Part shown: one piece after another, positions 1-64,000 of the stretch
Layout of the letters: every line of letters begins with the position of its first letter
Numbering within the stretch: position 1 is the first letter of the stretch
DNA from: Croceicoccus estronivorus
GTDB lineage: Bacteria > Pseudomonadota > Alphaproteobacteria > Sphingomonadales > Sphingomonadaceae
NCBI RefSeq assembly: GCF_001625325.1
Contig: NZ_JRQQ01000006.1
Location: 186,001 to 250,000 of the forward strand
Direction of reading: 5' to 3'
Length of the DNA stretch: 64,000 nt
Position numbers and translations under genes: made by a program
The notes under the pieces: generated by a model
What the model saw: the letters and a program-made list of their open reading frames with translations, nothing else
What the model was told of the DNA's origin: nothing
Database searches by the model: none

Positions 1-1
1 T

Positions 2-106
2 TCCGGCCCTGAGGGGGTAAGAGGCAAGGTCGTGCTGACTGTGTACGACCTGCCCTTTCCCGACGATGGCTGGGACACGATCATCAGGATCGTCCAGACA
101 CCCTAA
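2..106 (+). CDS. C-terminal end of a truncated (window-edge) protein
   Basis: An open frame enters from the left edge and ends at a TAA at 104-106, giving 34 residues that end in IIRIVQTP. The segment is acidic/hydrophobic (VVLTVYDLPFPDDGW) and looks like the end of a beta-strand-rich domain. It converges on the lipoprotein gene that ends at 114. The rest lies outside the window, so no family can be assigned; that it is a real gene end is inferred from the convergent, tightly spaced layout. Confidence 0.35.
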   Translation, partial: SGPEGVRGKVVLTVYDLPFPDDGWDTIIRIVQTP

Positions 107-113
107 AGCACGA

Positions 114-593
114 TCACAGCTGTCCGGCGTAGGCGATCACGATCTGCGTATAGCCATCCTTGGCGAGCACTTGCAGCGTGGCCGGGGAACCGTCCGCACC
201 ATCGAAGCCGACCACCAAGTCATACCTGCTGTCTCGCTCGGGCTTGAGACCTTTTGCCTCGGCCCAATCGTAGAAGGCGCGGGCATAGGACACCGGTTCA
301 ACGAACGAATTTGCTTGCAGCATGAACATGTCCGGCTCGTCGTCGCGGCGGATGTGCGTCGCCAGATAGATATGCGCGTCGTTGGGAAACGGCATGCCTG
401 CGGGAAACCAGTCTGGCCGGGGAAGGTTGACGCGTCCCAGAAGCCCCTCATCGCCGCGACTACCGTCAATCTGGTTGCCAGCGGGAGCCTCGCCGGACGC
501 TTGCGAATCGCTTGCTCCGTCGCCGCATCCGGCGATTGACAGTGCGAGGATGAACGCCAGGGCGCCTCTCACCGTAGCGTAGACCGACATCAT
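114..593 (-). CDS. putative lipoprotein, unknown function
   Basis: This 159-residue protein begins with a hydrophobic signal segment ending in a lipobox-like IAGC (Cys about residue 23), followed by a Ser/Gly/Asp-rich linker. That predicts a lipid-anchored periplasmic protein. The mature part has a motif FPAGMPFPNDAHIYLAT that resembles FPADIVLPEDARLVLAS in the upstream gene, so the two are probably paralogues from a duplication. The start overlaps the upstream stop (ATGATG region), which suggests translational coupling. No catalytic motif is visible and I do not recognise the family. Confidence 0.7.
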   Translation of the reverse strand: MMSVYATVRGALAFILALSIAGCGDGASDSQASGEAPAGNQIDGSRGDEGLLGRVNLPRPDWFPAGMPFPNDAHIYLATHIRRDDEPDMFMLQANSFVEPVSYARAFYDWAEAKGLKPERDSRYDLVVGFDGADGSPATLQVLAKDGYTQIVIAYAGQL

Positions 594-1012
594 TGCCTCT
601 CTTTCGTATAGGTGAGCATGAAATGTCGCTCCCCGCCATCGTCGCGGACCCGAATATTGCCGCCTTCAACACTTTTGCCTTCAAAGTAGAGTTCAAGCGG
701 ATCGATGGTCTGGCTGCGGTCCGCCAGCACATAGCCGGCGTCGGCCAGGCGGCTTGCAAAGCCTTCGATGATAGTCTCAGCGCTTTGCTCACTGCGCCCT
801 TCGATAAAGACATCCCCCGGAACGGGTGTGCTTGCGAGAACCAGCCGGGCATCTTCCGGCAACACGATATCGGCGGGAAAATCAGCCGGCAACGCGATGG
901 TCCTCTCCTGCCCTTGCGTCTCCGAGTTGGCTGGCGAGCTGTCCGAGGGCGAGCCGCAGGCTGACAACGTGCAGACGCCCACGAGGCCGACAAGAATCGT
1001 ATATCTTCGCAT
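590..1012 (-). CDS. putative lipoprotein, paralogue of the downstream gene
   Basis: The product is 140 residues with a short N-terminal hydrophobic segment and a lipobox LSAC (Cys about residue 19), then a low-complexity Ser/Asn/Gln linker. It is predicted to be an exported lipoprotein. The ATG at 1012 is preferred over an in-frame TTG two codons upstream. Its stop overlaps the start of the next gene by 4 bases, so the two form a bicistronic unit. The mature domain shares a pattern with its neighbour (FPADIVLPEDARLVLAS). Function is unknown. Confidence 0.7.
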   Translation of the reverse strand: MRRYTILVGLVGVCTLSACGSPSDSSPANSETQGQERTIALPADFPADIVLPEDARLVLASTPVPGDVFIEGRSEQSAETIIEGFASRLADAGYVLADRSQTIDPLELYFEGKSVEGGNIRVRDDGGERHFMLTYTKERQ

Positions 1013-1860
1013 TTGCAATCCCCGGTGCTGATCGTCTCAAAATGGAAAACGGGAAATGCGCGGGGTTTCCGCCAGTCCGGCGTATTGGCCTGAGCAGGAG
1101 CAGTGTGCATCTGCACGCGATGATATTTTGAGTCTCGGCTACGCTCAGGGCCATGTCCCCGAGCCCCGCTTAGCAACCTCGCCGCAGGTCGCGCCATCCC
1201 TTTGACAATGCCGACTGGCCAAGCCGCTTGACGTGTTTGATTGTGGGCATTGGCATGGACCGAGGCAAAAAAGTCTGTAGCGACTTCATCTGTCGAAATC
1301 GCAGCATCGCGCGTTCTCGTCGCCGGAACGGCAAATGTTTGTTCGCAATCCTGTTATTGGCATACAGGCCGACCTCCTGCTTCTATTCGCAGCCAAGGTC
1401 CTTCATCGCAGCTTTGTACTGGGTCTTCGTGACGCAATTCTCCAGGATCTCACCTGCTCAAGCCGATACGCGGTCGCTTCACCAGTCGTGATTTGCTCGG
1501 AACCCGGATTGTCGAAGTTCTGGTCACTGCGAGACCAATAGAAAGTTCGCAAGAGATTGGTAATCGACGCCATGCTGCGCAACGGATCAACGCGTGGTGA
1601 TCATTCTCACAAGCCATGGTTCGCATCGCGCGCAAAGCTTACTCAGAATAGCTTGAGCACATTGAATTCCATACCATCTCCTTCCAAGGTATATGGGGCG
1701 GCATTCGTGACAGGAGCCAAAGAGTTGCTCACTTTACCCGCGCTTCCGCAATTGCTTGCTCAGTCTATATGGTCGGCGGAGCCAAGCGAGGCTATGATCG
1801 CCGCTTCATTACTGCTCGTTTGATTATTCTATCGCAGCTCTTTCCAGGTGGGAAAATATT
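1013..1860. other. intergenic region, no recognisable gene
   Basis: About 850 bases separate the lipoprotein pair from the luxR gene. Short frames exist on both strands (for example 1557-1823 +), but none has a ribosome site, family motif or sphingomonad-like codon use. The right part is less GC-rich than the rest of the window. It must hold the luxR promoter; the sequence AGGTGGG lies 8 bases before the luxR ATG as its ribosome site. It may be decayed DNA, but no transposase signature was found. Confidence 0.5.
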
Positions 1861-2622
1861 ATGAATTCACCGGATGACAGTTTGGATGTTGCTGCTTTCT
1901 GCGATGTGATGGAAGAGGCCATTGATTTTAATGGCCGTTGGGATGGTTTGACTAAGTACCTTGGTCGTTATGGCGCGGATCAGGTCAACTATGGGGTTCT
2001 TGATAATATTTCATTCAATATGAATGAGGCCCCCGTTACTTTTATCTCAACGATGAACCCGGAATGGATCACATACTATGGCGAACAGCGGCTTGATCTT
2101 CATGATCCGCATGTAGGCTTCGTGCGTGAAGGACGGCTTGCACCATATAGATGGAGCGAAGAGGTCTTGCCCCATGTCGATGGATTTCTTGAGCGAGATG
2201 TTGTTGCGCAAACCGTTGACGCAGGCCTGCGTGCGCAGATCAACGTCATCGCCCCAGATCCATTGGGAATCACAGGCCCTATTGCGGGAGTGACAATCGG
2301 ATCTTCATTGCAGTCACGCGAATTCTTCGGATGTGTAGGCAAAAAGGATCTGATCCTCGCGACAGCAGCCACGATATTCCATCATCACGTTATTGGCGAG
2401 GTGCGACGAAGCCAGGTTGGAGCAAAACCACTGACGGGCCGTGAACGCGATTGTATGGCCTATATCGCGACAGGGCTACGAACCACCAGAATTGCTGAAA
2501 AGTTAAGGCTGAGCGAAGTCACTGTAGAAATGCACTTGCGGAATGCACGGATGAAACTGCGAGCCAGCACGACACCGCAAGCCGTCGCGCGTGCCATGAT
2601 TTTCGGCGATATTGCTCTCTGA
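1861..2622 (+). CDS. LuxR-family regulator with autoinducer-binding domain (LuxR solo)
   Basis: This 253-residue protein has an N-terminal acyl-homoserine-lactone-binding domain (about 20-165) and a C-terminal GerE-type HTH (about 190-250, LTGRERDC...VTVEMHLRNAR). The ligand-pocket positions known from TraR are kept: a Trp, a Tyr four residues on, the Asp-Pro pair 13-14 residues after that Trp, and a later Trp. AHL binding is therefore plausible. No luxI synthase occurs in the window, so it is a solo or responds to a distant synthase. Downstream lie a truncated HTH paralogue and a large adhesin, its likely targets by position. The base composition is lower in GC than the core genes. Confidence 0.88.
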   Translation: MNSPDDSLDVAAFCDVMEEAIDFNGRWDGLTKYLGRYGADQVNYGVLDNISFNMNEAPVTFISTMNPEWITYYGEQRLDLHDPHVGFVREGRLAPYRWSEEVLPHVDGFLERDVVAQTVDAGLRAQINVIAPDPLGITGPIAGVTIGSSLQSREFFGCVGKKDLILATAATIFHHHVIGEVRRSQVGAKPLTGRERDCMAYIATGLRTTRIAEKLRLSEVTVEMHLRNARMKLRASTTPQAVARAMIFGDIAL

Positions 2623-2643
2623 TAAAACCGCGCCAACCCAACT

Positions 2644-2859
2644 CTACTTATATGGATTAATCGCTCTAAGTTGCAGAGCGATTGCCACCGCTTCCGGAAG
2701 CGTCGAAGCGCCCAATTTGATGCGGGCGTTTTTCAGATGCAGTTCCACAGTGACTGGCGCAAGCGCGAGCGCTTCAGAAATAGCTTGAACCCGCTTTCCG
2801 CGCGCAATTTCTTCAAGGCATTGCTGCTCTCTGGAGGAAAGACTTGGTTTGTCCAACAT
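2644..2859 (-). CDS. stand-alone LuxR-type (GerE) HTH protein
   Basis: The product is 71 residues from an ATG at 2859 (MLDKPSLSSREQ). An upstream in-frame start at 2922 would add 21 residues with no domain. Almost the whole protein is a GerE HTH (SSREQQCLEEIARGKR...VTVELHLKNARIKLG), closely similar to the HTH of the adjacent LuxR receptor but with no sensory domain. It may compete with or modulate that receptor, or be the remnant of a duplicated luxR. It converges on luxR and diverges from the autotransporter gene, with a perfect inverted repeat in the shared promoter. Confidence 0.75.
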   Translation of the reverse strand: MLDKPSLSSREQQCLEEIARGKRVQAISEALALAPVTVELHLKNARIKLGASTLPEAVAIALQLRAINPYK

Positions 2860-2957
2860 GTTGGCTTCGCGCGAGTTCCAAGAAATAGGGAGTGTTATAT
2901 TTGCAGCAGAGAAGTTTGCCAAAATAGCCTATGCAGTGATTGATCAGTCTCTGCTAC

Positions 2958-2973
2958 CTATGGATTTCCATAG
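2958..2973. promoter_or_regulatory. perfect inverted repeat, candidate LuxR-type operator
   Basis: CTATGGA-TT-TCCATAG is a perfect 7-base dyad with a 2-base centre. It lies between the divergent starts of the HTH-only gene (2859) and the autotransporter (3059). Lux boxes are dyads of 16-20 bases, so size and place fit a site for one of the two LuxR-type proteins next to it. Binding is inferred. Confidence 0.5.
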
Positions 2974-3058
2974 ATTGCTCTCTGCACTCCGCCTCCACTA
3001 GTTCCGCTAAGTTCAAATTATCAGTGCATGCGCTGAAAAACGCGATTTAGGGGGAATC

Positions 3059-6000
3059 ATGAAGCGGATTCGTAATAAAGCACGCCAGGCGATTTTGGCC
3101 GGGATTAGTATTTATGCCATATCTGTTTCCCAATTCGCGCTGGCCCAGTCAGCTTGTGGAGATGGAAGTTCAGGGCCCATCTGCACTATCGATAATACCG
3201 GAAATACCGGGGCGATCGTTGGAACGTCCGGAAATGTAACTATCGTTACAAATAGCGGCACAATCACCGGAGCTCCAGCTATCAGCCAGGGCGGCTCTTT
3301 GGCGCTTTATGTCACCAATCAAGCTGGCGGCACGGTTGAAAGTAACATCGAAGGAAACTCCACGCTTTTGTTCGGTGTGCGCAACGCTGGCGAAATCGAC
3401 GGCTACGTATTCGTAAACGATACAGTGCCTCGGCTGTTCACAGGGTCCAGCATCTATTATGTCGATGAAGGTGGCACGGCAGGCAGCGTGCAACTCGGTA
3501 CCACTGGCTATTCAACTGCGAACTATATCTTGCGCGCGTCTGAACCTGGTACGGATACCATCACCGCAGGTAATGGGCTCGACATTTACACGAAGAGCTA
3601 TGGCGCCACGCAGTCAGTTGCCCTTGGTCAATATGACCTACCCGAAACGTTCGAACTCGAAGGTTACGAAGTTATCGGCGAAAATACGACACTCACACTT
3701 ACTGGCACGGGCGAAACCATCATTCTCATGGGTGACGGGAATGTCGTGAATGAGGCGGAGATCAATCTGATCGACACGACTACTGCCTATCCGGTGGAAG
3801 TGATCCCGACAGCGGTCTCGACCTACAACATGCAGTTTGCCACCTATCAGCGGCAGAACCCACAACTCGGTCAGCCATCAATTTATACTATACCAATTGG
3901 CAACGAATTGGCGAGTTTCGTCAATAACGGCGCAATCAATGGTGATGTTCGCATTGCGACGGCAACATTCGTAAATAATGGCGAGATAAACATTGCCAGT
4001 CACGCCTCTGGAACCGTCATTCGCGGCGCAGCGGACAAAGACTTCCTGTTCCGCAACACCGGCACCATTGTGATGACAGCAAACGGGCCTCGTCCTGCGA
4101 GCTTCGAACCGGAGTTTGAGGATGGAACCACTGCTGCGGTTCGCCTTACAACCGCAGTGGATGCGACCGGCTTGAACGCGGTCACAATTGAAAATGGCGA
4201 AGATGGTCTGATATCGGGGGGGCTATCCCTGACCGGCGTGGCTTCCAATTTCACGTTCACAAATGATGGTGAAATCGAGCGCGGCGATAATCCGTTCGAT
4301 ATTGATCGTGCGGTCGAGATCAATCTTGGCAATTTCGAAATCGCGCAGACCGCTGCTCTACGCGAGGATGCGGTTAGCGACAATGTGACGATCATCAACA
4401 ACGGTACATTGGATGGTGGGATCGAAGCGGAAGTTACTAGCCGTATCTTGAGCTTCACCAACAGCAGTTCGGGATACATCAACGCCGATACGAGCGACGA
4501 CTACGCCGCGGCAGTCGAACTTTCAAATGACGATTGGGCCGACACGCCAGAAGGCGAAGATATCAACGACGGGGAAACTTTCACCTTTCTCAATCAAGGA
4601 ACCATTGTCGGAACAGTGGACCTCGATGCCAATTCCAGCCTGACCTCGTTTACGAACAGCGGTTCGATAACCCAGGCTCTGCGCGGTGATCATGGCGCAG
4701 TCGTAAATCCGGAGGCAAGCGAGACGGTTCGCATCCGCCAGGAAACAACGTTGGATGCCGCTCTTGTATTCAATAACACTGGCACGATCAGCAATGCGGA
4801 CTATGCCAGCGGCGCGGTCTTCATCGAACTCGAAGCAGGAGAACTGAGCTCGGGCCTGCCGGCTGCAGCGGACGCAGAAGCCTTGGTTACAATCGGGAAC
4901 AGCGGTTCCATCGTCGCATCGGGCGGCAACTACCTCTCGTTCCCTCCGACAGCAGGCTTGTCCCAGGGTCAGATTGGCCTGGACTATTCCGTGGCGCTGG
5001 CCGTCATCGCCGATGGGGAAGGCAACGGCAGTGTTTCGATCACCAATGAGGCGGGCGGATTGATCGACGCACGCGGCACGGCACATATGTGGACTGGCAG
5101 CATTGAGGTTGTACCGAACCAGCCCAGCGATACCGGAGGCATGGCTATCGCTGTTTCGGCCGACAGTGCCGTCACGATCTTGAACCATGGCACAATTCGT
5201 GGCGGTCCTGGTGGATCGTTGACGACGCCAAATGGGGTTCTCGTGCCCATAAATTCCGGCAATGTTGATTTTGAGGGCATCTGGGGCGGGGCAATTGATA
5301 CGTTCGGCGATAGCGCTGATTCTGTCATCAATAGCTCAACCGGATTGATCGAAGGGGGCATCGCTCTTCGTGGCGGCAATGATCGGTTTGAGAATTACGG
5401 CATAGTCGATGGCGACCTCTATCTGGGCGATGGAGACGATACCTTCATCCAGGCGTGGGACGCAACATTCACCGGAATTGCCGATGGCGGAGCGGGGACA
5501 GACACGTTCGTGCTTGATCTCAACGGCAGCACGGCAAACGATACGGTGGATCTCGCCATCTACGACCAGCTTCTCAATTTCGAGGTATTGGAAACCCAGG
5601 GCACCGGCGGTGGAGTTTCAGGTGGCTCGGGTAACGACAACGTCAATAACACCGGCACACTTAATGGCCCTGTCGACCTGGGAGAGGGAGACAACACATT
5701 CACCAACTCCTCCGGTGGCACGATCAACAATGATGTGACGGCCGGCTCCGGCAGTGATGTCGTCCAGAACCAGGGGGCAATCAACGGATCCGTAAATCTG
5801 GGAGGTGGAGACAATACATTCACCAACGCGCCTGGGGGAACGGTCGCCGGGAACGTGCAGACAGGGGTTGGAAATGACAACATTCAGAACCAGGGCACTA
5901 TAGACGGGGATGTCGTGCTCGATGGTGAAACTGCTCCGTCACTTGCTCCAGCCTTTGTACAGACCGCAGTATCGCCAATGGCCACCATCGTACCCACTGG

Positions 6001-7867
6001 TGGCGACGATGTGCTTTCGAATGATGGGACGGTTACCGGCAGCATCTTTGCGGGTGCTGGTAATGATAAACTCACTAACAGTGGTATCATTGGGGGCGAT
6101 ATCGACCTTGGCGACGGTAACGATGAACTGGTACTGGAAAGTGGCTGGAGCATTGGCGGAGCGGTCGATGGCGGCGTTGGCACTGACGGTCTGCAGGTCA
6201 CTTTCGGTTCGACCTCAGACGAAAATCCGCAAATTCTCGACTTCAGCCGGTTCACCAATTTCGAGAAGCTGGCTGTCAATGGTGGGGTCGGAAAGGTTGA
6301 GGGCAGCGCAAATTTCGATCAGATCGACATCGACAATGGCCGCCTAATTGGCGCGATGGGTTCCACGATTACTGGAGACGTCAATGTCGGAAGCGCTGGC
6401 ACCTTCGGCAGTGCCGGGACAGTAATAGGCAATGTTGCCGTCGCGTCGGGCGGCACCTTGTCGCCGGGCGCTTCCCCCGCCGTGATGACGGTGATCGGCG
6501 ACGTCTCGCTGGCCGGCGGTTCCATAACGACATTCGAATTCGTGCCCGCTCCCGGTCAGAGCGACCAATTGCTGATCGACGGTAATCTCTCGATTGCCCC
6601 GGGCGCCGTGTTGAACCTGACCGGAGACCGCCCACTGACCCCCGGCACGCCATACGACATGATCGTTGCGGACAGCATCGACGGAGAATTCACGGTTGGG
6701 GACTGGAACAAGTCAGCCGTTCAGGGCTTCCTGCGGTATGTCGATGGTACGACCAGCGACCAGCTACAGTTGGTCGGCACCTTCGTTGCTCCTTCGGGAA
6801 CAGGACCGCAAGCGATCGCAGCGGTAAACTATGTCAATGGACTGCTCATCTCCGGCGATGTCAGCTCCGCTTTGCTCGATGCCATTCCGGTTCTGCTGGA
6901 TGCTGATGGCTATGCCAGCAGCTCAGCATTCGGCCTGTTGAGCCCCGAACCCTATGCAACTGCCTCCCAGCTTGGAGTCGAACATGGGCTAAGCCTATCA
7001 AAAGCAATGCGGTCTGGCGTCGCTTTGCCGTCCCATGACGAAGCCCGGCTCTTCGCCTTCGTCAGCGGCTTCGGAAACTGGCGTTCGCTCAAATCCAATA
7101 CGACGCTCGGCACCTCCCGTGCGAAAAGCGACGGATACGGCCTGTTGGGCGGACTCGGTTTCGGTAACCGGAACGGCTCGGTGGCGGCATTTGTTGGCTA
7201 CGTCGATAGCCAGCAACGCATCAAGGCATTGGACTCGAGAACCGACGCCGACGGGATGGTTGCAGGCCTGTACGGGCAATTGACAGCGGGTGGCTTCAAC
7301 ATGGCTGCGACCATTGCCTATGACTGGAGCGATGCACAGACTGATCGCTCCGTTCCCGGTGGCGGCATGGTTTCTTCGTCCGACTATGAACTGAACAGCC
7401 TCGTTCTGGACGCGACGATTAGCTATTCCCTGCCCGTTGGCGCCAATTGGATATTGCAGCCGCAGGCAGGGCTGACCCACGTTTCAACGAAGCGCGGCGC
7501 GACGAGTGAGATCGGTAGTGCGGCATTCGCTCTCGATGTCGAAAGGAAGCGGACAAATGCTACCTTCGCAGATGCCACTGTCGTTCTGCGTGGCGGCCAG
7601 AATGCGGAGGCGACATTCGAGCCGTGGATTCAGGCAGGTGTGCGTCAGCAATTGGATGGAAAGCATGTTACGGCAACGGCAGGTTTTACCGGCATGACCG
7701 AGACTTTCACTGTCTTTGGTGCCCCACGCAAGGCCACCGTGATGACTGCAGGCGCCGGTTTCAGCGCCAGACTTGCCGATGGCATCAAGATCTTCGCTTC
7801 TTATCAGGGCGAGTTCGGGAGTGGTACCGGCACACAATTTGATGGCGGAATACAGATCAAGTTCTGA
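3059..7867 (+). CDS. large autotransporter (type Va) adhesin-like protein
   Basis: The product is 1602 residues. A signal peptide ends near FALAQS (about residue 30). A long passenger follows, built from short beta-helix repeats of the NxGTI/NNGTIxG type, typical of surface autotransporters. Residues about 855-965 carry near-identical units (DNTFTN, QNQGxIxGxV). A linker precedes the C-terminal autotransporter beta-barrel (about 1335-1602), and the last residue is Phe, as usual for outer-membrane barrels. The passenger has no protease triad, so adhesion or biofilm formation is the likely role. Base composition is lower in GC than the core genes. The gene is monocistronic, with a hairpin after the stop. 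Confidence 0.9.
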   Translation: MKRIRNKARQAILAGISIYAISVSQFALAQSACGDGSSGPICTIDNTGNTGAIVGTSGNVTIVTNSGTITGAPAISQGGSLALYVTNQAGGTVESNIEGNSTLLFGVRNAGEIDGYVFVNDTVPRLFTGSSIYYVDEGGTAGSVQLGTTGYSTANYILRASEPGTDTITAGNGLDIYTKSYGATQSVALGQYDLPETFELEGYEVIGENTTLTLTGTGETIILMGDGNVVNEAEINLIDTTTAYPVEVIPTAVSTYNMQFATYQRQNPQLGQPSIYTIPIGNELASFVNNGAINGDVRIATATFVNNGEINIASHASGTVIRGAADKDFLFRNTGTIVMTANGPRPASFEPEFEDGTTAAVRLTTAVDATGLNAVTIENGEDGLISGGLSLTGVASNFTFTNDGEIERGDNPFDIDRAVEINLGNFEIAQTAALREDAVSDNVTIINNGTLDGGIEAEVTSRILSFTNSSSGYINADTSDDYAAAVELSNDDWADTPEGEDINDGETFTFLNQGTIVGTVDLDANSSLTSFTNSGSITQALRGDHGAVVNPEASETVRIRQETTLDAALVFNNTGTISNADYASGAVFIELEAGELSSGLPAAADAEALVTIGNSGSIVASGGNYLSFPPTAGLSQGQIGLDYSVALAVIADGEGNGSVSITNEAGGLIDARGTAHMWTGSIEVVPNQPSDTGGMAIAVSADSAVTILNHGTIRGGPGGSLTTPNGVLVPINSGNVDFEGIWGGAIDTFGDSADSVINSSTGLIEGGIALRGGNDRFENYGIVDGDLYLGDGDDTFIQAWDATFTGIADGGAGTDTFVLDLNGSTANDTVDLAIYDQLLNFEVLETQGTGGGVSGGSGNDNVNNTGTLNGPVDLGEGDNTFTNSSGGTINNDVTAGSGSDVVQNQGAINGSVNLGGGDNTFTNAPGGTVAGNVQTGVGNDNIQNQGTIDGDVVLDGETAPSLAPAFVQTAVSPMATIVPTGGDDVLSNDGTVTGSIFAGAGNDKLTNSGIIGGDIDLGDGNDELVLESGWSIGGAVDGGVGTDGLQVTFGSTSDENPQILDFSRFTNFEKLAVNGGVGKVEGSANFDQIDIDNGRLIGAMGSTITGDVNVGSAGTFGSAGTVIGNVAVASGGTLSPGASPAVMTVIGDVSLAGGSITTFEFVPAPGQSDQLLIDGNLSIAPGAVLNLTGDRPLTPGTPYDMIVADSIDGEFTVGDWNKSAVQGFLRYVDGTTSDQLQLVGTFVAPSGTGPQAIAAVNYVNGLLISGDVSSALLDAIPVLLDADGYASSSAFGLLSPEPYATASQLGVEHGLSLSKAMRSGVALPSHDEARLFAFVSGFGNWRSLKSNTTLGTSRAKSDGYGLLGGLGFGNRNGSVAAFVGYVDSQQRIKALDSRTDADGMVAGLYGQLTAGGFNMAATIAYDWSDAQTDRSVPGGGMVSSSDYELNSLVLDATISYSLPVGANWILQPQAGLTHVSTKRGATSEIGSAAFALDVERKRTNATFADATVVLRGGQNAEATFEPWIQAGVRQQLDGKHVTATAGFTGMTETFTVFGAPRKATVMTAGAGFSARLADGIKIFASYQGEFGSGTGTQFDGGIQIKF

Positions 7868-7873
7868 AGATAT

Positions 7874-7909
7874 CGAGGAGGTGCTGTTAATATTAACGAT
7901 GCCTCCTCG
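7874..7909 (+). terminator. hairpin downstream of the autotransporter gene
   Basis: CGAGGAGG (7874-7881) pairs with CCTCCTCG (7902-7909). Inside the loop a second perfect dyad GTTAAT-ATTAAC extends the stem. It starts seven bases after the TGA of the autotransporter gene. No T-run follows (C-rich instead), so it is either a weak terminator or an mRNA 3'-end stabiliser. Confidence 0.5.
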
Positions 7910-8106
7910 CCCCCCACGCTGTCACACATTTAGCACGAACGGGAGGGCTGTCGTCGGCTATCACGATTTTCGCGCTGGTTTTTGCACGTCTCCTAAGAGA
8001 GCGGACATCGGGTGAACGTTCGACAGCTTTCGAGGCTCATGGTGGCAACCCGATGGCCGTATTCTTTCGGGAATGTTGTCGTGGTAATAGTTGGCGGCAG
8101 CCTACC

Positions 8107-8385
8107 TCAGTGACCTCGATGCAGTGGCAAGGCCAGATGCCATCGAATGGCAATTCCGCGCAGTGCAAACCCAAAGACAAAGCCGATCGCGGAAGGCCAT
8201 GGTGCGCCAAGCCCCGCGGTCGTCAAAGTCACAAAGATGATTGCTGCCAGCAGTGATGCCGTCACGTAGATCTCGTTACGCATCAGTGTCGATAGAACAC
8301 CGCTGATGATATCACGAATGACGCCGCCGATGCACGCCGTAGTCACGCCTGCGGCAATTGCGGGGATCGGACCAATGCCATAGTC
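8107..8385 (-). pseudogene. C-terminal half of a TRIC/UPF0126 (YadS/YicG-like) membrane protein
   Basis: Reading from about 8385 down to 8107 gives DYGIGPIPAIAAG, GGVIRDIISG and LRGIAIRWHLALP, which match the second repeat of the TRIC/UPF0126 channel family (about 205 residues in full). Only about the last 95 residues remain. An in-frame stop lies just upstream and the first repeat is absent, so this is a 5'-deleted relic rather than a working channel. The part starting at the GTG at 8346 is open but lacks the membrane segments needed for the fold. Confidence 0.7.
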
Positions 8386-8387
8386 AG

Positions 8388-8551
8388 GCGGCCGGTTCGT
8401 CTGCCTGGCTCAGGCTGGCGATATCTGGGCCTACGCCACTCCCATCTTGCACGCCTCTGAAGCTGCTGGTGTCTCTGGACACCGTCGCGTTTTGCGGGTG
8501 GACTACTCCGCAGATCTGCTCTCCGGCGGCTTGGAGTGGCTCGGCGTCTGA
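8388..8551 (+). pseudogene. possible truncated 3' end of an unrecognised gene
   Basis: On the plus strand, directly after the point where the TRIC homology stops, a frame reads FVCLAQAGDIWAYATP and later RVLRVDYSADLLSGG before a TGA at 8549-8551. Its composition is protein-like, but it begins at a stop codon, without a start or ribosome site. It could be the end of a gene cut at the same junction that removed the TRIC N-terminus. I do not recognise the family, and chance coding is possible. Confidence 0.2.
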
Positions 8552-8615
8552 CGCCGCCGACAAAGTGGCCGTTGGGGGCCTCGAATACGGTTCCTGAAAC
8601 CGGACATTCGAGATT

Positions 8616-9515
8616 TCAATCTGATGCAAGCCTTGCTTTGAGCCGAGGGGTCGCAAAGTCGGCGAAAGCCCTGAGCTTCAGTGGCATGATCGCCTGCCCG
8701 GTATGGACGAGATGCACCGGCAGCGGTTCGGGTTCAAAATCCCGCAGCAGCACGATCAGGCGTTTGTCGGCAATGGCGTCGTCGGCCTGATAGGAGAGGA
8801 TGCGTGCGATACCCGCACCCGCAAGTGCGGCATCGATCGCACCGTTGGCGGTGTTGACGGCGAAGCGTGGACGAAAGGGAACGGCGACGGTTTCGCTGCC
8901 TTTGCGAAAAGTCCAGACATCGGTGGTGTACAGCCGCTCGAACGCGATGCAGTCATGCGCGGCGAGATCATCTAGCGTTCGGGGCACACCACGTTCTGCA
9001 AGATAGGCTGGGTTGGCACAGGTTATCCAGCGGACTGCACCCAGCCTTGTTGCCACTAGGCTGCTGTCGAGCAATGGCCCGATCCGTAGTGCCAGATCGA
9101 CATGGTTTTCGATCATGTCGACGACATGATCGGCGAGGACCAACCGTATATTGATGTCCGGATAGGCGTTGAGGAAGTCGAGCACGACGGGTTCGACGTG
9201 CATCCGTCCAAACATGATGGGGGCTGTGATTAGCATATCTCCACGCGGGGTTAGATATTCCCCTGTGGCAGCCCGCTCTGCTTCGTCCAGTTCATCGAGG
9301 ATGCGCCGACAGGTGGCAACATAGGCTCGCCCGGCATCGGTCAGTTGCAGCTTGCGGCTGGTGCGGATCACCAATTGCGCGCGCAGATGTGCTTCAAGGT
9401 CCGAAACACGGCGGCTGACGGTAGGCAGTGGGACGCCGAGAGTGCGCGACGCGGCGGACAGGCTGCCGCCGTCGATGGCGGCAACCAGTGTGCGCATGGC
9501 TTCAAATCGATCCAT
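8616..9515 (-). CDS. LysR-family transcriptional regulator
   Basis: The start is set at the ATG at 9515 (MDRFEAMRTLV), giving 299 residues, the normal LysR length; the longer open frame to 9710 adds an unlikely basic leader. Residues 1-60 form the LysR HTH (LSAASRTLGVPLPTVSRRVSDLE) and residues about 90-295 the effector-binding domain. The MDRFEAM opening is typical of the AaeR/DmlR-like subgroup. It is divergent from the operon starting at 9635, with a dyad in the 119-base gap, so it probably controls that operon. Confidence 0.9.
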   Translation of the reverse strand: MDRFEAMRTLVAAIDGGSLSAASRTLGVPLPTVSRRVSDLEAHLRAQLVIRTSRKLQLTDAGRAYVATCRRILDELDEAERAATGEYLTPRGDMLITAPIMFGRMHVEPVVLDFLNAYPDINIRLVLADHVVDMIENHVDLALRIGPLLDSSLVATRLGAVRWITCANPAYLAERGVPRTLDDLAAHDCIAFERLYTTDVWTFRKGSETVAVPFRPRFAVNTANGAIDAALAGAGIARILSYQADDAIADKRLIVLLRDFEPEPLPVHLVHTGQAIMPLKLRAFADFATPRLKARLASD

Positions 9516-9545
9516 CACATGTTCCGTAAAGTGGAAGGAAGAGTT

Positions 9546-9559
9546 TCCATATTGATGGA
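9546..9559. promoter_or_regulatory. dyad in the lysR/AhpD-like intergenic region
   Basis: TCCAT-ATTG-ATGGA lies between the divergent lysR (start 9515) and AhpD-like gene (start 9635). LysR proteins usually bind short AT-containing dyads in such gaps. This is the only clear dyad here, so it is the best candidate operator; binding is inferred. Confidence 0.35.
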
Positions 9560-9634
9560 TACTGCAACATTTCACAACCTTGTAGGAACTGGCGACCGGC
9601 CAATCCCGGCCGTCACAAACGAAGGATTTGCACC

Positions 9635-10186
9635 ATGTCCCGCATCCCACAACCCGCCGCCATCGCCGACGCGCCGGAAAAATCCTGGCCGCTGCTCGAA
9701 GCCGTCGCAAAGCAGCTTGGCTCCGTGCCCAACCTGTTCCGCCTGGTCGCCACCAGCCCGCAGGCGCTGGAGGGCTATCTCGGCCTGTCCGGCGCGCTCG
9801 GTAAAGGCGCCTTGCCCGCCGCCACGCGCGAGCGGATCGCCCTTGCGGTGGCCGAAGTGAATGGTTGCGATTATTGCCTTTCCGCGCACAGCTATCTCGG
9901 CAAGAACCTCGCCAAGCTTGATGATGCAGAGATCACTGCCAATCGTAGCGGCGCATCGAACGACCCGAAAGCGGATGCCGCCGTACGCTTCGCTGCCAAG
10001 GTGGCGCAGACCCGCGGCCATATTGCCGACGGCGATTTCGCAGCGGTCAGGCTTGCGGGCTATAGCGATGCGCAGATCATCGAGATCGTGCAGCATGTCG
10101 CGCTCAATGTCTGGACCAATTACTTCAACACCGTGTTCCAGACCGAAATTGACTTCCCGGTCGTCACCGCTCGCAAAGCTGCGTGA
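9635..10186 (+). CDS. AhpD-like carboxymuconolactone decarboxylase/peroxidase-related protein
   Basis: The protein has 183 residues. The all-alpha AhpD/CMD fold is indicated by the motif CDYCLSAHSYLG (about residues 78-89), which has the Cys-x-x-Cys pair and downstream His of AhpD-type peroxidase reductases, followed by the helix TNYFNTVFQTEIDFP seen in peroxidase-related members. It probably works as a thiol peroxidase or redox protein in the cytoplasm. AAGGA precedes the ATG by 8 bases. It leads a three-gene operon with a flavin-binding protein and an NTF2-like protein, divergent from a LysR gene. Confidence 0.85.
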   Translation: MSRIPQPAAIADAPEKSWPLLEAVAKQLGSVPNLFRLVATSPQALEGYLGLSGALGKGALPAATRERIALAVAEVNGCDYCLSAHSYLGKNLAKLDDAEITANRSGASNDPKADAAVRFAAKVAQTRGHIADGDFAAVRLAGYSDAQIIEIVQHVALNVWTNYFNTVFQTEIDFPVVTARKAA

Positions 10187-10259
10187 CCTGAGGACGGGGG
10201 CGGGCGTTGTCATCCCCCAACAGCGCCCGCCTATCCTGATAACATCAAGAGGAGAGACC

Positions 10260-10880
10260 ATGGCACCCTCCAGCGACATTGCCTTCACGCCCACGGTCAA
10301 GACGTTGCAGACGCAACGCGGTTCGCGTGCAAACTACGCGCGGATGGAGGAGCGCGGCGGCTTCCGCACCCGGATTACCAAGGATCTGATCGCCTTCCTC
10401 GCCACGGTCGACACCGCCTATCTCGCTACCGCCAATACCGATGGGCAGCCCTATGCCCAGCATCGCGGCGGGCCGAAAGGCTTCATCCGTGTCATTGGCG
10501 AGACCACACTCGCCTTCGCCGATTATACCGGTAACAGGCAGTATATCTCGACCGGGAATCTGACAGAGAACAGCAAGGCCTTCCTGTTCCTGATGGATTA
10601 CGGCCATCGTCGCCGGATCAAGATCTGGGGCCGTGCACATGTGGTCACCAATGATCCAGCACTGATCAGCGAGTTGATGCCGGAAACCTATCGTGCCAGC
10701 CCCGAACAGGCGATCCTGTTCGAGGTGGAGGCGTGGGACATCAACTGCCCGCAGCATATTCCGCAGAAGATCGACGCGGCCGATGTGAAGGCGGCGATGA
10801 ACCAACTGGAAACGCGCATTGCAACGCTTGAAGCAGACAATGCCGCGCTCAAGGAAGAACTCGAAAGGAAACACCCATGA
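10260..10880 (+). CDS. pyridoxamine 5'-phosphate oxidase-family flavin-binding protein
   Basis: The ATG at 10260 is preceded by AGAGGAGAGACC, so the longer open frame from 9861 is not used. The 206-residue product has a split-barrel FMN-binding fold of the PNPOx family: [21 protein letters not shown], then [19 protein letters not shown] and [21 protein letters not shown]. The last 30 residues form a short coiled coil ([16 protein letters not shown]). Members are often annotated as general-stress or flavin/F420-type proteins; the substrate is unknown. Its stop overlaps the next start by 4 bases (ATGA), which indicates coupling. Confidence 0.85.
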
Positions 10881-11341
10881 GCCGTCCTCCACTCCCACCA
10901 TTCACCGATGACACCGCAGCGCAAAAGGCCCGTTTGGCCGAGGACGCATGGAACAGTCGCGATCCCGCGCATGTCGCGCTCGCCTATACCCCGGACAGCC
11001 GGTGGCGGAACCGCGCCGAGTTCATAACCGGGCGCGATGCAATCGAAGCCTTCCTCGCCCGCAAATGGGCGCGAGAGTTGGATTACCGCCTGATCAAGGA
11101 AGTCTGGACCCATGCCGGAAACCGCATAGCGGTGCGCTTCGCTTATGAATATCGTGACGACAGCGGCAACTGGTTCCGCGCCTATGGAAATGAGAACTGG
11201 CAATTCGATGCTGACGGCCTGATGGAGCGCCGCATCGCCAGCATCAACGAGCATCCCATTACCGAAACGGAACGTAAGTTCCGCTGGCCGCTTGGTCGCC
11301 GACCGGAAGATCATCCGGGACTGTCCGAACTCGACCTCTGA
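10877..11341 (+). CDS. DUF1348/NTF2-like protein
   Basis: This 154-residue protein has the SnoaL/NTF2-like alpha+beta cone fold of the DUF1348 family: [22 protein letters not shown] near residues 26-47, then [19 protein letters not shown] and [20 protein letters not shown]. The family is short, soluble and cytoplasmic; no reaction is established. It is the last gene of the LysR-linked operon and overlaps its upstream neighbour by 4 bases. Whether it is an enzyme or a binding protein cannot be seen from the sequence. Confidence 0.88.
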
Positions 11342-11475
11342 TCTCGAAACTAATCTTAAGCCTGACCAACCCCGCCGCCATAACGGACGCTCGCGCCCTC
11401 GTCAGTACACTTCAAAACCGACGTTCATTCAGGCCGGGTTCGCTGTGTGAGGGGCAGCTGCTGGGCGCTGCCCGG

Positions 11476-11850
11476 ACGGTCTGGTTGAGTTTCTTCATCA
11501 CTGCAGGCCAGATTAGCGATTACACGGGCGCTGCTGCTCTGCTCGATGATCTGCCAAAGGCGCAGCGAATGCAGGCCGATCGGGGCTACGATGCGAAATA
11601 GTTCCGGGACGCGCTTGAGAAAAAGTGCATCAAACCTTGCATTCCGGGCCGAAACTCCCGCTCTTTGCCGGTCAAATACGATAAGCGCCGATACAAACGC
11701 CGCAACCGCATCGAGATCATGTTCGGCCGGCTGAAGGATTGGCGGCGCTTCGCAACCCTCTACGACCGCTGCCCAACCGTCTCCTTCTCTGCCCTCGCTC
11801 TCGCAGCCTTCTGGATCAGCATCGGCATCGTCGCGGCCTTCATCGTCTGC
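11476..11850 (+). pseudogene. IS5-family transposase remnant
   Basis: A frame reads FFITAGQISDYTGAAALLDD, then QADRGYDAK, a TAG stop at 11599-11601, and continues FRDALEKK..KPCIPGR..PVKYDKRRYKRRNRIEIMFGRLKDWRR. These are the C-terminal DDE motifs of IS5-type transposases: the second Asp in ADRGYDA and the Glu in NRIEIMFGRLKDW. The N-terminal half with the first catalytic Asp is missing, and the normal end is replaced. This is a dead fragment with no terminal repeats found. Between it and the gene ending at 12120 lies about 270 bases with a tandem CATGCT motif and no convincing gene. Confidence 0.8.
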
Positions 11851-12119
11851 TTCAGCGGCACCGCCCCCTGCGCAGTCATATCTGGTCGACTTGAGCAGTT
11901 CGGTCCACGACGCCCCCCACTGCTTCATTCATGCTCATGCTCATGCTCGCCTCGATCGCCCGCGCCCACATGCCCAGCTTGCCCGACTTCACGATCCGAT
12001 CCATCAGATTGGAACGCACCATCCGCTGCGGGATCCCATCTGTCCGCACCTGTCTTCTCGACACCGCAGCAGCCTTGTTCGCTGCCACCATCTGTGCCCG
12101 AACGGGCATGTTCCGAGGC

Positions 12120-12917
12120 CTAGGCGGCCCGCCTGTCGCCCCGCGGATCGCCCTTGAACACCGTTGCACGCATGTCATTCGGGTCGAGCCGGGCGATCAA
12201 CTCAAGCTGTTGCGCGGTCGGTGCAGGTGTCTGCGGAATCGCATTGGCTATCCTGGCCAACGGAAATCCGGTGTTGTCCTGCACCTCTTCGAAGGTCACG
12301 CCTGGGTGCAGCGACACCACGCGGATCCGGCGATCCGGGCCGCCGAAATCCATCACGCACAGATTCGTGACAATGATCCGCAGGTCGAGCCCTTCAGGCG
12401 GCTTGCCGTTGACGTAGCGATCCGGGTTGTAACCCGCCATGCAGACAAAATCGACCTCGCCATCCACAAACGCCCGGGTGTTGTGGTTCGCAAAGAAGAA
12501 GCTGTTGGGATGGCTGACCGAATTTCCCGGGAAGCCGCGCGCGCCCAGCATCGCCACCTTGGGGCGATCATGATCGCCGATCACGCTGATGTTGGCCTGT
12601 CCGAAGCGATCCATTTGCACCGGTCCGACCAGCGCGTGCCGCTTGCCGCTCCACAGCGCAGAAAAGACACGGTCGTAGTTGGCAAGCCCTTCCAGTTCCG
12701 GCTCGGTGGCGCGCTTGCCGGGGGGAACCGGCTCCGAAGTGTACCAGCATTCCCCGTCAGTCGTCTGGAGCACCGGGTTGAATGTCATCTTGGCGAGCCC
12801 AGCCCCCAGGCGGGGGAGCGGGCCGATGCCCGTGGCCAGGACTTCTCCGTCATTGCGCCATGCCTCGGCACAGGCGACGATCACGAGTTCGGCAAGCGAA
12901 TAGATTTGATCGGTCAT
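12120..12917 (-). CDS. CoA-transferase-fold subunit B, IpdB-like
   Basis: The start is set at the ATG at 12917 (MTDQIYSLAEL), with GAGGAG six bases upstream, giving 265 residues. The fold is the family I CoA-transferase beta type (ADGECWYT-like TTDGECWYTSEP; GARGFPGNSVSHPNSFF; VTNLCVMDF). Its closest recalled relatives are IpdB-type proteins, which with IpdA hydrolyse a CoA-activated ring during steroid HIP breakdown rather than transfer CoA. It follows the alpha subunit by 11 bases in one operon. The exact substrate is inferred; a generic 3-oxoacid CoA-transferase is less likely. Confidence 0.8.
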   Translation of the reverse strand: MTDQIYSLAELVIVACAEAWRNDGEVLATGIGPLPRLGAGLAKMTFNPVLQTTDGECWYTSEPVPPGKRATEPELEGLANYDRVFSALWSGKRHALVGPVQMDRFGQANISVIGDHDRPKVAMLGARGFPGNSVSHPNSFFFANHNTRAFVDGEVDFVCMAGYNPDRYVNGKPPEGLDLRIIVTNLCVMDFGGPDRRIRVVSLHPGVTFEEVQDNTGFPLARIANAIPQTPAPTAQQLELIARLDPNDMRATVFKGDPRGDRRAA

Positions 12918-12928
12918 ATTCGCTCTCC

Positions 12929-13810
12929 TCAATAGACCGGTTTCGGCAGTGCAGCGATCGTGACAGCGCCACCCACCGACGCCAGGTAGGCTTCCTCATC
13001 CCCATCGAGATAGCCGGTGCGATAGGCGTTCCACGCATCGTCGGAAGCAGCACTGTCGACGTATGCCTTGACGTGCTTCAGATCGATTTCGTAGTCCGGC
13101 GCCGCGCTGGTCGGGTGAGCCCCGTAAGGAGCTTCGACCACCCCGGTGATCAACGGACGCTCGACAAGATTGAAGCGCGCGTTCCTGGCCATGTCGAGTT
13201 GGGCGGTCGGAACGATCTTCTCCACCGATACGAAGGTTTTCTCGGCGGCGCGCACGTAGAGTTCGTCGAACAGGGGATCGTTGCTGAGCGTCAGAATATT
13301 GCCGCGTTCGTCCGAACGATGCGCATGGATCAACGCCACATCCAACCGGATGGCTGGCATGGCGACCAGTTCCTCGCCATCCTCGAAAGGGCTCCTGACC
13401 ATCTTGAAACCCGGTTGCGTGATGATGTCGGTACCGATCCCTGCCCGTGTCGGCAGGAACGGAAGCTTCATGGCCGCGGCGCGCAGCCCCCAATGGAACA
13501 TGCCCTCGTCCAGTTCCCACACTTCGATGCTACCGGCCTGGCGAGCATTACGGAAATGCGGCTCCAACGGAAAATGATCGAGCGTCGCGAAGGCGAAGAT
13601 AAGCTTCTTCACCTTGCCCGCGGCGCACAGCATGCCGATTTCCGGACCGCCGTAACCCGCTACGAGCGTAAGGTCCTTGAGGTCTGAACGGACGATCTCG
13701 CGCACAAGGGCCATAGGCTTGCGCCGCGTAGCCCAGCCGCCGATCCCGATGCGCATGCCATCCTGCAATTGCGCGACGACGTCCGCCGCGCTCATCCGCT
13801 TGTCCAACAT
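12929..13810 (-). CDS. CoA-transferase-fold subunit A, IpdA-like
   Basis: The product is 293 residues. The N-terminus MRIGIGGWATRRKPMALVREIVRSDL followed by YGGPEIGMLCAAGKVKKL is the pattern of IpdA-type proteins, the alpha subunit of the steroid-ring CoA hydrolase, and differs from the GGFG motif of ordinary acetate CoA-transferases. ERPLITGVVEAPYGAHPTSAAPDY near residue 220-245 is also typical. With the downstream beta subunit it should form a heteromeric cytoplasmic enzyme acting on a ring-derived acyl-CoA. The operon is divergent from a LysR gene, its likely regulator. The family call is from memory of IpdA sequences. Confidence 0.82.
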   Translation of the reverse strand: MLDKRMSAADVVAQLQDGMRIGIGGWATRRKPMALVREIVRSDLKDLTLVAGYGGPEIGMLCAAGKVKKLIFAFATLDHFPLEPHFRNARQAGSIEVWELDEGMFHWGLRAAAMKLPFLPTRAGIGTDIITQPGFKMVRSPFEDGEELVAMPAIRLDVALIHAHRSDERGNILTLSNDPLFDELYVRAAEKTFVSVEKIVPTAQLDMARNARFNLVERPLITGVVEAPYGAHPTSAAPDYEIDLKHVKAYVDSAASDDAWNAYRTGYLDGDEEAYLASVGGAVTIAALPKPVY

Positions 13811-13904
13811 TTCGTCTCCAGCTTGAAACAGGTCTTGTCTCTTCCGAACCGTGCCGGGAGGTGCCTATCGCGGCCGAGGCTAGACGCAAGATGTGTGACT
13901 ATCT

Positions 13905-13914
13905 ATTTCGAAAT
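13905..13914. promoter_or_regulatory. palindrome in the ipdA-like/lysR divergent promoter
   Basis: ATTTCGAAAT is a perfect 10-base palindrome in the 169-base gap between the divergent CoA-transferase operon (start 13810) and lysR (start 13980). The position and the AT-rich dyad fit a LysR site with autoregulation. It is inferred only. Confidence 0.35.
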
Positions 13915-13979
13915 ATGAACGTTACATTTCAGAAAAACTGACACTATGCCCAGTGGGGTCTTTTCCCGGAACGTGAACG

Positions 13980-14873
13980 ATGCGCATTACCCTGAGACAA
14001 CTGGCCGCCCTCGAAGCTGTCACCCGCGAAGGCGGAATCGTCAAAGCGGCGGCCAATCTGGGCCTCAGCCACTCCGCAATCAGCATGTCGCTGAAGGACC
14101 TCGAAGGGCATCTGGGCGTCGATCTCTTCCTGAAATCGGGAAGAAATCTGAAGCTCACCGACATGGGGAAACGCGTGCTGGAGAAAGCGCGTACCATCCT
14201 GGCGCAAGCCGCCGACCTGGAGACTCTCACCATCCCGGAGCAGATCCATGGACGGCTGAGGATCGGAGCCGCCGCGCCGATCGGAAACTATCTCCTGCCG
14301 TCGATCTGCGCCGCGTTCATCGAGCGTTACCCCGATGTGAGAATAGAGCTTCGGGTCATGCCGTCGCAGTTCGCGATCGAAGGTATCTACAAATCTGCGC
14401 TGGACATCGCATTTGTCGGAGCGCCGGTTAACAGCAAGCACATCGAGGCGACGCCGTGGCTGCGGGACCCCCTCGTGGTCTGTTCCGGCCCGCCCCACCC
14501 TCTGTCGCAGAAGCGCGCGTCCGATTTCTCGCTTGAGGATCTCGCGCACGAGAAATGGATCATGGAGAAAACGCATTCGAGCGAGCGGACTTCGTTCACT
14601 CTCGAGGCATTGAAGTACGTGAATTCGCTCAACATCATCCTGGAGTCGGACAGCGTCGAAGCCATAAAACGGGCGGTGCAGAGTGGAACGGGCCTTGCCT
14701 GCCTGTCCCGATTGATCGTCAATCAAGAGATCGAGCGGGGGGAACTCGTTCCCCTAAAGGTGAAGGAACTGAACTTCACCCGCATATTCAGCCTGATCGT
14801 CCGCCGAAAGAATTACGAGACGCAAGCCCTGCACGCCTTTCGCCGCTTTGCATTGGATGCCCGCCCTCGATAG
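13980..14873 (+). CDS. LysR-family transcriptional regulator
   Basis: The protein has 297 residues. The N-terminal HTH (MRITLRQLAALEAVTREGGIVKAA, then LSHSAISMSLKDLE) and the effector domain (about 90-290, GRLRIGAAAPIGNYLLPSI) are both complete and of standard length. The first residues resemble the CysB/CbbR-like subgroup. It is divergent from the IpdA/IpdB-like operon, so it likely senses an intermediate of that pathway. It is convergent with the sulfatase operon on the other side. Confidence 0.9.
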   Translation: MRITLRQLAALEAVTREGGIVKAAANLGLSHSAISMSLKDLEGHLGVDLFLKSGRNLKLTDMGKRVLEKARTILAQAADLETLTIPEQIHGRLRIGAAAPIGNYLLPSICAAFIERYPDVRIELRVMPSQFAIEGIYKSALDIAFVGAPVNSKHIEATPWLRDPLVVCSGPPHPLSQKRASDFSLEDLAHEKWIMEKTHSSERTSFTLEALKYVNSLNIILESDSVEAIKRAVQSGTGLACLSRLIVNQEIERGELVPLKVKELNFTRIFSLIVRRKNYETQALHAFRRFALDARPR

Positions 14874-14927
14874 GACAGGATCAAGGGTTTCTCTTGGCAA
14901 TCGAGCCGTTTTCTCGGATCGAGACGA

Positions 14928-17291
14928 TCATTTTCCAATGACCTGAAGCTTGCTCACAATTCCTGAGAAGGCTCCATCACCCTTGTATTCATCCGTTACC
15001 GTCGTGCTGGAATCGAACCCAACATCGAACGTGTCGGTCAGTTCCGTCGTCATGACGATAGGTTGCTCAATCCGGCCTTCCCCGATCTGGCGCCCATTTA
15101 CGCTGATGTGCATTGCGCCGCCGGTTCCCGGCTTCGGTCCATCCGCGCGGAAATCGAAAACGATCTGGGCCTTGCCGGGCGGCACGCGTTCCACAGCGGC
15201 TACGCGGAAGGTGCGCCTGGCCTGCGTCGACCCGGCCATCGTCACTATCGGATAGCCATCCTTCAAATAGAAGCTCCAGCCGCCGAAATGCCCGCCGAGA
15301 GCAGCCAGCACCCCATCTGCCGTCCCGGGCGCAGTCTGGATGTCGGCGGTCAGGCTGAAGCTGCCTGTCAGCCGGGGGCCATGGCCAGCAGGCACGCTGA
15401 CGCCTGCACCCCAGTAGGTATAGCTGTCCCGGGGCTTGGCCGCCTGCATCACCGCCGCCGAACGCTTGTCCACCTGATCGTCGATCGGGAACACCTGATT
15501 GCGCGCAGCTTCCTGGGCGAACAGCGCCTTCATCTCCGCCAGCTTTTCGGGATACTTGGCCGCCAGATTGGTTGCCTGCGAGAAGTCCTTCTCGAGATCG
15601 TAGAGTTCCCAAGGCCATTGCATAAGGTCGGTGCCCTTGCGCTCGTAGCCGATGTTCTGCGGGGTGGTGCCGGCCCACCATCCGTCATGGTAGATGCCGC
15701 GGTTGCCGATCAGCTCGAAATACTGGGTATGCCGTCGTCCCACCGCCTTGGGATCAACGAAACTGTAAGTCATGCTCACGCCATCTATCCGCTGCTGACG
15801 TGCGCCATTGACCACTGCCGGTTGCGGCAACCCTGCCGCCTCCAGAATGGTCGGCGCTATGTCAATCACGTGATGGAACTGGGTACGCAGGCCGCTGGTC
15901 CTGATCCGCTCCGGCCATGAGATCACGAGGCCGTTACGGACACCGCCGAGATGCGAGGCATAGGTCTTGGTCCACTGAAACGGCGCGCCAATGGCCCAGG
16001 CCCAACCCGCAGGATAGTTCTGGTTCGAACGCGGGCCGCCCAACTCGTCCAGGCGCGCCATGAGTTCGTCCGCCGTCTCGTTCGCGCCGTTGAAGAACGA
16101 GCCCAGCGTGTTCACGTTGCCATCGACGCCGGATTCCGCCGAACCGCCGTTGTCCCCTTCGATGAAGATAACGAGCGTATTCTCCAGCTTCCCCATGCGC
16201 TGCAATTCGTCGACCAGGCGTCCGAATTGTGCATCCTGATAGGCGAGCATCCCCGCATAGACTTCCATCATCCGTGCACTGATCTGCTTGCGTTCGGGCG
16301 TGAGCGAGGACCACGCGGGGATATAGTTCGGACGTGGCGTCAGTGCCGTGGCGGCTGGAACCACACCCAGATTCTTCTCCCGCGCCAGGCTTTCCTCACG
16401 CACCTTGTCCCAGCCCTGGTCGAACTTGCCCCGGAACCGGGCGATCCATTCGGCAGGTGCCTGTTGCGGCGCATGTGCCGTTCCCGGCGCGAAATAAACG
16501 AAGAACGGCTTGTCTGGATCGGCCGCCTGCTGATTGTGGAGCCACAAGATCGCATCGTCGGCCAATGCCTGATCCAGCATCTTGCCATCCGGCCCAGCCA
16601 CCGGAGTCACCCCCCGGTAGAGGGCAGGTGTGTACTGGTTGGTCTCCGCCCCGACGAAGCCGTAGAAATATTCGAAGCCAAGCCCAGTGGGCCACTGATC
16701 GAACGGCCCGGCGGCAGAGGTCGCACCCGGCTGCACGTTGTGATGCTTGCCGAACATCGCAGTGTTGTAGCCGTTCAGCCGCAGAACTTCCGCCACGGTT
16801 GCCGCGCTTTTCGGGATGATCCCGTCGTAGCCTGGGAAACCCATGGCGAAATCGGTAATCGCGCCGTTACCCATCATGTGATGATTGCGGCCGGTCAACA
16901 GCGCCGCACGCGTAGGCGAGCACATGGCAGTGGTGTGGAAGCGGTTATATTTCAGCCCATGCGCCGCCAGCCGGTCGAGATTGGGCGTGGGGATCGCCCC
17001 ACCGAAAGTCGACGCCGCAGCGAAGCCGACATCGTCGGTCATCACCAACAGCACGTTGGGCGCACCCGCCGGTGCGCGGACGGGTTGCGGAAAATCTGGC
17101 ACGGACTGGGCATAAGTCGAGCCGACCTTGCCCGTGAAAACCGGTGCCTTCGGCAGGATGACTTCACCGCTCGGTGACGCCTCCTCCGCCTGGGCATCGG
17201 CAGGCATCGCCATGGCCACCGCGGCGACACCGAATGCGCTGGCCAGCAGGCGCAGTGCACCACCCTGCCTCTTCAATCGGTTCGCTTTCAT
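14928..17291 (-). CDS. arylsulfatase (type I, formylglycine-dependent)
   Basis: This 787-residue exported protein has a signal peptide of about 35 residues (ending near ADAQAE). The catalytic motif CSPTRAALLTG has Cys124, which is converted to formylglycine by a sulfatase-modifying enzyme, and metal ligands lie in MTDDVGF (Asp86, Asp87). Length and the NHHMMGNGAITDF segment match the long sulfatase group that includes mycobacterial AtsA/AtsD. The C-terminal 150 residues form an extra beta domain. It should hydrolyse a sulfate ester in the periplasm. The start overlaps the PQQ dehydrogenase stop by 4 bases. No formylglycine-generating enzyme gene is in the window. Confidence 0.92.
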   Translation of the reverse strand: MKANRLKRQGGALRLLASAFGVAAVAMAMPADAQAEEASPSGEVILPKAPVFTGKVGSTYAQSVPDFPQPVRAPAGAPNVLLVMTDDVGFAAASTFGGAIPTPNLDRLAAHGLKYNRFHTTAMCSPTRAALLTGRNHHMMGNGAITDFAMGFPGYDGIIPKSAATVAEVLRLNGYNTAMFGKHHNVQPGATSAAGPFDQWPTGLGFEYFYGFVGAETNQYTPALYRGVTPVAGPDGKMLDQALADDAILWLHNQQAADPDKPFFVYFAPGTAHAPQQAPAEWIARFRGKFDQGWDKVREESLAREKNLGVVPAATALTPRPNYIPAWSSLTPERKQISARMMEVYAGMLAYQDAQFGRLVDELQRMGKLENTLVIFIEGDNGGSAESGVDGNVNTLGSFFNGANETADELMARLDELGGPRSNQNYPAGWAWAIGAPFQWTKTYASHLGGVRNGLVISWPERIRTSGLRTQFHHVIDIAPTILEAAGLPQPAVVNGARQQRIDGVSMTYSFVDPKAVGRRHTQYFELIGNRGIYHDGWWAGTTPQNIGYERKGTDLMQWPWELYDLEKDFSQATNLAAKYPEKLAEMKALFAQEAARNQVFPIDDQVDKRSAAVMQAAKPRDSYTYWGAGVSVPAGHGPRLTGSFSLTADIQTAPGTADGVLAALGGHFGGWSFYLKDGYPIVTMAGSTQARRTFRVAAVERVPPGKAQIVFDFRADGPKPGTGGAMHISVNGRQIGEGRIEQPIVMTTELTDTFDVGFDSSTTVTDEYKGDGAFSGIVSKLQVIGK

Positions 17292-19639
17292 TTACCCGCT
17301 CCCTTGAGGCTGTAGGCGATCACGTAATCACCCATGGTCGTATTCATGAACCCGTGCCCGCCTGAGGCGATGACGACGTATTGCTTGCCGGTGCGGGGGG
17401 AAACGTAAGTCATCGGCAGGGCCTGGCCGCCAGCTGGAAGACGGCCCTTCCACACTTCCTTCCCGGTCCTGAGATCGAAAGCGCGGAGATAGTCGTCGAG
17501 CGTCGCCCCGATGAAGACAAGGCCGCCTTGCGTCGCAATTGCCCCGCCTTGGTTGAACACGCCCGGGACCGGGATACCCAGCGGCGCATGGTCCGCCGTC
17601 GTCCCCAGCGGCCGCTGCCAGAGGATCTGGCGGGTAGCCAGGTCGATGGCGGTCAGTTGGCCCCACGGCGGGGCGTTGCAGGGCACCCCCAGCGGCGAGA
17701 CGAACGGGCGTTCGGTCCGCACGGCATAAGGTGTGCCTTTCATCGGCGAAATCGCTGCCCGCCCGTCCAGCACAATCCGGTCCGTCGCCGGCGCCTGTTC
17801 CCTGGGGATGAGCTGCAAAGTCAGCGGCATGTAGGATGTCGGCACGATCAGGATGCCGCGTGCCTGGTCCACCGCCACACTGCCCCAGTTCATGATGCCG
17901 TTGTTGCCGGGGAAGATCAGGCTGTTGTCCAGCGACGGCGGTGTGAAGCGGCCGAGATAGCGCAGCTTGCGGAACGCGATGCGGCACCAGAGCTGATCCA
18001 GCGGCGTTGCCCCCCACATATCCGCCTCCCTCAACACCGGAGGCACCAAGCTTGGCAACGCGTGGGAAACCGGCTGCGTGGGCGCATAGCGCTCACCCGG
18101 AATGCTGCCGCGCGGAACGGAGCGTTCCTCCACCGGCCCCAGCGGACGGCCATCCCTCCGGTCGAGCAGGAATATCTCCCCTTGCTTGGTCGCCTGGATC
18201 AGCGCTGGGACGAGCTTTCCATCCATCGGCAGGTCCGCCAGCACCGGCTGCGATGCGACGTCGTAGTCCCACAAGTCGTGATGCACCGTCTGGAACGACC
18301 AGCGGACCTTGCCCGTCGCAACGTCGAGCGCCACCACCGAACTGCCGTAGCGGTCCATGTCCGGGCTGCGCTTTCCGCCGAAATGATCCGGTGAGGGATT
18401 GCCCGTGGGGATATAGACCAACCCGAGCTTTTCGTCGGCGCTGAACAGGCTCCAGGCGTTGGGCGATCCGCGTGTGTAGGTCTCGCCCGGCTGCAAGGCC
18501 GCGCCGGTATCGTGCCGCCCGGCATCCCAGCTCCAGAGCTGCCTGCCGCTCACCACATCGAACGCGCGGACCACACCGGACGGCTCGTCGGTGGCCATGT
18601 TGTCGAGCACGAAGCTCCCCACCACGGCAGTGTTCCCCGCAACGATCGCGGGCGAGGTCACGAACTGGAAACCGCCTTCGACCGGGCCCAGCCCGGTGCG
18701 CAGCGAAATCTCTCCCTTGTTGCCGAAGCCCTGGCACGGCCGGCCATCGGCCGCGTCCAGCGCGATCATCCGGCCATCGATAGTCGAGATCAGGATGCGT
18801 TCCGCGCAACTGCCTACCGCCGACGGATCGCTCGATCGGTGATACGAGACACCCCGGCAAGCGATGGTGAAGACGCCTGTCGCGTCCACCTTCGGATCGT
18901 AGCGCCACCGTTCCTTGCCGCTATCGGCATCGAGCGCGATCACGATGTCGTGCGGGGTGCAGAGGTAGAGCGCGTCACCGATTTGCAGCGGCGTCGCCTC
19001 GAACATCTGCGGCGCAGCGCCCGGAAGGTCGCCCGTCCGATATATCCAGGCGACTTGCAGCCCGGCTACGTTCGCCGGGGTGATCTGCGATGCGGAGGAA
19101 AACCGCGTGCCGGCCTTGTTTCCTGCGTAGTCGGACCAGTTGGTCGCGGCCTGCATTTGCCCCGAAGCGACCGACTGCGCAGGTTCTTCTCCCTTCCACA
19201 GCCAAAAACCCAGCACCACGGCCAGGGCAGCCACTGCCGCGATCAGGACAGGCCGCCGTCCAAGACGCAGCTTCGGTGCCTCGCCGGTGTCATCAGGCAC
19301 ACTGCGCAGCAGGCCCAGATGCTGGCGTACCCATGGCGTAAACATATAGAGCAGCACGACCAATGGCCCACCGACACGCGGGAGCAGGAGCCAGAAATGC
19401 GGGCCGACCTCGATCAGGGCCCAGACCAGCGTCACCGCGAAAACCACGCAATAGAGCCAGACGCCGAGCGCCTTGCCCCGACAGATGAGGATACCCGCGA
19501 CCAGGCAGGCAAGACCAGTGGGAAGGTAATAGAGCGATCCGCCCAAGCTTGCCAACCAAGCGCCGCCTATGGCCAGCAAGGCACCAACGATGGCCAGAAA
19601 GCCGCCTAGCGACCACAATACGGCTCTCTTGAACATCAT
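17288..19639 (-). CDS. membrane-bound PQQ-dependent dehydrogenase (glucose/quinate/shikimate family)
   Basis: The start is set at the ATG at 19639, with GGAAGG seven bases upstream; the longer frame adds a basic leader. The 783-residue product has about five N-terminal membrane helices (residues 1-130), then an eight-bladed PQQ propeller beginning WSDYAGNKAGTRFSSASQITPANV. Later blades show GDPYxCTPHD-like DALYLCTPHDIVIALDADSG, YDVASQPVLADLP and HGFMNTTMGDYV. It oxidises an alcohol or polyol in the periplasm and passes electrons to ubiquinone. The substrate is unknown. No PQQ synthesis genes are in the window. Overlap with the sulfatase points to joint action on one compound. Confidence 0.9.
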   Translation of the reverse strand: MMFKRAVLWSLGGFLAIVGALLAIGGAWLASLGGSLYYLPTGLACLVAGILICRGKALGVWLYCVVFAVTLVWALIEVGPHFWLLLPRVGGPLVVLLYMFTPWVRQHLGLLRSVPDDTGEAPKLRLGRRPVLIAAVAALAVVLGFWLWKGEEPAQSVASGQMQAATNWSDYAGNKAGTRFSSASQITPANVAGLQVAWIYRTGDLPGAAPQMFEATPLQIGDALYLCTPHDIVIALDADSGKERWRYDPKVDATGVFTIACRGVSYHRSSDPSAVGSCAERILISTIDGRMIALDAADGRPCQGFGNKGEISLRTGLGPVEGGFQFVTSPAIVAGNTAVVGSFVLDNMATDEPSGVVRAFDVVSGRQLWSWDAGRHDTGAALQPGETYTRGSPNAWSLFSADEKLGLVYIPTGNPSPDHFGGKRSPDMDRYGSSVVALDVATGKVRWSFQTVHHDLWDYDVASQPVLADLPMDGKLVPALIQATKQGEIFLLDRRDGRPLGPVEERSVPRGSIPGERYAPTQPVSHALPSLVPPVLREADMWGATPLDQLWCRIAFRKLRYLGRFTPPSLDNSLIFPGNNGIMNWGSVAVDQARGILIVPTSYMPLTLQLIPREQAPATDRIVLDGRAAISPMKGTPYAVRTERPFVSPLGVPCNAPPWGQLTAIDLATRQILWQRPLGTTADHAPLGIPVPGVFNQGGAIATQGGLVFIGATLDDYLRAFDLRTGKEVWKGRLPAGGQALPMTYVSPRTGKQYVVIASGGHGFMNTTMGDYVIAYSLKGAGK

Positions 19640-19738
19640 TATCGATCCTTCCCCCAACGATCCCGCCATCCCAATCGAGCAAGGACTGCGCGGCTTCATC
19701 CGTTCTTCATTCAATCGCCGCTTCCGGGCGTATCTCAT

Positions 19739-20512
19739 TCATTCTATCGTCGCGTCGATGCATGCAACCCGCGATGATAGGCCGCCGTCCACCGGCAGTA
19801 CGGTCCCGTTGACATAGGCGCTGTCGTCCGAAGCCAGGAACAGCACCGCCGCCGCGATCTCTTCGGGAGAACCGCAGCGCGAATAGGCCTCGATAGCGGC
19901 GCGTGTCTTGCGCCCGCTTTCCGTGGCGTCGAACCATGCTGTAAGCGATTTGGTCGCAGCATTGGGCAGCACGCAGTTGACCCGCACGCCGCTCTTGAAG
20001 TTCTCTACGGCCGCCGTCTGGGTGAGGCTAACGACCCCGGCCTTCGCCGCACCGTAAGCGCCGAGGCCGGGCGCCCCGCCGATGCCCGCGGCCGAGCTGA
20101 TATTGATGATCGAACCGCTTTTCTGCTCCCGCATCGGCTTGAGCGCAGCGCGAATTCCGTAGAATGTCGAGGACAAGCACCCGTTCAAAACATGGTGCCA
20201 AGCCTCATCCCCCAGGTCCCGAAGGAACCCCGGCACCGTGAAACCGACGTTGTTCACAAGGATGTCTAGACGGCCGAACATGGGGACGACACCCGCCACC
20301 ATGGCTTCTACCTGATCCGAACGGCTGACATCGCACGCCCAGGGAGTGGCATTCGGACCAAGGGCACCGGCGACGGCCTGGGCCTTCTCCTCGTCGATAT
20401 CGCAGACGACGACCTTGGCCCCTTCCGACACGAAGCGGCGGGCAATGGCCTCCCCGATACCGCCTGCACCACCGGACCCGGTGACGATTGCAATCTGGTT
20501 TTCCAAACGCAC
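19739..20512 (-). CDS. short-chain dehydrogenase/reductase (SDR)
   Basis: The chosen start is a GTG at 20512 (VRLENQIAIVTG), with GGGAGAGGGG just upstream, giving 257 residues. The cofactor motif is TGSGGAGGIG, NNVG lies near residue 88, and the catalytic Tyr-x-x-x-Lys is YGAAK with a preceding Ser pair (ISSAAG). This is a classical cytoplasmic NAD(P)-dependent oxidoreductase. It lies 16 bases after another SDR and 99 bases before the PQQ dehydrogenase in the same operon. Its likely role is a hydroxyl/keto step on the imported substrate; the C-terminal end (ACIDATIE) has no membrane part. Confidence 0.9.
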   Translation of the reverse strand: MRLENQIAIVTGSGGAGGIGEAIARRFVSEGAKVVVCDIDEEKAQAVAGALGPNATPWACDVSRSDQVEAMVAGVVPMFGRLDILVNNVGFTVPGFLRDLGDEAWHHVLNGCLSSTFYGIRAALKPMREQKSGSIINISSAAGIGGAPGLGAYGAAKAGVVSLTQTAAVENFKSGVRVNCVLPNAATKSLTAWFDATESGRKTRAAIEAYSRCGSPEEIAAAVLFLASDDSAYVNGTVLPVDGGLSSRVACIDATIE

Positions 20513-20528
20513 AGTATTCCCCTCTCCC

Positions 20529-21353
20529 TCAGGGCATGTAGACGCCGCCGCTGACCGAAATGAGCTGGCCGGTGATGTAGCTGGACGCATCCGAGGCCAG
20601 GAACATGGCAAGGTCGGCCATGTCTTCCGGACGCCCCAGCCGCTTGAGCGGAAGATTGCTCATGTTGAAGAGCGAACCGTCGTCCATCGCCTGCTGCATG
20701 CCTTCGGGTGTGCCCATGTCCAGCCGGTTCCAGAAACTGCCAGCGGCGACATCCTCGTTCCGGTGCGGCACGATCCACCCCGGCGCGATCGTGTTGACCC
20801 GCACTCCCTTTGGCCCCCATTCGTAGGCGAGCAGCTTGGTGAAGCTGTTCACGAAGCCTTTGACAGCACCATAGTGCACGATGTTCTGCGCCGCCTCGCC
20901 GAGCAGCGAAGAATTGGACGATATGTTGATGACGCTACCGGTCCCGCGCGACAGCATGTCCTGCGCGACGGCCTGCGTGCAGTTGACTACCCCATCGATG
21001 TTGAGCGCGATTTCCCAACGCCGGGTTTCATGATCGAGGTCCTCGAACGCACAAGTCCGGCCGACCCCGCCCGCATTGTTGATGAGCACGTCGACCGGCC
21101 CGAACCTTTCGTGCGCCGCCGCAACCATGGCCACCACGCTATCCGGATCGGTGACATCCGTGCCGACAGGATGAATCGTCCCCAGGCAGCCTTGCTTCCT
21201 TGCTCGAGCGGCCAGCTTCTCCCCGGTCGCGACATCGCGCGACGCGGAGATGACGTTGGCCCCTTCGCGGGCGAATTCGACGACCAGCCCGTGGCCGATA
21301 CCGCCGCTGCCGCCCGTGACGATGACGGTCTTGCCTGTCAGTCCCAGATCCAT
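20529..21353 (-). CDS. short-chain dehydrogenase/reductase (SDR)
   Basis: The 274-residue protein has the cofactor motif TGGSGGIGHG at residues 13-22, NNAGG near 92, and catalytic YGAVK with Ser in NISSNSS. It is a classical SDR, NAD(P)-linked, cytoplasmic. The C-terminus ends GQLISVSGGVYMP, as in FabG-like members. It is 15 bases from the TonB receptor and 16 bases from the second SDR, so all are probably one transcript. Two SDRs in one operon suggest successive or stereospecific oxidations, in the style of hydroxysteroid pathways; that is inference. Confidence 0.9.
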   Translation of the reverse strand: MDLGLTGKTVIVTGGSGGIGHGLVVEFAREGANVISASRDVATGEKLAARARKQGCLGTIHPVGTDVTDPDSVVAMVAAAHERFGPVDVLINNAGGVGRTCAFEDLDHETRRWEIALNIDGVVNCTQAVAQDMLSRGTGSVINISSNSSLLGEAAQNIVHYGAVKGFVNSFTKLLAYEWGPKGVRVNTIAPGWIVPHRNEDVAAGSFWNRLDMGTPEGMQQAMDDGSLFNMSNLPLKRLGRPEDMADLAMFLASDASSYITGQLISVSGGVYMP

Positions 21354-21368
21354 CCTGTCCGCCTTTCT

Positions 21369-23513
21369 TCAGAATTCCATGCTCAGATCGACGCCCCAGC
21401 TACGCGGTTCGCCAAGCTGGGCGACGGGAACGTCCCCGACCGCGAAGTGGGTCAGATAGTACTTCGCATTGGTGATGTTGCGCCCCCACAGGGCAACGCG
21501 CAGTCCTTCCACACCAGCCAGATCGGACAGACCAAACCGCCCATTCAGCAAGCCGTTTGCGCGGGTTACTACTTCAGGGTTATTCGCCAGTGCGAAATAT
21601 TTATCCTGCCAAGCGTAATTTACATTCATCTCCACAACACCAAGAGGAGTTACAGGAGACTTGTAGTCCGCCGACAGGGTAAAGCTGTTTTTTGGAGCAA
21701 AAGTGAACTTGAATAGATCGGTCACGTCGTTTCCGCCGAGATCGACGACCTTCTTGAACTTCGGATCGACGTAGCCGTAGCTGCCGCTGATCGTCATCCC
21801 GTCGAACAGCAGCGCGGTCAGGTCGGCCTCGAACCCCTGGGTGACCGCCTTGCCCGCATTGATGACATCGAACAGGCGCGGATTGAACGGATCAAAGACA
21901 TTGGTCTGGATGTCCTTGTATTTGCTGTAATAGGCAGACACATTGAAGCGGATACGCCGGTCGAACAGTTCCGACTTCAGGCCGGCTTCATAGGACACGA
22001 GCGTTTCCGGCCCGAATCCGGCCACGAAACGGGCCGGCGTGGTCGCTGTGGGATTGAACCCGCCGGTCTTGTAGCCTTTGGAAATCTTCGCATAGATGTT
22101 GACGTCGTCGCTGATATCGAACTGGATCGTCCCGGTGGGACTAAAATCGCTGAAGCTCCGGCTGCCTTCGGCATCGAGCAGGACGACCGTGGCCCCGCCC
22201 GGCGGCGTGCGGGTGGAAAAGACGTCCGCCTTGCGCTTATCCTTCGACCAGCGCGCGCCCACGGTGATGTGGAGCCGTTCGTCGAGGAACTGCGGGGTCC
22301 AAGTCGCCTGCCCGAACACGGCATAGGCCTTGTTGTTCCACTCGGTCTCCCGCGGACTGAGCCCGGAAGGCATGTTCGACAGATCGAGCCCATCCCCGGA
22401 CTCGCTGAAGTAGTAAAGGCCGCCGATGTATTTCAGCCCGCCATCCAGAGCATCGCCGATAAGCTGGAATTCCTGGCTGAACTGCTTCTGGTTGGTGGTG
22501 TTCACATTGTTGAACGGCAGGAAAGCCCGCACCGGGCCGGGATTGTAGACCTGGTTGGTTTCGTCGCGCAGCTTCCGGTATCCGGTGATCGACTTCAGCG
22601 TCAGATTGTCGTTCAGGTCATAGGTCAACGTCAGGTTGTGCCCCTGGACCCGGGAATCGCCCGGCCGCAACACCGCGCTGCCCGAACTGCCCGAGCGCGC
22701 CCTGACTTCGTCGGGATAAAGTGGCACGGCCTGATTGAACGGCGAAGTGTCCTCGATCCATGAGGAATCGTACGTGTAGCGAGCTTCGAAATTATCACTC
22801 GGCCGCCACAGCAAGGCGCCTCTCACCGCCTGACGATCCGTATCGCCGAAGCGCTTGGAACCCGCCCCCAGATTGCGGACAAAACCATGCTTCTTCACCC
22901 GAACATAGGTCAGTTCGGCCGCGAGCGTCTCGCCGATCGGAACGTTCACGGACGTGCGCGAGCGGAATTCGCTGCGGCTGCCAAAAGTGAGGCTCTGCTT
23001 CCCCTTCCATTCGCCCAGTTCCGGCGGGCGGGTGATGAAGTTGATCGCCCCGGCGGTGGCGTTGCGACCGTAAAGCGTACCTTGCGGGCCGCGCAGCACT
23101 TCCACCCGCTCCAGCTCCGCCAGTTCGTTGGCCAGGCCCTGACCCTTGGCGACGTAGACGCCATCAACATAGACCGCCACCGGCGCATCGCGCGTCTGGG
23201 TCGCGGACGGTTCGCCGATGCCCCGGATCGTGACGCGCAGGGTTGTACCAGTATTCGGGTGGGGTGAAACCTGCATGTTCGGCACGGCAGATGACAGATC
23301 GGCCAGCGAAACGACGCGCTTGGCTTCAAGCGCGTCGGAATCGAGCGCCGAGATGGAGATCGGCGTATCCTGCAGCGATTCCGACCGCTTCTGCGCAGTC
23401 ACGACGATTTCCGACAAGCCACCGCCTGTCGATTCCGTGTCCTGCGCAAACGCGGGGGCTGCCAGCCCGAGCAGTCCCAAAGCGATGGCATAGCGCGATA
23501 TGAGATTATCCAT
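21369..23513 (-). CDS. TonB-dependent outer-membrane receptor
   Basis: The protein has 714 residues. A signal peptide ends at APAFAQ, followed by a TonB-box-like SEIVVTAQKR and the plug domain (about 35-165: VYVDGVYVAKGQGLANELAELERVEVLRGPQGTLYGRNATAGAINF). The 22-stranded barrel then ends in Phe (LSMEF). It belongs to the large sphingomonad group of receptors for organic substrates rather than siderophores, given its catabolic operon. It is probably the uptake gate for the compound handled by the downstream SDR, PQQ and sulfatase genes. A strong inverted repeat lies just upstream. Confidence 0.92.
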   Translation of the reverse strand: MDNLISRYAIALGLLGLAAPAFAQDTESTGGGLSEIVVTAQKRSESLQDTPISISALDSDALEAKRVVSLADLSSAVPNMQVSPHPNTGTTLRVTIRGIGEPSATQTRDAPVAVYVDGVYVAKGQGLANELAELERVEVLRGPQGTLYGRNATAGAINFITRPPELGEWKGKQSLTFGSRSEFRSRTSVNVPIGETLAAELTYVRVKKHGFVRNLGAGSKRFGDTDRQAVRGALLWRPSDNFEARYTYDSSWIEDTSPFNQAVPLYPDEVRARSGSSGSAVLRPGDSRVQGHNLTLTYDLNDNLTLKSITGYRKLRDETNQVYNPGPVRAFLPFNNVNTTNQKQFSQEFQLIGDALDGGLKYIGGLYYFSESGDGLDLSNMPSGLSPRETEWNNKAYAVFGQATWTPQFLDERLHITVGARWSKDKRKADVFSTRTPPGGATVVLLDAEGSRSFSDFSPTGTIQFDISDDVNIYAKISKGYKTGGFNPTATTPARFVAGFGPETLVSYEAGLKSELFDRRIRFNVSAYYSKYKDIQTNVFDPFNPRLFDVINAGKAVTQGFEADLTALLFDGMTISGSYGYVDPKFKKVVDLGGNDVTDLFKFTFAPKNSFTLSADYKSPVTPLGVVEMNVNYAWQDKYFALANNPEVVTRANGLLNGRFGLSDLAGVEGLRVALWGRNITNAKYYLTHFAVGDVPVAQLGEPRSWGVDLSMEF

Positions 23514-23533
23514 TTTCGTCCTCCCCTTCCTCT

Positions 23534-23552
23534 GTACGATATTGTATCGTAC
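23534..23552. promoter_or_regulatory. perfect inverted repeat upstream of the TonB receptor operon
   Basis: GTACGATA-TTG-TATCGTAC is a perfect 8-base dyad 20 bases before the receptor start codon, in the leader or promoter of the five-gene operon. Its half-site TATCGTA recurs at 27781, upstream of the TauD/MFS genes. The most likely binder is the hybrid HTH regulator encoded from 24072, which sits between the two sites. This is inference from position. Confidence 0.5.
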
Positions 23553-24071
23553 TATTTTGATGTCATGCCTGTATGCGTGCTGTTGAGTATGGAGTTGGGT
23601 GTGGGATTCCGGTGCCGCTTGCCCACCTGCACCAGGTGTTCAGGCGCTCATGCACGCCGGGTCCGCGCACGTCATCGCGGCAGGGTTCACCCCCGAGACC
23701 ACAACGCGAACCGCAGGCCCGGCGGTCAGCCTGACCTACGCGAATGCTCTAGGGGTTTTCGCCAGCCGGAAACCGATATGTTCATCATATCCCTCGCCCA
23801 CTCTTTTGTGTGCGCCTCGTGCCGTTGGGTGAAACGACTGAGGCGTGCCTGTGTTCGGCATGAGAGCAGGCTAGGATTGGGGGGCGTGTCCTAGCATCCC
23901 TCATTCGGAGTATGCGTGCGAGCGCCGGATAGATTAGAAATGCACAAGAAAATCGGCCAATTCCCTTAGCTTGACGAATACTCGCAAAATTTGAAGCGCC
24001 ACCCTTGCGCAGCGAGTTATAAATATCAGGCAGGGAGAAAAAACAGAGGCCGGACACAAAGAGGAAGCGTG
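23553..24071. other. intergenic region between divergent TonB operon and regulator
   Basis: About 520 bases without a convincing gene. Two overlapping plus-strand frames (23565-23894) lack ribosome sites and family motifs. The right end contains the regulator promoter and the ribosome site AGAGGAAGCGTG before the ATG at 24072. The region just before it (about 23930-24040) is locally AT-richer, consistent with a promoter. Confidence 0.5.
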
Positions 24072-25610
24072 ATGGAGCGAATCATCAGCATCGGCGAAAG
24101 CGACCGCAGCCTGCTCAAGGAACTGGCCCTCTCGGCCCGCACGCATAGCTATGCGCAACGGTGCAACATCATTCTCGCCTCGGCGGTTCCGGGCACATCC
24201 GCTGCGGATATTTCACGGCAACTCGGTATTTCGCAGGCAACCGTCCGCCGTTGGCAAAAGCAGTTCGCCGAACATGGCGTCGCCGGCCTCGCCGATGCGC
24301 AGCGCACCGGGGCACCGCGCCAAATCGGTGAGCAGACGTACGCCGCCATCTTCGATCTCCATGCACAAGGCCTGGACACCCGGCGTATCGCGACCCGGAC
24401 GGGGGTCAGCCAGAGTTCGGTATCGAGGATTATCCGCAAAGCTCAACCCATCCAACCGCCCGATACGGCTTCATGCCCACAAGTGGACAAGGTCGTCGAA
24501 CAACTGACGGTAGAATTGTTCGAAAGCCTTGCAGACGATATACCGCTGAGCCGCTTCCTCACAAAAGTGCAGGAAGCAACCGGATCCGATTATGGGATCG
24601 TCCTGGCATTGTCTCAGGGCAAGAAGAAGCCCACCCTCGTACTGTCGGACGGGCGTTCGCTCGAAGGAACACTTCCATACCTGGAAAAACACTATCACAG
24701 GGAACTGCTTGCAGACCTTTCCGAAGGGGTCGTCACCCTCGTCAGCGATCTTTTTTCACCAGAAGAGCTGAGACAAACGGATTACTACAAGGAATATCTG
24801 TCGCATTACGGGATCGGCCACATCCTCGGTGTGGATATTGGCACCGTGCGCGGCATTTCCGGCAAGTTCCGACTGGCGCGCCTGGAAACGAGGATGGACT
24901 TCGGAGCACGGGAACGGGCGATCTGCCGGGGTCTAGTCCCCTATCTTCGCGCAGCGCTCAATCTTTTTGTACAGAGGATCGATACCGAAGCAGAAAAGGA
25001 TGCCCTGTCCCTCACCGTGTCCGGCATGTCCGTTGGCAGCATCATGGTCGATCCCGACGCCCACGTCCTCGAAGCCAATCCCCCCGCGCTGGCGATATTA
25101 GGCGAGGCCGATGGCATCATCACGACAGCGGGCAGGATCGCATTGCAGAACCCCAGCCAGTCCCGGCAGTTGCACGAACTGATCCGCCGAAACGCCGAAG
25201 CATCGATCGATCAATCGGTATCGGGGCTGACCCGCGCCATGCTGGTGGACCGGCCGTCGGGGAAGGAAAGCATCAGCCTGCTTGTCCGCCCGGCGACCCG
25301 CTATAACCGCCGCCAACTGACCATACGGCCCACGGCGCTGATCCACGTTGTCGATCCTGCCCAGCCGCGCGTGACCGTAATCAACGCCTTGACCGAACTG
25401 TTCGGCCTGACCCAGGCGGAAGCGAAAGTCGCCCTGTCACTATCCAACGGGTTTACGATCAACGACACCGCCCGCCTGGGCGCCACCACCAAGAACACCG
25501 TGCGTTCGCAAGTCCGCTCGATCTTCTCCAAGATGGGCATAAACCGCCAGTCCCAACTTATCCGAACCACATTGATCAGCGTCGCATTATTTTCCCTCAA
25601 GCATGAGTAA
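24072..25610 (+). CDS. hybrid transcription regulator: IS630-type HTH domain fused to LuxR-type HTH
   Basis: The ATG at 24072 has AGAGGAAG upstream, giving 512 residues. Residues about 10-120 form a double HTH like that of IS630 transposases and HTH_29-type regulators (RCNIILASAVPGTSAADISRQLGISQATVRRWQKQF; then TRRIATRTGVSQSSVSRIIRK). The middle (about 140-430) is a GAF/PAS-like sensory part (SDYGIVLALS; SIMVDPDAHVLEANPPAL). Residues about 445-505 form a GerE HTH (FGLTQAEAKVALSLSNG; TKNTVRSQVRSIFSKMG). The DDE nuclease is absent, so it is a regulator and not a transposase. It lies between two catabolic operons and probably controls both. Confidence 0.85.
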   Translation: MERIISIGESDRSLLKELALSARTHSYAQRCNIILASAVPGTSAADISRQLGISQATVRRWQKQFAEHGVAGLADAQRTGAPRQIGEQTYAAIFDLHAQGLDTRRIATRTGVSQSSVSRIIRKAQPIQPPDTASCPQVDKVVEQLTVELFESLADDIPLSRFLTKVQEATGSDYGIVLALSQGKKKPTLVLSDGRSLEGTLPYLEKHYHRELLADLSEGVVTLVSDLFSPEELRQTDYYKEYLSHYGIGHILGVDIGTVRGISGKFRLARLETRMDFGARERAICRGLVPYLRAALNLFVQRIDTEAEKDALSLTVSGMSVGSIMVDPDAHVLEANPPALAILGEADGIITTAGRIALQNPSQSRQLHELIRRNAEASIDQSVSGLTRAMLVDRPSGKESISLLVRPATRYNRRQLTIRPTALIHVVDPAQPRVTVINALTELFGLTQAEAKVALSLSNGFTINDTARLGATTKNTVRSQVRSIFSKMGINRQSQLIRTTLISVALFSLKHE

Positions 25611-25639
25611 TGCGTTCGCCCGCCCCAAGCCGGTGCGGA

Positions 25640-26878
25640 TCACTTTCCGTTTGCCGCGCGGACAGGCAAGATGGCGGCGGCCGCGAACGCCAAGACCAAC
25701 AGGAACTGTTCGAAGGCGGGCGTATAGCTTCCGGTGGCATCAAAAGCGGAACCGACGATGTGCAGCCCCAGCAAGTTGAGCGGAAGCATTACGGCGGACA
25801 TGAGCCCCATCGCCCCACCCAGCGCCAGCACCCCGAACCGCCTGCCGACGATCATCGCCCAAAGCGGCATGACACCGCCGACCGCAGGGCCCGAGAAGAT
25901 CACGGCCGCCAGCAAGAACGGATAGGCAGGCATGGCGATCAGCGCCGCGAACAAGCAAATATTGAGCGCGACCACCGCCAGAAACAACCATCGCGGATCG
26001 ATCCGGTCGGCCAGAGCGCCCAGTCCGAGTTTGCCCGCCACAGCCGTCCCGGAGATGGCCGACACCAAAGCCGTGCCTTGCGCCAGGCTGAAACCGCGAT
26101 CCGTTGCATAGGCAATCAGGCAGGACAGCAAGGCACCGTTCGTCGCCATGACTGCGCCGATCGCGAAAGCGATCAGCCAGAAATCCTTTTGCACCAGCAC
26201 ACTGCTGAACCGTCTGGAGGCAGGCACCGCATCTGCTTCACTCGTCGGCGTGCGGACATCGGCGGGCAACAAGATCCAAACGAGGCCGAAGATCACAGCG
26301 GAGGTCGTTACGGCAAAACTCGTCATCGCATACCGCCAGCCCGCTGCGTCGATCAGGATCGCCAGGATAGGCACCACGACCACCCCTCCGGTCGACATTG
26401 CGACGGATGCGATGCCGATCGCCAGCCCGCGCTTGCGGGTGAACCAGCGGGACACGAGTGTCGAAGCCGTAATCGGGCCAAGCGCGGCCGCACCAGGGGC
26501 GAGGAGAAAGAACGCGGCGAGCAGCGCCGTCATCACCTGATTGCTGGCGGCAATCGTCACCCAGCCTGCAGCGAACAGCAGCGCGCCACAGCTCACCACG
26601 AGCCGGCCTGACACGCGGTCGAGAGTCCGTCCGACAAGCGGCCCGAAGACCGCCATACCGATCAGCAAGGTCATGAGGCCGAGATTGACCGTCGCACGTG
26701 GCAGGCCGAAATCGAGTGACAGCGGCTTCAGAAGCACCGCAAAACCATAGGAAATACTGCCGATCGCAACCATCTGCGCGAAGAAGAGCAATCCCAACGC
26801 CTGCCAGCGTTGCGCCTCGCGAACCGACTCGGTAACGGCCATCGGCTCCACGCTGCTTTCCGCGGGGAGCATCTTCAC
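25640..26878 (-). CDS. MFS transporter (oxalate/formate antiporter-like or monocarboxylate type)
   Basis: The 412-residue product has about 12 predicted membrane helices. Between helices 2 and 3 lies FGPLVGRTLDRVSGR, a form of the MFS GxxxDRxGRR loop motif, and helix 4-5 has RGLAIGIASVAMSTGG, typical of the MCT/oxalate-formate subgroup. It should carry an organic acid or a catabolic intermediate over the inner membrane. Its start overlaps the stop of the TauD-like gene by 4 bases (ATGA), so it is translated with it. Substrate and direction are not visible. Confidence 0.88.
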   Translation of the reverse strand: MKMLPAESSVEPMAVTESVREAQRWQALGLLFFAQMVAIGSISYGFAVLLKPLSLDFGLPRATVNLGLMTLLIGMAVFGPLVGRTLDRVSGRLVVSCGALLFAAGWVTIAASNQVMTALLAAFFLLAPGAAALGPITASTLVSRWFTRKRGLAIGIASVAMSTGGVVVVPILAILIDAAGWRYAMTSFAVTTSAVIFGLVWILLPADVRTPTSEADAVPASRRFSSVLVQKDFWLIAFAIGAVMATNGALLSCLIAYATDRGFSLAQGTALVSAISGTAVAGKLGLGALADRIDPRWLFLAVVALNICLFAALIAMPAYPFLLAAVIFSGPAVGGVMPLWAMIVGRRFGVLALGGAMGLMSAVMLPLNLLGLHIVGSAFDATGSYTPAFEQFLLVLAFAAAAILPVRAANGK

Positions 26879-27747
26879 ATGCCGCCAGTCGGGCCGACCG
26901 GGCAGTCGCCGACAACCGTGACCCGTTCGAGATGGCGAGAACCGACGTAGTCGGCAACACCGTAGTGCTGGGTGGAGCGGTTATCCCAGAAAGCGATGGA
27001 GCCGACCTCCCAGCGGAAACGCACTTGATATTCCGGCCGCTTCACCTCGTCGAACAAGCGCGTCAGCAGCGCGTCGCTTTCCTCCTCGGAGACATCCAGA
27101 ATTCGGGTGGTGAAGCCACTGTTGACGTAGAGCAACCGCTCGCCCGTTTCGGGATGGATGCGCACGACGGGATGGCTCTGCGGGGGATGACGTTCCAAAA
27201 ACGCAGCGCGCTTTTCCTCGGTATCGAGGTGATGGCCAAAGGCGGCAAGGCCGGTATGAACGGCGTTGAGCGTCTCGATGCGCGCCTTCAGTTCATCGTC
27301 GAGACCGGCATAAACCGCCGCCGCGTTGCACCAAAGGGTATCGCCCCCCAAGGGCGGGATCTTGTAGGCCAGCAGGACGGAGGAAGCCGAAGGCGTATCC
27401 CGAAAGGTCGTATCGCTATGCCAGAAATCGGCAGCGGGCGCGTGCCGCCCTTCCTTCAATCCCCCTATGGAATCGAGCACGAGCATTTCCGGATGATCGG
27501 CATGTGCCGAGAGCGGATGCACCTCGAGTTCGCCGAAGCGCCGACCGAAGGCGACATGTTGCGTTCGAGTCAGGGATTGGTTGCGGAAGAAAACGACCTT
27601 GTAGCGCAGCAGCGCCTTGTGGATCAGGTCGATCTCGGCATCGCCCGCATCCGCGATATCGATGCCCCCGATCTCTGCACCGATCAAGGGCTGAACCTGT
27701 CTCACCGTTACGCCGGGTATTTTCGGCACGATCCCACCATCCAGCAT
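26875..27747 (-). CDS. TauD/TfdA-family 2-oxoglutarate-dependent dioxygenase
   Basis: The chosen ATG at 27747 (MLDGGIVPKIPG) has GGGAG six bases upstream; in-frame ATGs up to 27774 are alternatives. The 290-residue enzyme has the iron triad His110-x-Asp112 (FWHSDTTF) and distal His261 (NRSTQHYGVADY), with a 2-oxoglutarate-binding Arg a few residues later (RHLERVTVVGD). The family hydroxylates taurine, 2,4-D-type ethers or alkyl sulfates, releasing sulfite, phenol or sulfate. It is coupled to an MFS carrier and follows a ThDP enzyme, so a catabolic cleavage of an imported acid is likely. The substrate is unknown. Confidence 0.9.
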   Translation of the reverse strand: MLDGGIVPKIPGVTVRQVQPLIGAEIGGIDIADAGDAEIDLIHKALLRYKVVFFRNQSLTRTQHVAFGRRFGELEVHPLSAHADHPEMLVLDSIGGLKEGRHAPAADFWHSDTTFRDTPSASSVLLAYKIPPLGGDTLWCNAAAVYAGLDDELKARIETLNAVHTGLAAFGHHLDTEEKRAAFLERHPPQSHPVVRIHPETGERLLYVNSGFTTRILDVSEEESDALLTRLFDEVKRPEYQVRFRWEVGSIAFWDNRSTQHYGVADYVGSRHLERVTVVGDCPVGPTGGM

Positions 27748-27783
27748 ATGGTCAACTCCCATTCTCATTCTCAAGAATTCTAT

Positions 27784-27801
27784 CGTATCGTTCAGGATAC
27801 G
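27784..27801. promoter_or_regulatory. inverted repeat upstream of the TauD-like gene
   Basis: CGTATC-GTTCAG-GATACG (6-base arms, 6-base centre) lies in the 84-base gap between the ThDP gene and the TauD-like gene. It overlaps TATCGTA (27781-27787), the half-site of the perfect dyad before the TonB receptor. It may be an internal promoter/operator of the same regulon; function is inferred. Confidence 0.4.
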
Positions 27802-27831
27802 GTGTACCTGCGAAATCTCCTGAAGCCACCA

Positions 27832-29463
27832 TCATAGCTGGAGAGGGATCATTCCGGTTATGTCGATTTCAATCAGGTTCGGACCCGCCGCCGCCATAGC
27901 CTCGGCGAAAGCTTCCTCGAACGCTGCCACCGTGGACACCCGTCGGGACGGCAGCCCCATGGCTTTCCCGAGCATTTCAAAATCGGGCGTGTGCAAGTCG
28001 ACAGCGACATGAGGAGTGCCTGCCAGCGATTGCAGGTATTTCAGGCTGCCATAGCCCTTGTTGTTGAAGACCAGCACCGTCACATTCGTGCCGGCCTCCA
28101 CGGCGGTTGCCAGTTCGCCGAGGTTGAGCATGACCCCTCCATCCCCGTGGAGCACAATCGTACGTCGACCCGAACCGATCGCCGCCCCGATCCCGATGGG
28201 CAGCGCAGGCCCGATGGCTAGGCTGGCGATATATGTGAATTGACGCGGCTGACGCACGGGCAGCCGCAGGCTTCCCCATGTGGTGCCTGTCATGGTGGCA
28301 TCGCAGACCACATTCCTGTCGACCGGGGCCAGCCGGTCGATCACATCGCAGATACGTGCATGATGCGAGCCGATGCGTTTTTCCGTTTCCAGCGCCAAAG
28401 ATTTCCTGACGCGTGCCGCCAGAGCAAGGTAGCCGTCATCGATTGCGATAGCCCCGAGGCGACTGGCGAGCGCTCCGGCGCAAAGCCCAGAATCTCCCAC
28501 GATCCCGATCTCCGGGTGGTAATTGCGCCCCAGAACCGTCGCATCGATATCGATATGGATCAGACGAGGCGGCAGCCGCAAAGACCAGAACCAGGTCGCC
28601 ACCGTCTGAAAGCGCGTACCGATAGCCAGCACGGTATCAGCCTGCTCAAGCAATTCGCGAAAGGCCGGATAATGGGTCTGGCTGCCCACGAACAGCGGAT
28701 CGTGTGTCGGGATAACCCCCCGGCCATTCAAGGAACTGACGATCGGTGCACCCAGCCGCACGGCGAGGTCACGTAGGTCCTGCGTCGCGCGCGCGCTGAC
28801 GCACCCCCCGCCGAGCCATAGCAGCGGACGCTTTGCCTCACCCAGCAGGTCCGCCGCTTTGTCCAGCAAGGCTTCGTCGGGTACCGGGGCGGGCGGTTGT
28901 ATGAAGCACGCATCCGCTTCACCGACATGAGCAGACAGCAGGTCGGTCGGTATTTCCACCGCGCCGGGCTGGGGTCGGCCCGAACAGATATCCGCCACGA
29001 CCGAAAGGATGGTGTCGGTAATCCGCTCCGCATACATTACGCATTCGCTTCGCCGCGTAACGCTGCGCAGCATCGGAAGCTGCCCTTCCGCGTCATGGAT
29101 GAAGCCTTTGCCCCTGCCCAGATGTACGCGATCGACCTGAGTGGTGATGAGCAGCACGGGGGATGATGCGAAACCTGCCTCGTACAGGCCGTTCACCGCG
29201 TTGGCGGTTCCCGGACCGGTGCTGACGATCGCCACCCCAAGTTCGCCCGTGGCCCGCGCATATCCATCGGCCGCGTGCACTGCCCCCGCTTCGTGGCGTG
29301 CCCCGATCAGGCGAATATGCTCTCTTCGCGCCAAGGCATCGTAGAGTGCAAGGTTATGTTGGCCCGGAACGCCGAATACCGTGCGAACCCCCAAGGCCTC
29401 CAGCGCATCGCAAACCGCATCACCCCCTGTCCGGGCGGCGGCGACAGAAGTGACGGAGTTCAT
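27832..29463 (-). CDS. thiamine-diphosphate-dependent enzyme, acetolactate synthase-like
   Basis: The 543-residue protein has all three ThDP-enzyme domains. The catalytic Glu58 lies in RHEAGAVHAADGYAR, and the cofactor/metal motif runs GDG (440-442) to Asn-Asn (467-468) in LVFNNKGYG. It is of the AHAS/benzoylformate-decarboxylase/POX superfamily. No small subunit gene is next to it, and its context is catabolic, so a decarboxylase or lyase role is more likely than isoleucine/valine synthesis. Its start overlaps the stop of the amidohydrolase remnant by 4 bases. It is 84 bases before the TauD-like gene. The reaction is not determinable from sequence. Confidence 0.88.
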   Translation of the reverse strand: MNSVTSVAAARTGGDAVCDALEALGVRTVFGVPGQHNLALYDALARREHIRLIGARHEAGAVHAADGYARATGELGVAIVSTGPGTANAVNGLYEAGFASSPVLLITTQVDRVHLGRGKGFIHDAEGQLPMLRSVTRRSECVMYAERITDTILSVVADICSGRPQPGAVEIPTDLLSAHVGEADACFIQPPAPVPDEALLDKAADLLGEAKRPLLWLGGGCVSARATQDLRDLAVRLGAPIVSSLNGRGVIPTHDPLFVGSQTHYPAFRELLEQADTVLAIGTRFQTVATWFWSLRLPPRLIHIDIDATVLGRNYHPEIGIVGDSGLCAGALASRLGAIAIDDGYLALAARVRKSLALETEKRIGSHHARICDVIDRLAPVDRNVVCDATMTGTTWGSLRLPVRQPRQFTYIASLAIGPALPIGIGAAIGSGRRTIVLHGDGGVMLNLGELATAVEAGTNVTVLVFNNKGYGSLKYLQSLAGTPHVAVDLHTPDFEMLGKAMGLPSRRVSTVAAFEEAFAEAMAAAGPNLIEIDITGMIPLQL

Positions 29464-29876
29464 GCCTTTCCTCCCGCAATCGCGGGGCTCGCACCGCGAA
29501 CGGGCCGTCGGGGGGACTGACCGGTGGGCGTGCCTTCCCGCTGGATCGAAACGCCGCTCACGATTGTCGCGGCATAGCCGTCCGCGCCTTGCGTCAGGCG
29601 TCGCCCGCCAGCGGGCAGATCGTGCCGCACACCGTGCTTGTGGAGCTTGAGCCGATCCAGATCGATCACGTTGAGATCGGCCTTGAGGCCTTCGGCCAAT
29701 ACCCTCCGATCATGAAAGCCCGCCGCACGTACGGGCTTCCGACTCAGCGCATTGATGACCCATTGCAGCGGAAGTCGGCCGTTCGCCCCGTCGCGCACCC
29801 AATGGGCGAGCATGAATGTCGGGAAGCTGGCATCGCAGACCAACCCTCCCCGAATAACGAGATCCAAGTCAGACAT
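29460..29876 (-). pseudogene. internally deleted D-aminoacylase/amidohydrolase-family protein
   Basis: The frame is open for 138 residues. The first 15 (MSDLDLVIRGGLVCD) are the start of an N-acyl-D-amino-acid amidohydrolase; from residue 16 (ASFPTFMLAHWVRDG) onward it is the C-terminal end of the same family, normally beginning about 420 residues later. HxH metal ligands, the carboxylated Lys and the whole TIM barrel are missing, so it cannot be an active hydrolase. The family has a D-A-S-F-P-T-F-M motif preceded by VGMICD, which suggests recombination at a shared V/I-C-D-A codon run. It still couples to the ThDP gene. Confidence 0.75.
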
Positions 29877-30398
29877 TACCTCTCCTCACTTTATGGGCTG
29901 AATTTGAGGCAATGTGGGAAAATCATCATCCCACTATTGGATGAGAGACAGAAAAGCGAATTCGGCCCTGTTTTCCGAAATTTCCTTGCCGTTCCATGAC
30001 TGATAGAAGACCCTGAACCATTAATTTATTCCATGGAAGCTCACCTAGGCGGCGAAAAGGATCGGACGGGTGAATGCGAACTGCTCTTCCCGTCTTGGAG
30101 CGTCCCTGGTCAGACCATAAGATCTGCCGCCCGGCTATTTTCCCGGATCGTTCCCTTGGACCCGCGGCGCGCAACCTGGGCCGACGCTTTGAAATCGGCG
30201 TGTATCTTGCTGCTGATGGCTTGAAATAGCGCTTTAGTGTCTATTGTGGTTTCCGCAAAGATAGAGCCAGCATTGCTCGCCAGCCTATCTTATTCGGGCT
30301 CAAACGGGAACGTCACGTTTGCGAACTAGGGTTGCTTCTCGTCCCGTTGCGGCGGCTCGCAGCCGCTGCCACGGGCGAGCGCGGTCTTGCTCCTTCCT
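29877..30398. other. intergenic region, no recognisable gene
   Basis: About 520 bases between the amidohydrolase relic and the frameshifted gene ending at 30399. Small frames (for example 30033-30224 +) have no motif. A CCTCTCC run directly before 29876 gives the minus-strand ribosome site. The promoter of the ThDP/TauD/MFS operon should lie in about 29880-30050. No repeats or RNA structure stand out. Confidence 0.45.
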
Positions 30399-31128
30399 TC
30401 ACAGCAGGGAGTCCGGCACCGGAAGCGGTACGGACCCTGCCATATCCGCATCCTCGCCGGGGTCGGCATCCTCCTCTTCCGATCCATCGCGGCCATCTAC
30501 CAGAGCCAAGGGGTCTGCATCGTCGTCCTGATCGGCCGCGATAGCATTAATCGCCGCAACGATCTCTTCCCCTCCGGCGTGCTGCCGTGCCTGTGCCTGC
30601 TCGATCGCATCGCGCTTGGCCTGCCGCCGCCTCCGATCCATCTGGTTGATGATCCTCCCTCATCTCGTCGGCCAGCATCTGTTCGAGCAAGCGCAGGTGT
30701 CCTACATCCTGGCGGTTCATCCCACTCAGCATTCCGGCAAACACCCCATGGTCGAGAAAGCTCTTCTGCCACGGAGCGATAAAGCCATCGTCCGCAAATA
30801 CCTTGCCCCAACTGCGGGCTGTCTCCTTATCCTCCTCCTGGTCCAGCTCGTCATCCAGGACCCAGGCATCGGGCTCCACCAGATCTCCATAGGCCTTTTT
30901 AATCACGAGCATCCTGAACCCCGCGATCCGGGCCCGGATCACTTCAATGGCCACCATGCAATAGGCGATATCGGCGATCCAGATCATCTCAACCGGGCCA
31001 TCAGGGATGAAGTAGTCGCTGAGCTCTGCGCGCAGGTTGGCTTCGCGACTGTGGCTCTGTCCCGGCAGCGGCGGCCGGGGCCCGGCCAGCAGGTTTGCTT
31101 TTCTGGTCTGTATCCCTTTGAGGTTCAT
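30399..31128 (-). pseudogene. frameshifted hypothetical protein
   Basis: From an ATG at 31128 (MNLKGIQTRKANLLAG) the frame codes a soluble alpha/beta protein (FIPDGPVEMIWIADIAYCM; RIAGFRMLVIKKAYGDLVEPD) and reaches LEQMLADEMRE near 30655. There it runs into Arg/Gly-rich nonsense, while the neighbouring frame continues INQMDRRRRQAKRDAIEQAQ and an acidic tail to a stop at 30399. One extra G in the GGGAGG run at about 30650-30660 explains this. The corrected protein would have about 240 residues. I do not recognise the family. Recent inactivation, sequencing error or programmed frameshifting are all possible. Confidence 0.6.
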
Positions 31129-31751
31129 GAGTGATCTTGTCCGGATCCAAATTTGCAGGTCACGTATCAGGCTGGTGTCACGACCTTGGGAACGCAAAAT
31201 TCGGAAGGGATGAAATCCATTATATTACACAATATCAATTGCTTAATATTATAGCTGTCCTCCTTCGTGCCACGTGTCACGACCTCTCCCTGTCAAGTCC
31301 GGCGGATCGCAAGAAGAGAACATATCCACCACAACAGGCATAGTGGAGGGACGGGCGCGGCCTTCAGGCGCACGGCAAAAAGTGCAAGACGAACCTGGGG
31401 TGATCGGGCAGAGCGAGCGATCTCCGTTCCTCGTTCGACGGCGGCAGGGTTGTGACGGCACATTGAGGCAGGTGATTCGCAGGCATGGTAGTGCCTGCGC
31501 ATTGGGAGGCTCACGAGGATGAGAACCGCTCGAGCAGCGCTTTCCCCCGCAACAGCGCATGCTGCGCTGCAACCAATCGGAGCACAGGACGGGCCTCGGT
31601 TATCACCTTTTTTGGGCGTGATGGGGCTAGGTGATCGGGGGCGGACAACCCGCCCCGAAACCGACCATTAGGGGGGACCGGATTCTCCGTTTTTGATCGA
31701 CCCTCCCGCGCAAGGCATTCTTGCGCGACTCCGTACTACGGATTGAACCAC
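31129..31751. other. intergenic region
   Basis: About 620 bases with no supported gene. The part at 31199-31260 is strikingly AT-rich (ATATTACAC, TTAATATTATAG) against the GC-rich surroundings and probably contains the promoter of the frameshifted gene. The frames at 31249-31572 on either strand have shadow-type composition. The section 31600-31740 has G-rich runs but no clear structure. Confidence 0.45.
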
Positions 31752-31777
31752 AAAAACCCCAGAATACTGGGGTTTTT
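31752..31777 (-). terminator. rho-independent terminator of tRNA-Ser
   Basis: AAAAACCCCAG-AATA-CTGGGGTTTTT is a perfect 11-base stem with a 4-base loop. It starts 35 bases past the tRNA-Ser 3' end on the minus strand and gives a T-run in that direction; by symmetry it would also stop plus-strand transcription. Confidence 0.9.
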
Positions 31778-31811
31778 GGGACACATCGAAACGAAGTTTT
31801 TGCTGTCTGAC

Positions 31812-31902
31812 TGGCGGAGCGGGAGGGATTCGAACCCTCGATACGGGGTTACCGTATACACACTTTCCAGGCGTGCGCCTTCGACCACTCGGCCACCGCT
31901 CC
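31812..31902 (-). tRNA. tRNA-Ser (anticodon GGA)
   Basis: The minus strand folds as a class II tRNA. The acceptor stem GGAGCGG pairs with CCGCTCC, with discriminator G and an encoded CCA. The D-arm is GCCGAGTGG, the anticodon loop CTGGAAA (anticodon GGA, reading UCC/UCU), the long variable arm lies around TACGGTAACCCCGTA, and the T-arm is GGGTTCGAATCCC. Length is 91 with CCA. A strong terminator follows. Confidence 0.97.
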
Positions 31903-31979
31903 GCTTGCCTGACAATTCACGCGCCCTAGCCGCGACTTGCGGCTTTCGCAAGGCACCCAATGCTGGCAAATTTCATTCC

Positions 31980-32330
31980 ATGGATTCATTCTCATCCCGC
32001 GCGCCCGTCAGCAATGCCGAACGTGTCGCGTGCCGGACCCGCTTGTGGCGCTGGACGGCTGGCAATTCCGGCGCCTGGTTCTTCCTCACCATTTCAGGAG
32101 AAGCCGCAGAGCAGATTGCCGGCCATGCGCTGATGCGCCGTCTCGAATTGGGTAAAACACGCGGTTTCGGCGCAGTGAAAGTCAGCGTGCGGATAGGTTC
32201 GAGTTGCTGGGATACATCGGTTTTTCCCAGTGCGGACAACACCTGGATCTTGCCGGTGAAAGCTGCAATCCGCCGCGCGGAAAATCTGACGGAAGGCAGC
32301 TACGCCGATGTCGAGCTTGTATTGCTCTAG
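31980..32330 (+). CDS. DUF1905 domain protein
   Basis: The ATG at 31980 lies after the tRNA gene; the longer frame from 31743 crosses the tRNA and is not used. The 116-residue product has RTRLWRWTAGNSGAWFFLTISGE, then KVSVRIGSSCWDTSVFPS and LPVKAAIRRAENLTEGS, the DUF1905 beta-barrel pattern. The family is small, cytoplasmic and uncharacterised, sometimes fused to a YdeI-type domain that is absent here. It is convergent with rsh and overlaps its stop by 4 bases. Confidence 0.85.
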   Translation: MDSFSSRAPVSNAERVACRTRLWRWTAGNSGAWFFLTISGEAAEQIAGHALMRRLELGKTRGFGAVKVSVRIGSSCWDTSVFPSADNTWILPVKAAIRRAENLTEGSYADVELVLL

Positions 32331-34426
32331 ATCCGCTCTGCCTCGGCCACGGCATCGCTCGCACGCAAGGCACTGACGATTCGCGTCAGATGCGCGAGAT
32401 CCTGCACCTCAAGATCGACCTCATAGGTTCCAAAGGGACCATCGCGCTGAATCATCTGCAAATTGGTGACATTGGCGTGATTCTTGGCGAAAATAGCGGT
32501 CACTTCGGCGAGCGTGCCCGTGCGGTTATACAGCACTGTGCGAAGACGCCCCACGGCACCCCGCGAACGCTCGCCCCAGGACAAATCAATCCAGTCGGCA
32601 TCGATGCCATTCGCCAGTTCGAGGCAATCGATAGCATGCACTTCGACACCCTGGCCCGGCTTCTTCAACCCGACGATGCGATCGCCCGGAACCGGGTGGC
32701 AGCATTCTGCCAGACTGAAGCCCGCCCCCGGTGTCAGCCCCTTGATGGAAACCGCACGTTCCTGTTTGGGCCAGGCATTCAATTCCGAGAGTTCCCGCGC
32801 ACTGCCCGGAACCAACGCCTCCATGACTTCGCGGTCGTCGAGCTTCGCCGTGCCGATCGCGACCATCATGTCGTCCTCACGCTCGAACCCCAGGCGTTTC
32901 ACCGCTTCGCGGATAGCCTTCTTGCCGATCTTGGTCGGGAGTCGGTCGCAGATTTCCTCGAACAGCTTCGTGCCGATGGCAGCGATCTCCGCCCGTTCCT
33001 TCTGCCGTACCGCACGACGAATGGCCGCGCGGGCCTTGCCTGTCACGACAAAGCTGAGCCAGGACAATTCCGGGCCCGAATTCTCACTCTTGATGATTTC
33101 GACAACGTCGCCGTTATTAAGCTGCGTTCGCAACGGCACATGCCGGCCATTGATCTTGGCCCCTACGGCCTGGGCCCCGAGATCGGTGTGCACGGCAAAG
33201 GCGAAATCGACAGGCGTGGCCCCCTTGGGCAACTGGAACAGGGTTCCCTTCGGAGTAAAGGCGAAGATCCGGTCATGGTAGATCGCCAGCCTCGTATGTT
33301 CGAGCAGTTCCTCGGCATCGTGGCTGGCATCGACGATTTCGATCAAATCGCGCAGCCACCCGACCTGCCCGTCCGGCCGATCCCCCTGCTTGTACGCCCA
33401 GTGCGCCGCCAGACCGAATTCGTTGGTGCGATGCATGTCCCGCGTGCGAACCTGCACCTCCATGCGCATCGAATTTTCATAGATCAGCGAGGTATGGAGC
33501 GAACGGTAGCCATTCGACTTCGGCGTGGAAATGAAATCCTTGAACCGGCCGGGAATCATTTGCCACGTTGTGTGCAGCACGCCCAATGCGCGGTAGCAAT
33601 CCTCCACAGTGTCGGCGATAACCCGGAAGGCCATGATGTCGGTAATCTGTTCGAAGCTGACATGACGTTCGGCCATCTTCTTCCAGATCGAATAGGGATG
33701 CTTTTCGCGCCCTGAAACTTCCACGCGCACACCGGCCTCGGCCAGCGCCTGCTTGATCGCCAGAGCAATGGCATCGACATGCCCGCCTTCCTGACTGCGA
33801 ATCTGGTCGAGGCGCCCGGTAATAGTGGCATAGGCTTCCGGTTCCAGTTGCTCGAAAGACAGCAACTGCATCTCGCGCATGTACTCGTACATGCCCACGC
33901 GCTCTGCCAGGGGGGCATAGATATCCATCGTCTCTTTCGCGATGCGGCGGCGCTTCTCCTCGCTGCGAATGAAGTGCAGCGTTCGCATGTTGTGGAGACG
34001 ATCGGCCAGCTTGACGAGCAGAACCCGCAGGTCCTCGCTCATGGCGAGGAAGAACTTGCGCAGATTCTCCGCCGCCCGTTCATTCTCCGTCATTGCCTCG
34101 ATCTTGGAGAGCTTCGTCACCCCGTCGACCAAGCGGGCAACGTCCTTGCCGAAAAGCCTTTCGATCTCGTCAGGCGTGGCGAGAGTGTCTTCGACCGTAT
34201 CGTGCAACAGCGCAGTAACGATAGTTTCCTGATCGAGCTTCAACTCGGTCATCAGGCCGGCGACTTCTATCGGATGGCTGAAATAGGGATCGCCGCTGGC
34301 ACGTTTTTGCGCCCCATGTTTCTGCACCGTGTAGACATAGGCGCGATTGAGCAACGCCTCATCCGCTTCGGGGGCGTATTCCTTTACACGTTCGACAAGT
34401 TCGTACTGGCGCAGCATTGCAGTCAT
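32327..34426 (-). CDS. rsh: bifunctional (p)ppGpp synthetase/hydrolase (RSH)
   Basis: This 699-residue protein is the single long RSH usual in alphaproteobacteria. Domains in order: HD hydrolase (about 25-180; YFSHPIEVA, LLHDTVEDT), synthetase (about 220-350; GREKHPYSIWKKM, TPKSNGYRSLHTSL), TGS (about 390-450; FAFTPKGTLFQLPKGATPVDF), a helical region, and the C-terminal ACT domain (about 620-699). It makes and breaks down the alarmone (p)ppGpp in response to starvation. Both active sites appear complete. No clear ribosome site precedes the ATG at 34426, and an ATG three codons later is possible. Confidence 0.95.
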   Translation of the reverse strand: MTAMLRQYELVERVKEYAPEADEALLNRAYVYTVQKHGAQKRASGDPYFSHPIEVAGLMTELKLDQETIVTALLHDTVEDTLATPDEIERLFGKDVARLVDGVTKLSKIEAMTENERAAENLRKFFLAMSEDLRVLLVKLADRLHNMRTLHFIRSEEKRRRIAKETMDIYAPLAERVGMYEYMREMQLLSFEQLEPEAYATITGRLDQIRSQEGGHVDAIALAIKQALAEAGVRVEVSGREKHPYSIWKKMAERHVSFEQITDIMAFRVIADTVEDCYRALGVLHTTWQMIPGRFKDFISTPKSNGYRSLHTSLIYENSMRMEVQVRTRDMHRTNEFGLAAHWAYKQGDRPDGQVGWLRDLIEIVDASHDAEELLEHTRLAIYHDRIFAFTPKGTLFQLPKGATPVDFAFAVHTDLGAQAVGAKINGRHVPLRTQLNNGDVVEIIKSENSGPELSWLSFVVTGKARAAIRRAVRQKERAEIAAIGTKLFEEICDRLPTKIGKKAIREAVKRLGFEREDDMMVAIGTAKLDDREVMEALVPGSARELSELNAWPKQERAVSIKGLTPGAGFSLAECCHPVPGDRIVGLKKPGQGVEVHAIDCLELANGIDADWIDLSWGERSRGAVGRLRTVLYNRTGTLAEVTAIFAKNHANVTNLQMIQRDGPFGTYEVDLEVQDLAHLTRIVSALRASDAVAEAERI

Positions 34427-34626
34427 GATGTGAGGATTTCCTGTTGCAATGCAATGGCAAAGCGCATGCAGTGAAGCATTGCGGTATCAAAGAAAAACCG
34501 CCCTTCGCACCACTGCATCGTCAATGAAATTCTTTGTATTCCAGACAACTGGGGCAGACGCGCCCGCAGATCAGGCCAAGGTGCACCGGACATTCACACT
34601 CGAAATCCGCGTTCTGTCAGCGAATG

Positions 34627-35484
34627 TCAGGTCCATACGGCTTCCGGCGGCAGACTCATCAGGATTGCGTCGATGTTCCCACCGGTCTTCAAACCGAACA
34701 GCGTCCCCCGGTCATAGACGAGGTTGAATTCCGCATACCGGCCCCGCCATTCCAGTTGCCGGAGTTTGTCTTCGCTGCTGAATCCCATATTCATCCGGCG
34801 GCGCACCAATGCCGGAAAAACGGACAGAAAGGCGGAACCGACATCGCGAGTGAAGGCAAAGTTGCGTTCCCATTCCGCTTCGTCCGCGCATTCCACATGA
34901 TCGTAGAAAATGCCTCCGACGCCGCGATGGACCCGGCGATGGGGAATGAAGAAATAATCGTCCGCCCATTGCTTGAAGCGCGGATAGTGCTCCGGATCGT
35001 GTGCGTCACACGCTTGCCGCATGGCGGCATGGAATTCCCGCGTATCGTCTTCGTACGGGATCGGCGGATTGAGATCAGCGCCACCACCGAACCAAGCCTT
35101 GCTGGTGGTAAGGAAACGCGTGTTCATGTGCACAGCGGGAACATGCGGGTTTGCCATGTGGGCGACCAGACTGATCCCGGTAGCAGTAAAACCCGGATTG
35201 TCCGCACCGGCCCCGTGCATGGTCTTGGCAAATTCCGGCGCAAACTCGCCTTCCACGGTCGAAACATTGACTCCGACCTTTTCAAACACCTTGCCTTTCA
35301 TCACACCGCGCACACCCCCGCCGCCATCGGAGCTGTCGGGAGTTTCGCGATCCCAGCGAACATACTCGAATTGCGCATCGCTGCCCATCTCGCGCTCGAT
35401 CGCCTCGAATGCGGCGCAGATATTGTCGCGCAGGCTTTCGAACCAGTCCTTCGCGCGGGCGGTGTAAGGTGTCCAGTCAGTCAT
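34627..35484 (-). CDS. hemF: oxygen-dependent coproporphyrinogen III oxidase
   Basis: The start is set at the ATG at 35484 (MTDWTPYTARAKDWF); the frame extends to 35817 but only with Arg/Pro-rich leader sequence. The 285-residue protein has the HemF signature (FEYVRWDRE near 40-50; GVNVSTVEGEF; FGGGADLNPPIPYEDD; GRYAEFNLVYDRGTLFGLKTGGN). It converts coproporphyrinogen III to protoporphyrinogen IX by two oxidative decarboxylations in aerobic heme synthesis, in the cytoplasm. Length fits the family (about 300). It is divergent from pdeM (44 bases). Confidence 0.96.
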   Translation of the reverse strand: MTDWTPYTARAKDWFESLRDNICAAFEAIEREMGSDAQFEYVRWDRETPDSSDGGGGVRGVMKGKVFEKVGVNVSTVEGEFAPEFAKTMHGAGADNPGFTATGISLVAHMANPHVPAVHMNTRFLTTSKAWFGGGADLNPPIPYEDDTREFHAAMRQACDAHDPEHYPRFKQWADDYFFIPHRRVHRGVGGIFYDHVECADEAEWERNFAFTRDVGSAFLSVFPALVRRRMNMGFSSEDKLRQLEWRGRYAEFNLVYDRGTLFGLKTGGNIDAILMSLPPEAVWT

Positions 35485-35528
35485 GGAGAGGCCTTGCCAA
35501 GTTGCGCCGCATACGGCAAGCACCAGTG

Positions 35529-36221
35529 ATGGTTCCCCTTTCGTTCGCAGGCGAGGATTGGTTGCTGATGCGGTCCGGCGCCCTGTTCCGGCCGCGTCAG
35601 AAATGTCTGCTTGTCTCTGACCTTCATCTCGAAAAGGCAAGCTATTTCGCCAGTCACGGACAAATGCTGCCGCCCTATGACAGCCGGGAGACCCTGGCGC
35701 GTGTCGCCGATGCCATTCGCGAAACTGGCGCAAGACGCGTCTATTGCCTGGGGGACAGTTTCCACGACGACCAGGCGCTGTCGCGGATGGAGCCCTATGC
35801 GGCCGGGATGCTGGCAAGCCTGACCCGCTCGACCGACTGGGTGTGGATCGCCGGCAATCATGACGCGGATTGCAACTCTTCGGATCTCGGCACAGTCGTA
35901 GAAGAGGTTGAAGATGCCGGTGTCGTCCTGCGCCATCGCGCCCTGCCCGGAGAAACGCGGCCCGAGCTATCCGGGCACTTCCACCCCCGTCTGCGCGTAA
36001 CCGTCCGCGATCGCCGCATCAGGCGTGCCTGCGCGGTCATTGCTGCGGGAGGCAATGGCCCGATGCGCATGATTCTGCCCTCTTTCGGTGCGCTGACCGG
36101 GGGCATGGATGCGGGCGATCCGGCGATTGTCGAGGCCATGCAGCCGGCCCGGACGATAGATGCCGCCCTGGCGGCCGGCGGGCGGCTGGCAACCTTCCCA
36201 CTCTGGCGTGCGACAGCCTGA
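35529..36221 (+). CDS. pdeM: ligase-associated DNA-damage-response endonuclease PdeM
   Basis: The start is set at the ATG at 35529 (MVPLSFAGEDWLL), giving 230 residues. It is a calcineurin-like metallophosphatase with the metal motifs DLHLEK (about 33-38), GDSFHD (about 77-82), AGNHD (about 113-117) and SGHFHPR (about 150-156). This matches PdeM, usually encoded with the DNA-repair ligase LigD-type/Lhr cluster; those partners are not in this window. It should be a cytoplasmic DNA nuclease or phosphodiesterase. It is divergent from hemF and lies about 100 bases before infC on the same strand. Confidence 0.85.
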   Translation: MVPLSFAGEDWLLMRSGALFRPRQKCLLVSDLHLEKASYFASHGQMLPPYDSRETLARVADAIRETGARRVYCLGDSFHDDQALSRMEPYAAGMLASLTRSTDWVWIAGNHDADCNSSDLGTVVEEVEDAGVVLRHRALPGETRPELSGHFHPRLRVTVRDRRIRRACAVIAAGGNGPMRMILPSFGALTGGMDAGDPAIVEAMQPARTIDAALAAGGRLATFPLWRATA

Positions 36222-36320
36222 ACGAGGAAAAGCTTGATCCGCTTACTTGCCGACCCCCTTTTACAAGTGCGCGAATCGCTTTAAGAGGCGCAATCTAAGT
36301 AAATCCAAGGAGAACCTGCT

Positions 36321-36863
36321 ATACCTCGTCCACCCCGGCGCATGATGGCGCCGCCCGTCAAAAGCGGGCCCCGCTACGACAATTTCATTCTCGTCGATAA
36401 AGTTCGCGTCATTGACGAAAACGGCGAGAATATCGGCGTGATGTACACGCGCGAAGCGATTGAGCAGGCCGCAGAAGTGGGCCTCAATCTCGTAGAAGTT
36501 TCGCCCAATGCGGACCCGCCGGTCTGCAAGTTCCTCGATGTCGGCAAGTATCGCTACGAAGCGCAGAAGAAAGCCAATGCTGCGCGCAAGACGCAAAAGA
36601 CCCAGGATATCAAGGAGGTCAAAATGCGTCCCAATATCGATACACACGATTACGACGTGAAGATGCGGAACGTCCATCGCTTCATCGAGGATGGTGACAA
36701 GGTCAAGGTTACTCTCCGCTTCCGCGGACGGGAAATGAGCCACCAGCAACTCGGCATGGACCTGCTGCGTCGCGTTCAGGATGACGTGGCCGAAATCGCC
36801 AAAGTCGAAGCCTATCCGCGACTCGAAGGCCGTCAGATGTTGATGGTGCTGGCTCCGAAATAG
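36321..36863 (+). CDS. infC: translation initiation factor IF-3
   Basis: The body ([28 protein letters not shown] to [12 protein letters not shown]) is a standard IF-3: N-terminal domain to about residue 85, lysine-rich linker ([17 protein letters not shown]), C-terminal domain. The ribosome site AAGGAG (36307-36312) is 8 bases before an ATA at 36321 and 29 before the first ATG at 36342. The seven codons between them (ATA-PRPPRR) match the Arg/Pro-rich start of alphaproteobacterial IF-3. I therefore place the start at ATA, giving 180 residues. Non-AUG infC starts allow self-regulation by IF-3 in E. coli. Confidence 0.85.
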
Positions 36864-36928
36864 GCGGCACCTGACGGGCCGACTCCGGAATAGCCGGAGG
36901 GGCCCTCCAAAGGGAGGGGAAACCGCGC

Positions 36929-38344
36929 ATGACCGCACGCCGTATCGGCTTCTGGCTCGGTTTGACCGGTTTTTTCACCACAATCCTGTTCCCCGCACCC
37001 GGTGCCATGCCCGATCAGGCATGGCCTGTGGCGGGGCTGGTGATCTGGATGGCAGCGTGGTGGATGACGGAGGCGATACCGCTGACGGCAACCGCGCTCC
37101 TCCCCTTTCTGGTTCTGCCCATGGCCGGGATTTCCTCGGCCCGGGAAACGGCGTCGAGTTACTATTCCCCCATCCTGTTCCTGATTCTGGGCGGCGCGTT
37201 CATCGCGCTCGCCATCGAGCGGACGGGACTGCACCGGCGCCTGGCCCTCCTGTTGCTCAAACAGCTCGGCACAGGCGGTGGCGCGACACGGCTGTTGCTG
37301 GCCTTCATGCTGTCGGCCGCCATCCTGTCGATGATCATTTCCAACACTTCGACCGCCCTCATCATGATGCCGATGGCCCTGGCCGTGCTGGCGGGCGGCG
37401 GCGTGCGGGAAGGAGAACAGAGTGGGCTGGCCGGGGCCTTGCCGATGGGCATCGCCTTCGCCGCCTCCATCGGCGGGCTGGGAACAATCGTCGGTTCACC
37501 CACCAATGCGATTGCCGTGGGTCTGTTCGACAAGTTGCTGGGCCTCAAGATATCGTTCGCCGTATGGAGCCTGTATGGCCTGCCGATCGTCCTGGCTGGC
37601 GTGCCCCTGGCCGCGTGGATCATCGCGAAAGTCCAACGGGTCTCCAGCCACCCTTTCGACATTGCCGCAGCGCGCAGGGCAGTCGGCAGCCATGAACCCC
37701 TTGGCCTGCCGGAACGACGGCTGATCCCGCTGGTCGCTCTTGCCGTTACCCTCTGGATGGCCCGCCCGATCCTCGAACCGTTCTTTCCTCAAGGCGCGCT
37801 TACCGATGGGACGGTCGCAATCGCCGTTGGCTTGCTGCTGTTCATTCTGCCTGATGGAACGGGCCGTCCCCTGCTTGTCTGGGCGGAGGCAGATCGCGCG
37901 CCGTGGGGCGTCATCATGATGTTCGGTGGCGGATTGGCCCTGGCCAGCGGAATGACCGCGTCCGGGCTGGCCGACTGGCTGGGTCAGGCATTGCTGCCGC
38001 TGTCCGCCGTCCCGCTGCTGTTGGTCGCATTGGCAACAGTGGCACTGGTCATCGTGATCACCGAGTTCGCCAGCAACGTCGCCACGGCCAGCGGCATCGT
38101 GCCAGTGGTGGCGAGTCTGGCCGCCGCACTAGGGGTGGATCCCATGTTCCTCGCTATGCCCGCAGCCCTCGCCGCGAGTTGGGGTTTCATGCTTCCCGCC
38201 GGCACCGGGCCCAATGCCATCGCCTGGGCGACCGGGCATATTCGCCTGCCGCGCATGGTGGCGGCCGGACTGGTCCTCGATATTGCGGGGGCGTTTCTGA
38301 TTGTCGGAATAGTCTGGGCCGTGGCCCGCATCACCGGGATTTAA
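36929..38344 (+). CDS. DASS (SLC13) family anion/dicarboxylate symporter
   Basis: The 471-residue integral membrane protein has about 11-12 helices. It carries both substrate/Na+ signature segments of the DASS family: IISNTSTALIMMP (about 133-145) and GSPTNAIAVG in the first repeat, then ITEFASNVATASGIVPV and LPAGTGPNAIAWATG in the second. It should import dicarboxylates or related anions with sodium at the inner membrane. It follows infC by 65 bases, with a CTCCGG-AATAG-CCGGAG hairpin (36883-36899) between them, so it may be read separately. Exact substrate unknown. Confidence 0.9.
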   Translation: MTARRIGFWLGLTGFFTTILFPAPGAMPDQAWPVAGLVIWMAAWWMTEAIPLTATALLPFLVLPMAGISSARETASSYYSPILFLILGGAFIALAIERTGLHRRLALLLLKQLGTGGGATRLLLAFMLSAAILSMIISNTSTALIMMPMALAVLAGGGVREGEQSGLAGALPMGIAFAASIGGLGTIVGSPTNAIAVGLFDKLLGLKISFAVWSLYGLPIVLAGVPLAAWIIAKVQRVSSHPFDIAAARRAVGSHEPLGLPERRLIPLVALAVTLWMARPILEPFFPQGALTDGTVAIAVGLLLFILPDGTGRPLLVWAEADRAPWGVIMMFGGGLALASGMTASGLADWLGQALLPLSAVPLLLVALATVALVIVITEFASNVATASGIVPVVASLAAALGVDPMFLAMPAALAASWGFMLPAGTGPNAIAWATGHIRLPRMVAAGLVLDIAGAFLIVGIVWAVARITGI

Positions 38345-38355
38345 GCCGCTCGGCG

Positions 38356-38901
38356 CTATTCTTCGGTGGGACCGTACCAGACGCGACGTTCTTCCGCCTG
38401 CCGCAGAATTTCGTAGGCAAGCTGGAGCTTGTGAAACTCCTTCGCCGCATCCTCGTCGCCAGGCTTGACGTCGGGGTGAACTTCCTTCGCCTTCGTCCGC
38501 CACGCCTTCTTTATGGCATCGAAATCGGCGTCAGCCTCCAGCCCAAGCACATCCAGCGCCCGCATTTCATCCGCGCTGCGGCTGCCATCGCCCGAACCTG
38601 TCCAGCCGTAATAGGCGGATTCCGCAAAACCTGAAGTGTCGCGCCGCTCCGCCTTGGCCCGTTCTGCGGCTTCGGCTTCGTCCAGGCCCGCAAAATAGTC
38701 CCACTTGGAATTGTATTCCGCAGCATGGCGTTGGCAGAAATACCATCGTTCCGGGCTGTTGGGTGCTTTCGGCGCAGGGCAGTCCCCCGGTTCCTCGCAG
38801 CCGTGGCGATCGCACAGGCGCACCTGTGCGGCCTCGCGCGCGGACCCGTAACCACGCCAACGGGGGAAGCCCCAATCGTCGCTGCGGCGGGGACGTGCCA
38901 T
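38356..38901 (-). CDS. J-domain (DnaJ-like) protein
   Basis: The 181-residue protein ends in a J domain (about 115-178). DVLGLEADADFDAIKKAWRTKAKEVHPD contains the HPD motif needed to stimulate Hsp70 ATPase, and FHKLQLAYEIL follows. The first 75 residues hold Cys/His pairs (LCDRHGCEEPGDCPAP, YFCQRHAAEYN) that may bind zinc. No Gly/Phe or substrate-binding domain is present, so it is a dedicated small DnaK partner. The same form is common in sphingomonads. It converges on the DASS gene and lies downstream of pal. Confidence 0.88.
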   Translation of the reverse strand: MARPRRSDDWGFPRWRGYGSAREAAQVRLCDRHGCEEPGDCPAPKAPNSPERWYFCQRHAAEYNSKWDYFAGLDEAEAAERAKAERRDTSGFAESAYYGWTGSGDGSRSADEMRALDVLGLEADADFDAIKKAWRTKAKEVHPDVKPGDEDAAKEFHKLQLAYEILRQAEERRVWYGPTEE

Positions 38902-38939
38902 CAGAATTGTCTCGAATGCATCCTGTTAGAATAAGGAAA

Positions 38940-38968
38940 GCCGGCCCGCGTTTCCAGCGGCAACCGGC
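38940..38968 (-). terminator. hairpin downstream of pal
   Basis: On the minus strand GCCGG...CCGC pairs with GCGG...CCGGC around a short loop, followed by TTTCCTTATT. It lies 24-52 bases after the pal stop and is a plausible, imperfect terminator of the tol-pal operon. Confidence 0.5.
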
Positions 38969-38991
38969 CCCTTATCGAAAATTAGCGCAGA

Positions 38992-39489
38992 TCAGTCGAT
39001 CGTGATCGTCACCGCACGGCGATTCTTGGCCCAGGCGGCTTCGTTGGAGCCGAGCGCAACCGGCCGTTCCTTGCCATATGACACCGTCGAGAGGCGCACG
39101 GCATCGATTCCCAGGCTGACCAGATAGTTCTTGGCCGCGTTGGCGCGTCGTTCACCCAGGGCAAGATTGTAGTCGCGTGTGCCGCGTTCGTCACAATGGC
39201 CTTCGATCGTGGCCCGCTTGTTGGGATATTGCAGGAGCCATTGTGCCTGTGTCTGCAATGCCGCCGCATCGACGGAGTCGATATTGTAGCGGTCCGTGTC
39301 GAAATAGATAACCTGCCGTCCGCCCATCTGCGCCATGAAATCGGCCTGACTGCCCGGTACAGGGCCGGTCTCAGGCGGCGGCGTGGAGGAGGCAGGCTGT
39401 GGCGGCAAGGCGTCCGGAGCTTTGCTCTGACATGCGGCCAGTGTAATAGCACTCGCAAGGGCGACGGTGATGGCAAGCTGGCGTCTCAT
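38992..39489 (-). CDS. pal: peptidoglycan-associated lipoprotein Pal
   Basis: The ATG at 39489 (MRRQLAITVAL) has AGAGGAG seven bases upstream, giving 165 residues. A lipoprotein signal ends in the lipobox LAAC (Cys about residue 20), and a Pro/Ser linker follows. The OmpA-type peptidoglycan-binding domain (about 55-165) contains the conserved IEGHCDERGTRDYNLALGERRA segment that contacts diaminopimelate. It anchors the outer membrane to the wall and binds TolB. It is the last gene of ybgC-tolQRAB-pal, 69 bases after tolB. Confidence 0.97.
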   Translation of the reverse strand: MRRQLAITVALASAITLAACQSKAPDALPPQPASSTPPPETGPVPGSQADFMAQMGGRQVIYFDTDRYNIDSVDAAALQTQAQWLLQYPNKRATIEGHCDERGTRDYNLALGERRANAAKNYLVSLGIDAVRLSTVSYGKERPVALGSNEAAWAKNRRAVTITID

Positions 39490-39558
39490 GCTTCTTCTCC
39501 TCTTCAATCGGCCGCATCATAGCGAAATTCGGCCGGCAAATCGCTTCTTACAACGCAC

Positions 39559-40941
39559 TTACGGTAATACGGGTCCCCAGGCGGGGTCCGAAGCATCCAC
39601 CGGCGTGCGCAAACGCCTCAAATTGCGTCCCGTCAGATCCACTTGCCAGAGCGAGGTCCGGCCGGAATTCTTCTCGGTCCGGAAGAACTGCACAATGCGT
39701 CCGTTCGGCGCCCAGGTCGGCGCTTCATCCTGCCAGCTGTTGGTCAGATGACGCAAGTTGCCGCCCGTGGGGCTCATCAACGCAATGCGGAAATTTCCGG
39801 CTATATGCGTGAAGGCGATCTGATCCCCGCGCGGGCTCCATTCGGGCGTTGCCGCGCGACCGCCGAAGAAGCTGATCCGGCGCTGATTGCTGCCATCGGC
39901 ATCCATGACGTAAATCTGCTGACTGCCGGAACGATCGCTTTCGAACACGATCCTGCTGCCATCGGGCGAATAGCTGCCGCCGACATCGATTCCCGGCGCA
40001 TCAGTCAATCGCGTGCTGGGGCCGCCGTTGACGGAGACACGGTAAATGTCGGTATTCCCGTTCACTGCCATGGAATAGAGAATGTAGCGGCCATCCGGCG
40101 ACCAGCGCGGAGCGAACGTCGGGTTCGTACTTTGCGTAACCAGCCTCTGCGAACCGGCGGCGATGTCATAGATGTAGATCCGCGGATTGCCGTTCAGATA
40201 ACTGAGATAGACGATCGACCGGTAATCCGGCGAATAGCGCGGCGTCAGAGCCGTTGCCTTGCCAGTCGTGATGAAGCGGTGGTTCGCCCCATCCGAATCC
40301 ATGATGGCCAGTTGCTTGGTTCGGTTATCCTTCGGCCCCGTTTCCGCGATATAGGCGATCTTGCTATCGAAGAACGGGCTCTCGCCAGAGAGGCGTGAAT
40401 AGACCAGATCGGCGCACTTATGAGCGCCCCGCCGCCAGTCGGCGGGGGCAAGTTGCCAGCCCTTGCGCACCAGTTCCTGTTGCAGGGCCACGTCATAGAG
40501 ATAGCAACCGACAGTCAGGTTTCCGTCCGCCCCGGCCGAAACATAGCCCTGCACGAGCATATCGGCATTTCGCCCGGTCCACACACCCCATGACGGTGCA
40601 GGAATCTCGGGGTAGCCAGGCCGCGGCAGAACGTCCGGTCCGACCGGCAGGAACAGGCCGTTATTCCGAAGATCCGCGGTTATGACACGGGCGACCTCCA
40701 CGCCGAGTGCAGCGGTCCCCTGCGCGTTGGCGGGTGTCGGTACATTGTTGTCAGTAGCGAATGCGGGAATGGCGATCCCCAGATCCTGCCAGGCCTTGTC
40801 GTCCGAGACACTGCCCGTCAGCCCGCCATCGTCCGCAGTGGCGACGGCCTCCTCCGCTCCCGGACCAGACGGTGCCGGAGCGTCCTGAGCCATGAGCGGC
40901 GTGGCGAAAAGCAGGCTGAAGAGAACAAGGGCTTTTTTCAC
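39559..40941 (-). CDS. tolB: Tol-Pal system protein TolB
   Basis: The start is the GTG at 40941 (VKKALVLFSLLF), overlapping the tolA stop by 4 bases; AGGAAG is upstream. The 460-residue periplasmic protein has a signal peptide ending LMAQ, an N-terminal domain (to about 190), and a six-bladed propeller. Its blades carry repeats of the type SPDGRYILYSM/GSRIVFESDRSGSQQIYVMDADG. It binds Pal and TolA during outer-membrane constriction at division. Domain order and position are normal. Confidence 0.96.
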   Translation of the reverse strand: MKKALVLFSLLFATPLMAQDAPAPSGPGAEEAVATADDGGLTGSVSDDKAWQDLGIAIPAFATDNNVPTPANAQGTAALGVEVARVITADLRNNGLFLPVGPDVLPRPGYPEIPAPSWGVWTGRNADMLVQGYVSAGADGNLTVGCYLYDVALQQELVRKGWQLAPADWRRGAHKCADLVYSRLSGESPFFDSKIAYIAETGPKDNRTKQLAIMDSDGANHRFITTGKATALTPRYSPDYRSIVYLSYLNGNPRIYIYDIAAGSQRLVTQSTNPTFAPRWSPDGRYILYSMAVNGNTDIYRVSVNGGPSTRLTDAPGIDVGGSYSPDGSRIVFESDRSGSQQIYVMDADGSNQRRISFFGGRAATPEWSPRGDQIAFTHIAGNFRIALMSPTGGNLRHLTNSWQDEAPTWAPNGRIVQFFRTEKNSGRTSLWQVDLTGRNLRRLRTPVDASDPAWGPVLP

Positions 40942-41744
40942 TGCGACAACTTCCTGTCGAAACGGAACGCGGACACGCGTTTCCAAGCGTTGTAGTATTT
41001 AACCGGCAAATCGAACGGCGCGGCAAGCTGTACTGCACGGATTGCCAATTCTGCATGCCTCCCTGCCTGTGCCCGATTGGCATCTGTAATGCCATTCTGA
41101 CTCACAACGCGCGGAACGCCCGAAAGGCTCCCGTCTCGATTGAGATCGAATGCCAGCACTGTAACCAGCAATTCTGCATCGGCCCCCTGGGGGCTCGACC
41201 AATGCGGCTTTAACTGCCGCGCGATAGCCTGCCCGAGCGAAGCCTTTACCTGAGATCCGATTTGCGATGCGGGAACCGCGGCATCCGCATCTGCTTCACC
41301 CACATCGGCACCTTTCAGGAAATCGCTGCCCAGCTTGCTGCCTCCACCCGTTTTCGGGGCTGGCTTGGACGGCGTCGGCTTGGACGGGGCCGCAGCCTTG
41401 GGCTGGGCGGTCGGCTTCGGTTTCGGACTGGGCGAAGGCGCGGCCTTGGGCGTTGCAGCCGGCTTTGGTTCGGGCTGCGGCGCGGGTTGTTCCTGCGGCT
41501 GATCGGGTGGGGCGATTTCATCCGCAATCGTGGGCGCGACCGCAGCCTGCATATCCTGCGACAATACCGGTCCGGTATCTTCCAGCCCGACATCATCGAC
41601 CAGATTCACCGCCATCCGTTCGGGCATTTCGAAATTGCTGGCATGTCCCGGCTGCAGCAACAAGGCAGCCACAAGCGCCACGTGCAACAGCACCGCTACG
41701 GCAAGGCCGGTGCGTTCTTCAGGACGGAGCGCTGCGAAACTCAT
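40938..41744 (-). CDS. tolA: Tol-Pal system protein TolA
   Basis: The 268-residue protein has one N-terminal membrane helix (about 14-32, LAVAVLLHVALVAALLL). A long Pro/Ala/Lys linker (about 75-140, PEPKPAATPKAAPSPSPKP) follows and spans the periplasm, then a C-terminal TonB/TolA-like domain (about 165-268, QAIARQLKPHWSSP; LAFDLNRDGSLSG). It links the TolQR motor to TolB/Pal. The linker is Pro/Ala-rich rather than the long helix of E. coli, as usual in sphingomonads. It lies 9 bases after tolR. Confidence 0.93.
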   Translation of the reverse strand: MSFAALRPEERTGLAVAVLLHVALVAALLLQPGHASNFEMPERMAVNLVDDVGLEDTGPVLSQDMQAAVAPTIADEIAPPDQPQEQPAPQPEPKPAATPKAAPSPSPKPKPTAQPKAAAPSKPTPSKPAPKTGGGSKLGSDFLKGADVGEADADAAVPASQIGSQVKASLGQAIARQLKPHWSSPQGADAELLVTVLAFDLNRDGSLSGVPRVVSQNGITDANRAQAGRHAELAIRAVQLAAPFDLPVKYYNAWKRVSAFRFDRKLSQ

Positions 41745-41753
41745 GAAGCGTGG

Positions 41754-42203
41754 CTATGGTGCGCTAACTGAACTGTTGGTGACCAGCGAGATGGCATTGA
41801 ACCCCGCATGGTTCAGCTCGCCCATCACCGCCATGACCAGTCCGTAATCCAGGGCCTTGTCCGCACGCAGAGTGACGAGCGGGGGCTTGCCGGAGGCATC
41901 GATCGGCATGGCTGCCAGGCGATCGGCCAAAGTGCCCAACGCTACGGGATCGTTATCTATGTAGATACTTCCGTCCGCGCGGATCGACAGTGTTATCTGG
42001 TCCGGCTCCTGATCCATGGCGCTCGCCCGGCTGTCAGGCAGGTCGACCGGCACCGCGGAAGTCAGCAGCGGTGCTGTGACCATGAAAATGATCAACAGCA
42101 CCAGCATAACGTCGACCAGCGGCGTGACATTGATTTCCGCCATCGGCGCACGGCGCGAACCGCGCCTGCCCCGCCTTCCACCAGTGCTGATTCCCATCGC
42201 CAT
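41754..42203 (-). CDS. tolR: TolR/ExbD-family proton-channel subunit
   Basis: The 149-residue protein begins with a basic cytoplasmic tail. It then has the signature MAEINVTPLVDVMLVLLIIFM, with the membrane Asp of the proton path, and a periplasmic domain (about 50-149). With TolQ it makes the proton-driven motor that powers TolA. The start shares one base with the tolQ stop (TGATG), which implies translational coupling. The sequence is complete for the family (about 140-150 residues). Confidence 0.96.
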   Translation of the reverse strand: MAMGISTGGRRGRRGSRRAPMAEINVTPLVDVMLVLLIIFMVTAPLLTSAVPVDLPDSRASAMDQEPDQITLSIRADGSIYIDNDPVALGTLADRLAAMPIDASGKPPLVTLRADKALDYGLVMAVMGELNHAGFNAISLVTNSSVSAP

Positions 42204-42913
42204 CAGCGGGCATCCATTTCGCGGCCGAGCATCGCGTGAACCTTGTCGGCCAAGCGTTGCAAGCGGGCTTCCAGCGCATTCACCTGCTGGGAGAAGCGGT
42301 TATAGGCGATAACGGCTGGAATGGCTGCGAACAGCCCGATGGCCGTGGCGAACAACGCCTCTGAAATGCCCGGCGCGACAACTGCCAGCGAACTGTTCTG
42401 CTGGCTGCCGATCTGGAAAAAGCTGTTCATAATGCCCCACACGGTCCCGAACAGGCCGACAAAGGGCGCGACCGACCCGACAGTGGCAAGAAAATTGAGC
42501 CGCTCGGCAAGACTGTCGGCCTCGAATGCGACCTGGCTTTCCATAGCACCGGCGATGCGCTGCCGCGCCCCGGCCGGGTCGCGACCGCCTGCCTCACCCG
42601 ACAGACGCCACTCTTCCAGCCCGGCGGCGACGACGCGCGCGGCGGCACTTTCGGACTTGGGCTTCAGTTCTCCGGCGGAGCGGTTGTCGACCTTTGCCCA
42701 CAAGTCTTTCTCATAGGCGGCGCAACGGCGGCGAACACCGCCCATCCGCAATGAGAACGACACGATGATCATCCAGACCCAGATACTCGCCAGCAGCAGT
42801 CCGGCCATTACGAGCTGGACCACGATGTCCGCATCCATGAACAGTTTTGCCGGATTGAGCCGCGTGGGCGCTGCGCCGGCGACAGTGGCGGAAAGGGTGG
42901 CGAGGTCGGTCAT
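42203..42913 (-). CDS. tolQ: TolQ/ExbB-family proton-channel subunit
   Basis: The 236-residue inner-membrane protein has three helices: about 25-50, then the pair about 140-165 and 175-200 (LNFLATVGSVAPFVGLFGTVWGIMNSF; ISEALFATAIGLFAAIPAVIAYN), which holds the conserved channel residues. With TolR it forms the proton-driven motor of the Tol-Pal system. It overlaps ybgC by 4 bases (ATGA) and tolR by one. All family motifs are intact. Confidence 0.96.
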   Translation of the reverse strand: MTDLATLSATVAGAAPTRLNPAKLFMDADIVVQLVMAGLLLASIWVWMIIVSFSLRMGGVRRRCAAYEKDLWAKVDNRSAGELKPKSESAAARVVAAGLEEWRLSGEAGGRDPAGARQRIAGAMESQVAFEADSLAERLNFLATVGSVAPFVGLFGTVWGIMNSFFQIGSQQNSSLAVVAPGISEALFATAIGLFAAIPAVIAYNRFSQQVNALEARLQRLADKVHAMLGREMDAR

Positions 42914-43350
42914 GCTGCTCCTTTGGGGGCAAGAACTGTCTGCAATTTATCGTACCAGCCGGCAGGATGCCGGGCGGGGCGGCCATCCGGCGCGACGAAA
43001 CCGATACGGATCGCCGCGTCCGCCAGCAGAATATCGCCCCGCAACGCTTTTTGTTCCACGCGCCAGCTCGCAGCGCGCAAATCCATTATTCGGCTTTCTA
43101 TCGTCACGGCATCACCGAGCCGGGCCGGCCGCAGATAGCGGATCGCGATTTCCGTCACCGCATAGGCCCCCAGTCCCCCGGTGATCGCAGCGGGCTGATC
43201 AATGCCCACACTGCGAATCAGGTCGGAACGGCTGCGTTCGAACCAGCGAAGATAGTTGGCGTGATAAACCACACCGCCCGCGTCGGTATCGTCGAAATAG
43301 ACGCGCAGCATGGCGCGATAGGTCGAGCCATCGAACAGGCCTGCTGACAT
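42910..43350 (-). CDS. ybgC: Tol-Pal-associated acyl-CoA thioesterase YbgC
   Basis: This is a hotdog-fold thioesterase of about 146 residues with YFDDTDAGGVVYHANYLRWFERSRSD, which includes the catalytic Asp of the YbgC/4HBT family. It probably hydrolyses short-chain or fatty acyl-CoA near the membrane. It is the first gene of the tol operon, as in most proteobacteria. The start is uncertain: ATG at 43350 (MSAGLFDG), 43368 (MPELPN) and 43425 are all in frame without a strong ribosome site; 43350 best fits family length. Confidence 0.9.
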   Translation of the reverse strand: MSAGLFDGSTYRAMLRVYFDDTDAGGVVYHANYLRWFERSRSDLIRSVGIDQPAAITGGLGAYAVTEIAIRYLRPARLGDAVTIESRIMDLRAASWRVEQKALRGDILLADAAIRIGFVAPDGRPARHPAGWYDKLQTVLAPKGAA

Positions 43351-43470
43351 GTTTGGCAATTCCGGCATCCAGAGCAGGCTTGTAGCCTTACTGCGACTCG
43401 CCCCGCAAGCGGGCGTGATCGGCATGACGCGAAAACCCCTCAGGCGGGCGCTATCGCGCGTATCCGTACC

Positions 43471-43851
43471 CTATTCGGGAATCATTCGGCCCAACGGTCG
43501 CCCACCGCAGATGTGGACATGCAAATGCGGGACGATCTGCCCTGAATCCGGGCCGATATTGGCAATCGCGCGATAACCGGGTTCGACCAGCCCCTTGTCC
43601 CGCGCAATAGTGCCGATCGCCCGGACGAAACCGGCGATTTCCTCCGCACTTGCCCGCATGCTGAAATCGTCCCAGCTCACATAGGCTCCCCTGGGCAGCA
43701 CGAGAATATGTTCCGGCGCCTGCGGATTGATATCGAGAAAGGCAAAGGCCCAGTCATCTTCGTAAACCTTCGTACAGGGCAATTCCCCCCGCAGGATTTT
43801 CGCGAAGATGTTCTGATCGTCATAGGGTTGGGTCGGATCGACAGGAGTCAT
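43471..43851 (-). CDS. hinT: HIT-family nucleotide hydrolase (HinT-like)
   Basis: The 126-residue protein has NIFAKILRGELPCTKVYED and the HIT motif HLHVHICGG (His-x-His-x-His, about residues 110-118), which holds the nucleophile His. HinT-type enzymes cleave AMP from aminoacyl- or lysyl-adenylates; they are cytoplasmic. The gene overlaps hisE by 4 bases. This hisE-hinT pairing is frequent in alphaproteobacteria and makes it part of the his transcript. Length and motif are complete. Confidence 0.92.
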   Translation of the reverse strand: MTPVDPTQPYDDQNIFAKILRGELPCTKVYEDDWAFAFLDINPQAPEHILVLPRGAYVSWDDFSMRASAEEIAGFVRAIGTIARDKGLVEPGYRAIANIGPDSGQIVPHLHVHICGGRPLGRMIPE

Positions 43852-44174
43852 GCGTTCCTCGAAGCTTTTTCCACAATGCCCGACACGCCTTCGCGCCGGT
43901 CCAGTTCCACCAGCACGTCGGCCAGCGCAATGTCCTTCGCCCCAAGCAGAACCATGAGATGGAAAATCACGTCTGCCGCCTCTCCCACCAGTTCTTCCCG
44001 GCTGCCTGCAAGCGCCGCGATCGCCGCCTCGACCGCCTCTTCACCCAGCTTGCGCGCCATGACCGGGACCCCACGGGCGTTGAGCTGTGCGACGTAGCTT
44101 TCCTCGGGCGCGGCAGTCCGGCGGCTGGCAATGGTCTGTTCAAGACGTGCCAGGGTATCTGGTGAGCTGTTCAT
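43848..44174 (-). CDS. hisE: phosphoribosyl-ATP pyrophosphatase
   Basis: The start is set at the ATG at 44174 (MNSSPDTLARLEQTI); another in-frame start lies two codons upstream. The 108-residue all-alpha protein has RKLGEEAVEAAIAAL and GEAADVIFHLMVLL, the MazG-like metal-binding helices of HisE. It hydrolyses phosphoribosyl-ATP to phosphoribosyl-AMP, the second step of histidine synthesis. It is stand-alone, not fused to HisI. It follows hisF after a small PEP-CTERM gene. Confidence 0.94.
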   Translation of the reverse strand: MNSSPDTLARLEQTIASRRTAAPEESYVAQLNARGVPVMARKLGEEAVEAAIAALAGSREELVGEAADVIFHLMVLLGAKDIALADVLVELDRREGVSGIVEKASRNA

Positions 44175-44243
44175 GCACATCCAATGGAATGCGCAGGCGC
44201 GACGGTCAAGGACACATGGCCGGCAAGACCGCTTCGCGCAGCC

Positions 44244-44429
44244 TTACTTGCCGTCGCCATCCTTGCGGCTACGGCGAAAACCATGCCGGCCAATGATCAC
44301 GCCCAGAAGACCAAGCGAAAACAGCGCAAGATCGGATGGCTCGGGCACCTGGTTGTTCCACGAAGCGGCAGCTGGCGCCGCCTGCAGGAGCAAAAGCGGG
44401 ACGAGCGCAAGAAGGAGAAAGCGGGCCAT
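44244..44429 (-). CDS. small PEP-CTERM-type exported protein
   Basis: The 61-residue frame begins with a signal peptide (MARFLLLALVPLLLLQAAPAAA), has only about 7 residues of mature spacer, then VPEPSDLALFSLGLLGVIIGRHGFRRSRK. That is the PEP motif, a hydrophobic helix and a basic tail of exosortase (PEP-CTERM) sorting signals. Almost nothing would remain after sorting, so it may be a shuttle, a marker or a relic. It sits between hisF and hisE on the same strand, an odd place for an envelope protein. No exosortase gene is in the window. Confidence 0.7.
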   Translation of the reverse strand: MARFLLLALVPLLLLQAAPAAASWNNQVPEPSDLALFSLGLLGVIIGRHGFRRSRKDGDGK

Positions 44430-44542
44430 CGAAAATAGTTAAAGCAAAGCTTGTGCCATGGGTCACAATCCCCCGTATTCCGCGAGTAATTAGGTTAACG
44501 ATGGGGTGAAGGCGTTTGTGTTTGTCAAGAAATCCGACAGTT

Positions 44543-45301
44543 TCAGCCCCTCGCGGGCAAACCTGCCGCGCGTAATGCCGCATGCGCTTCGGCGATAGTG
44601 TAAGTGCCGAAATGGAAAATCGAGGCGGCCAGAACCGCGCTCGCATGCCCTTTGGTCACACCGTCCACAAGATGTTCCAGAGTGCCCACACCGCCGCTGG
44701 CGATTACCGGTATGCCGACCATATCGGCAATCGTGCGGGTCAGATCCAGATCATAGCCTGCCTGCGTGCCGTCGCCATCCATTGACGTCACCAGCAGTTC
44801 GCCGGCCCCGAGTTCGGCCAGCCGTACCGCATGTTCGACCGCATCAATGCCGGTCGGCTTGCGCCCGCCATGAGTGAAGATTTCCCAGTGCCCGTCCTGC
44901 CGCCGCGCATCGACCGAAGCGACGATACACTGGCTGCCGAACTTGTCGGCTATCTCGGCCACGACTTCGGGTCGCGAAACAGCGGCTGAATTGACGGCAA
45001 CCTTGTCCGCGCCGGCAAGCAGCAAGGCACGAGCATCGTCCGTGCTGCGAACACCCCCGCCGACCGTCAACGGCATGAAGCAGACTTCCGCCGTGCGACG
45101 GACAATATCGAGCAACGTGCCGCGGCCTTCGTGACTGGCGGAAATATCGAGGAAACACAGTTCATCCGCCCCGGCCTCATCATAGGCGCGGGCCTGTTCC
45201 ACAGGATCGCCAGCGTCCTTGAGATCGACGAAATTGACCCCTTTGACCACCCGGCCATCTGCCACATCGAGACACGGAATGACACGAACGCGGACAGTCA
45301 T
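44543..45301 (-). CDS. hisF: imidazole glycerol phosphate synthase, cyclase subunit
   Basis: The start is the ATG at 45301 ([16 protein letters not shown]). The 252-residue TIM barrel has the catalytic Asp of [14 protein letters not shown] (about residue 12) and that of [14 protein letters not shown] (about residue 131), plus phosphate-binding [10 protein letters not shown]. With HisH it makes IGP and AICAR in histidine synthesis. It lies 4 bases after hisA. The open frame to 45367 is an extension into hisA sequence and is not used. Confidence 0.96.
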
Positions 45302-45305
45302 GGGA

Positions 45306-46034
45306 TCAAGCCTTCTCCGCCATGGCAATGGCTGCGGCGAGATCGAGACGGCCGTCATAAAGAGCACGACCGGTAATCACGCCTTCGATCCCTTCGCTGG
45401 CGTGGATCGACAGCATGCGAATATCGTCGAGGCCCTTGACCCCGCCGCTGGCGATGACGGGCAGGTCAGTGCGACGGGCAAGATCCACTGTCGCTTCCAC
45501 ATTGCACCCTTTGAGCAAGCCATCCCGGCCGATGTCCGTGAACAACAGACTGGCAACCCCGGCATCCTCGAACCGATAGGCCATGTCCGCTACCGGCACG
45601 TCGGACACTTCCGCCCATCCTTCGGTCGCGACCATGCCATCACGCGCATCGACGGCGACCACAATGCCGTTTTCCCATTCGCGCGCCATGTCCTTGACGA
45701 ATTGCGGGTCCTTGAGCGCGGCGGAACCGATCACGATCCGGCTGACACCGAGATTGAACCAGCCTTCGACAGCCTGCGGGTTGCGAATCCCGCCGCCCAA
45801 CTGGACATGGCCGGGAAACGCCTGGAGGATTGCTTCCACCGCCTCGCGATTCCGGCTTTCGCCGGCAAAGGCGCCGTCGAGATCCACCACATGGAGGAAA
45901 CCGGCCCCTGCCTCGGAAAAGGCAAGCGCCTGAGCCGCCGGATCATCGCCATAGATGGTGGCACGGTCCATGTCGCCTTCGGCAAGACGCACAACCTGCC
46001 CCTGTTTGAGGTCGATGGCGGGAAATACGATCAT
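45306..46034 (-). CDS. hisA: phosphoribosylformimino-AICAR ribotide isomerase
   Basis: The ATG at 46034 ([17 protein letters not shown]) gives 242 residues. This TIM barrel is related to HisF, with Asp in FPAIDLKQG (about residue 8), [12 protein letters not shown] and [11 protein letters not shown], and phosphate-binding [11 protein letters not shown]. It performs the Amadori isomerisation of ProFAR. It begins one base after the hisH stop and precedes hisF by 4 bases, as in the usual his order. Confidence 0.96.
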
Positions 46035-46035
46035 A

Positions 46036-46665
46036 TCAGGGTTTCCAGTCGAGGAAGCGTGCCAGCAGCTCCAGCCCATAGGCCTGGCTCTTTTCAGGAT
46101 GAAACTGGACGCCCAGCAGATTGTCATGCGCAACGGCCGCCACCAGCCCGCCGCCATGGTCGGTCATGGCCGCGACATGGTGCCCGTCATCGGGCTGAAA
46201 GTGGTAGGAATGGAGGAAATAGGCTTCGCCCGGTGCGATCAGCTCCGCCCCGTCATGATGATGGGTCGGAATGACATCGTTCCAACCCATGTGCGGCACC
46301 TTGATCGCGGGATCCGTCCGCTCGATCAGGCGCACTTCACCAGGAACCCATCCGAGCCCCTGCGTCACGCCGTGTTCCAGCCCGCGATCCGCCAGCAGCT
46401 GCATGCCGACGCAAATGCCAAGAAATGGCGCGCCGCCGATCTGTACGCGCTCTTCCATCGCCTCAACCAGGCCGGAGATCGCCCGCAGTCCCGCTGCGCA
46501 GGCGCCGAATGCCCCCACTCCCGGCAGAACGATACGATCCGCCGCGCGAACCACATCCGGATCGGCAGTGACTGTCACACCTTGGGCACCGGCCGCCTTC
46601 AGCGCATTATGCACCGAATGGAGGTTGCCCGCGCCGTAGTCGACGAGAGCGACGACCTCAGCCAC
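46036..46665 (-). CDS. hisH: imidazole glycerol phosphate synthase, glutaminase subunit
   Basis: A GTG at 46665 ([17 protein letters not shown]) with AAGGAC upstream gives 209 residues; the longer frame runs into hisB and is not used. It is a class I glutamine amidotransferase with Cys in [11 protein letters not shown] (about residue 85) and the His-x-Glu pair in [10 protein letters not shown] near the end. It provides ammonia to HisF. It overlaps hisB by 8 bases. Confidence 0.95.
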
Positions 46666-47251
46666 CCAATTGTCCTTTCGTCGAAGGCACTGCCCCGCCC
46701 TTGCGCGGATCCAGTTCGACTGCCTGGCGCATGGCCCGGGCAAAGCCCTTGTAAATGCCTTCAATGATGTGGTGGTTATTCTGCCCGTAAAGCAGTTCGA
46801 TATGCAGCGTGATCCCCACGGCCTGCGCGATCGAATGGAACCAGTGTTCAAACAGCTCGGTATCCATTTCGCCCAGGCGAGGCTGGCTGAAGCCCGCCTT
46901 CCACACGAGATAGGGACGACCGGAAATGTCGAGCGCGATGCGCGCCAGCGCTTCGTCCATAGGGGAATAGGCTGCGCCGTAACGGCCGATACCCGCCTTG
47001 TCGCCCAGTGCCTGCGAAATCGCCTGGCCCAGCGCAATGGCCGAATCCTCGGTCGTGTGATGCTGATCCACGTGCAGGTCGCCCGACACCTTGAGCTTTA
47101 CGTCAATCAGCGAATGGCGGGAAAACTGTTCCACCATATGATCGAGGAAACCGATTCCGGTCGAAACGTCATAAGCGCCCGTCCCGTCGAGGTTCACCTC
47201 GACGGCGATTTCGGTCTCGCTAGTCTTGCGGGTTATCGTGCCTGTGCGCAT
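46658..47251 (-). CDS. hisB: imidazoleglycerol-phosphate dehydratase
   Basis: The 197-residue protein is a monofunctional HisB, with paired metal-binding motifs [14 protein letters not shown] and [18 protein letters not shown] in the first half and HWFHSIAQA with [21 protein letters not shown] in the second. It dehydrates IGP to imidazole-acetol phosphate. It is the first gene of the his cluster here (hisB-H-A-F-E) and divergent from sspB with a 144-base gap for the promoters. No phosphatase domain is fused. Confidence 0.96.
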
Positions 47252-47395
47252 AGGCTCCGCCTATAGGCCGATGGCGGATAAGCGCAATATCCGCGTACGG
47301 GCGCGGACGCTTCGCATCCTATCTGGGCCCCCATATCTCGGTGCCGATGCGCTTTGCGCTTGACCGGCCCATCGGGCAAGGCCACTTTCAGGGGC

Positions 47396-47890
47396 ATGAC
47401 TGACGAAACGCCTGACAGCCTGATACCTTACGACGAAATCGTGCAAGAGGCGCTGCGCGCGGTTGTCGGCCGCGTTCTCGGACAGATCGAAGGATCGGGA
47501 GGCACGCTGCCCGGCAACCATCATTTCTATATCACGTTCAAGACCGGCGCACCCGGCGTTTCGATTCCCGCACACTTGCGCGAACGTTTCCCGGACGAGA
47601 TGACTATCGTGCTGCAGAACAAGTTCTGGGACCTTTCGGTCGGGGAAGACGTGTTCTCGATAGGGCTCAGCTTCAACCAGGTTCCGGCCAAGCTGACGAT
47701 TCCGTTCGCGGCAATCACCGCCTTCGTCGATCCGGCAGTCGATTTCGGCCTGCAGTTCCAGGCTTCCGTGCCGGACATGGCGCCTGAACCGCATGACGAC
47801 GCCCAGAACGATTCGCCCAACGGCACTCCCACACCGGAAGCTGATGACGGCTCCAACGTGGTGACAGTGGATTTCGGACGCAAGAAGTAA
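47396..47890 (+). CDS. sspB: SspB-family ClpXP adaptor
   Basis: The ATG at 47396 (MTDETPDSLIPYDEIVQEAL) gives 164 residues. Residues about 1-120 form the SspB substrate-binding fold of the alphaproteobacterial type (DUF1321: HHFYITFKTGAPGVSIP; LQNKFWDLSV; FSIGLSFNQVPAKLTIPF). A flexible acidic tail ends in VVTVDFGRKK, the short ClpX-docking end. It delivers ssrA-tagged proteins to ClpXP in the cytoplasm. It is divergent from hisB. Confidence 0.9.
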   Translation: MTDETPDSLIPYDEIVQEALRAVVGRVLGQIEGSGGTLPGNHHFYITFKTGAPGVSIPAHLRERFPDEMTIVLQNKFWDLSVGEDVFSIGLSFNQVPAKLTIPFAAITAFVDPAVDFGLQFQASVPDMAPEPHDDAQNDSPNGTPTPEADDGSNVVTVDFGRKK

Positions 47891-47930
47891 CGGCCCCACA
47901 CGCCACGGATGGCCGGGCCAAAGGACGGCA

Positions 47931-48329
47931 ATGGCAAGGATAACCAAACGCAAAGGCAAAGCGGCGATACCTCGCGTGCCCGATGCGACCAGAGGCCCCA
48001 GCCCCGATCCGACCACCAACCTGCTGATTGGCGACATTCTCATGCGCGGCGGAACCACGCTCGCGCGGCTGGCGATTGAAAAGGCGCTGGTCCGTTCCCG
48101 CTACAATCCGCAGGCAGCCAAGCAGATTTTGGCCAGTCAAACTCTGGGGAGGCGGATTTTCTCCGCCAACGCCAGCAGGCTGGCCACCCGCTCGCTGCCA
48201 GGTGCGCTTCTGATCGGGACCGGATTAATGGCCAAGGCCCTGCTCGACCGGGCAAGGGCCAGACGCCGCGCGAAGGAAGCGCCTGCAAGTCCGTCACCAG
48301 CGCAAGGCAAGAAGCCCGACGTATCCTGA
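47931..48329 (+). CDS. conserved hypothetical protein
   Basis: The 132-residue basic protein has no catalytic motif. A Lys/Arg/Pro-rich N-terminus is followed by an alpha-helical middle (NLLIGDILMRGGTTLARLAIEKALVRSRY) and a hydrophobic stretch ARSLPGALLIGTGLMAKALL before a basic C-terminus. It might associate with the membrane. It lies 40 bases after sspB and 73 before gmk on the same strand. I do not recognise a domain; proteins of this kind appear common in sphingomonads. Confidence 0.7.
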   Translation: MARITKRKGKAAIPRVPDATRGPSPDPTTNLLIGDILMRGGTTLARLAIEKALVRSRYNPQAAKQILASQTLGRRIFSANASRLATRSLPGALLIGTGLMAKALLDRARARRRAKEAPASPSPAQGKKPDVS

Positions 48330-48402
48330 ACGAAACCCGCGCGATCATTGCCGAGCTGACAGATGGGCTTGATTCCCGCACGGCCTCGCGCCAATTGCGG
48401 GC

Positions 48403-49038
48403 ATGGCCAATACGGAAAGCCTCAATCGCCGCGGACTGATGTTCGTCCTTTCCTCACCCTCCGGTGCGGGCAAGACCACCATTTCACGCATGCTCCTCGC
48501 CGCCGAGGAGAATCTTCATATGTCGGTTTCCGTCACGACCCGGCCGCAGCGCCCCGGCGAAACCGACGGTACGGATTACATCTTCGCCCGGCGCCCGGAA
48601 TTCGACCGGATGGTTGCCGAAGACGCCTTCCTCGAATGGGCGGAGGTATTCGGCAATTGCTATGGCACGCCAAAGGCGGAAATCGACGCGGGCCTGCGCA
48701 ATGGCAAGGACTACCTGTTCGATATCGACTGGCAGGGAACCCAGCAGCTTTACCAAAGGGCAGGACCGGACGTCGTGCGCGTCTTCCTGCTGCCGCCCAG
48801 CATTGCTGAACTGGAACATCGCCTGTCCTCCCGCGGGACCGACAGTGCCGCAGTCATCGCGGGGCGCATGGAACGCGCGCGATCGGAAATCAGCCACTGG
48901 GACGGCTACGACTATGTCGTGGTCAATGATGACGTCGACACCTGTTTCGCCAAAGTCCGGACCATTCTGGCGGCCGAGCGGTTGCGCCGCACGCGGCAAA
49001 CCGGCCTGGTCGATTTCGTGCGCGAACTGATGCGCTGA
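48403..49038 (+). CDS. gmk: guanylate kinase
   Basis: The 211-residue protein has the P-loop SSPSGAGKTT (about 17-26), the GMP-binding segment SVTTRPQRPGETDGTDYIF, and the family lid region (RMERARSEISHWDGYDYVVVNDD). It phosphorylates GMP to GDP in the cytoplasm. Length is standard (about 205-215). It converges on the S8 autotransporter gene with a 14-base gap. Confidence 0.96.
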   Translation: MANTESLNRRGLMFVLSSPSGAGKTTISRMLLAAEENLHMSVSVTTRPQRPGETDGTDYIFARRPEFDRMVAEDAFLEWAEVFGNCYGTPKAEIDAGLRNGKDYLFDIDWQGTQQLYQRAGPDVVRVFLLPPSIAELEHRLSSRGTDSAAVIAGRMERARSEISHWDGYDYVVVNDDVDTCFAKVRTILAAERLRRTRQTGLVDFVRELMR

Positions 49039-49052
49039 ATCTCACCCGGCTG

Positions 49053-51449
49053 TCAGAAATTCGTACTCCAGCGCAAGGCCACGCCCTTGTCATCGGGAAG
49101 CGCGGCGTAATGACCGGGGTCCTTGCGATAGAACAGGCTGGCCGCGAGGTGGCCTGACAGCAATGGCCCGCTCCAGCCGAGTTCCGCCATCAGCTCCCTG
49201 CCCTTCGGTGTCAGGTTGAGCTTGCGCAGGGCAAAGCCGGGCGTCTCCGTCGCATAATCGTAGCTGACGGGCAGATCGAGATTGAGGCCGCCCTTCTCAA
49301 CCCGGAGCGGCTGCGCCAACCGGAAGGCGATCCGGTCAGACCTGCCGAAGATGGCGTCCCGGCTGACGTCCAGCGACCATGCCCGGCTGCGGAGCAGCGA
49401 GCCACCCGCGACAACACCTGCGTTGCGCGCCATTGTCCAGCCTTCGCGCCACGCGGCCCCGACATGCAAGGAGCGCCCGACACTCCAGCTTGCGCGCCCA
49501 TCGAGAAACACGCTGTCAGCGCCTTTGGCGCCAAATCCATCATGCAGACGGGCGCCCAGTATCGTGCGATCCTCTGCCAGCCAGTTCACGCCAAACGCCA
49601 CGGCAAGACCGCCCCAGTGCCGGTCAACCGCCACGCCGAAGCGTGTCATGCCATCGTCTGCACGCGACGGACGCAACGCATCATCGAACAGCACGGGCGC
49701 ACCGGAAAGGATATGGGCGCTTTCTCCGCTGGCAGTCAGCCCCCATCGACCGAATTGCCGCCGCATGGCCAGCGACACCTTGTCCCCGGCCATGAACCCG
49801 TCCTCGCTGCCCGCATCGCGCGCAATGAAGAAAGCCGGTTGCCGCGCGCCCTGCAATTGCGCGACCAGTTCATCGGCACTATCCGCAAAGGCAAAGCCAA
49901 GCTGGGTATCCGGTGAAAGCCGCAAGGCAATTCTGGCCGCCAGAATCTTCGCTTCGTGCGCATCGGCCTGTGAAAGGCGCAAGGCGGCAGGCCAGGCTTC
50001 CATTGCCGAGCCTGCCCGGGCGTCGATCGTGAAAGCAAAACTCGCCTTTTCGTTCGCTCCCCCGAGGAAACGCTGTTCGCCGGCCAGCGCATTGGTCAAC
50101 CGAGGCACGAGCGAGGCGCTGCGCATTGCAACGGCAAGATCACGCACATAGGCCCGGTCATAGCCATCGAGGACTACCGCCCCGAGCGAAGCGCCTGTCA
50201 ACGCATCGCCCATTGCCGTCGATGTCGCCCCGGTGCTGTCTCCGAGAGAGAGCGGTGTTTGCGATCCGGCAAGACTGGTGGTCCCGATCGGCTGAAATGC
50301 AGCGGCGATATCCAGAATGCCCCGGCCATAGATCGAATCTACCCCGGCGCTGCCCGCATCGAAGGCTGAAGAAAGCAGGATGTCGACGATTTCCGAGCCG
50401 GTAAGCGAGGGAAATGCCTGGGCCAGCAAAGCGGCAGCCCCGGCGATCTGCGGGGCCGAGAAACTGGTCCCGGAAATGAGCACCGGACCGCCCGCCTCGA
50501 TATAGATTCTCTCGCCCAGAGCCGCGAGATAATAATTCTGGCTGTTTCCCGTCCCGGCCCTGTTGCTGAAGCTGGAAAGATTGCCTGAGGAATCGATCGA
50601 GCCGGCAATGATGAGATGGCCATCGGCCGCACTCAACATACCGGTCGCGAATGAATCCGGCCGGGATGCCTGATCGTTTCCGGCGGAGACGATCACCACG
50701 ACACCTGCCGCTGCGGCATTGGCAATCGCAGTGGTCACATCCCTGCTCGGCAACCCGCCTCCCAGCGACAGGTTGATGACCCTCGCGCCATTGTTCACCG
50801 CATGATCGATTGCGGCCGCGATTGCGGGATCTTCGAAGGAGCAATCGTCCGGGCATGAGCCGGGAGTGTCGGCCCGCAAGGCCATGATCGTTGCATTGTA
50901 AGCGATCCCCACAGTGCCGCTGTCATTGCGCGCGGCGGCCGCCACCAAGGCAACCCAGGTGCCATGCATCCCGACGGCTTCGATTGTTCCGTTGCCTGCA
51001 AAATCGGCCGATGCGGAAGAAATGCGCCCGGTGAATTCGCTGTTGGCCGTTTCAATCCCGCTATCGACGATGCCGATGGCCACACCTGCTCCCGTCGCGC
51101 CATCCTGCCACGCGGCAACGGCATTGTGCAGGCCGGGCCCATCGCTGCGGCGAAATTCCGCCGTATCGAATGCCGCCGGAACCGGTGTGAGAGTCGGCAG
51201 GGTCTGGGTGGGAGTGGGAGTGGGAGTGGGAGTGGGCGTCGGTGTGGGGGTCGGACTAGGTGTAGGTCTAGGTGTAGGTGTCGGAGCCGGCGCAGGACTT
51301 GGAGCAGGGGCTGGAGCTGGTGCGGGGGCTGGCGCAGGAGCCGGTGTGCTCGAGACTCCGCCACCGCCGCCACAGGCAGTCACCAGTACCAATCCGGACA
51401 ATACCATTCCGTAACGCAGCATCTGCCTGCAAGCTTTCGCTGATCGCAC
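49053..51449 (-). CDS. S8 (subtilisin-type) lipoprotein autotransporter protease
   Basis: A GTG at 51449 ([10 protein letters not shown]) with GGAGGAGAGG seven bases upstream is chosen; ATGs at 51479 and the frame to 51665 lack such a site. The 798-residue protein has a lipobox VTAC (Cys26), a Pro/Ala/Thr-Pro linker (about 35-85) and an S8 peptidase (about 95-370) with Asp in GIVDSGIE (about 130), His in HGTWVAL (about 162) and Ser in [11 protein letters not shown] (about 328). The C-terminal autotransporter barrel (last about 270) ends in Phe. This resembles NalP-type surface maturation proteases. Confidence 0.88.
51203..51345. repeat. low-complexity repeat encoding the Pro-rich linker
   Basis: The plus strand shows GGGAGT repeated five times in tandem (around 51208-51237), then GGTGTAGG-like and GGAGCxGG-like units. 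On the coding strand these give the (TP)n and (AP)n linker of the S8 autotransporter. The exact 6-base repeats could slip, changing linker length in steps of two residues without breaking the frame. Confidence 0.75.
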
Positions 51450-51619
51450 CGGCCTCTCCTCCCCTGACTGAAAGGCCATTTTCGCAGACTTGGTTAAAAA
51501 TTTTGCATACGATCGGCGCACACCATGCCGTCCCGGTCTTGAGCGCCCTTGCCCCCCATGCCGCAAAGCGTTAGGCGCCACGCCCGGTCCCGAATACCCT
51601 GTGGAGGAGAATGCCACCC

Positions 51620-52459
51620 ATGTCCGCTCAACTCGCCGCCGCCATCGAAGCCGCCTGGGAGGCACGCGATACCGTCACGCCAGCAAGCGCGGACGTGCGC
51701 GAACATGTCGAAGCCGCACTGGCCCTGCTCGACAGTGGGGAAGGCCGCGTCGCCGAACCGGACGGTCAGGGTGGCTGGAAAGTCAACCAATGGCTGAAGA
51801 AGGCCGTGCTGTTGTCGTTCCGCCTCAATGACAATGTGCCGATCGAGGCCGGTTCGGGCGGAGCCCCCGCATTCGACAAGGTGCCCAGCAAATTCACCGG
51901 TTGGGACGATGCCCGTTTCCGCGCGGCAGGTTTCCGCGTGGTGCCCGGCGCGGTCGCACGCCAGGGCAGCCATATCGGCAAGGGCGTGGTGCTGATGCCC
52001 AGCTTCGTCAATATCGGCGCTTATGTCGGCGATGGCACCATGGTCGATACCTGGGCGACCGTCGGCAGCTGTGCGCAGATCGGCAAGAACGTCCACATTT
52101 CCGGCGGCGCCGGAATCGGCGGCGTGCTCGAACCATTGCAGGCCGGCCCCGTCATCATCGAAGACAACTGCTTCATCGGCGCCCGTTCGGAAGTGGCCGA
52201 AGGCGTCATCGTAGGCGAAGGCGCCGTCCTCTCGATGGGCGTTTTCCTCGGCGCTTCGACCAAGATCGTCGACCGCAGCACAGGCGAAGTGCACATCGGC
52301 AAAGTGCCGCCCTATTCGGTGGTTGTCCCCGGCTCGATGCCCGGCAAGCCCTTGCCTGACGGCACGCCCGGCCCCTCCCTCTATTGCGCCGTGATCGTGA
52401 AGACGGTGGATGCGCAGACCCGTTCCAAGACCGGGATCAACGAACTGCTGCGCGACTGA
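51620..52459 (+). CDS. dapD: tetrahydrodipicolinate N-succinyltransferase
   Basis: The start is placed at the ATG at 51620 ([14 protein letters not shown]); the ATG at 51611 is only 1-3 bases from GGAGGAG. The 279-residue protein has an N-terminal helical domain (1-100) and a left-handed hexapeptide-repeat helix (about 105-240; [45 protein letters not shown]). It uses succinyl-CoA in the succinylase branch of lysine and diaminopimelate synthesis. It is divergent from the S8 gene. Confidence 0.95.
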
Positions 52460-52549
52460 TCCGGCTGCCGCCTGCCGGAACATCAGCCATTGCAAACCGT
52501 TGTTGTGTGGGGACCGCGATTGTCCCCGGCAACAACGGGAGTGCAAGCC

Positions 52550-52705
52550 ATGGAAAGCCAAGGCGAAGAAGTCCACGTCGACACCGACAAGGCACGCGGA
52601 GGATCAACCCCGCATATCGTTCGCTGGGTACTGGCCATCAGCCTGTTCCTCGCGATCGCCCTGCTGTCCGCCACCTGGATCACGGGAGCTCTGGCATCCG
52701 GATAA
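52550..52705 (+). CDS. small single-pass membrane protein
   Basis: The 51-residue protein starts at the ATG at 52550 with ACGGGAG eight bases upstream. It has a hydrophilic, acidic N-terminus (ESQGEEVHVDTDKARGG) and one membrane helix (about 24-45, VRWVLAISLFLAIALLSATWI). It is 90 bases after dapD on the same strand. No family recognised; a small membrane regulator or assembly factor is possible. The gene is likely real because of the ribosome site and clean topology. Confidence 0.6.
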   Translation: MESQGEEVHVDTDKARGGSTPHIVRWVLAISLFLAIALLSATWITGALASG

Positions 52706-52729
52706 GTCTGTTTGCCAAATGCCTGCCCG

Positions 52730-53158
52730 GTGAGCGATAACGATCTCGGTCGCTTTGTTTCCGCGCAGGACCGTCACGGCATTTACGCCCGTGCGCTGGA
52801 GGAATTGAAGGCAGGCCGCAAACAGAGCCACTGGATGTGGTTCGTGTTCCCTCAGATCGCCGGACTGGGCCAGAGCGAAACCGCGCGGTTTTACGCCATT
52901 GAAAATCTGGCCGAAGCCCCCGCTTTCCTCGCCCATCCGACGTTGGGCGGGCGATTACAGGAATGTACAGGCGTCGTGTCCGCCTGGGCGGGACAGCGCA
53001 GCGCGACAGACATTTTCGGCCCGCTCGATGCGCAAAAATTCCACAGTTGCATGACGTTATTCGATGTTGCGGGCAGCTTGCCCTGCTTCGCCGAGGCAAT
53101 GGAGCTGTTTTATTGCGGCAAACGGGACGAACGGACACTGGCGCTGCTCGCCGGATAA
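52730..53158 (+). CDS. DUF1810 family protein
   Basis: From the GTG at 52730 (VSDNDLGRFVSAQD) the product has about 142 residues; a TTG at 52712 is an alternative, and neither has a strong ribosome site. The DUF1810 signature is clear: RFVSAQDRHGIYARALEELKAGRKQSHWMWFVFPQIAGLG, then LGGRLQECTGVV. DUF1810 proteins are predicted ADP-ribosyl-like or NADAR-related folds of unproven activity. It is 15 bases before the channel-like gene, so the two are probably cotranscribed. Confidence 0.88.
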   Translation: MSDNDLGRFVSAQDRHGIYARALEELKAGRKQSHWMWFVFPQIAGLGQSETARFYAIENLAEAPAFLAHPTLGGRLQECTGVVSAWAGQRSATDIFGPLDAQKFHSCMTLFDVAGSLPCFAEAMELFYCGKRDERTLALLAG

Positions 53159-53173
53159 TTGCAAATAGGGGGC

Positions 53174-53611
53174 ATGCAACCGCACCTCTTCACCCAGTTT
53201 GTGGTTTCTTCGATCATGCTGGTCATCTGCGTGGCGATCCACGGGCTCGGTCTGTTCAGCCTCAATCGCGCGCTGCATAGCGAAGCCTCGATAGAACGGC
53301 TCGAACATACCGACCCACTTTCACGGCGCGGAGCGATCTTCACCCTCTCCATAGTCGTCGCGTTGATCGCGCTGCACGGGATCGAGATCTGGCTGTTTGC
53401 CGTATTCTATCTGGTGGTGGGCGCGGTCGCCAATCTTGAACAGGCGCTCTATTTCTCGACGATCAGTTATTCGACTGTCGGATACAGCGACATGCATATC
53501 GCCATCGAATGGCGCCTGACCGGCGCATTCGAAAGCATCATGGGCGTCATCCTGCTGGGCTGGTCGACCGCGTTCTTCTTCCGGATGCTGTCACGGATCG
53601 ATTCGCACTGA
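53174..53611 (+). CDS. two-helix potassium-channel-like (Ion_trans_2) protein
   Basis: The ATG at 53174 (MQPHLFTQFVVSS) is preferred over a TTG at 53159. The 145-residue protein has an N-terminal helix, then the pore unit: helix about 62-85, pore loop LYFSTISYSTVGYSDMH and a last helix (ESIMGVILLGWSTAFFF). The filter reads TVGYS where potassium channels have TVGYG. The fold fits a small tetrameric ion channel in the inner membrane. Ser in place of the last Gly may change selectivity. It converges on the dipeptidase gene. Confidence 0.85.
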   Translation: MQPHLFTQFVVSSIMLVICVAIHGLGLFSLNRALHSEASIERLEHTDPLSRRGAIFTLSIVVALIALHGIEIWLFAVFYLVVGAVANLEQALYFSTISYSTVGYSDMHIAIEWRLTGAFESIMGVILLGWSTAFFFRMLSRIDSH

Positions 53612-53619
53612 TCCCTACC

Positions 53620-54891
53620 TCAGTCCGGTACCGGCGTCTCGATCGGAGGATCAGCGCGATGCGCCGCCGCATAGGCTTCCGCTGCTCGCATGACACGCAG
53701 GATATTGCGGCTGGCGATTTTCTCCAGGTCAGCTTGCGAATAGCCGCGCCGGGCCAGTTCCTCGAACAGTGCCGGATAGCCTGACACGTCCTCCATTCCG
53801 ACCGGCCCCGTGGCCATGCCGTCATAGTCGCCACCGATGCCGATGTGGTCGATCCCGGCCACCTGCCTCAGATGATCGATATGGTCGGCCATGTCGGACA
53901 CGGTCGTGGCCGGTTCAGGGTGCGCCTTGTCCCATGCCGCCAACCCGGCGATGACCTGATCCGGCTGTCCCTGCCAGAGCGACTGCAACCGGGCTTCCTC
54001 GCCCTTGCGGTCCGCCAGCCATTGCCGCGCGGCTTCGCTGACATATCCCGGCAAGGCCACTGCCATCACGATACCGCCGTTGTCCCGCACTTTCGCCAGG
54101 ACATTGTCCGGCACATTGCGGGCATGACCATTGACCGCACGTGCGCCCGAATGGCTGAAGATCACTGGCGCCCGCGCCACTTCCAGCGCATCGAGCATGG
54201 TTTCCTCACTGACATGGCTGAGATCGACCAGCATGCCCAGCCGGTTCATCTCGCGCACAACCTCCCGGCCAAAATCGGTCAGCCCGTCATGTTCAGGCAC
54301 ATCCGTCGCGCTGTCCGCCCATGGGGTGTTCTTCGAATGAGTAAGCGTCATGTACCGCACGCCCAGTGCGTACATCTGGCGCAACACGCCCAGGCTGGAA
54401 CCGATCGAATGCCCGCCTTCCATTCCGAGCAGGGACGCGACCCTGCCCCGCTTCATGTCCCGCTCGACATCAGCGGCGGTCAGGGCCAACTGCATTTCCG
54501 CAGGGTAGCGGGCAACCAGCCGCTTGGTCACGTCGATCTGTTCCAGAGTCGCCTGCACGGCTGCCGCTTCATCGAGTTCGGCCGATACGTAAACCGACCA
54601 GAATTGCGCCCCCACGTGTCCCTTGCGCAGACGCGCAAGGTCGGTGTGCATGGTCCGGCCTTTCCATGTGCCGACAGCATCGGGGCTTCCGGTGGTGGAC
54701 GTATCGGCAAAGTCGAAATCGCCGATCACGTCATGGTAACGGCCGCGCAACTGGATCGGGGTATCGTTGTGCCCATCGAACACCGGCGCGACGCGAAGCG
54801 CGGCTTCCGCCACCTGCTCGGGCGTTCGGGCAGACAAGGGCCCTGCCCCCAGCAGCAGTATCCCCCCGGCCACGGCCCCCATCCAACGCAT
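53620..54891 (-). CDS. membrane dipeptidase (M19 family)
   Basis: The ATG at 54891 ([17 protein letters not shown]) has GGAGGAG upstream, giving 423 residues with a signal peptide ending near SARTPEQ. The M19 TIM-barrel metal sites are present: DGHNDTP (about residue 40), the bridging Glu in GMEGGHSIG, His in VDLSHVSE and IFSHSGARA, and Asp in GIGGDYDG. It cleaves dipeptides, probably in the periplasm. The gene is divergent from the cupin gene at 54962 (70 bases). Confidence 0.92.
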
Positions 54892-54961
54892 CGCACATCT
54901 CCTCCGGCAAATATCCGCAAACCAGCTAGCCAGCCCCGGCGCATCAGGGCAAGCTGCAATC

Positions 54962-55420
54962 ATGGACGGCCTGAATGCAAGAGCGCTGATTGAGCGGCTG
55001 GAACTCGCGCCTCACCCCGAAGGGGGATGGTATCGGGAAACGTGGCGAGCGCCGTCTGTCGCGGGGGAACGGGTTGCCAGCACTGCCATCCTGTTCCTGC
55101 TCGAAGCGCACCAGCGGTCCCACTGGCACAGGGTCGACGCGGACGAGATCTGGTTATGGCATGCAGGCGATCCATTGCGCCTTGCCATCGCCCCGCATGA
55201 AACCGGCCCCATCGCTACCACGATCCTCGGCCCCGGCCTGCTGTCGGACCATCGGCTCCAGCAGGTCGTGCCTGCCGGCCATTGGCAGGCGGCGGACCCG
55301 GCCCCCGGCGGCGGGGCCGGCTATGTCCTCGTTTCCTGTGTGGTTGCGCCGGGTTTCGAATTTTCCGGCTTCACTCTGGCAGAACCCGGCTGGGTTCCGG
55401 GCAAGCAGGACGAGGCTTAA
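54962..55420 (+). CDS. DUF985 cupin-domain protein
   Basis: The ATG at 54962 ([15 protein letters not shown]) is used; the frame to 54767 lies inside the dipeptidase. The 152-residue single cupin has [33 protein letters not shown] and [15 protein letters not shown], typical of DUF985. The His/Glu set could hold a metal, but the function is unknown. Its end overlaps the convergent PEBP gene by 4 bases. Confidence 0.9.
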
Positions 55421-55980
55421 GCTTCGTCCTCGCCATCGTCCCAGCTTTCGTCATCCTCGTCCGTGCGGGCATACATCGCCGTCAGGATCGCTGCGCCGAC
55501 GACGTGCCCTTCCATCGCAGCGAACAGTTCGTCGCGCGACGCGCCGGGCATCAGTGTCAACGGCAGGTCGAGCGCGAACAGCTGAAAGACATAAGCATGC
55601 GCATCATCGTCATGCGGCGGTTCGGGCAGCAACCATTCGCTGTTGCGATGGGCATTCTTGCCTACGCGCGGCGGCACTTCGCCTTCGAGCAATTGCCCCT
55701 TCTGCCCGGCGAGACCCCAGACCAGCCAATGGCAGGCAGGTTCGTCACCCGGCGCATCGGGGTCTTCCACCACCAGCGCCAGTTCCATCGCGCCTGGAGG
55801 CGGAGCGGTCCATTCCAGGGGCGGTGCGACGGCATCCTCTTCGTCGGCAGTGAAGCACGGATCCAATTCCTCCCCATCCTCGAACGCTGCCGAACGCAGG
55901 GAAAAACCCGCCTTTCCCAGCAATTCCGGGCTGGCGAGCCGGGCCACGGCCAGCTTTGCATGTCCTGCGCCCTTGGTCAT
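55417..55980 (-). CDS. YbhB/YbcL-type Raf kinase inhibitor-like (PEBP) protein
   Basis: The ATG at 55980 (MTKGAGHAKLAVARL) has AAAGGA seven bases upstream; an ATG two codons earlier is too near. The 187-residue protein has the PEBP core APPLEWTAPPPGAMELALVVEDPDAP, then HWLVWGLAG and YVFQLFALD, with a ligand-binding pocket around DPDAP and HW. Bacterial members are cytoplasmic and of unknown role. A very acidic C-terminus ([15 protein letters not shown]) extends beyond the fold. Confidence 0.9.
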   Translation of the reverse strand: MTKGAGHAKLAVARLASPELLGKAGFSLRSAAFEDGEELDPCFTADEEDAVAPPLEWTAPPPGAMELALVVEDPDAPGDEPACHWLVWGLAGQKGQLLEGEVPPRVGKNAHRNSEWLLPEPPHDDDAHAYVFQLFALDLPLTLMPGASRDELFAAMEGHVVGAAILTAMYARTDEDDESWDDGEDEA

Positions 55981-56134
55981 CTGCATTCCTTTCAGATCTG
56001 GGAATTGGTTTGCGAGGGCCTCCTTAGGCGCGCCCTTACCGGCAGGACAAGGGGGGCATTCGCAAATTTGCCGTCGCCCCCATGCAATGTTCGATCCTGC
56101 CAGCCGCAACCCCGTGTTCGGGCGCCGGAACGCT

Positions 56135-56950
56135 TCAGGCGAACCGGTATCCAGACAAGGCACTGCCCAGCATGTTTTCGGAATAGTCCACTGTTCCCGG
56201 CGCGTCGGACGCACCGGCAGCCACCATCAACGGCAGCAGGTGTTCTTCCCGCGGATGGCTGTGGCGCGCATTGGGGGCCGCTGCCCATTGCGCCAGCAAG
56301 GCCCCGCGCTCGTCTGCGTCCATTTGCGCCGCATGGCCCAGCCAATGATCGAAATCGGTCGAATAGGCGGCCAGCCCCGGATTGCGCATCACCTGCATGT
56401 TGTGGAAGCTCATGCCCGATCCGATCACCAGCACGCCTTCATCCCGCAAGGGTGCCAGCGCCCGACCGGCGGCAAGGTGCAACGCGGGGTCAAGGCTCGC
56501 GTCGAGCGACATTTCCACCACCGGAATATCGGCATCGGGAAAGGCGACTTTCAACGGAATGAACATGCCGTGGTCGAAACCGTGATCCGGATCGACCGCA
56601 GCTTCCAGCCCGTTGCCGCGCAGCAGGCCCGCCGCCCGTTCCGCCAGCCACGGAGCGCCGGGCGCGGGATAGGTCAGTTCGTACGTGTGCGGCGGAAAAC
56701 CATAGTAATCGTAGATCAATCCCGGATGCTCCGCCCCGGTAAAGGCAAAGCCGCGCGTCTCCCAATGAGCGGACACCAGCAGGATGGCCCGCGGGCGTTC
56801 CGGCAGGCTGGCGGGAATGGAACGCAAATAGCCTTCCATCCTGCTCCACATCCCGGTGGGGTCGGGCATGAAGAAGCACGGCCCCCCGCCGTGGGGGATG
56901 AACAGGGCCGGCTGGCGGGCATGAGGCGTCGCTTGTGTCATGCCGTTCAT
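56135..56950 (-). CDS. class III extradiol dioxygenase-like protein (DODA type)
   Basis: The 271-residue protein resembles LigB/YgiD. It has FIPHGGGPCFF with a metal His (about residue 20), VSAHWETRG with the catalytic His (about 61), the DHGFDHGMFIPL pair, and HSHPREEHLLPLMVA near the end. It should open a catechol ring or a catechol-like compound with a metal (Zn/Fe) in the cytoplasm. It is 12 bases downstream of a lipoprotein gene. Natural substrate unknown; relatives act on L-DOPA in vitro. Confidence 0.88.
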   Translation of the reverse strand: MNGMTQATPHARQPALFIPHGGGPCFFMPDPTGMWSRMEGYLRSIPASLPERPRAILLVSAHWETRGFAFTGAEHPGLIYDYYGFPPHTYELTYPAPGAPWLAERAAGLLRGNGLEAAVDPDHGFDHGMFIPLKVAFPDADIPVVEMSLDASLDPALHLAAGRALAPLRDEGVLVIGSGMSFHNMQVMRNPGLAAYSTDFDHWLGHAAQMDADERGALLAQWAAAPNARHSHPREEHLLPLMVAAGASDAPGTVDYSENMLGSALSGYRFA

Positions 56951-56962
56951 ATGGGGATGCCC

Positions 56963-57418
56963 TCAGGGATTTTCAGGTCCCGTGAACGGCCGCGATGCCG
57001 TCCATGCGCAGCCGGTGCGCAATTCGCCCGTCCCCTGCGGACCGATCCGCAAAGTCACGGTGAACGGATAAGTCCGGTCGGACATGCCGTCGCTGCATTC
57101 TCCCGGTGTCACGGCCATGCCGAACGGCTTGTCGCCCAGCTTGCCGGTGAACGAGATGCCATTGCGCCCGGCGAAGCGCGCGATGCGGATAACCTCCCCA
57201 TCCGGGTTTTCAGGCGTAGTGTAGGTCAGCATACCCCCCTCGGCCTGGCCGCCCCAGAAGGGTTCCGTCCCGGTAAAGTGAACCGCCTCGCCCGGGGCGA
57301 TCCCTTCGTAGGGATGGCGGTCTTCGGGATCGCCGGGTGCATTGGTTTCGCCCGGACTGCTGGGATTGCAGGCGGCAAGGGCAGGAGCGATAAGGATGAG
57401 AGAAGCTGTGCGGTACAT
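56963..57418 (-). CDS. putative lipoprotein (COG3650-like)
   Basis: The ATG at 57418 gives MYRTASLILIAPALAACNPSS, a lipoprotein signal with lipobox LAAC (Cys about 17), and 151 residues in total. The mature part (HFTGTEPFWGGQAEGGMLTYTTPEN, then TGECSDGMSD-like PGECSDGMSDRTYPF) matches small heat-shock/HslJ-like or COG3650 envelope lipoproteins that end in YPFTVTL. It sits 12 bases before the DODA-like gene and is divergent from the PhnA-like gene. Function unknown. Confidence 0.8.
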   Translation of the reverse strand: MYRTASLILIAPALAACNPSSPGETNAPGDPEDRHPYEGIAPGEAVHFTGTEPFWGGQAEGGMLTYTTPENPDGEVIRIARFAGRNGISFTGKLGDKPFGMAVTPGECSDGMSDRTYPFTVTLRIGPQGTGELRTGCAWTASRPFTGPENP

Positions 57419-57542
57419 CGTGCCGCCGACATTGCAGCGGATCGGCGGCGCCCGCAAGATCCCCGTGCACCCTTGCGATGCGGCGCGCTTGTGGCAGGGC
57501 CTCCGGCCTGACATAGGGCCCCATCCACCAACAGGGACAACC

Positions 57543-57854
57543 ATGATGAGCGGCGACGACGAAGAGTACGTATACGACGAGGAAAGCGGCGAATGGATGC
57601 CTGCATCCGAATTGGCCGCCAAGCAGGCAGCCGCCGACACGGTGGAAGTCCGCGACGCGGTGGGCAACCTGCTGGCCGATGGCGACCAGGTCACACTGAT
57701 CAAGGATCTGGAAGTCAAGGGCGCGGGCCAGACGTTGAAGCAGGGCACGCTGATCAAGTCGATCCGGCTGACCGGCGACGCACAGGAAATCGACTGCAAG
57801 TATCCCGGCATCAAGGGCCTCGTCCTGCGGGCGGAGTTCGTGAAGAAGCGCTGA
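57543..57854 (+). CDS. PhnA/YjdM-domain protein lacking the zinc ribbon
   Basis: The 103-residue protein starts at the ATG at 57543 (an ATG follows at once). The C-terminal 70 residues (VRDAVGNLLADGDQVTLIKDLEVKGAG... GIKGLVLRAEFVKKR) form the PhnA SH3-like domain. The N-terminal zinc ribbon of E. coli YjdM/PhnA is replaced by an acidic, cysteine-free segment (DDEEYVYDEESGEW). Historical phosphonate-use annotation is probably misleading for this form. It is cytoplasmic, of unknown role. Confidence 0.85.
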   Translation: MMSGDDEEYVYDEESGEWMPASELAAKQAAADTVEVRDAVGNLLADGDQVTLIKDLEVKGAGQTLKQGTLIKSIRLTGDAQEIDCKYPGIKGLVLRAEFVKKR

Positions 57855-57927
57855 TCCGGATACCGGCCGGTGCGTGCGTGACACGAAACGCGCTGAATGT
57901 GCGCCCGGTCCAGCGGGCCAGCAGCGT

Positions 57928-58380
57928 TCATCCGTAGCGCCCCCGCAATGCCCGGTCATATGTGGAAAGCAGGCGCAAAAGCGCGGAATTGCTGGGTTTC
58001 CGCAAGGTTCCGGTAAACCGGCCGCGCCGCATTCGCACAGTGAACGGCCCCTCCAGTGCGCAGGCCCACAGTTCGCCGGGTGTGACCTTCCGCCGGGGCA
58101 CCCCGTTACCGGCACGCAGCGCCAGCACCGCGTCCCATGCCGCGACGAAACTTTCCGCGCCCGGCCTGCGCCGCAACCGATAGGCAGTCTCTCGCGAGCA
58201 TCCCACCCGCGCTGCCGCTTTGGAAACGGAACCGGTCTGCGCGAGCCAGCCGATGAACCGGGCCTGCCGCAAGGGCGTCCAGCCGTCGCGCCGGGCGCGC
58301 AGCGGCACGGGAACGAAGGGCGGGACCCGCCGGTATGCGGGCCATGATCGGGAAGGCTTGCGGGTGGAGCGTCGTGTCAT
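57928..58380 (-). CDS. conserved HTH-containing protein
   Basis: The 150-residue very basic protein has one HTH (about 32-70: WTPLRQARFIGWLAQTGSVSKAAARVGCSRETAYRLRRR), resembling the DNA-binding part of small regulators and terminase small subunits. The remainder (AWDAVLALRAGNG; LWACALEGPFTVRMRRG) has no known domain. Such proteins are frequent in sphingomonads. It lies 60 bases after the lipoprotein gene ending at 58441 on the same strand. A DNA-binding regulator is likely; targets unknown. Confidence 0.75.
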   Translation of the reverse strand: MTRRSTRKPSRSWPAYRRVPPFVPVPLRARRDGWTPLRQARFIGWLAQTGSVSKAAARVGCSRETAYRLRRRPGAESFVAAWDAVLALRAGNGVPRRKVTPGELWACALEGPFTVRMRRGRFTGTLRKPSNSALLRLLSTYDRALRGRYG

Positions 58381-58440
58381 CCCGCAGCATAAGGCAGGTT
58401 TCGCGCGTGTAGGAAAGGCCGCACGGCCACCCGCCCGCCA

Positions 58441-59064
58441 TCACAGCATCCGCAGCGAATCCAGCAAGGTTTCCAGATGCGCGCGGCCCAGCTTGCTCCA
58501 CACGTTGTACAGGCATTGCTGCCCGCCGATCCGCAGATAGGCGAGCGACTGGCTGCCCACGCCGTCAGGCGCATCGGCGGGATAGGCACGCGCACCCTCC
58601 AGCCCGTATCCGGCAAAGGCCGGTTGCGGCAGGTCAGGCAAGCGGCGGAAATGCGGCCACTGCGCCTTCAGCCGCCGCTCCTGCGCTGCCGGATCGTCAC
58701 GATCGTCAGGCAATAGCCCGGTGCCCGCGATGCCGAAGGCGCTGCGTGTTCCGGGCAAATCGAATGCAACCGCCCAGCCGCCGGAAAATTCCGCCCGCCG
58801 CGCATTGAACGCGATCCCGCCGGCATCCGTGAATGTCACCGGCGCACAGGCGGCGCGATTTTCCGCGTTGCTCCATTCCAGCCGGACCAGTTCCGCTGCC
58901 AGCGGATAGGCCTGCAACACGGGCTTGTCCGGGTCCGCATGGGGCGGCGGCACGGATGCATCCGGTTGCGGGGCGGAGTGTACGGGGCCATCGGGCTGGC
59001 ACGCGCTCAGCGCCAGCGCCCCGACCATAAGCGAGCCGAGAGCGAGCGGGGCGAAGCGGTTCAT
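58441..59064 (-). CDS. putative lipoprotein
   Basis: The 207-residue protein has a lipoprotein signal ending LSAC (Cys about 22), then a Pro/Asp linker (SAPQPDASVPPPHADPDK). The mature domain (AVAFDLPGTRSAFGIAGTGLL; SLAYLRIGGQQCLYNVWSKLGRAHLE) is not a recognised family. It overlaps the ABM-like gene by 4 bases (ATGA) and is probably coupled to it. It is predicted to be anchored in the envelope. Confidence 0.78.
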   Translation of the reverse strand: MNRFAPLALGSLMVGALALSACQPDGPVHSAPQPDASVPPPHADPDKPVLQAYPLAAELVRLEWSNAENRAACAPVTFTDAGGIAFNARRAEFSGGWAVAFDLPGTRSAFGIAGTGLLPDDRDDPAAQERRLKAQWPHFRRLPDLPQPAFAGYGLEGARAYPADAPDGVGSQSLAYLRIGGQQCLYNVWSKLGRAHLETLLDSLRML

Positions 59065-59402
59065 TCGGCCTCTCCATCGGCCCGATCCAGCAGATCGTCC
59101 GTCACTTCCATCAACAACAGCGGCTCGTCCGCAGTATCCGCAATCGCATCGGTAAACGCGCGGCGCGTGCCGGGATCGTCATAGACCATCTTCGCATCGA
59201 ATGCCGTCTGCCATGTCGCCCGGTCCGGCCATTCCGCCACCCCGACGAAGCGCCCGTCGCCCTGGCCCAGATCCTCGTAATGCAGACGCGAACCGAGCGA
59301 GCCGTATTTTTCCCGGATCAGCCGGGTTCCCCGCCGCCACGCGGCGCGAAACTGGTCTTCCTTGCCCGGATGCACTTTCCACCAATAGGCTGCGACGAAC
59401 AT
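59061..59402 (-). CDS. antibiotic-biosynthesis-monooxygenase-like (ABM) protein
   Basis: The 113-residue protein has the ferredoxin-like alpha+beta barrel of ABM/heme-degrading-type proteins: AAYWWKVHPGKEDQFRAAWRRGTRLI, then GVAEWPDRATWQTAF. It has no heme ligand or catalytic residue I can point to. It is cytoplasmic, possibly a small oxygenase or binding protein. It is the first gene of a two- or three-gene unit with the lipoprotein downstream. Confidence 0.75.
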   Translation of the reverse strand: MFVAAYWWKVHPGKEDQFRAAWRRGTRLIREKYGSLGSRLHYEDLGQGDGRFVGVAEWPDRATWQTAFDAKMVYDDPGTRRAFTDAIADTADEPLLLMEVTDDLLDRADGEAE

Positions 59403-59543
59403 GCACTGCTCCTTTCATCCGACCAACGCCGGAACACCGCGTTGGGTCCGGAATCCACGGCCGCACCGGTGCCGAATTACCGCGCCATGGCCCGAATAAG
59501 GGCGTAAGGCCATCCGGGGCATTCCGCCCCGATTGGAACCGGC

Positions 59544-59678
59544 ATGGCCAAAGGCCAGAAGAAATCGAACAGGGAAATCCGCAAACCCAAGGCGGAAAAA
59601 CCGAAGAAGCAGAATGCATCCAACCCCTCGCTCAAACCCGGCGCGATCCGAGGGCTGGAGAATATGAAGAACACATAA
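59544..59678 (+). CDS. short basic conserved protein (44 residues)
   Basis: The frame MAKGQKKSNREIRKPKAEKPKK ends GLENMKNT with a TAA. It is lysine-rich with a C-terminal Asn/Leu part, about 44 residues. The MAKGQKKSNREIRKPK opening is a familiar short conserved protein in proteobacteria, of unknown role, perhaps RNA-binding. No strong ribosome site precedes the ATG at 59544 (GATTGGAACCGGC). Confidence 0.65.
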   Translation: MAKGQKKSNREIRKPKAEKPKKQNASNPSLKPGAIRGLENMKNT

Positions 59679-59793
59679 TCCGGAACGGCGCGGCAGGCTG
59701 GCATGGGGCGGCCCATTGCCTCTCACGGCCGACCTGTCCGCGCGTGCCTGCCCTCTCAGCGAGAGGGCGCACGGGGGTGACGCAAAGGGGCGA

Positions 59794-59949
59794 TCAGGCC
59801 CCCTTCTTCGCCTTGTGCGCAGCGATCAGCTCGTCCAGTTCGGCAATACGCCTGCGTTCGGTCGTGTCCCTCGGCAGCCCTTTCAGGCGGCAGGTGGCCC
59901 ATAGGGCTTTGCGCTCCGATTCCAGCGCCTTGAGATAAAGATCGGCCAT
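59794..59949 (-). CDS. short hypothetical protein (51 residues)
   Basis: From an ATG at 59949 with AGGAG seven bases upstream the frame reads MADLYLKALESERKALWATC, then RRRIAELDELIAAHKAKKGA. It is a short helical, charged protein with no membrane part. The ribosome site and clean amphipathic helix pattern support it; the family is unknown. It lies between the 44-residue gene and aqpZ, on the aqpZ strand. Confidence 0.6.
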   Translation of the reverse strand: MADLYLKALESERKALWATCRLKGLPRDTTERRRIAELDELIAAHKAKKGA

Positions 59950-60042
59950 TGGGGGCTCCTGTAAGTGAGCCGGGCCTATAGGGGCGGATGGCGCGGGAAG
60001 ACAGCAAATTGCCGTATCCCCGCGCCGCTCTTCATTCCGGGA

Positions 60043-60768
60043 TCAGTCAGGCGCGCCTTCGCCGCCGATACCTTCCGGTGCCTCACCGGGGGTCAGCAGC
60101 ACTTTCCAGATCAGCCCGCCGATCACCGCGCCAACCAGCGGAGCGAGCCAGAACAGCCAGAGCTGATCCAGCGCATGGGTTTCCGCGAACAGCGCCACGC
60201 CCGTGGAACGGGCCGGATTGACCGACGTGTTCGTGACCGGGATCGAGATCAGGTGGATCAACGTCAACGCCAGACCGATCGCCAGCGGCGCAAAGCCCGA
60301 AGGTGCGGCTTTCGAAGTGGAGCCGAGAATGACGATCAGGAAGCCGGCCGTCAGGATGATCTCGATCATCAGCGCGGCCTGCATCGAATAGCCGCCGGGC
60401 GACAGATCGCCATATCCGTTGGACGCAAACCCGCCCGGTGCGAAACCGGCCTTGCCCGATGCGATGGCATAAAGCGCCGCCGCGGCAACGATCGCCCCCA
60501 GGATCTGCGCAATCCAGTACGGCACCAGTTCCTTCCAGGAAAAGCGGTTGGCCACGGCGAGGCCCAGCGATACCGCAGGGTTGAAATGCCCGCCGGAAAT
60601 CCCGCCCACGGCGTAGGCCATCGTGACCACGGTCAGGCCGAACGCCAGCGCGACACCGGCGAAACCGATCCCCAGTTCGGGAAAGGCCGCGGCGAGCACT
60701 GCCGACCCGCAACCGCCGAACACCAGCCAGAACGTACCGAAAAACTCCGCCATCAAATGCCGTATCAT
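60043..60768 (-). CDS. aqpZ: aquaporin Z-type water channel
   Basis: The 241-residue MIP-family protein has six helices and both pore motifs: [13 protein letters not shown] (about 60-72) and [11 protein letters not shown] (about 180-190). The aromatic/arginine filter Arg follows the second NPA. The first helix ([19 protein letters not shown]) is AqpZ-like rather than GlpF-like, so water is the likely substrate. It sits in the inner membrane. The C-terminal tail is acidic. No operon partner is evident. Confidence 0.95.
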
Positions 60769-60902
60769 CTGTCCCTCCTCTCCGAATGGCTCGGAACGGC
60801 GGACGATACGCCAATCGCACCCCCCGGCAATGTAAAAGCTTGTAACCTGCCGCCGCCTCCCGAACCTTGCCCTGAGCCCCCGATCCGCTAGGCCTGCGCG
60901 GT

Positions 60903-61361
60903 ATGACCAGCCCGCACATCATGATCGACGCCGATGCCTGCCCGGTGAAAGAGGAAATCTACAAGGTGGCCCTGCGCCACCGGGTGCCGGTCAGCGTGGT
61001 CAGCAACGCGATCTTCCGTATTCCGGACAGCGCATTGGTCAGCCGCGTGGTGGTGGACGACGGCTTCGATGCGGCGGATGACTGGATCGCCGAACGGGCG
61101 ACGCCCGCCAGCGTGGTGATTACCGGCGATATCCTGCTGGCCGACCGCTGCCTGAAAGCCGGGGCGACCGTGCTGGCGCACAATGGCAAGCCGTTCACCA
61201 CCAGCTCCATCGGCTCGGCCATCGCCACGCGCGCGATCATGGCCGACCTGCGCGCCGGGGCCGACGGTATAACCGGCGGCCCGCCCCCGTTCAGCAAGGC
61301 GGACCGCTCACGCTTTCTGCAAGCACTGGATCAGGTGCTGGTGAAACTGGCGCGGGGCTAG
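60903..61361 (+). CDS. YaiI/YqxD-family (DUF188) protein
   Basis: The 152-residue protein has the DUF188 pattern [61 protein letters not shown] and [14 protein letters not shown]. This is a PIN-like fold with conserved acidic residues (Asp9, Asp11) that could form a nuclease site. Activity is unproven. It is divergent from aqpZ (134 bases) and convergent with thiC (22 bases). Confidence 0.92.
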
Positions 61362-61383
61362 AGAGAGGCGGGCAAGCCCGCCC

Positions 61384-63285
<1,902 letters not shown>

Positions 63286-63687
63286 TCAGGTGAAGCGGAA
63301 CAGCCCGGCCACGGTCAGGCCGAATCCGCACAGGAACGTCACGATTGCCCAGCCGCGATGCATGAAGCTGAGATTGCGGAGCCAGAACTGGAAATAGATG
63401 TCGGAAAAGCCGAGCACAGCCAGCGCTTCCAGCATCATCAGCCCTGCCAGCGCCTTCATCACGCAGGCCAGCAGATCAGAAGGCACCCACGGATTGGCGA
63501 GATAGATCACCGCGCCGACCAGCATTTCCAGCCCGCCGCTGATCAGTTGCAGGGCCGGCGATTTCTCGATCTCGTCGACCAGCGTCTGCCATATGCCGGG
63601 CTTGCGCAAGGCGCCGACCGCCGCGAACAGCGTAAACAGACCGAGCAATGTGGCCGACCATGTGGTCGGGTCGAACGTCTCGTGCAT
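63286..63687 (-). CDS. four-helix membrane protein in the thiC transcript
   Basis: The start is the ATG at 63687 (MHETFDPTTWSATLL), with GGAGGAGGA upstream; the frame to 63819 is not used because it enters the riboswitch. The 133-residue protein has about four membrane helices (LLGLFTLFAAVGAL; ALQLISGGLEMLVGAVIYLA; LLACVMKALAGLMMLEALAVLGF; GWAIVTFLCGFGLTVAGLF). No family recognised. It lies between a TPP riboswitch and thiC, so a thiamine-related membrane role, such as uptake or salvage, is suggested by context only. Confidence 0.8.
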   Translation of the reverse strand: MHETFDPTTWSATLLGLFTLFAAVGALRKPGIWQTLVDEIEKSPALQLISGGLEMLVGAVIYLANPWVPSDLLACVMKALAGLMMLEALAVLGFSDIYFQFWLRNLSFMHRGWAIVTFLCGFGLTVAGLFRFT

Positions 63688-63761
63688 TGAACATCCTCCT
63701 CCGTCGTATTGGTTGGAAAGAGGATGGCGCAGCAAACGGATTTGTCCAGTCTGCAAATACC

Positions 63762-63870
63762 CTCCCTCCGCCCGTGCTAACGGGTTCAGGTTCGACGGGT
63801 CGTGGGACGCGACTCCCACCTCTCAGCCACAGACCTTCGGCAGAAGGGCTTCGCATGGCTCCCCGGGGAA
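63762..63870 (-). promoter_or_regulatory. TPP (THI-box) riboswitch
   Basis: On the minus strand the conserved elements appear in order: GGGGAGCC, GGCTGAGAGG (P3/J2-4 core), GACCCGTCGAACCTGAAC and CCGTTAGCACGGGCGG. These are the hallmark parts of the thiamine-pyrophosphate aptamer. It lies about 75 bases before the membrane-protein gene whose ribosome site it could control, with thiC next. Rising TPP should turn the transcript off. Confidence 0.95.
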
Positions 63871-64000
63871 GGCCCATGATAGGGCCTATGTCCCGGCATG
63901 GGAAGGGTGCGGCGTGGAAAAACCGGCAAGGCCCGCCGCCGGGCCGTTGCCGCGCCATGCCGCGCCGTTATGGTAATGGCGAGAGGAACCAGCCGAAAGA

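Follow-up and report, generated by a model that had tools for sequence, protein, structure and literature searches.

The window analysed here (the whole stretch of 64,000 nucleotides, whose positions are used throughout) holds a gene that appears to join two kinds of DNA-binding domain in one protein, with a helix-turn-helix (HTH) pair of the IS630 transposase type at one end and a LuxR-type HTH at the other. The locus raises the question of whether such a hybrid is genuine, how a regulator might have come by a transposase-type head, and on which DNA sites its two ends might act.

Table 1. Features of the hybrid regulator locus (positions in the window)
Feature	Position	Strand	Description and basis
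Sulfatase	14928..17291	-	Domain scan; 75% identical in G107, 50% in G061
TonB-dependent receptor	21369..23513	-	Domain scan; divergent from regulator; 75% identical beside G107 hybrid
Perfect palindrome GTACGATATTGTATCGTAC	23534..23552	.	19 bp, 8-bp arms, 21-39 nt before TonB gene
Element B, AGCATCCCTCATTCGGAGTATGCG	23893..23916	+	Block conserved across the five hybrid upstream regions; some 119 bp further up than A
Element A, GAGTTAYAAATA	24014..24025	+	Starts 58 nt before ATG
Hybrid regulator gene	24072..25610	+	512 aa; ORF listing, orthologues, alignment
N-terminal IS630/Tc1-mariner-type paired HTH	24072..24446	+	Residues 1-125; Pfam, NCBIfam, profile-profile comparison, PDB profile
Sensor region	24501..25364	+	Residues 144-431; second half weakly PAS-like; homology to headless LuxR-type regulators over its length
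C-terminal LuxR/GerE HTH	25365..25586	+	Residues 432-505; GerE below cut-off, profile matches to VraR
MFS transporter	25640..26878	-	Domain scan; 45% identical in G418, 46% in G953
TauD/TfdA-family dioxygenase	26875..27762	-	Domain scan; 73% identical in G418
TPP-dependent enzyme	27832..29463	-	Domain scan; 75% identical in G061 and G953

Both ends of the hybrid are homologous to DNA-binding domains

The initial annotation had proposed a single frame of 512 residues with a double IS630-like HTH at its N-terminus, a GAF/PAS-like middle, a GerE HTH at its C-terminus and no DDE nuclease. The frame holds: it opens at its ATG, directly preceded by AGAGGAAG, and runs without an internal stop to the stop codon at 25608-25610. 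The double HTH was recovered by four Pfam models above their cut-offs, namely HTH_23 (63.8 bits against 24.6, in two stretches), HTH_29 (51.4 against 28.1), HTH_32 (40.4 against 33.7) and HTH_28, and when the head was split in two and the halves were scanned separately, each half matched HTH models. With the NCBIfam IS630 transposase model, whose cut-off is 100 bits, the best stretch (residues 32-94) scored 52.3 and corresponded to model positions 4-65 of 299. A profile built from five orthologues aligned with nine IS630-type N-termini, all from genomes of the same order, at a probability of 99.5% over 122 columns that take in both HTHs and the linker. Among PDB profiles, the same five-orthologue profile matched the DNA-binding domains of SETMAR (E 5e-5) and Sleeping Beauty (E 1e-4) at residues 55-128, and Mos1 weakly (E 0.15).

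In Tc1/mariner transposases, the linker between the two HTHs contains a basic GRPR-like motif. Most of the IS630-type transposases in the profile comparison have GRPRT there, and the hybrids keep GA(P/R)RQI across the aligned orthologues. The likeness to IS630-family transposases ends with this paired N-terminal HTH and its basic linker: as the initial annotation had noted, the DDE nuclease is missing, with none found in residues 127-306 or 297-433, scanned as separate pieces.

The description of the middle as GAF/PAS-like stood in part. Residues 297-433 gave PAS matches, sub-threshold only (E about 0.05), and residues 127-306, scanned as a separate piece, gave no match of any kind; the label is plausible. 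No autoinducer-binding or receiver domain was found before the GerE HTH at E 1 in the two middle pieces, and the hybrid belongs with sensor-region LuxR regulators rather than with quorum-sensing LuxR proteins or NarL-type response regulators.

For the C-terminal end, GerE scored 19.7 bits (E 6.6e-4; cut-off 23.5) on the C-terminal piece alone; the value of 40.7 for the whole protein has the N-terminal HTH as its best-matching stretch and is invalid as a score for this end. The proposed GerE HTH is borne out by the orthologue profile, which at residues 430-493 matched the LuxR-type HTH of VraR (E 1.5e-4) and, more weakly, RcsB and GerE. The sub-cut-off score of the single C-terminal piece would suit the reverse arrangement, in which DNA is read mainly by the transposase-type head and the LuxR end is vestigial. 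We consider this very unlikely, given that conservation among the orthologues is highest in the LuxR end (58% invariant columns, against 40% in the middle and, lowest, 43/125 or 34% in the head, counted over as few as five sequences) and that the first-listed headless paralogue scores equally low (18.8 bits), with GerE detected at E 0.01 in 9/12 headless paralogues.

Domain searches of a kind that could have exposed a lone DNA-binding domain thus found, by sequence profile, that both ends of the protein are homologous to DNA-binding domains. Structure prediction, the other check proposed at the outset, agreed with the expected fold only in outline: AlphaFold models made from single-sequence input place helices where the two HTHs are expected, at a confidence (mean pLDDT 36.7 for the whole protein and 49.9 for the head) that leaves the models too poor to use.

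Origin and conservation of the transposase-type head

From about residue 137 to residue 505 the hybrid aligns end to end with a family of LuxR-type one-component regulators, found in the same genomes, that share its C-terminal GerE HTH and mostly have no N-terminal paired HTH; the head is therefore an add-on. Some match to the hybrid was found in 142/249 genomes of the family sample. Among the matches listed, three were full-length, five places in G089, G221 and G031 matched the head only, and the rest started no earlier than residue 111. Frames of about 365-410 aa hold many of these last matches. Some others have longer open frames, and those inspected by eye (P0003, L014 and L016) revealed no second HTH.

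Full-length hybrids number five, in three genera of one family: that of the window (G000), one from the same genus (G061), one from a second genus (G107) and two from a third (G418 and G953). They were recovered from 3/249 genomes of the family, 2/396 of the order and 1/385 of the class, and, by genus sample, from 2/94 (genus of G418), 1/5 (genus of G107) and 2/4 (own genus); these samples overlap, and in the order and class searches no more than three candidates were scored for each genome. None of the 257 matching records of a plasmid collection held a full-length hybrid; one covers at least 80% of the query, from residue 61 and at 27% identity, and spans two annotated genes. A tblastn search of genome contigs found no relative, and none was found in viral contigs. 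Judged by this survey, the fusion is real, conserved and, in the samples searched, rare.

The five hybrids form one clade on a long stem, with support of 100/100, in a 61-row tree built on the C-terminal part; several long branches meet outside the hybrids and two hybrids deviate in composition, which leaves the deep order of this tree unsure. In a tree of the head (16 rows) they again form one group on a long stem (95/97), with no transposase close by. The simplest reading of this clade would be a single capture event some time ago. That a regulator acquired DNA-binding domains at both ends by capturing one from a transposase had been suggested from the window alone, and it now draws support from the Pfam and NCBIfam matches, the profile comparison, the C-terminal tree and the PDB profile matches: a transposase DNA-binding domain is joined to a family that also exists without it.

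Such an arrangement recalls SETMAR, the human fusion of a SET methyltransferase with a mariner transposase, and other host-transposase fusions, in which a DNA-binding domain of the Tc1/mariner-IS630 type likewise sits on a host protein. Unlike these, the hybrid is bacterial, keeps only the DNA-binding part, carries it at the N-terminus, and has a partner that is itself a DNA-binding regulator. In animals, host genes are described as having captured the DNA-binding domains of transposases (PMC9062482, PMC10027918). Passages of a review on mobile-element recruitment in prokaryotes name regulators derived from phages and antitoxins, and no fusion to a transposase head (PMC8987985). Among the titles and abstract openings of open-licence literature, we found the fusion described nowhere under transposase-derived or two-ended LuxR regulators in bacteria, and nothing on it under sphingomonad LuxR catabolic operators or sulfatase/TauD regulators.

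The head could alternatively be no capture at all, the paired HTH being a bacterial domain common to regulators and transposases by descent, with no transposase as donor. The long stem of the head tree would suit this, as would the modest identity (25-42%) of the closest heads outside the hybrids, among the matches listed; no donor was found among the sequences compared. A 155-aa frame in another genome of the family (L104:1450-1914, minus strand), which may be a stand-alone regulator or an IS fragment, also carries an IS630-type paired HTH without a nuclease. Against common descent stand the 122-column match, which spans both HTHs and the linker, and the plasmid records resembling the head (n=293): among the 60 listed, 39 were annotated under the match, 38 as IS630 transposase and one as 'transposase'. 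We accordingly see little chance that the domain was simply inherited. The head had no match in phage records, and no second copy was found in its own genome at E 0.01.

We also asked whether the head has been maintained. The four other hybrids are 57-63% identical to the window protein in the alignment. Within the head, 42-72% of codons differ at the third position, compared with 17-44% at the first and second; dN ranges from 0.20 to 0.58, and dS from 0.99 to 2.67 in the 5/10 pairs for which it could be computed, the other five being saturated. As read from these substitutions, the head is under purifying selection in five orthologues from three genera. Conservation is concentrated in the second recognition helix (SQSSVSRI), where 9/10 positions are invariant among the five hybrids, compared with 6/11 in the first recognition helix and 28/104 in the remaining head. 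Outside its recognition helices the head is thus far less conserved than the LuxR end, as might be expected if it no longer bound DNA specifically and served in dimerisation or stability, leaving the LuxR end alone to act on DNA. The near-invariance of the second recognition helix and the preservation of the inter-HTH linker suit a retained DNA contact instead, and we judge a head without specific binding to be unlikely.

Gene company and the TATCGTA dyads

All four other hybrid loci have neighbours in common with the window, which include the genes listed in Table 1; the G061 locus has the TPP enzyme, a sulfatase and a 627-aa relative of a shortened amidohydrolase in the window. By comparison, among the headless relatives from outside the family the two best-scoring ones, G774 and G853, have loci (16 and 18 kb) in which none of these neighbours occurs except for one PQQ-protein match at 29%. 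The regulator therefore travels with the cluster. From the family names of its genes (sulfatase, TauD-type dioxygenase, PQQ dehydrogenase and TonB receptor), we infer that the cluster may serve to degrade sulfate esters or organosulfur compounds related to them, as the combination of genes suggests.

The shortened amidohydrolase, a 138-aa frame at 29460-29876 (minus strand), resembles an amidohydrolase that has lost a large internal portion, and in L039 the 627-aa relative adjoins the TPP gene. A remnant of a TonB receptor lies divergent from the G418 hybrid (L078:24-160, minus strand), with residues 70-98 and 700-714 of the window receptor matched within 300 bp, suggesting that a divergent TonB gene was once present at this locus too.

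The initial annotation had further pointed to TATCGTA-containing dyads at two flanking operons and proposed that one protein might loop the roughly 4 kb of DNA between them. Both dyads exist and lie near gene starts, and TATCGTA or TACGATA occurs five times in the window, against a mean of 1.35 in 60 shuffles (maximum 4); a single palindrome contributes two of these five occurrences, its arms. The motifs nevertheless differ, the first being GTACGATA-N3-TATCGTAC (23534-23552) and the second CGTATC-N6-GATACG (27784-27801; 6-bp arms). Neither is found in place at any of the four other loci. The first, whose only match without mismatch in its own genome is the site itself, has one match there with at most 4 mismatches (3 mismatches, in L039, 16-34 nt before the listed start of the amidohydrolase frame). 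The second has no match with at most 2 mismatches in three of the four, and in L086 has one 2-mismatch match outside the TPP-TauD gap, which is about chance level. In the window, 69 bp separate the TPP gene from the TauD gene (TauD start taken at 27762); the second dyad sits between these two, inside a run of genes on the same strand, and is therefore probably not at the operon's promoter. The palindrome before the TonB gene better fits another dimeric repressor; it is perhaps the operator of such a regulator and bears no apparent sign of belonging to the hybrid. Looping over 4 kb is thus highly improbable. We also considered GTAC-N11-GTAC as a common operator and rejected it, as it has one site in the window, one in L039 and none in the three other loci.

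Conserved control elements upstream of the hybrid

The five hybrid upstream regions are poorly alignable apart from two blocks, elements A and B. An exact match to A occurs once per genome in 5/5 hybrid genomes, starting 52-64 nt upstream of the hybrid ATG; since it is exact only before the regulator, it is not the site at other operons. With at most one mismatch, A has 2 to 4 places per genome, compared with 5 to 8 for a backward control, and is therefore not a widespread regulon motif. Measured between the CAT of B and the first base of A, the spacing is nearly constant at the five loci (119, 121, 116, 119 and 119 bp); in the window both elements lie in the 558-bp intergenic region that separates the TonB gene and the regulator. 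Elsewhere in these loci, the next-best A scores 22.3 (L040:16740), against 29-33 at the true sites, and the next-best B 18.7 (L078:1361, inside the G418 regulator gene), against 30-52; in the 64 headless-relative loci, scores peak at 16.6 for A and 12.0 for B. The possibility that A is a relic of a terminal repeat was examined in 23 loci of IS630-type or related heads and discarded, the best score being 14.7. A search for promoters of the sigma-70 type found no sigma-70 pair at A.

Building on the architecture, the single clade, the selection on the head, the shared gene company and these conserved control elements, we think it likely that the gene encodes a domesticated host-transposase fusion, that is, a probably ligand-sensing LuxR-type regulator of a sulfate-ester or organosulfur-like catabolic cluster whose ancestor gained an IS630 paired HTH at its N-terminus once, and whose two ends would act on B and perhaps A. 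The middle region would sense a compound of the pathway. The LuxR end, as a dimer, would sit on B, its candidate operator, in the control region common to the gene and the divergent operon. A second, asymmetric site would be bound by the transposase end, and A, directly before the gene, is the best candidate for it; A is also a candidate promoter element, and might function as a core promoter instead of an operator. By holding A and B together, about 119 bp apart, the protein might couple autoregulation, through activation or repression, to control of the divergent uptake and catabolic operon. The strictest version of this reading, a transcription factor with two independent readers (the transposase-derived one on A, a LuxR dimer on the dyad B) that bridges the two sites and ties its own expression to that of the cluster, is a tentative proposal, and somewhat doubtful. 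Were it true, the hybrid would be a bacterial counterpart of transposase capture in eukaryotes; if both ends bind, it would show, in a small natural system open to testing, a new regulatory connection that arose in bacteria through transposase capture, with candidate sites at hand.

A possible parallel for B comes from the headless paralogues. Weak matches to B led to a palindrome, CGCATAACCC-N4-GGGTTATGCG, before a gene that precedes headless paralogues and that we take, from its sequence, to be of the LLM-type flavin family. This near-perfect palindrome, which sets these paralogues apart from the hybrid, belongs to one clade of 16 headless paralogues. The LLM start is in view in 13 of their loci, and in 11/13 the best site (at most 5 mismatches) ends 64-105 bp before it; of the remaining two, L057 has a second 5-mismatch site in the same range and L063 has none. 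The palindrome is absent from six LLM-gene loci outside the clade. With at most 6 mismatches it has 40 matches over all the loci compared, against 18 expected from no shared site, compared with 18 for a reversed-arm control that has zero at 4 or fewer, in counts that include overlapping loci repeatedly. It is likely, on this distribution, to be the operator of the headless paralogue clade. B shares its outline (GCAT..., N4, ...ATGC/ACGC), with 11-14 of 20 positions agreeing, and is the top match of the intergenic region to the paralogue motif in 4/5 loci, at scores reached by 8, 2, 63 and 76 of 400 shuffles; in G953 the top match lies away from B (58 of 400 shuffles). As the motif was discovered via B, the comparison is not independent, and the resemblance of B to the predicted paralogue operator is only suggestive. 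Near-perfect copies of the paralogue palindrome occur in L024, L030, L032, L042 (from the genome of the window), L056, L058, L061 and L065-L068.
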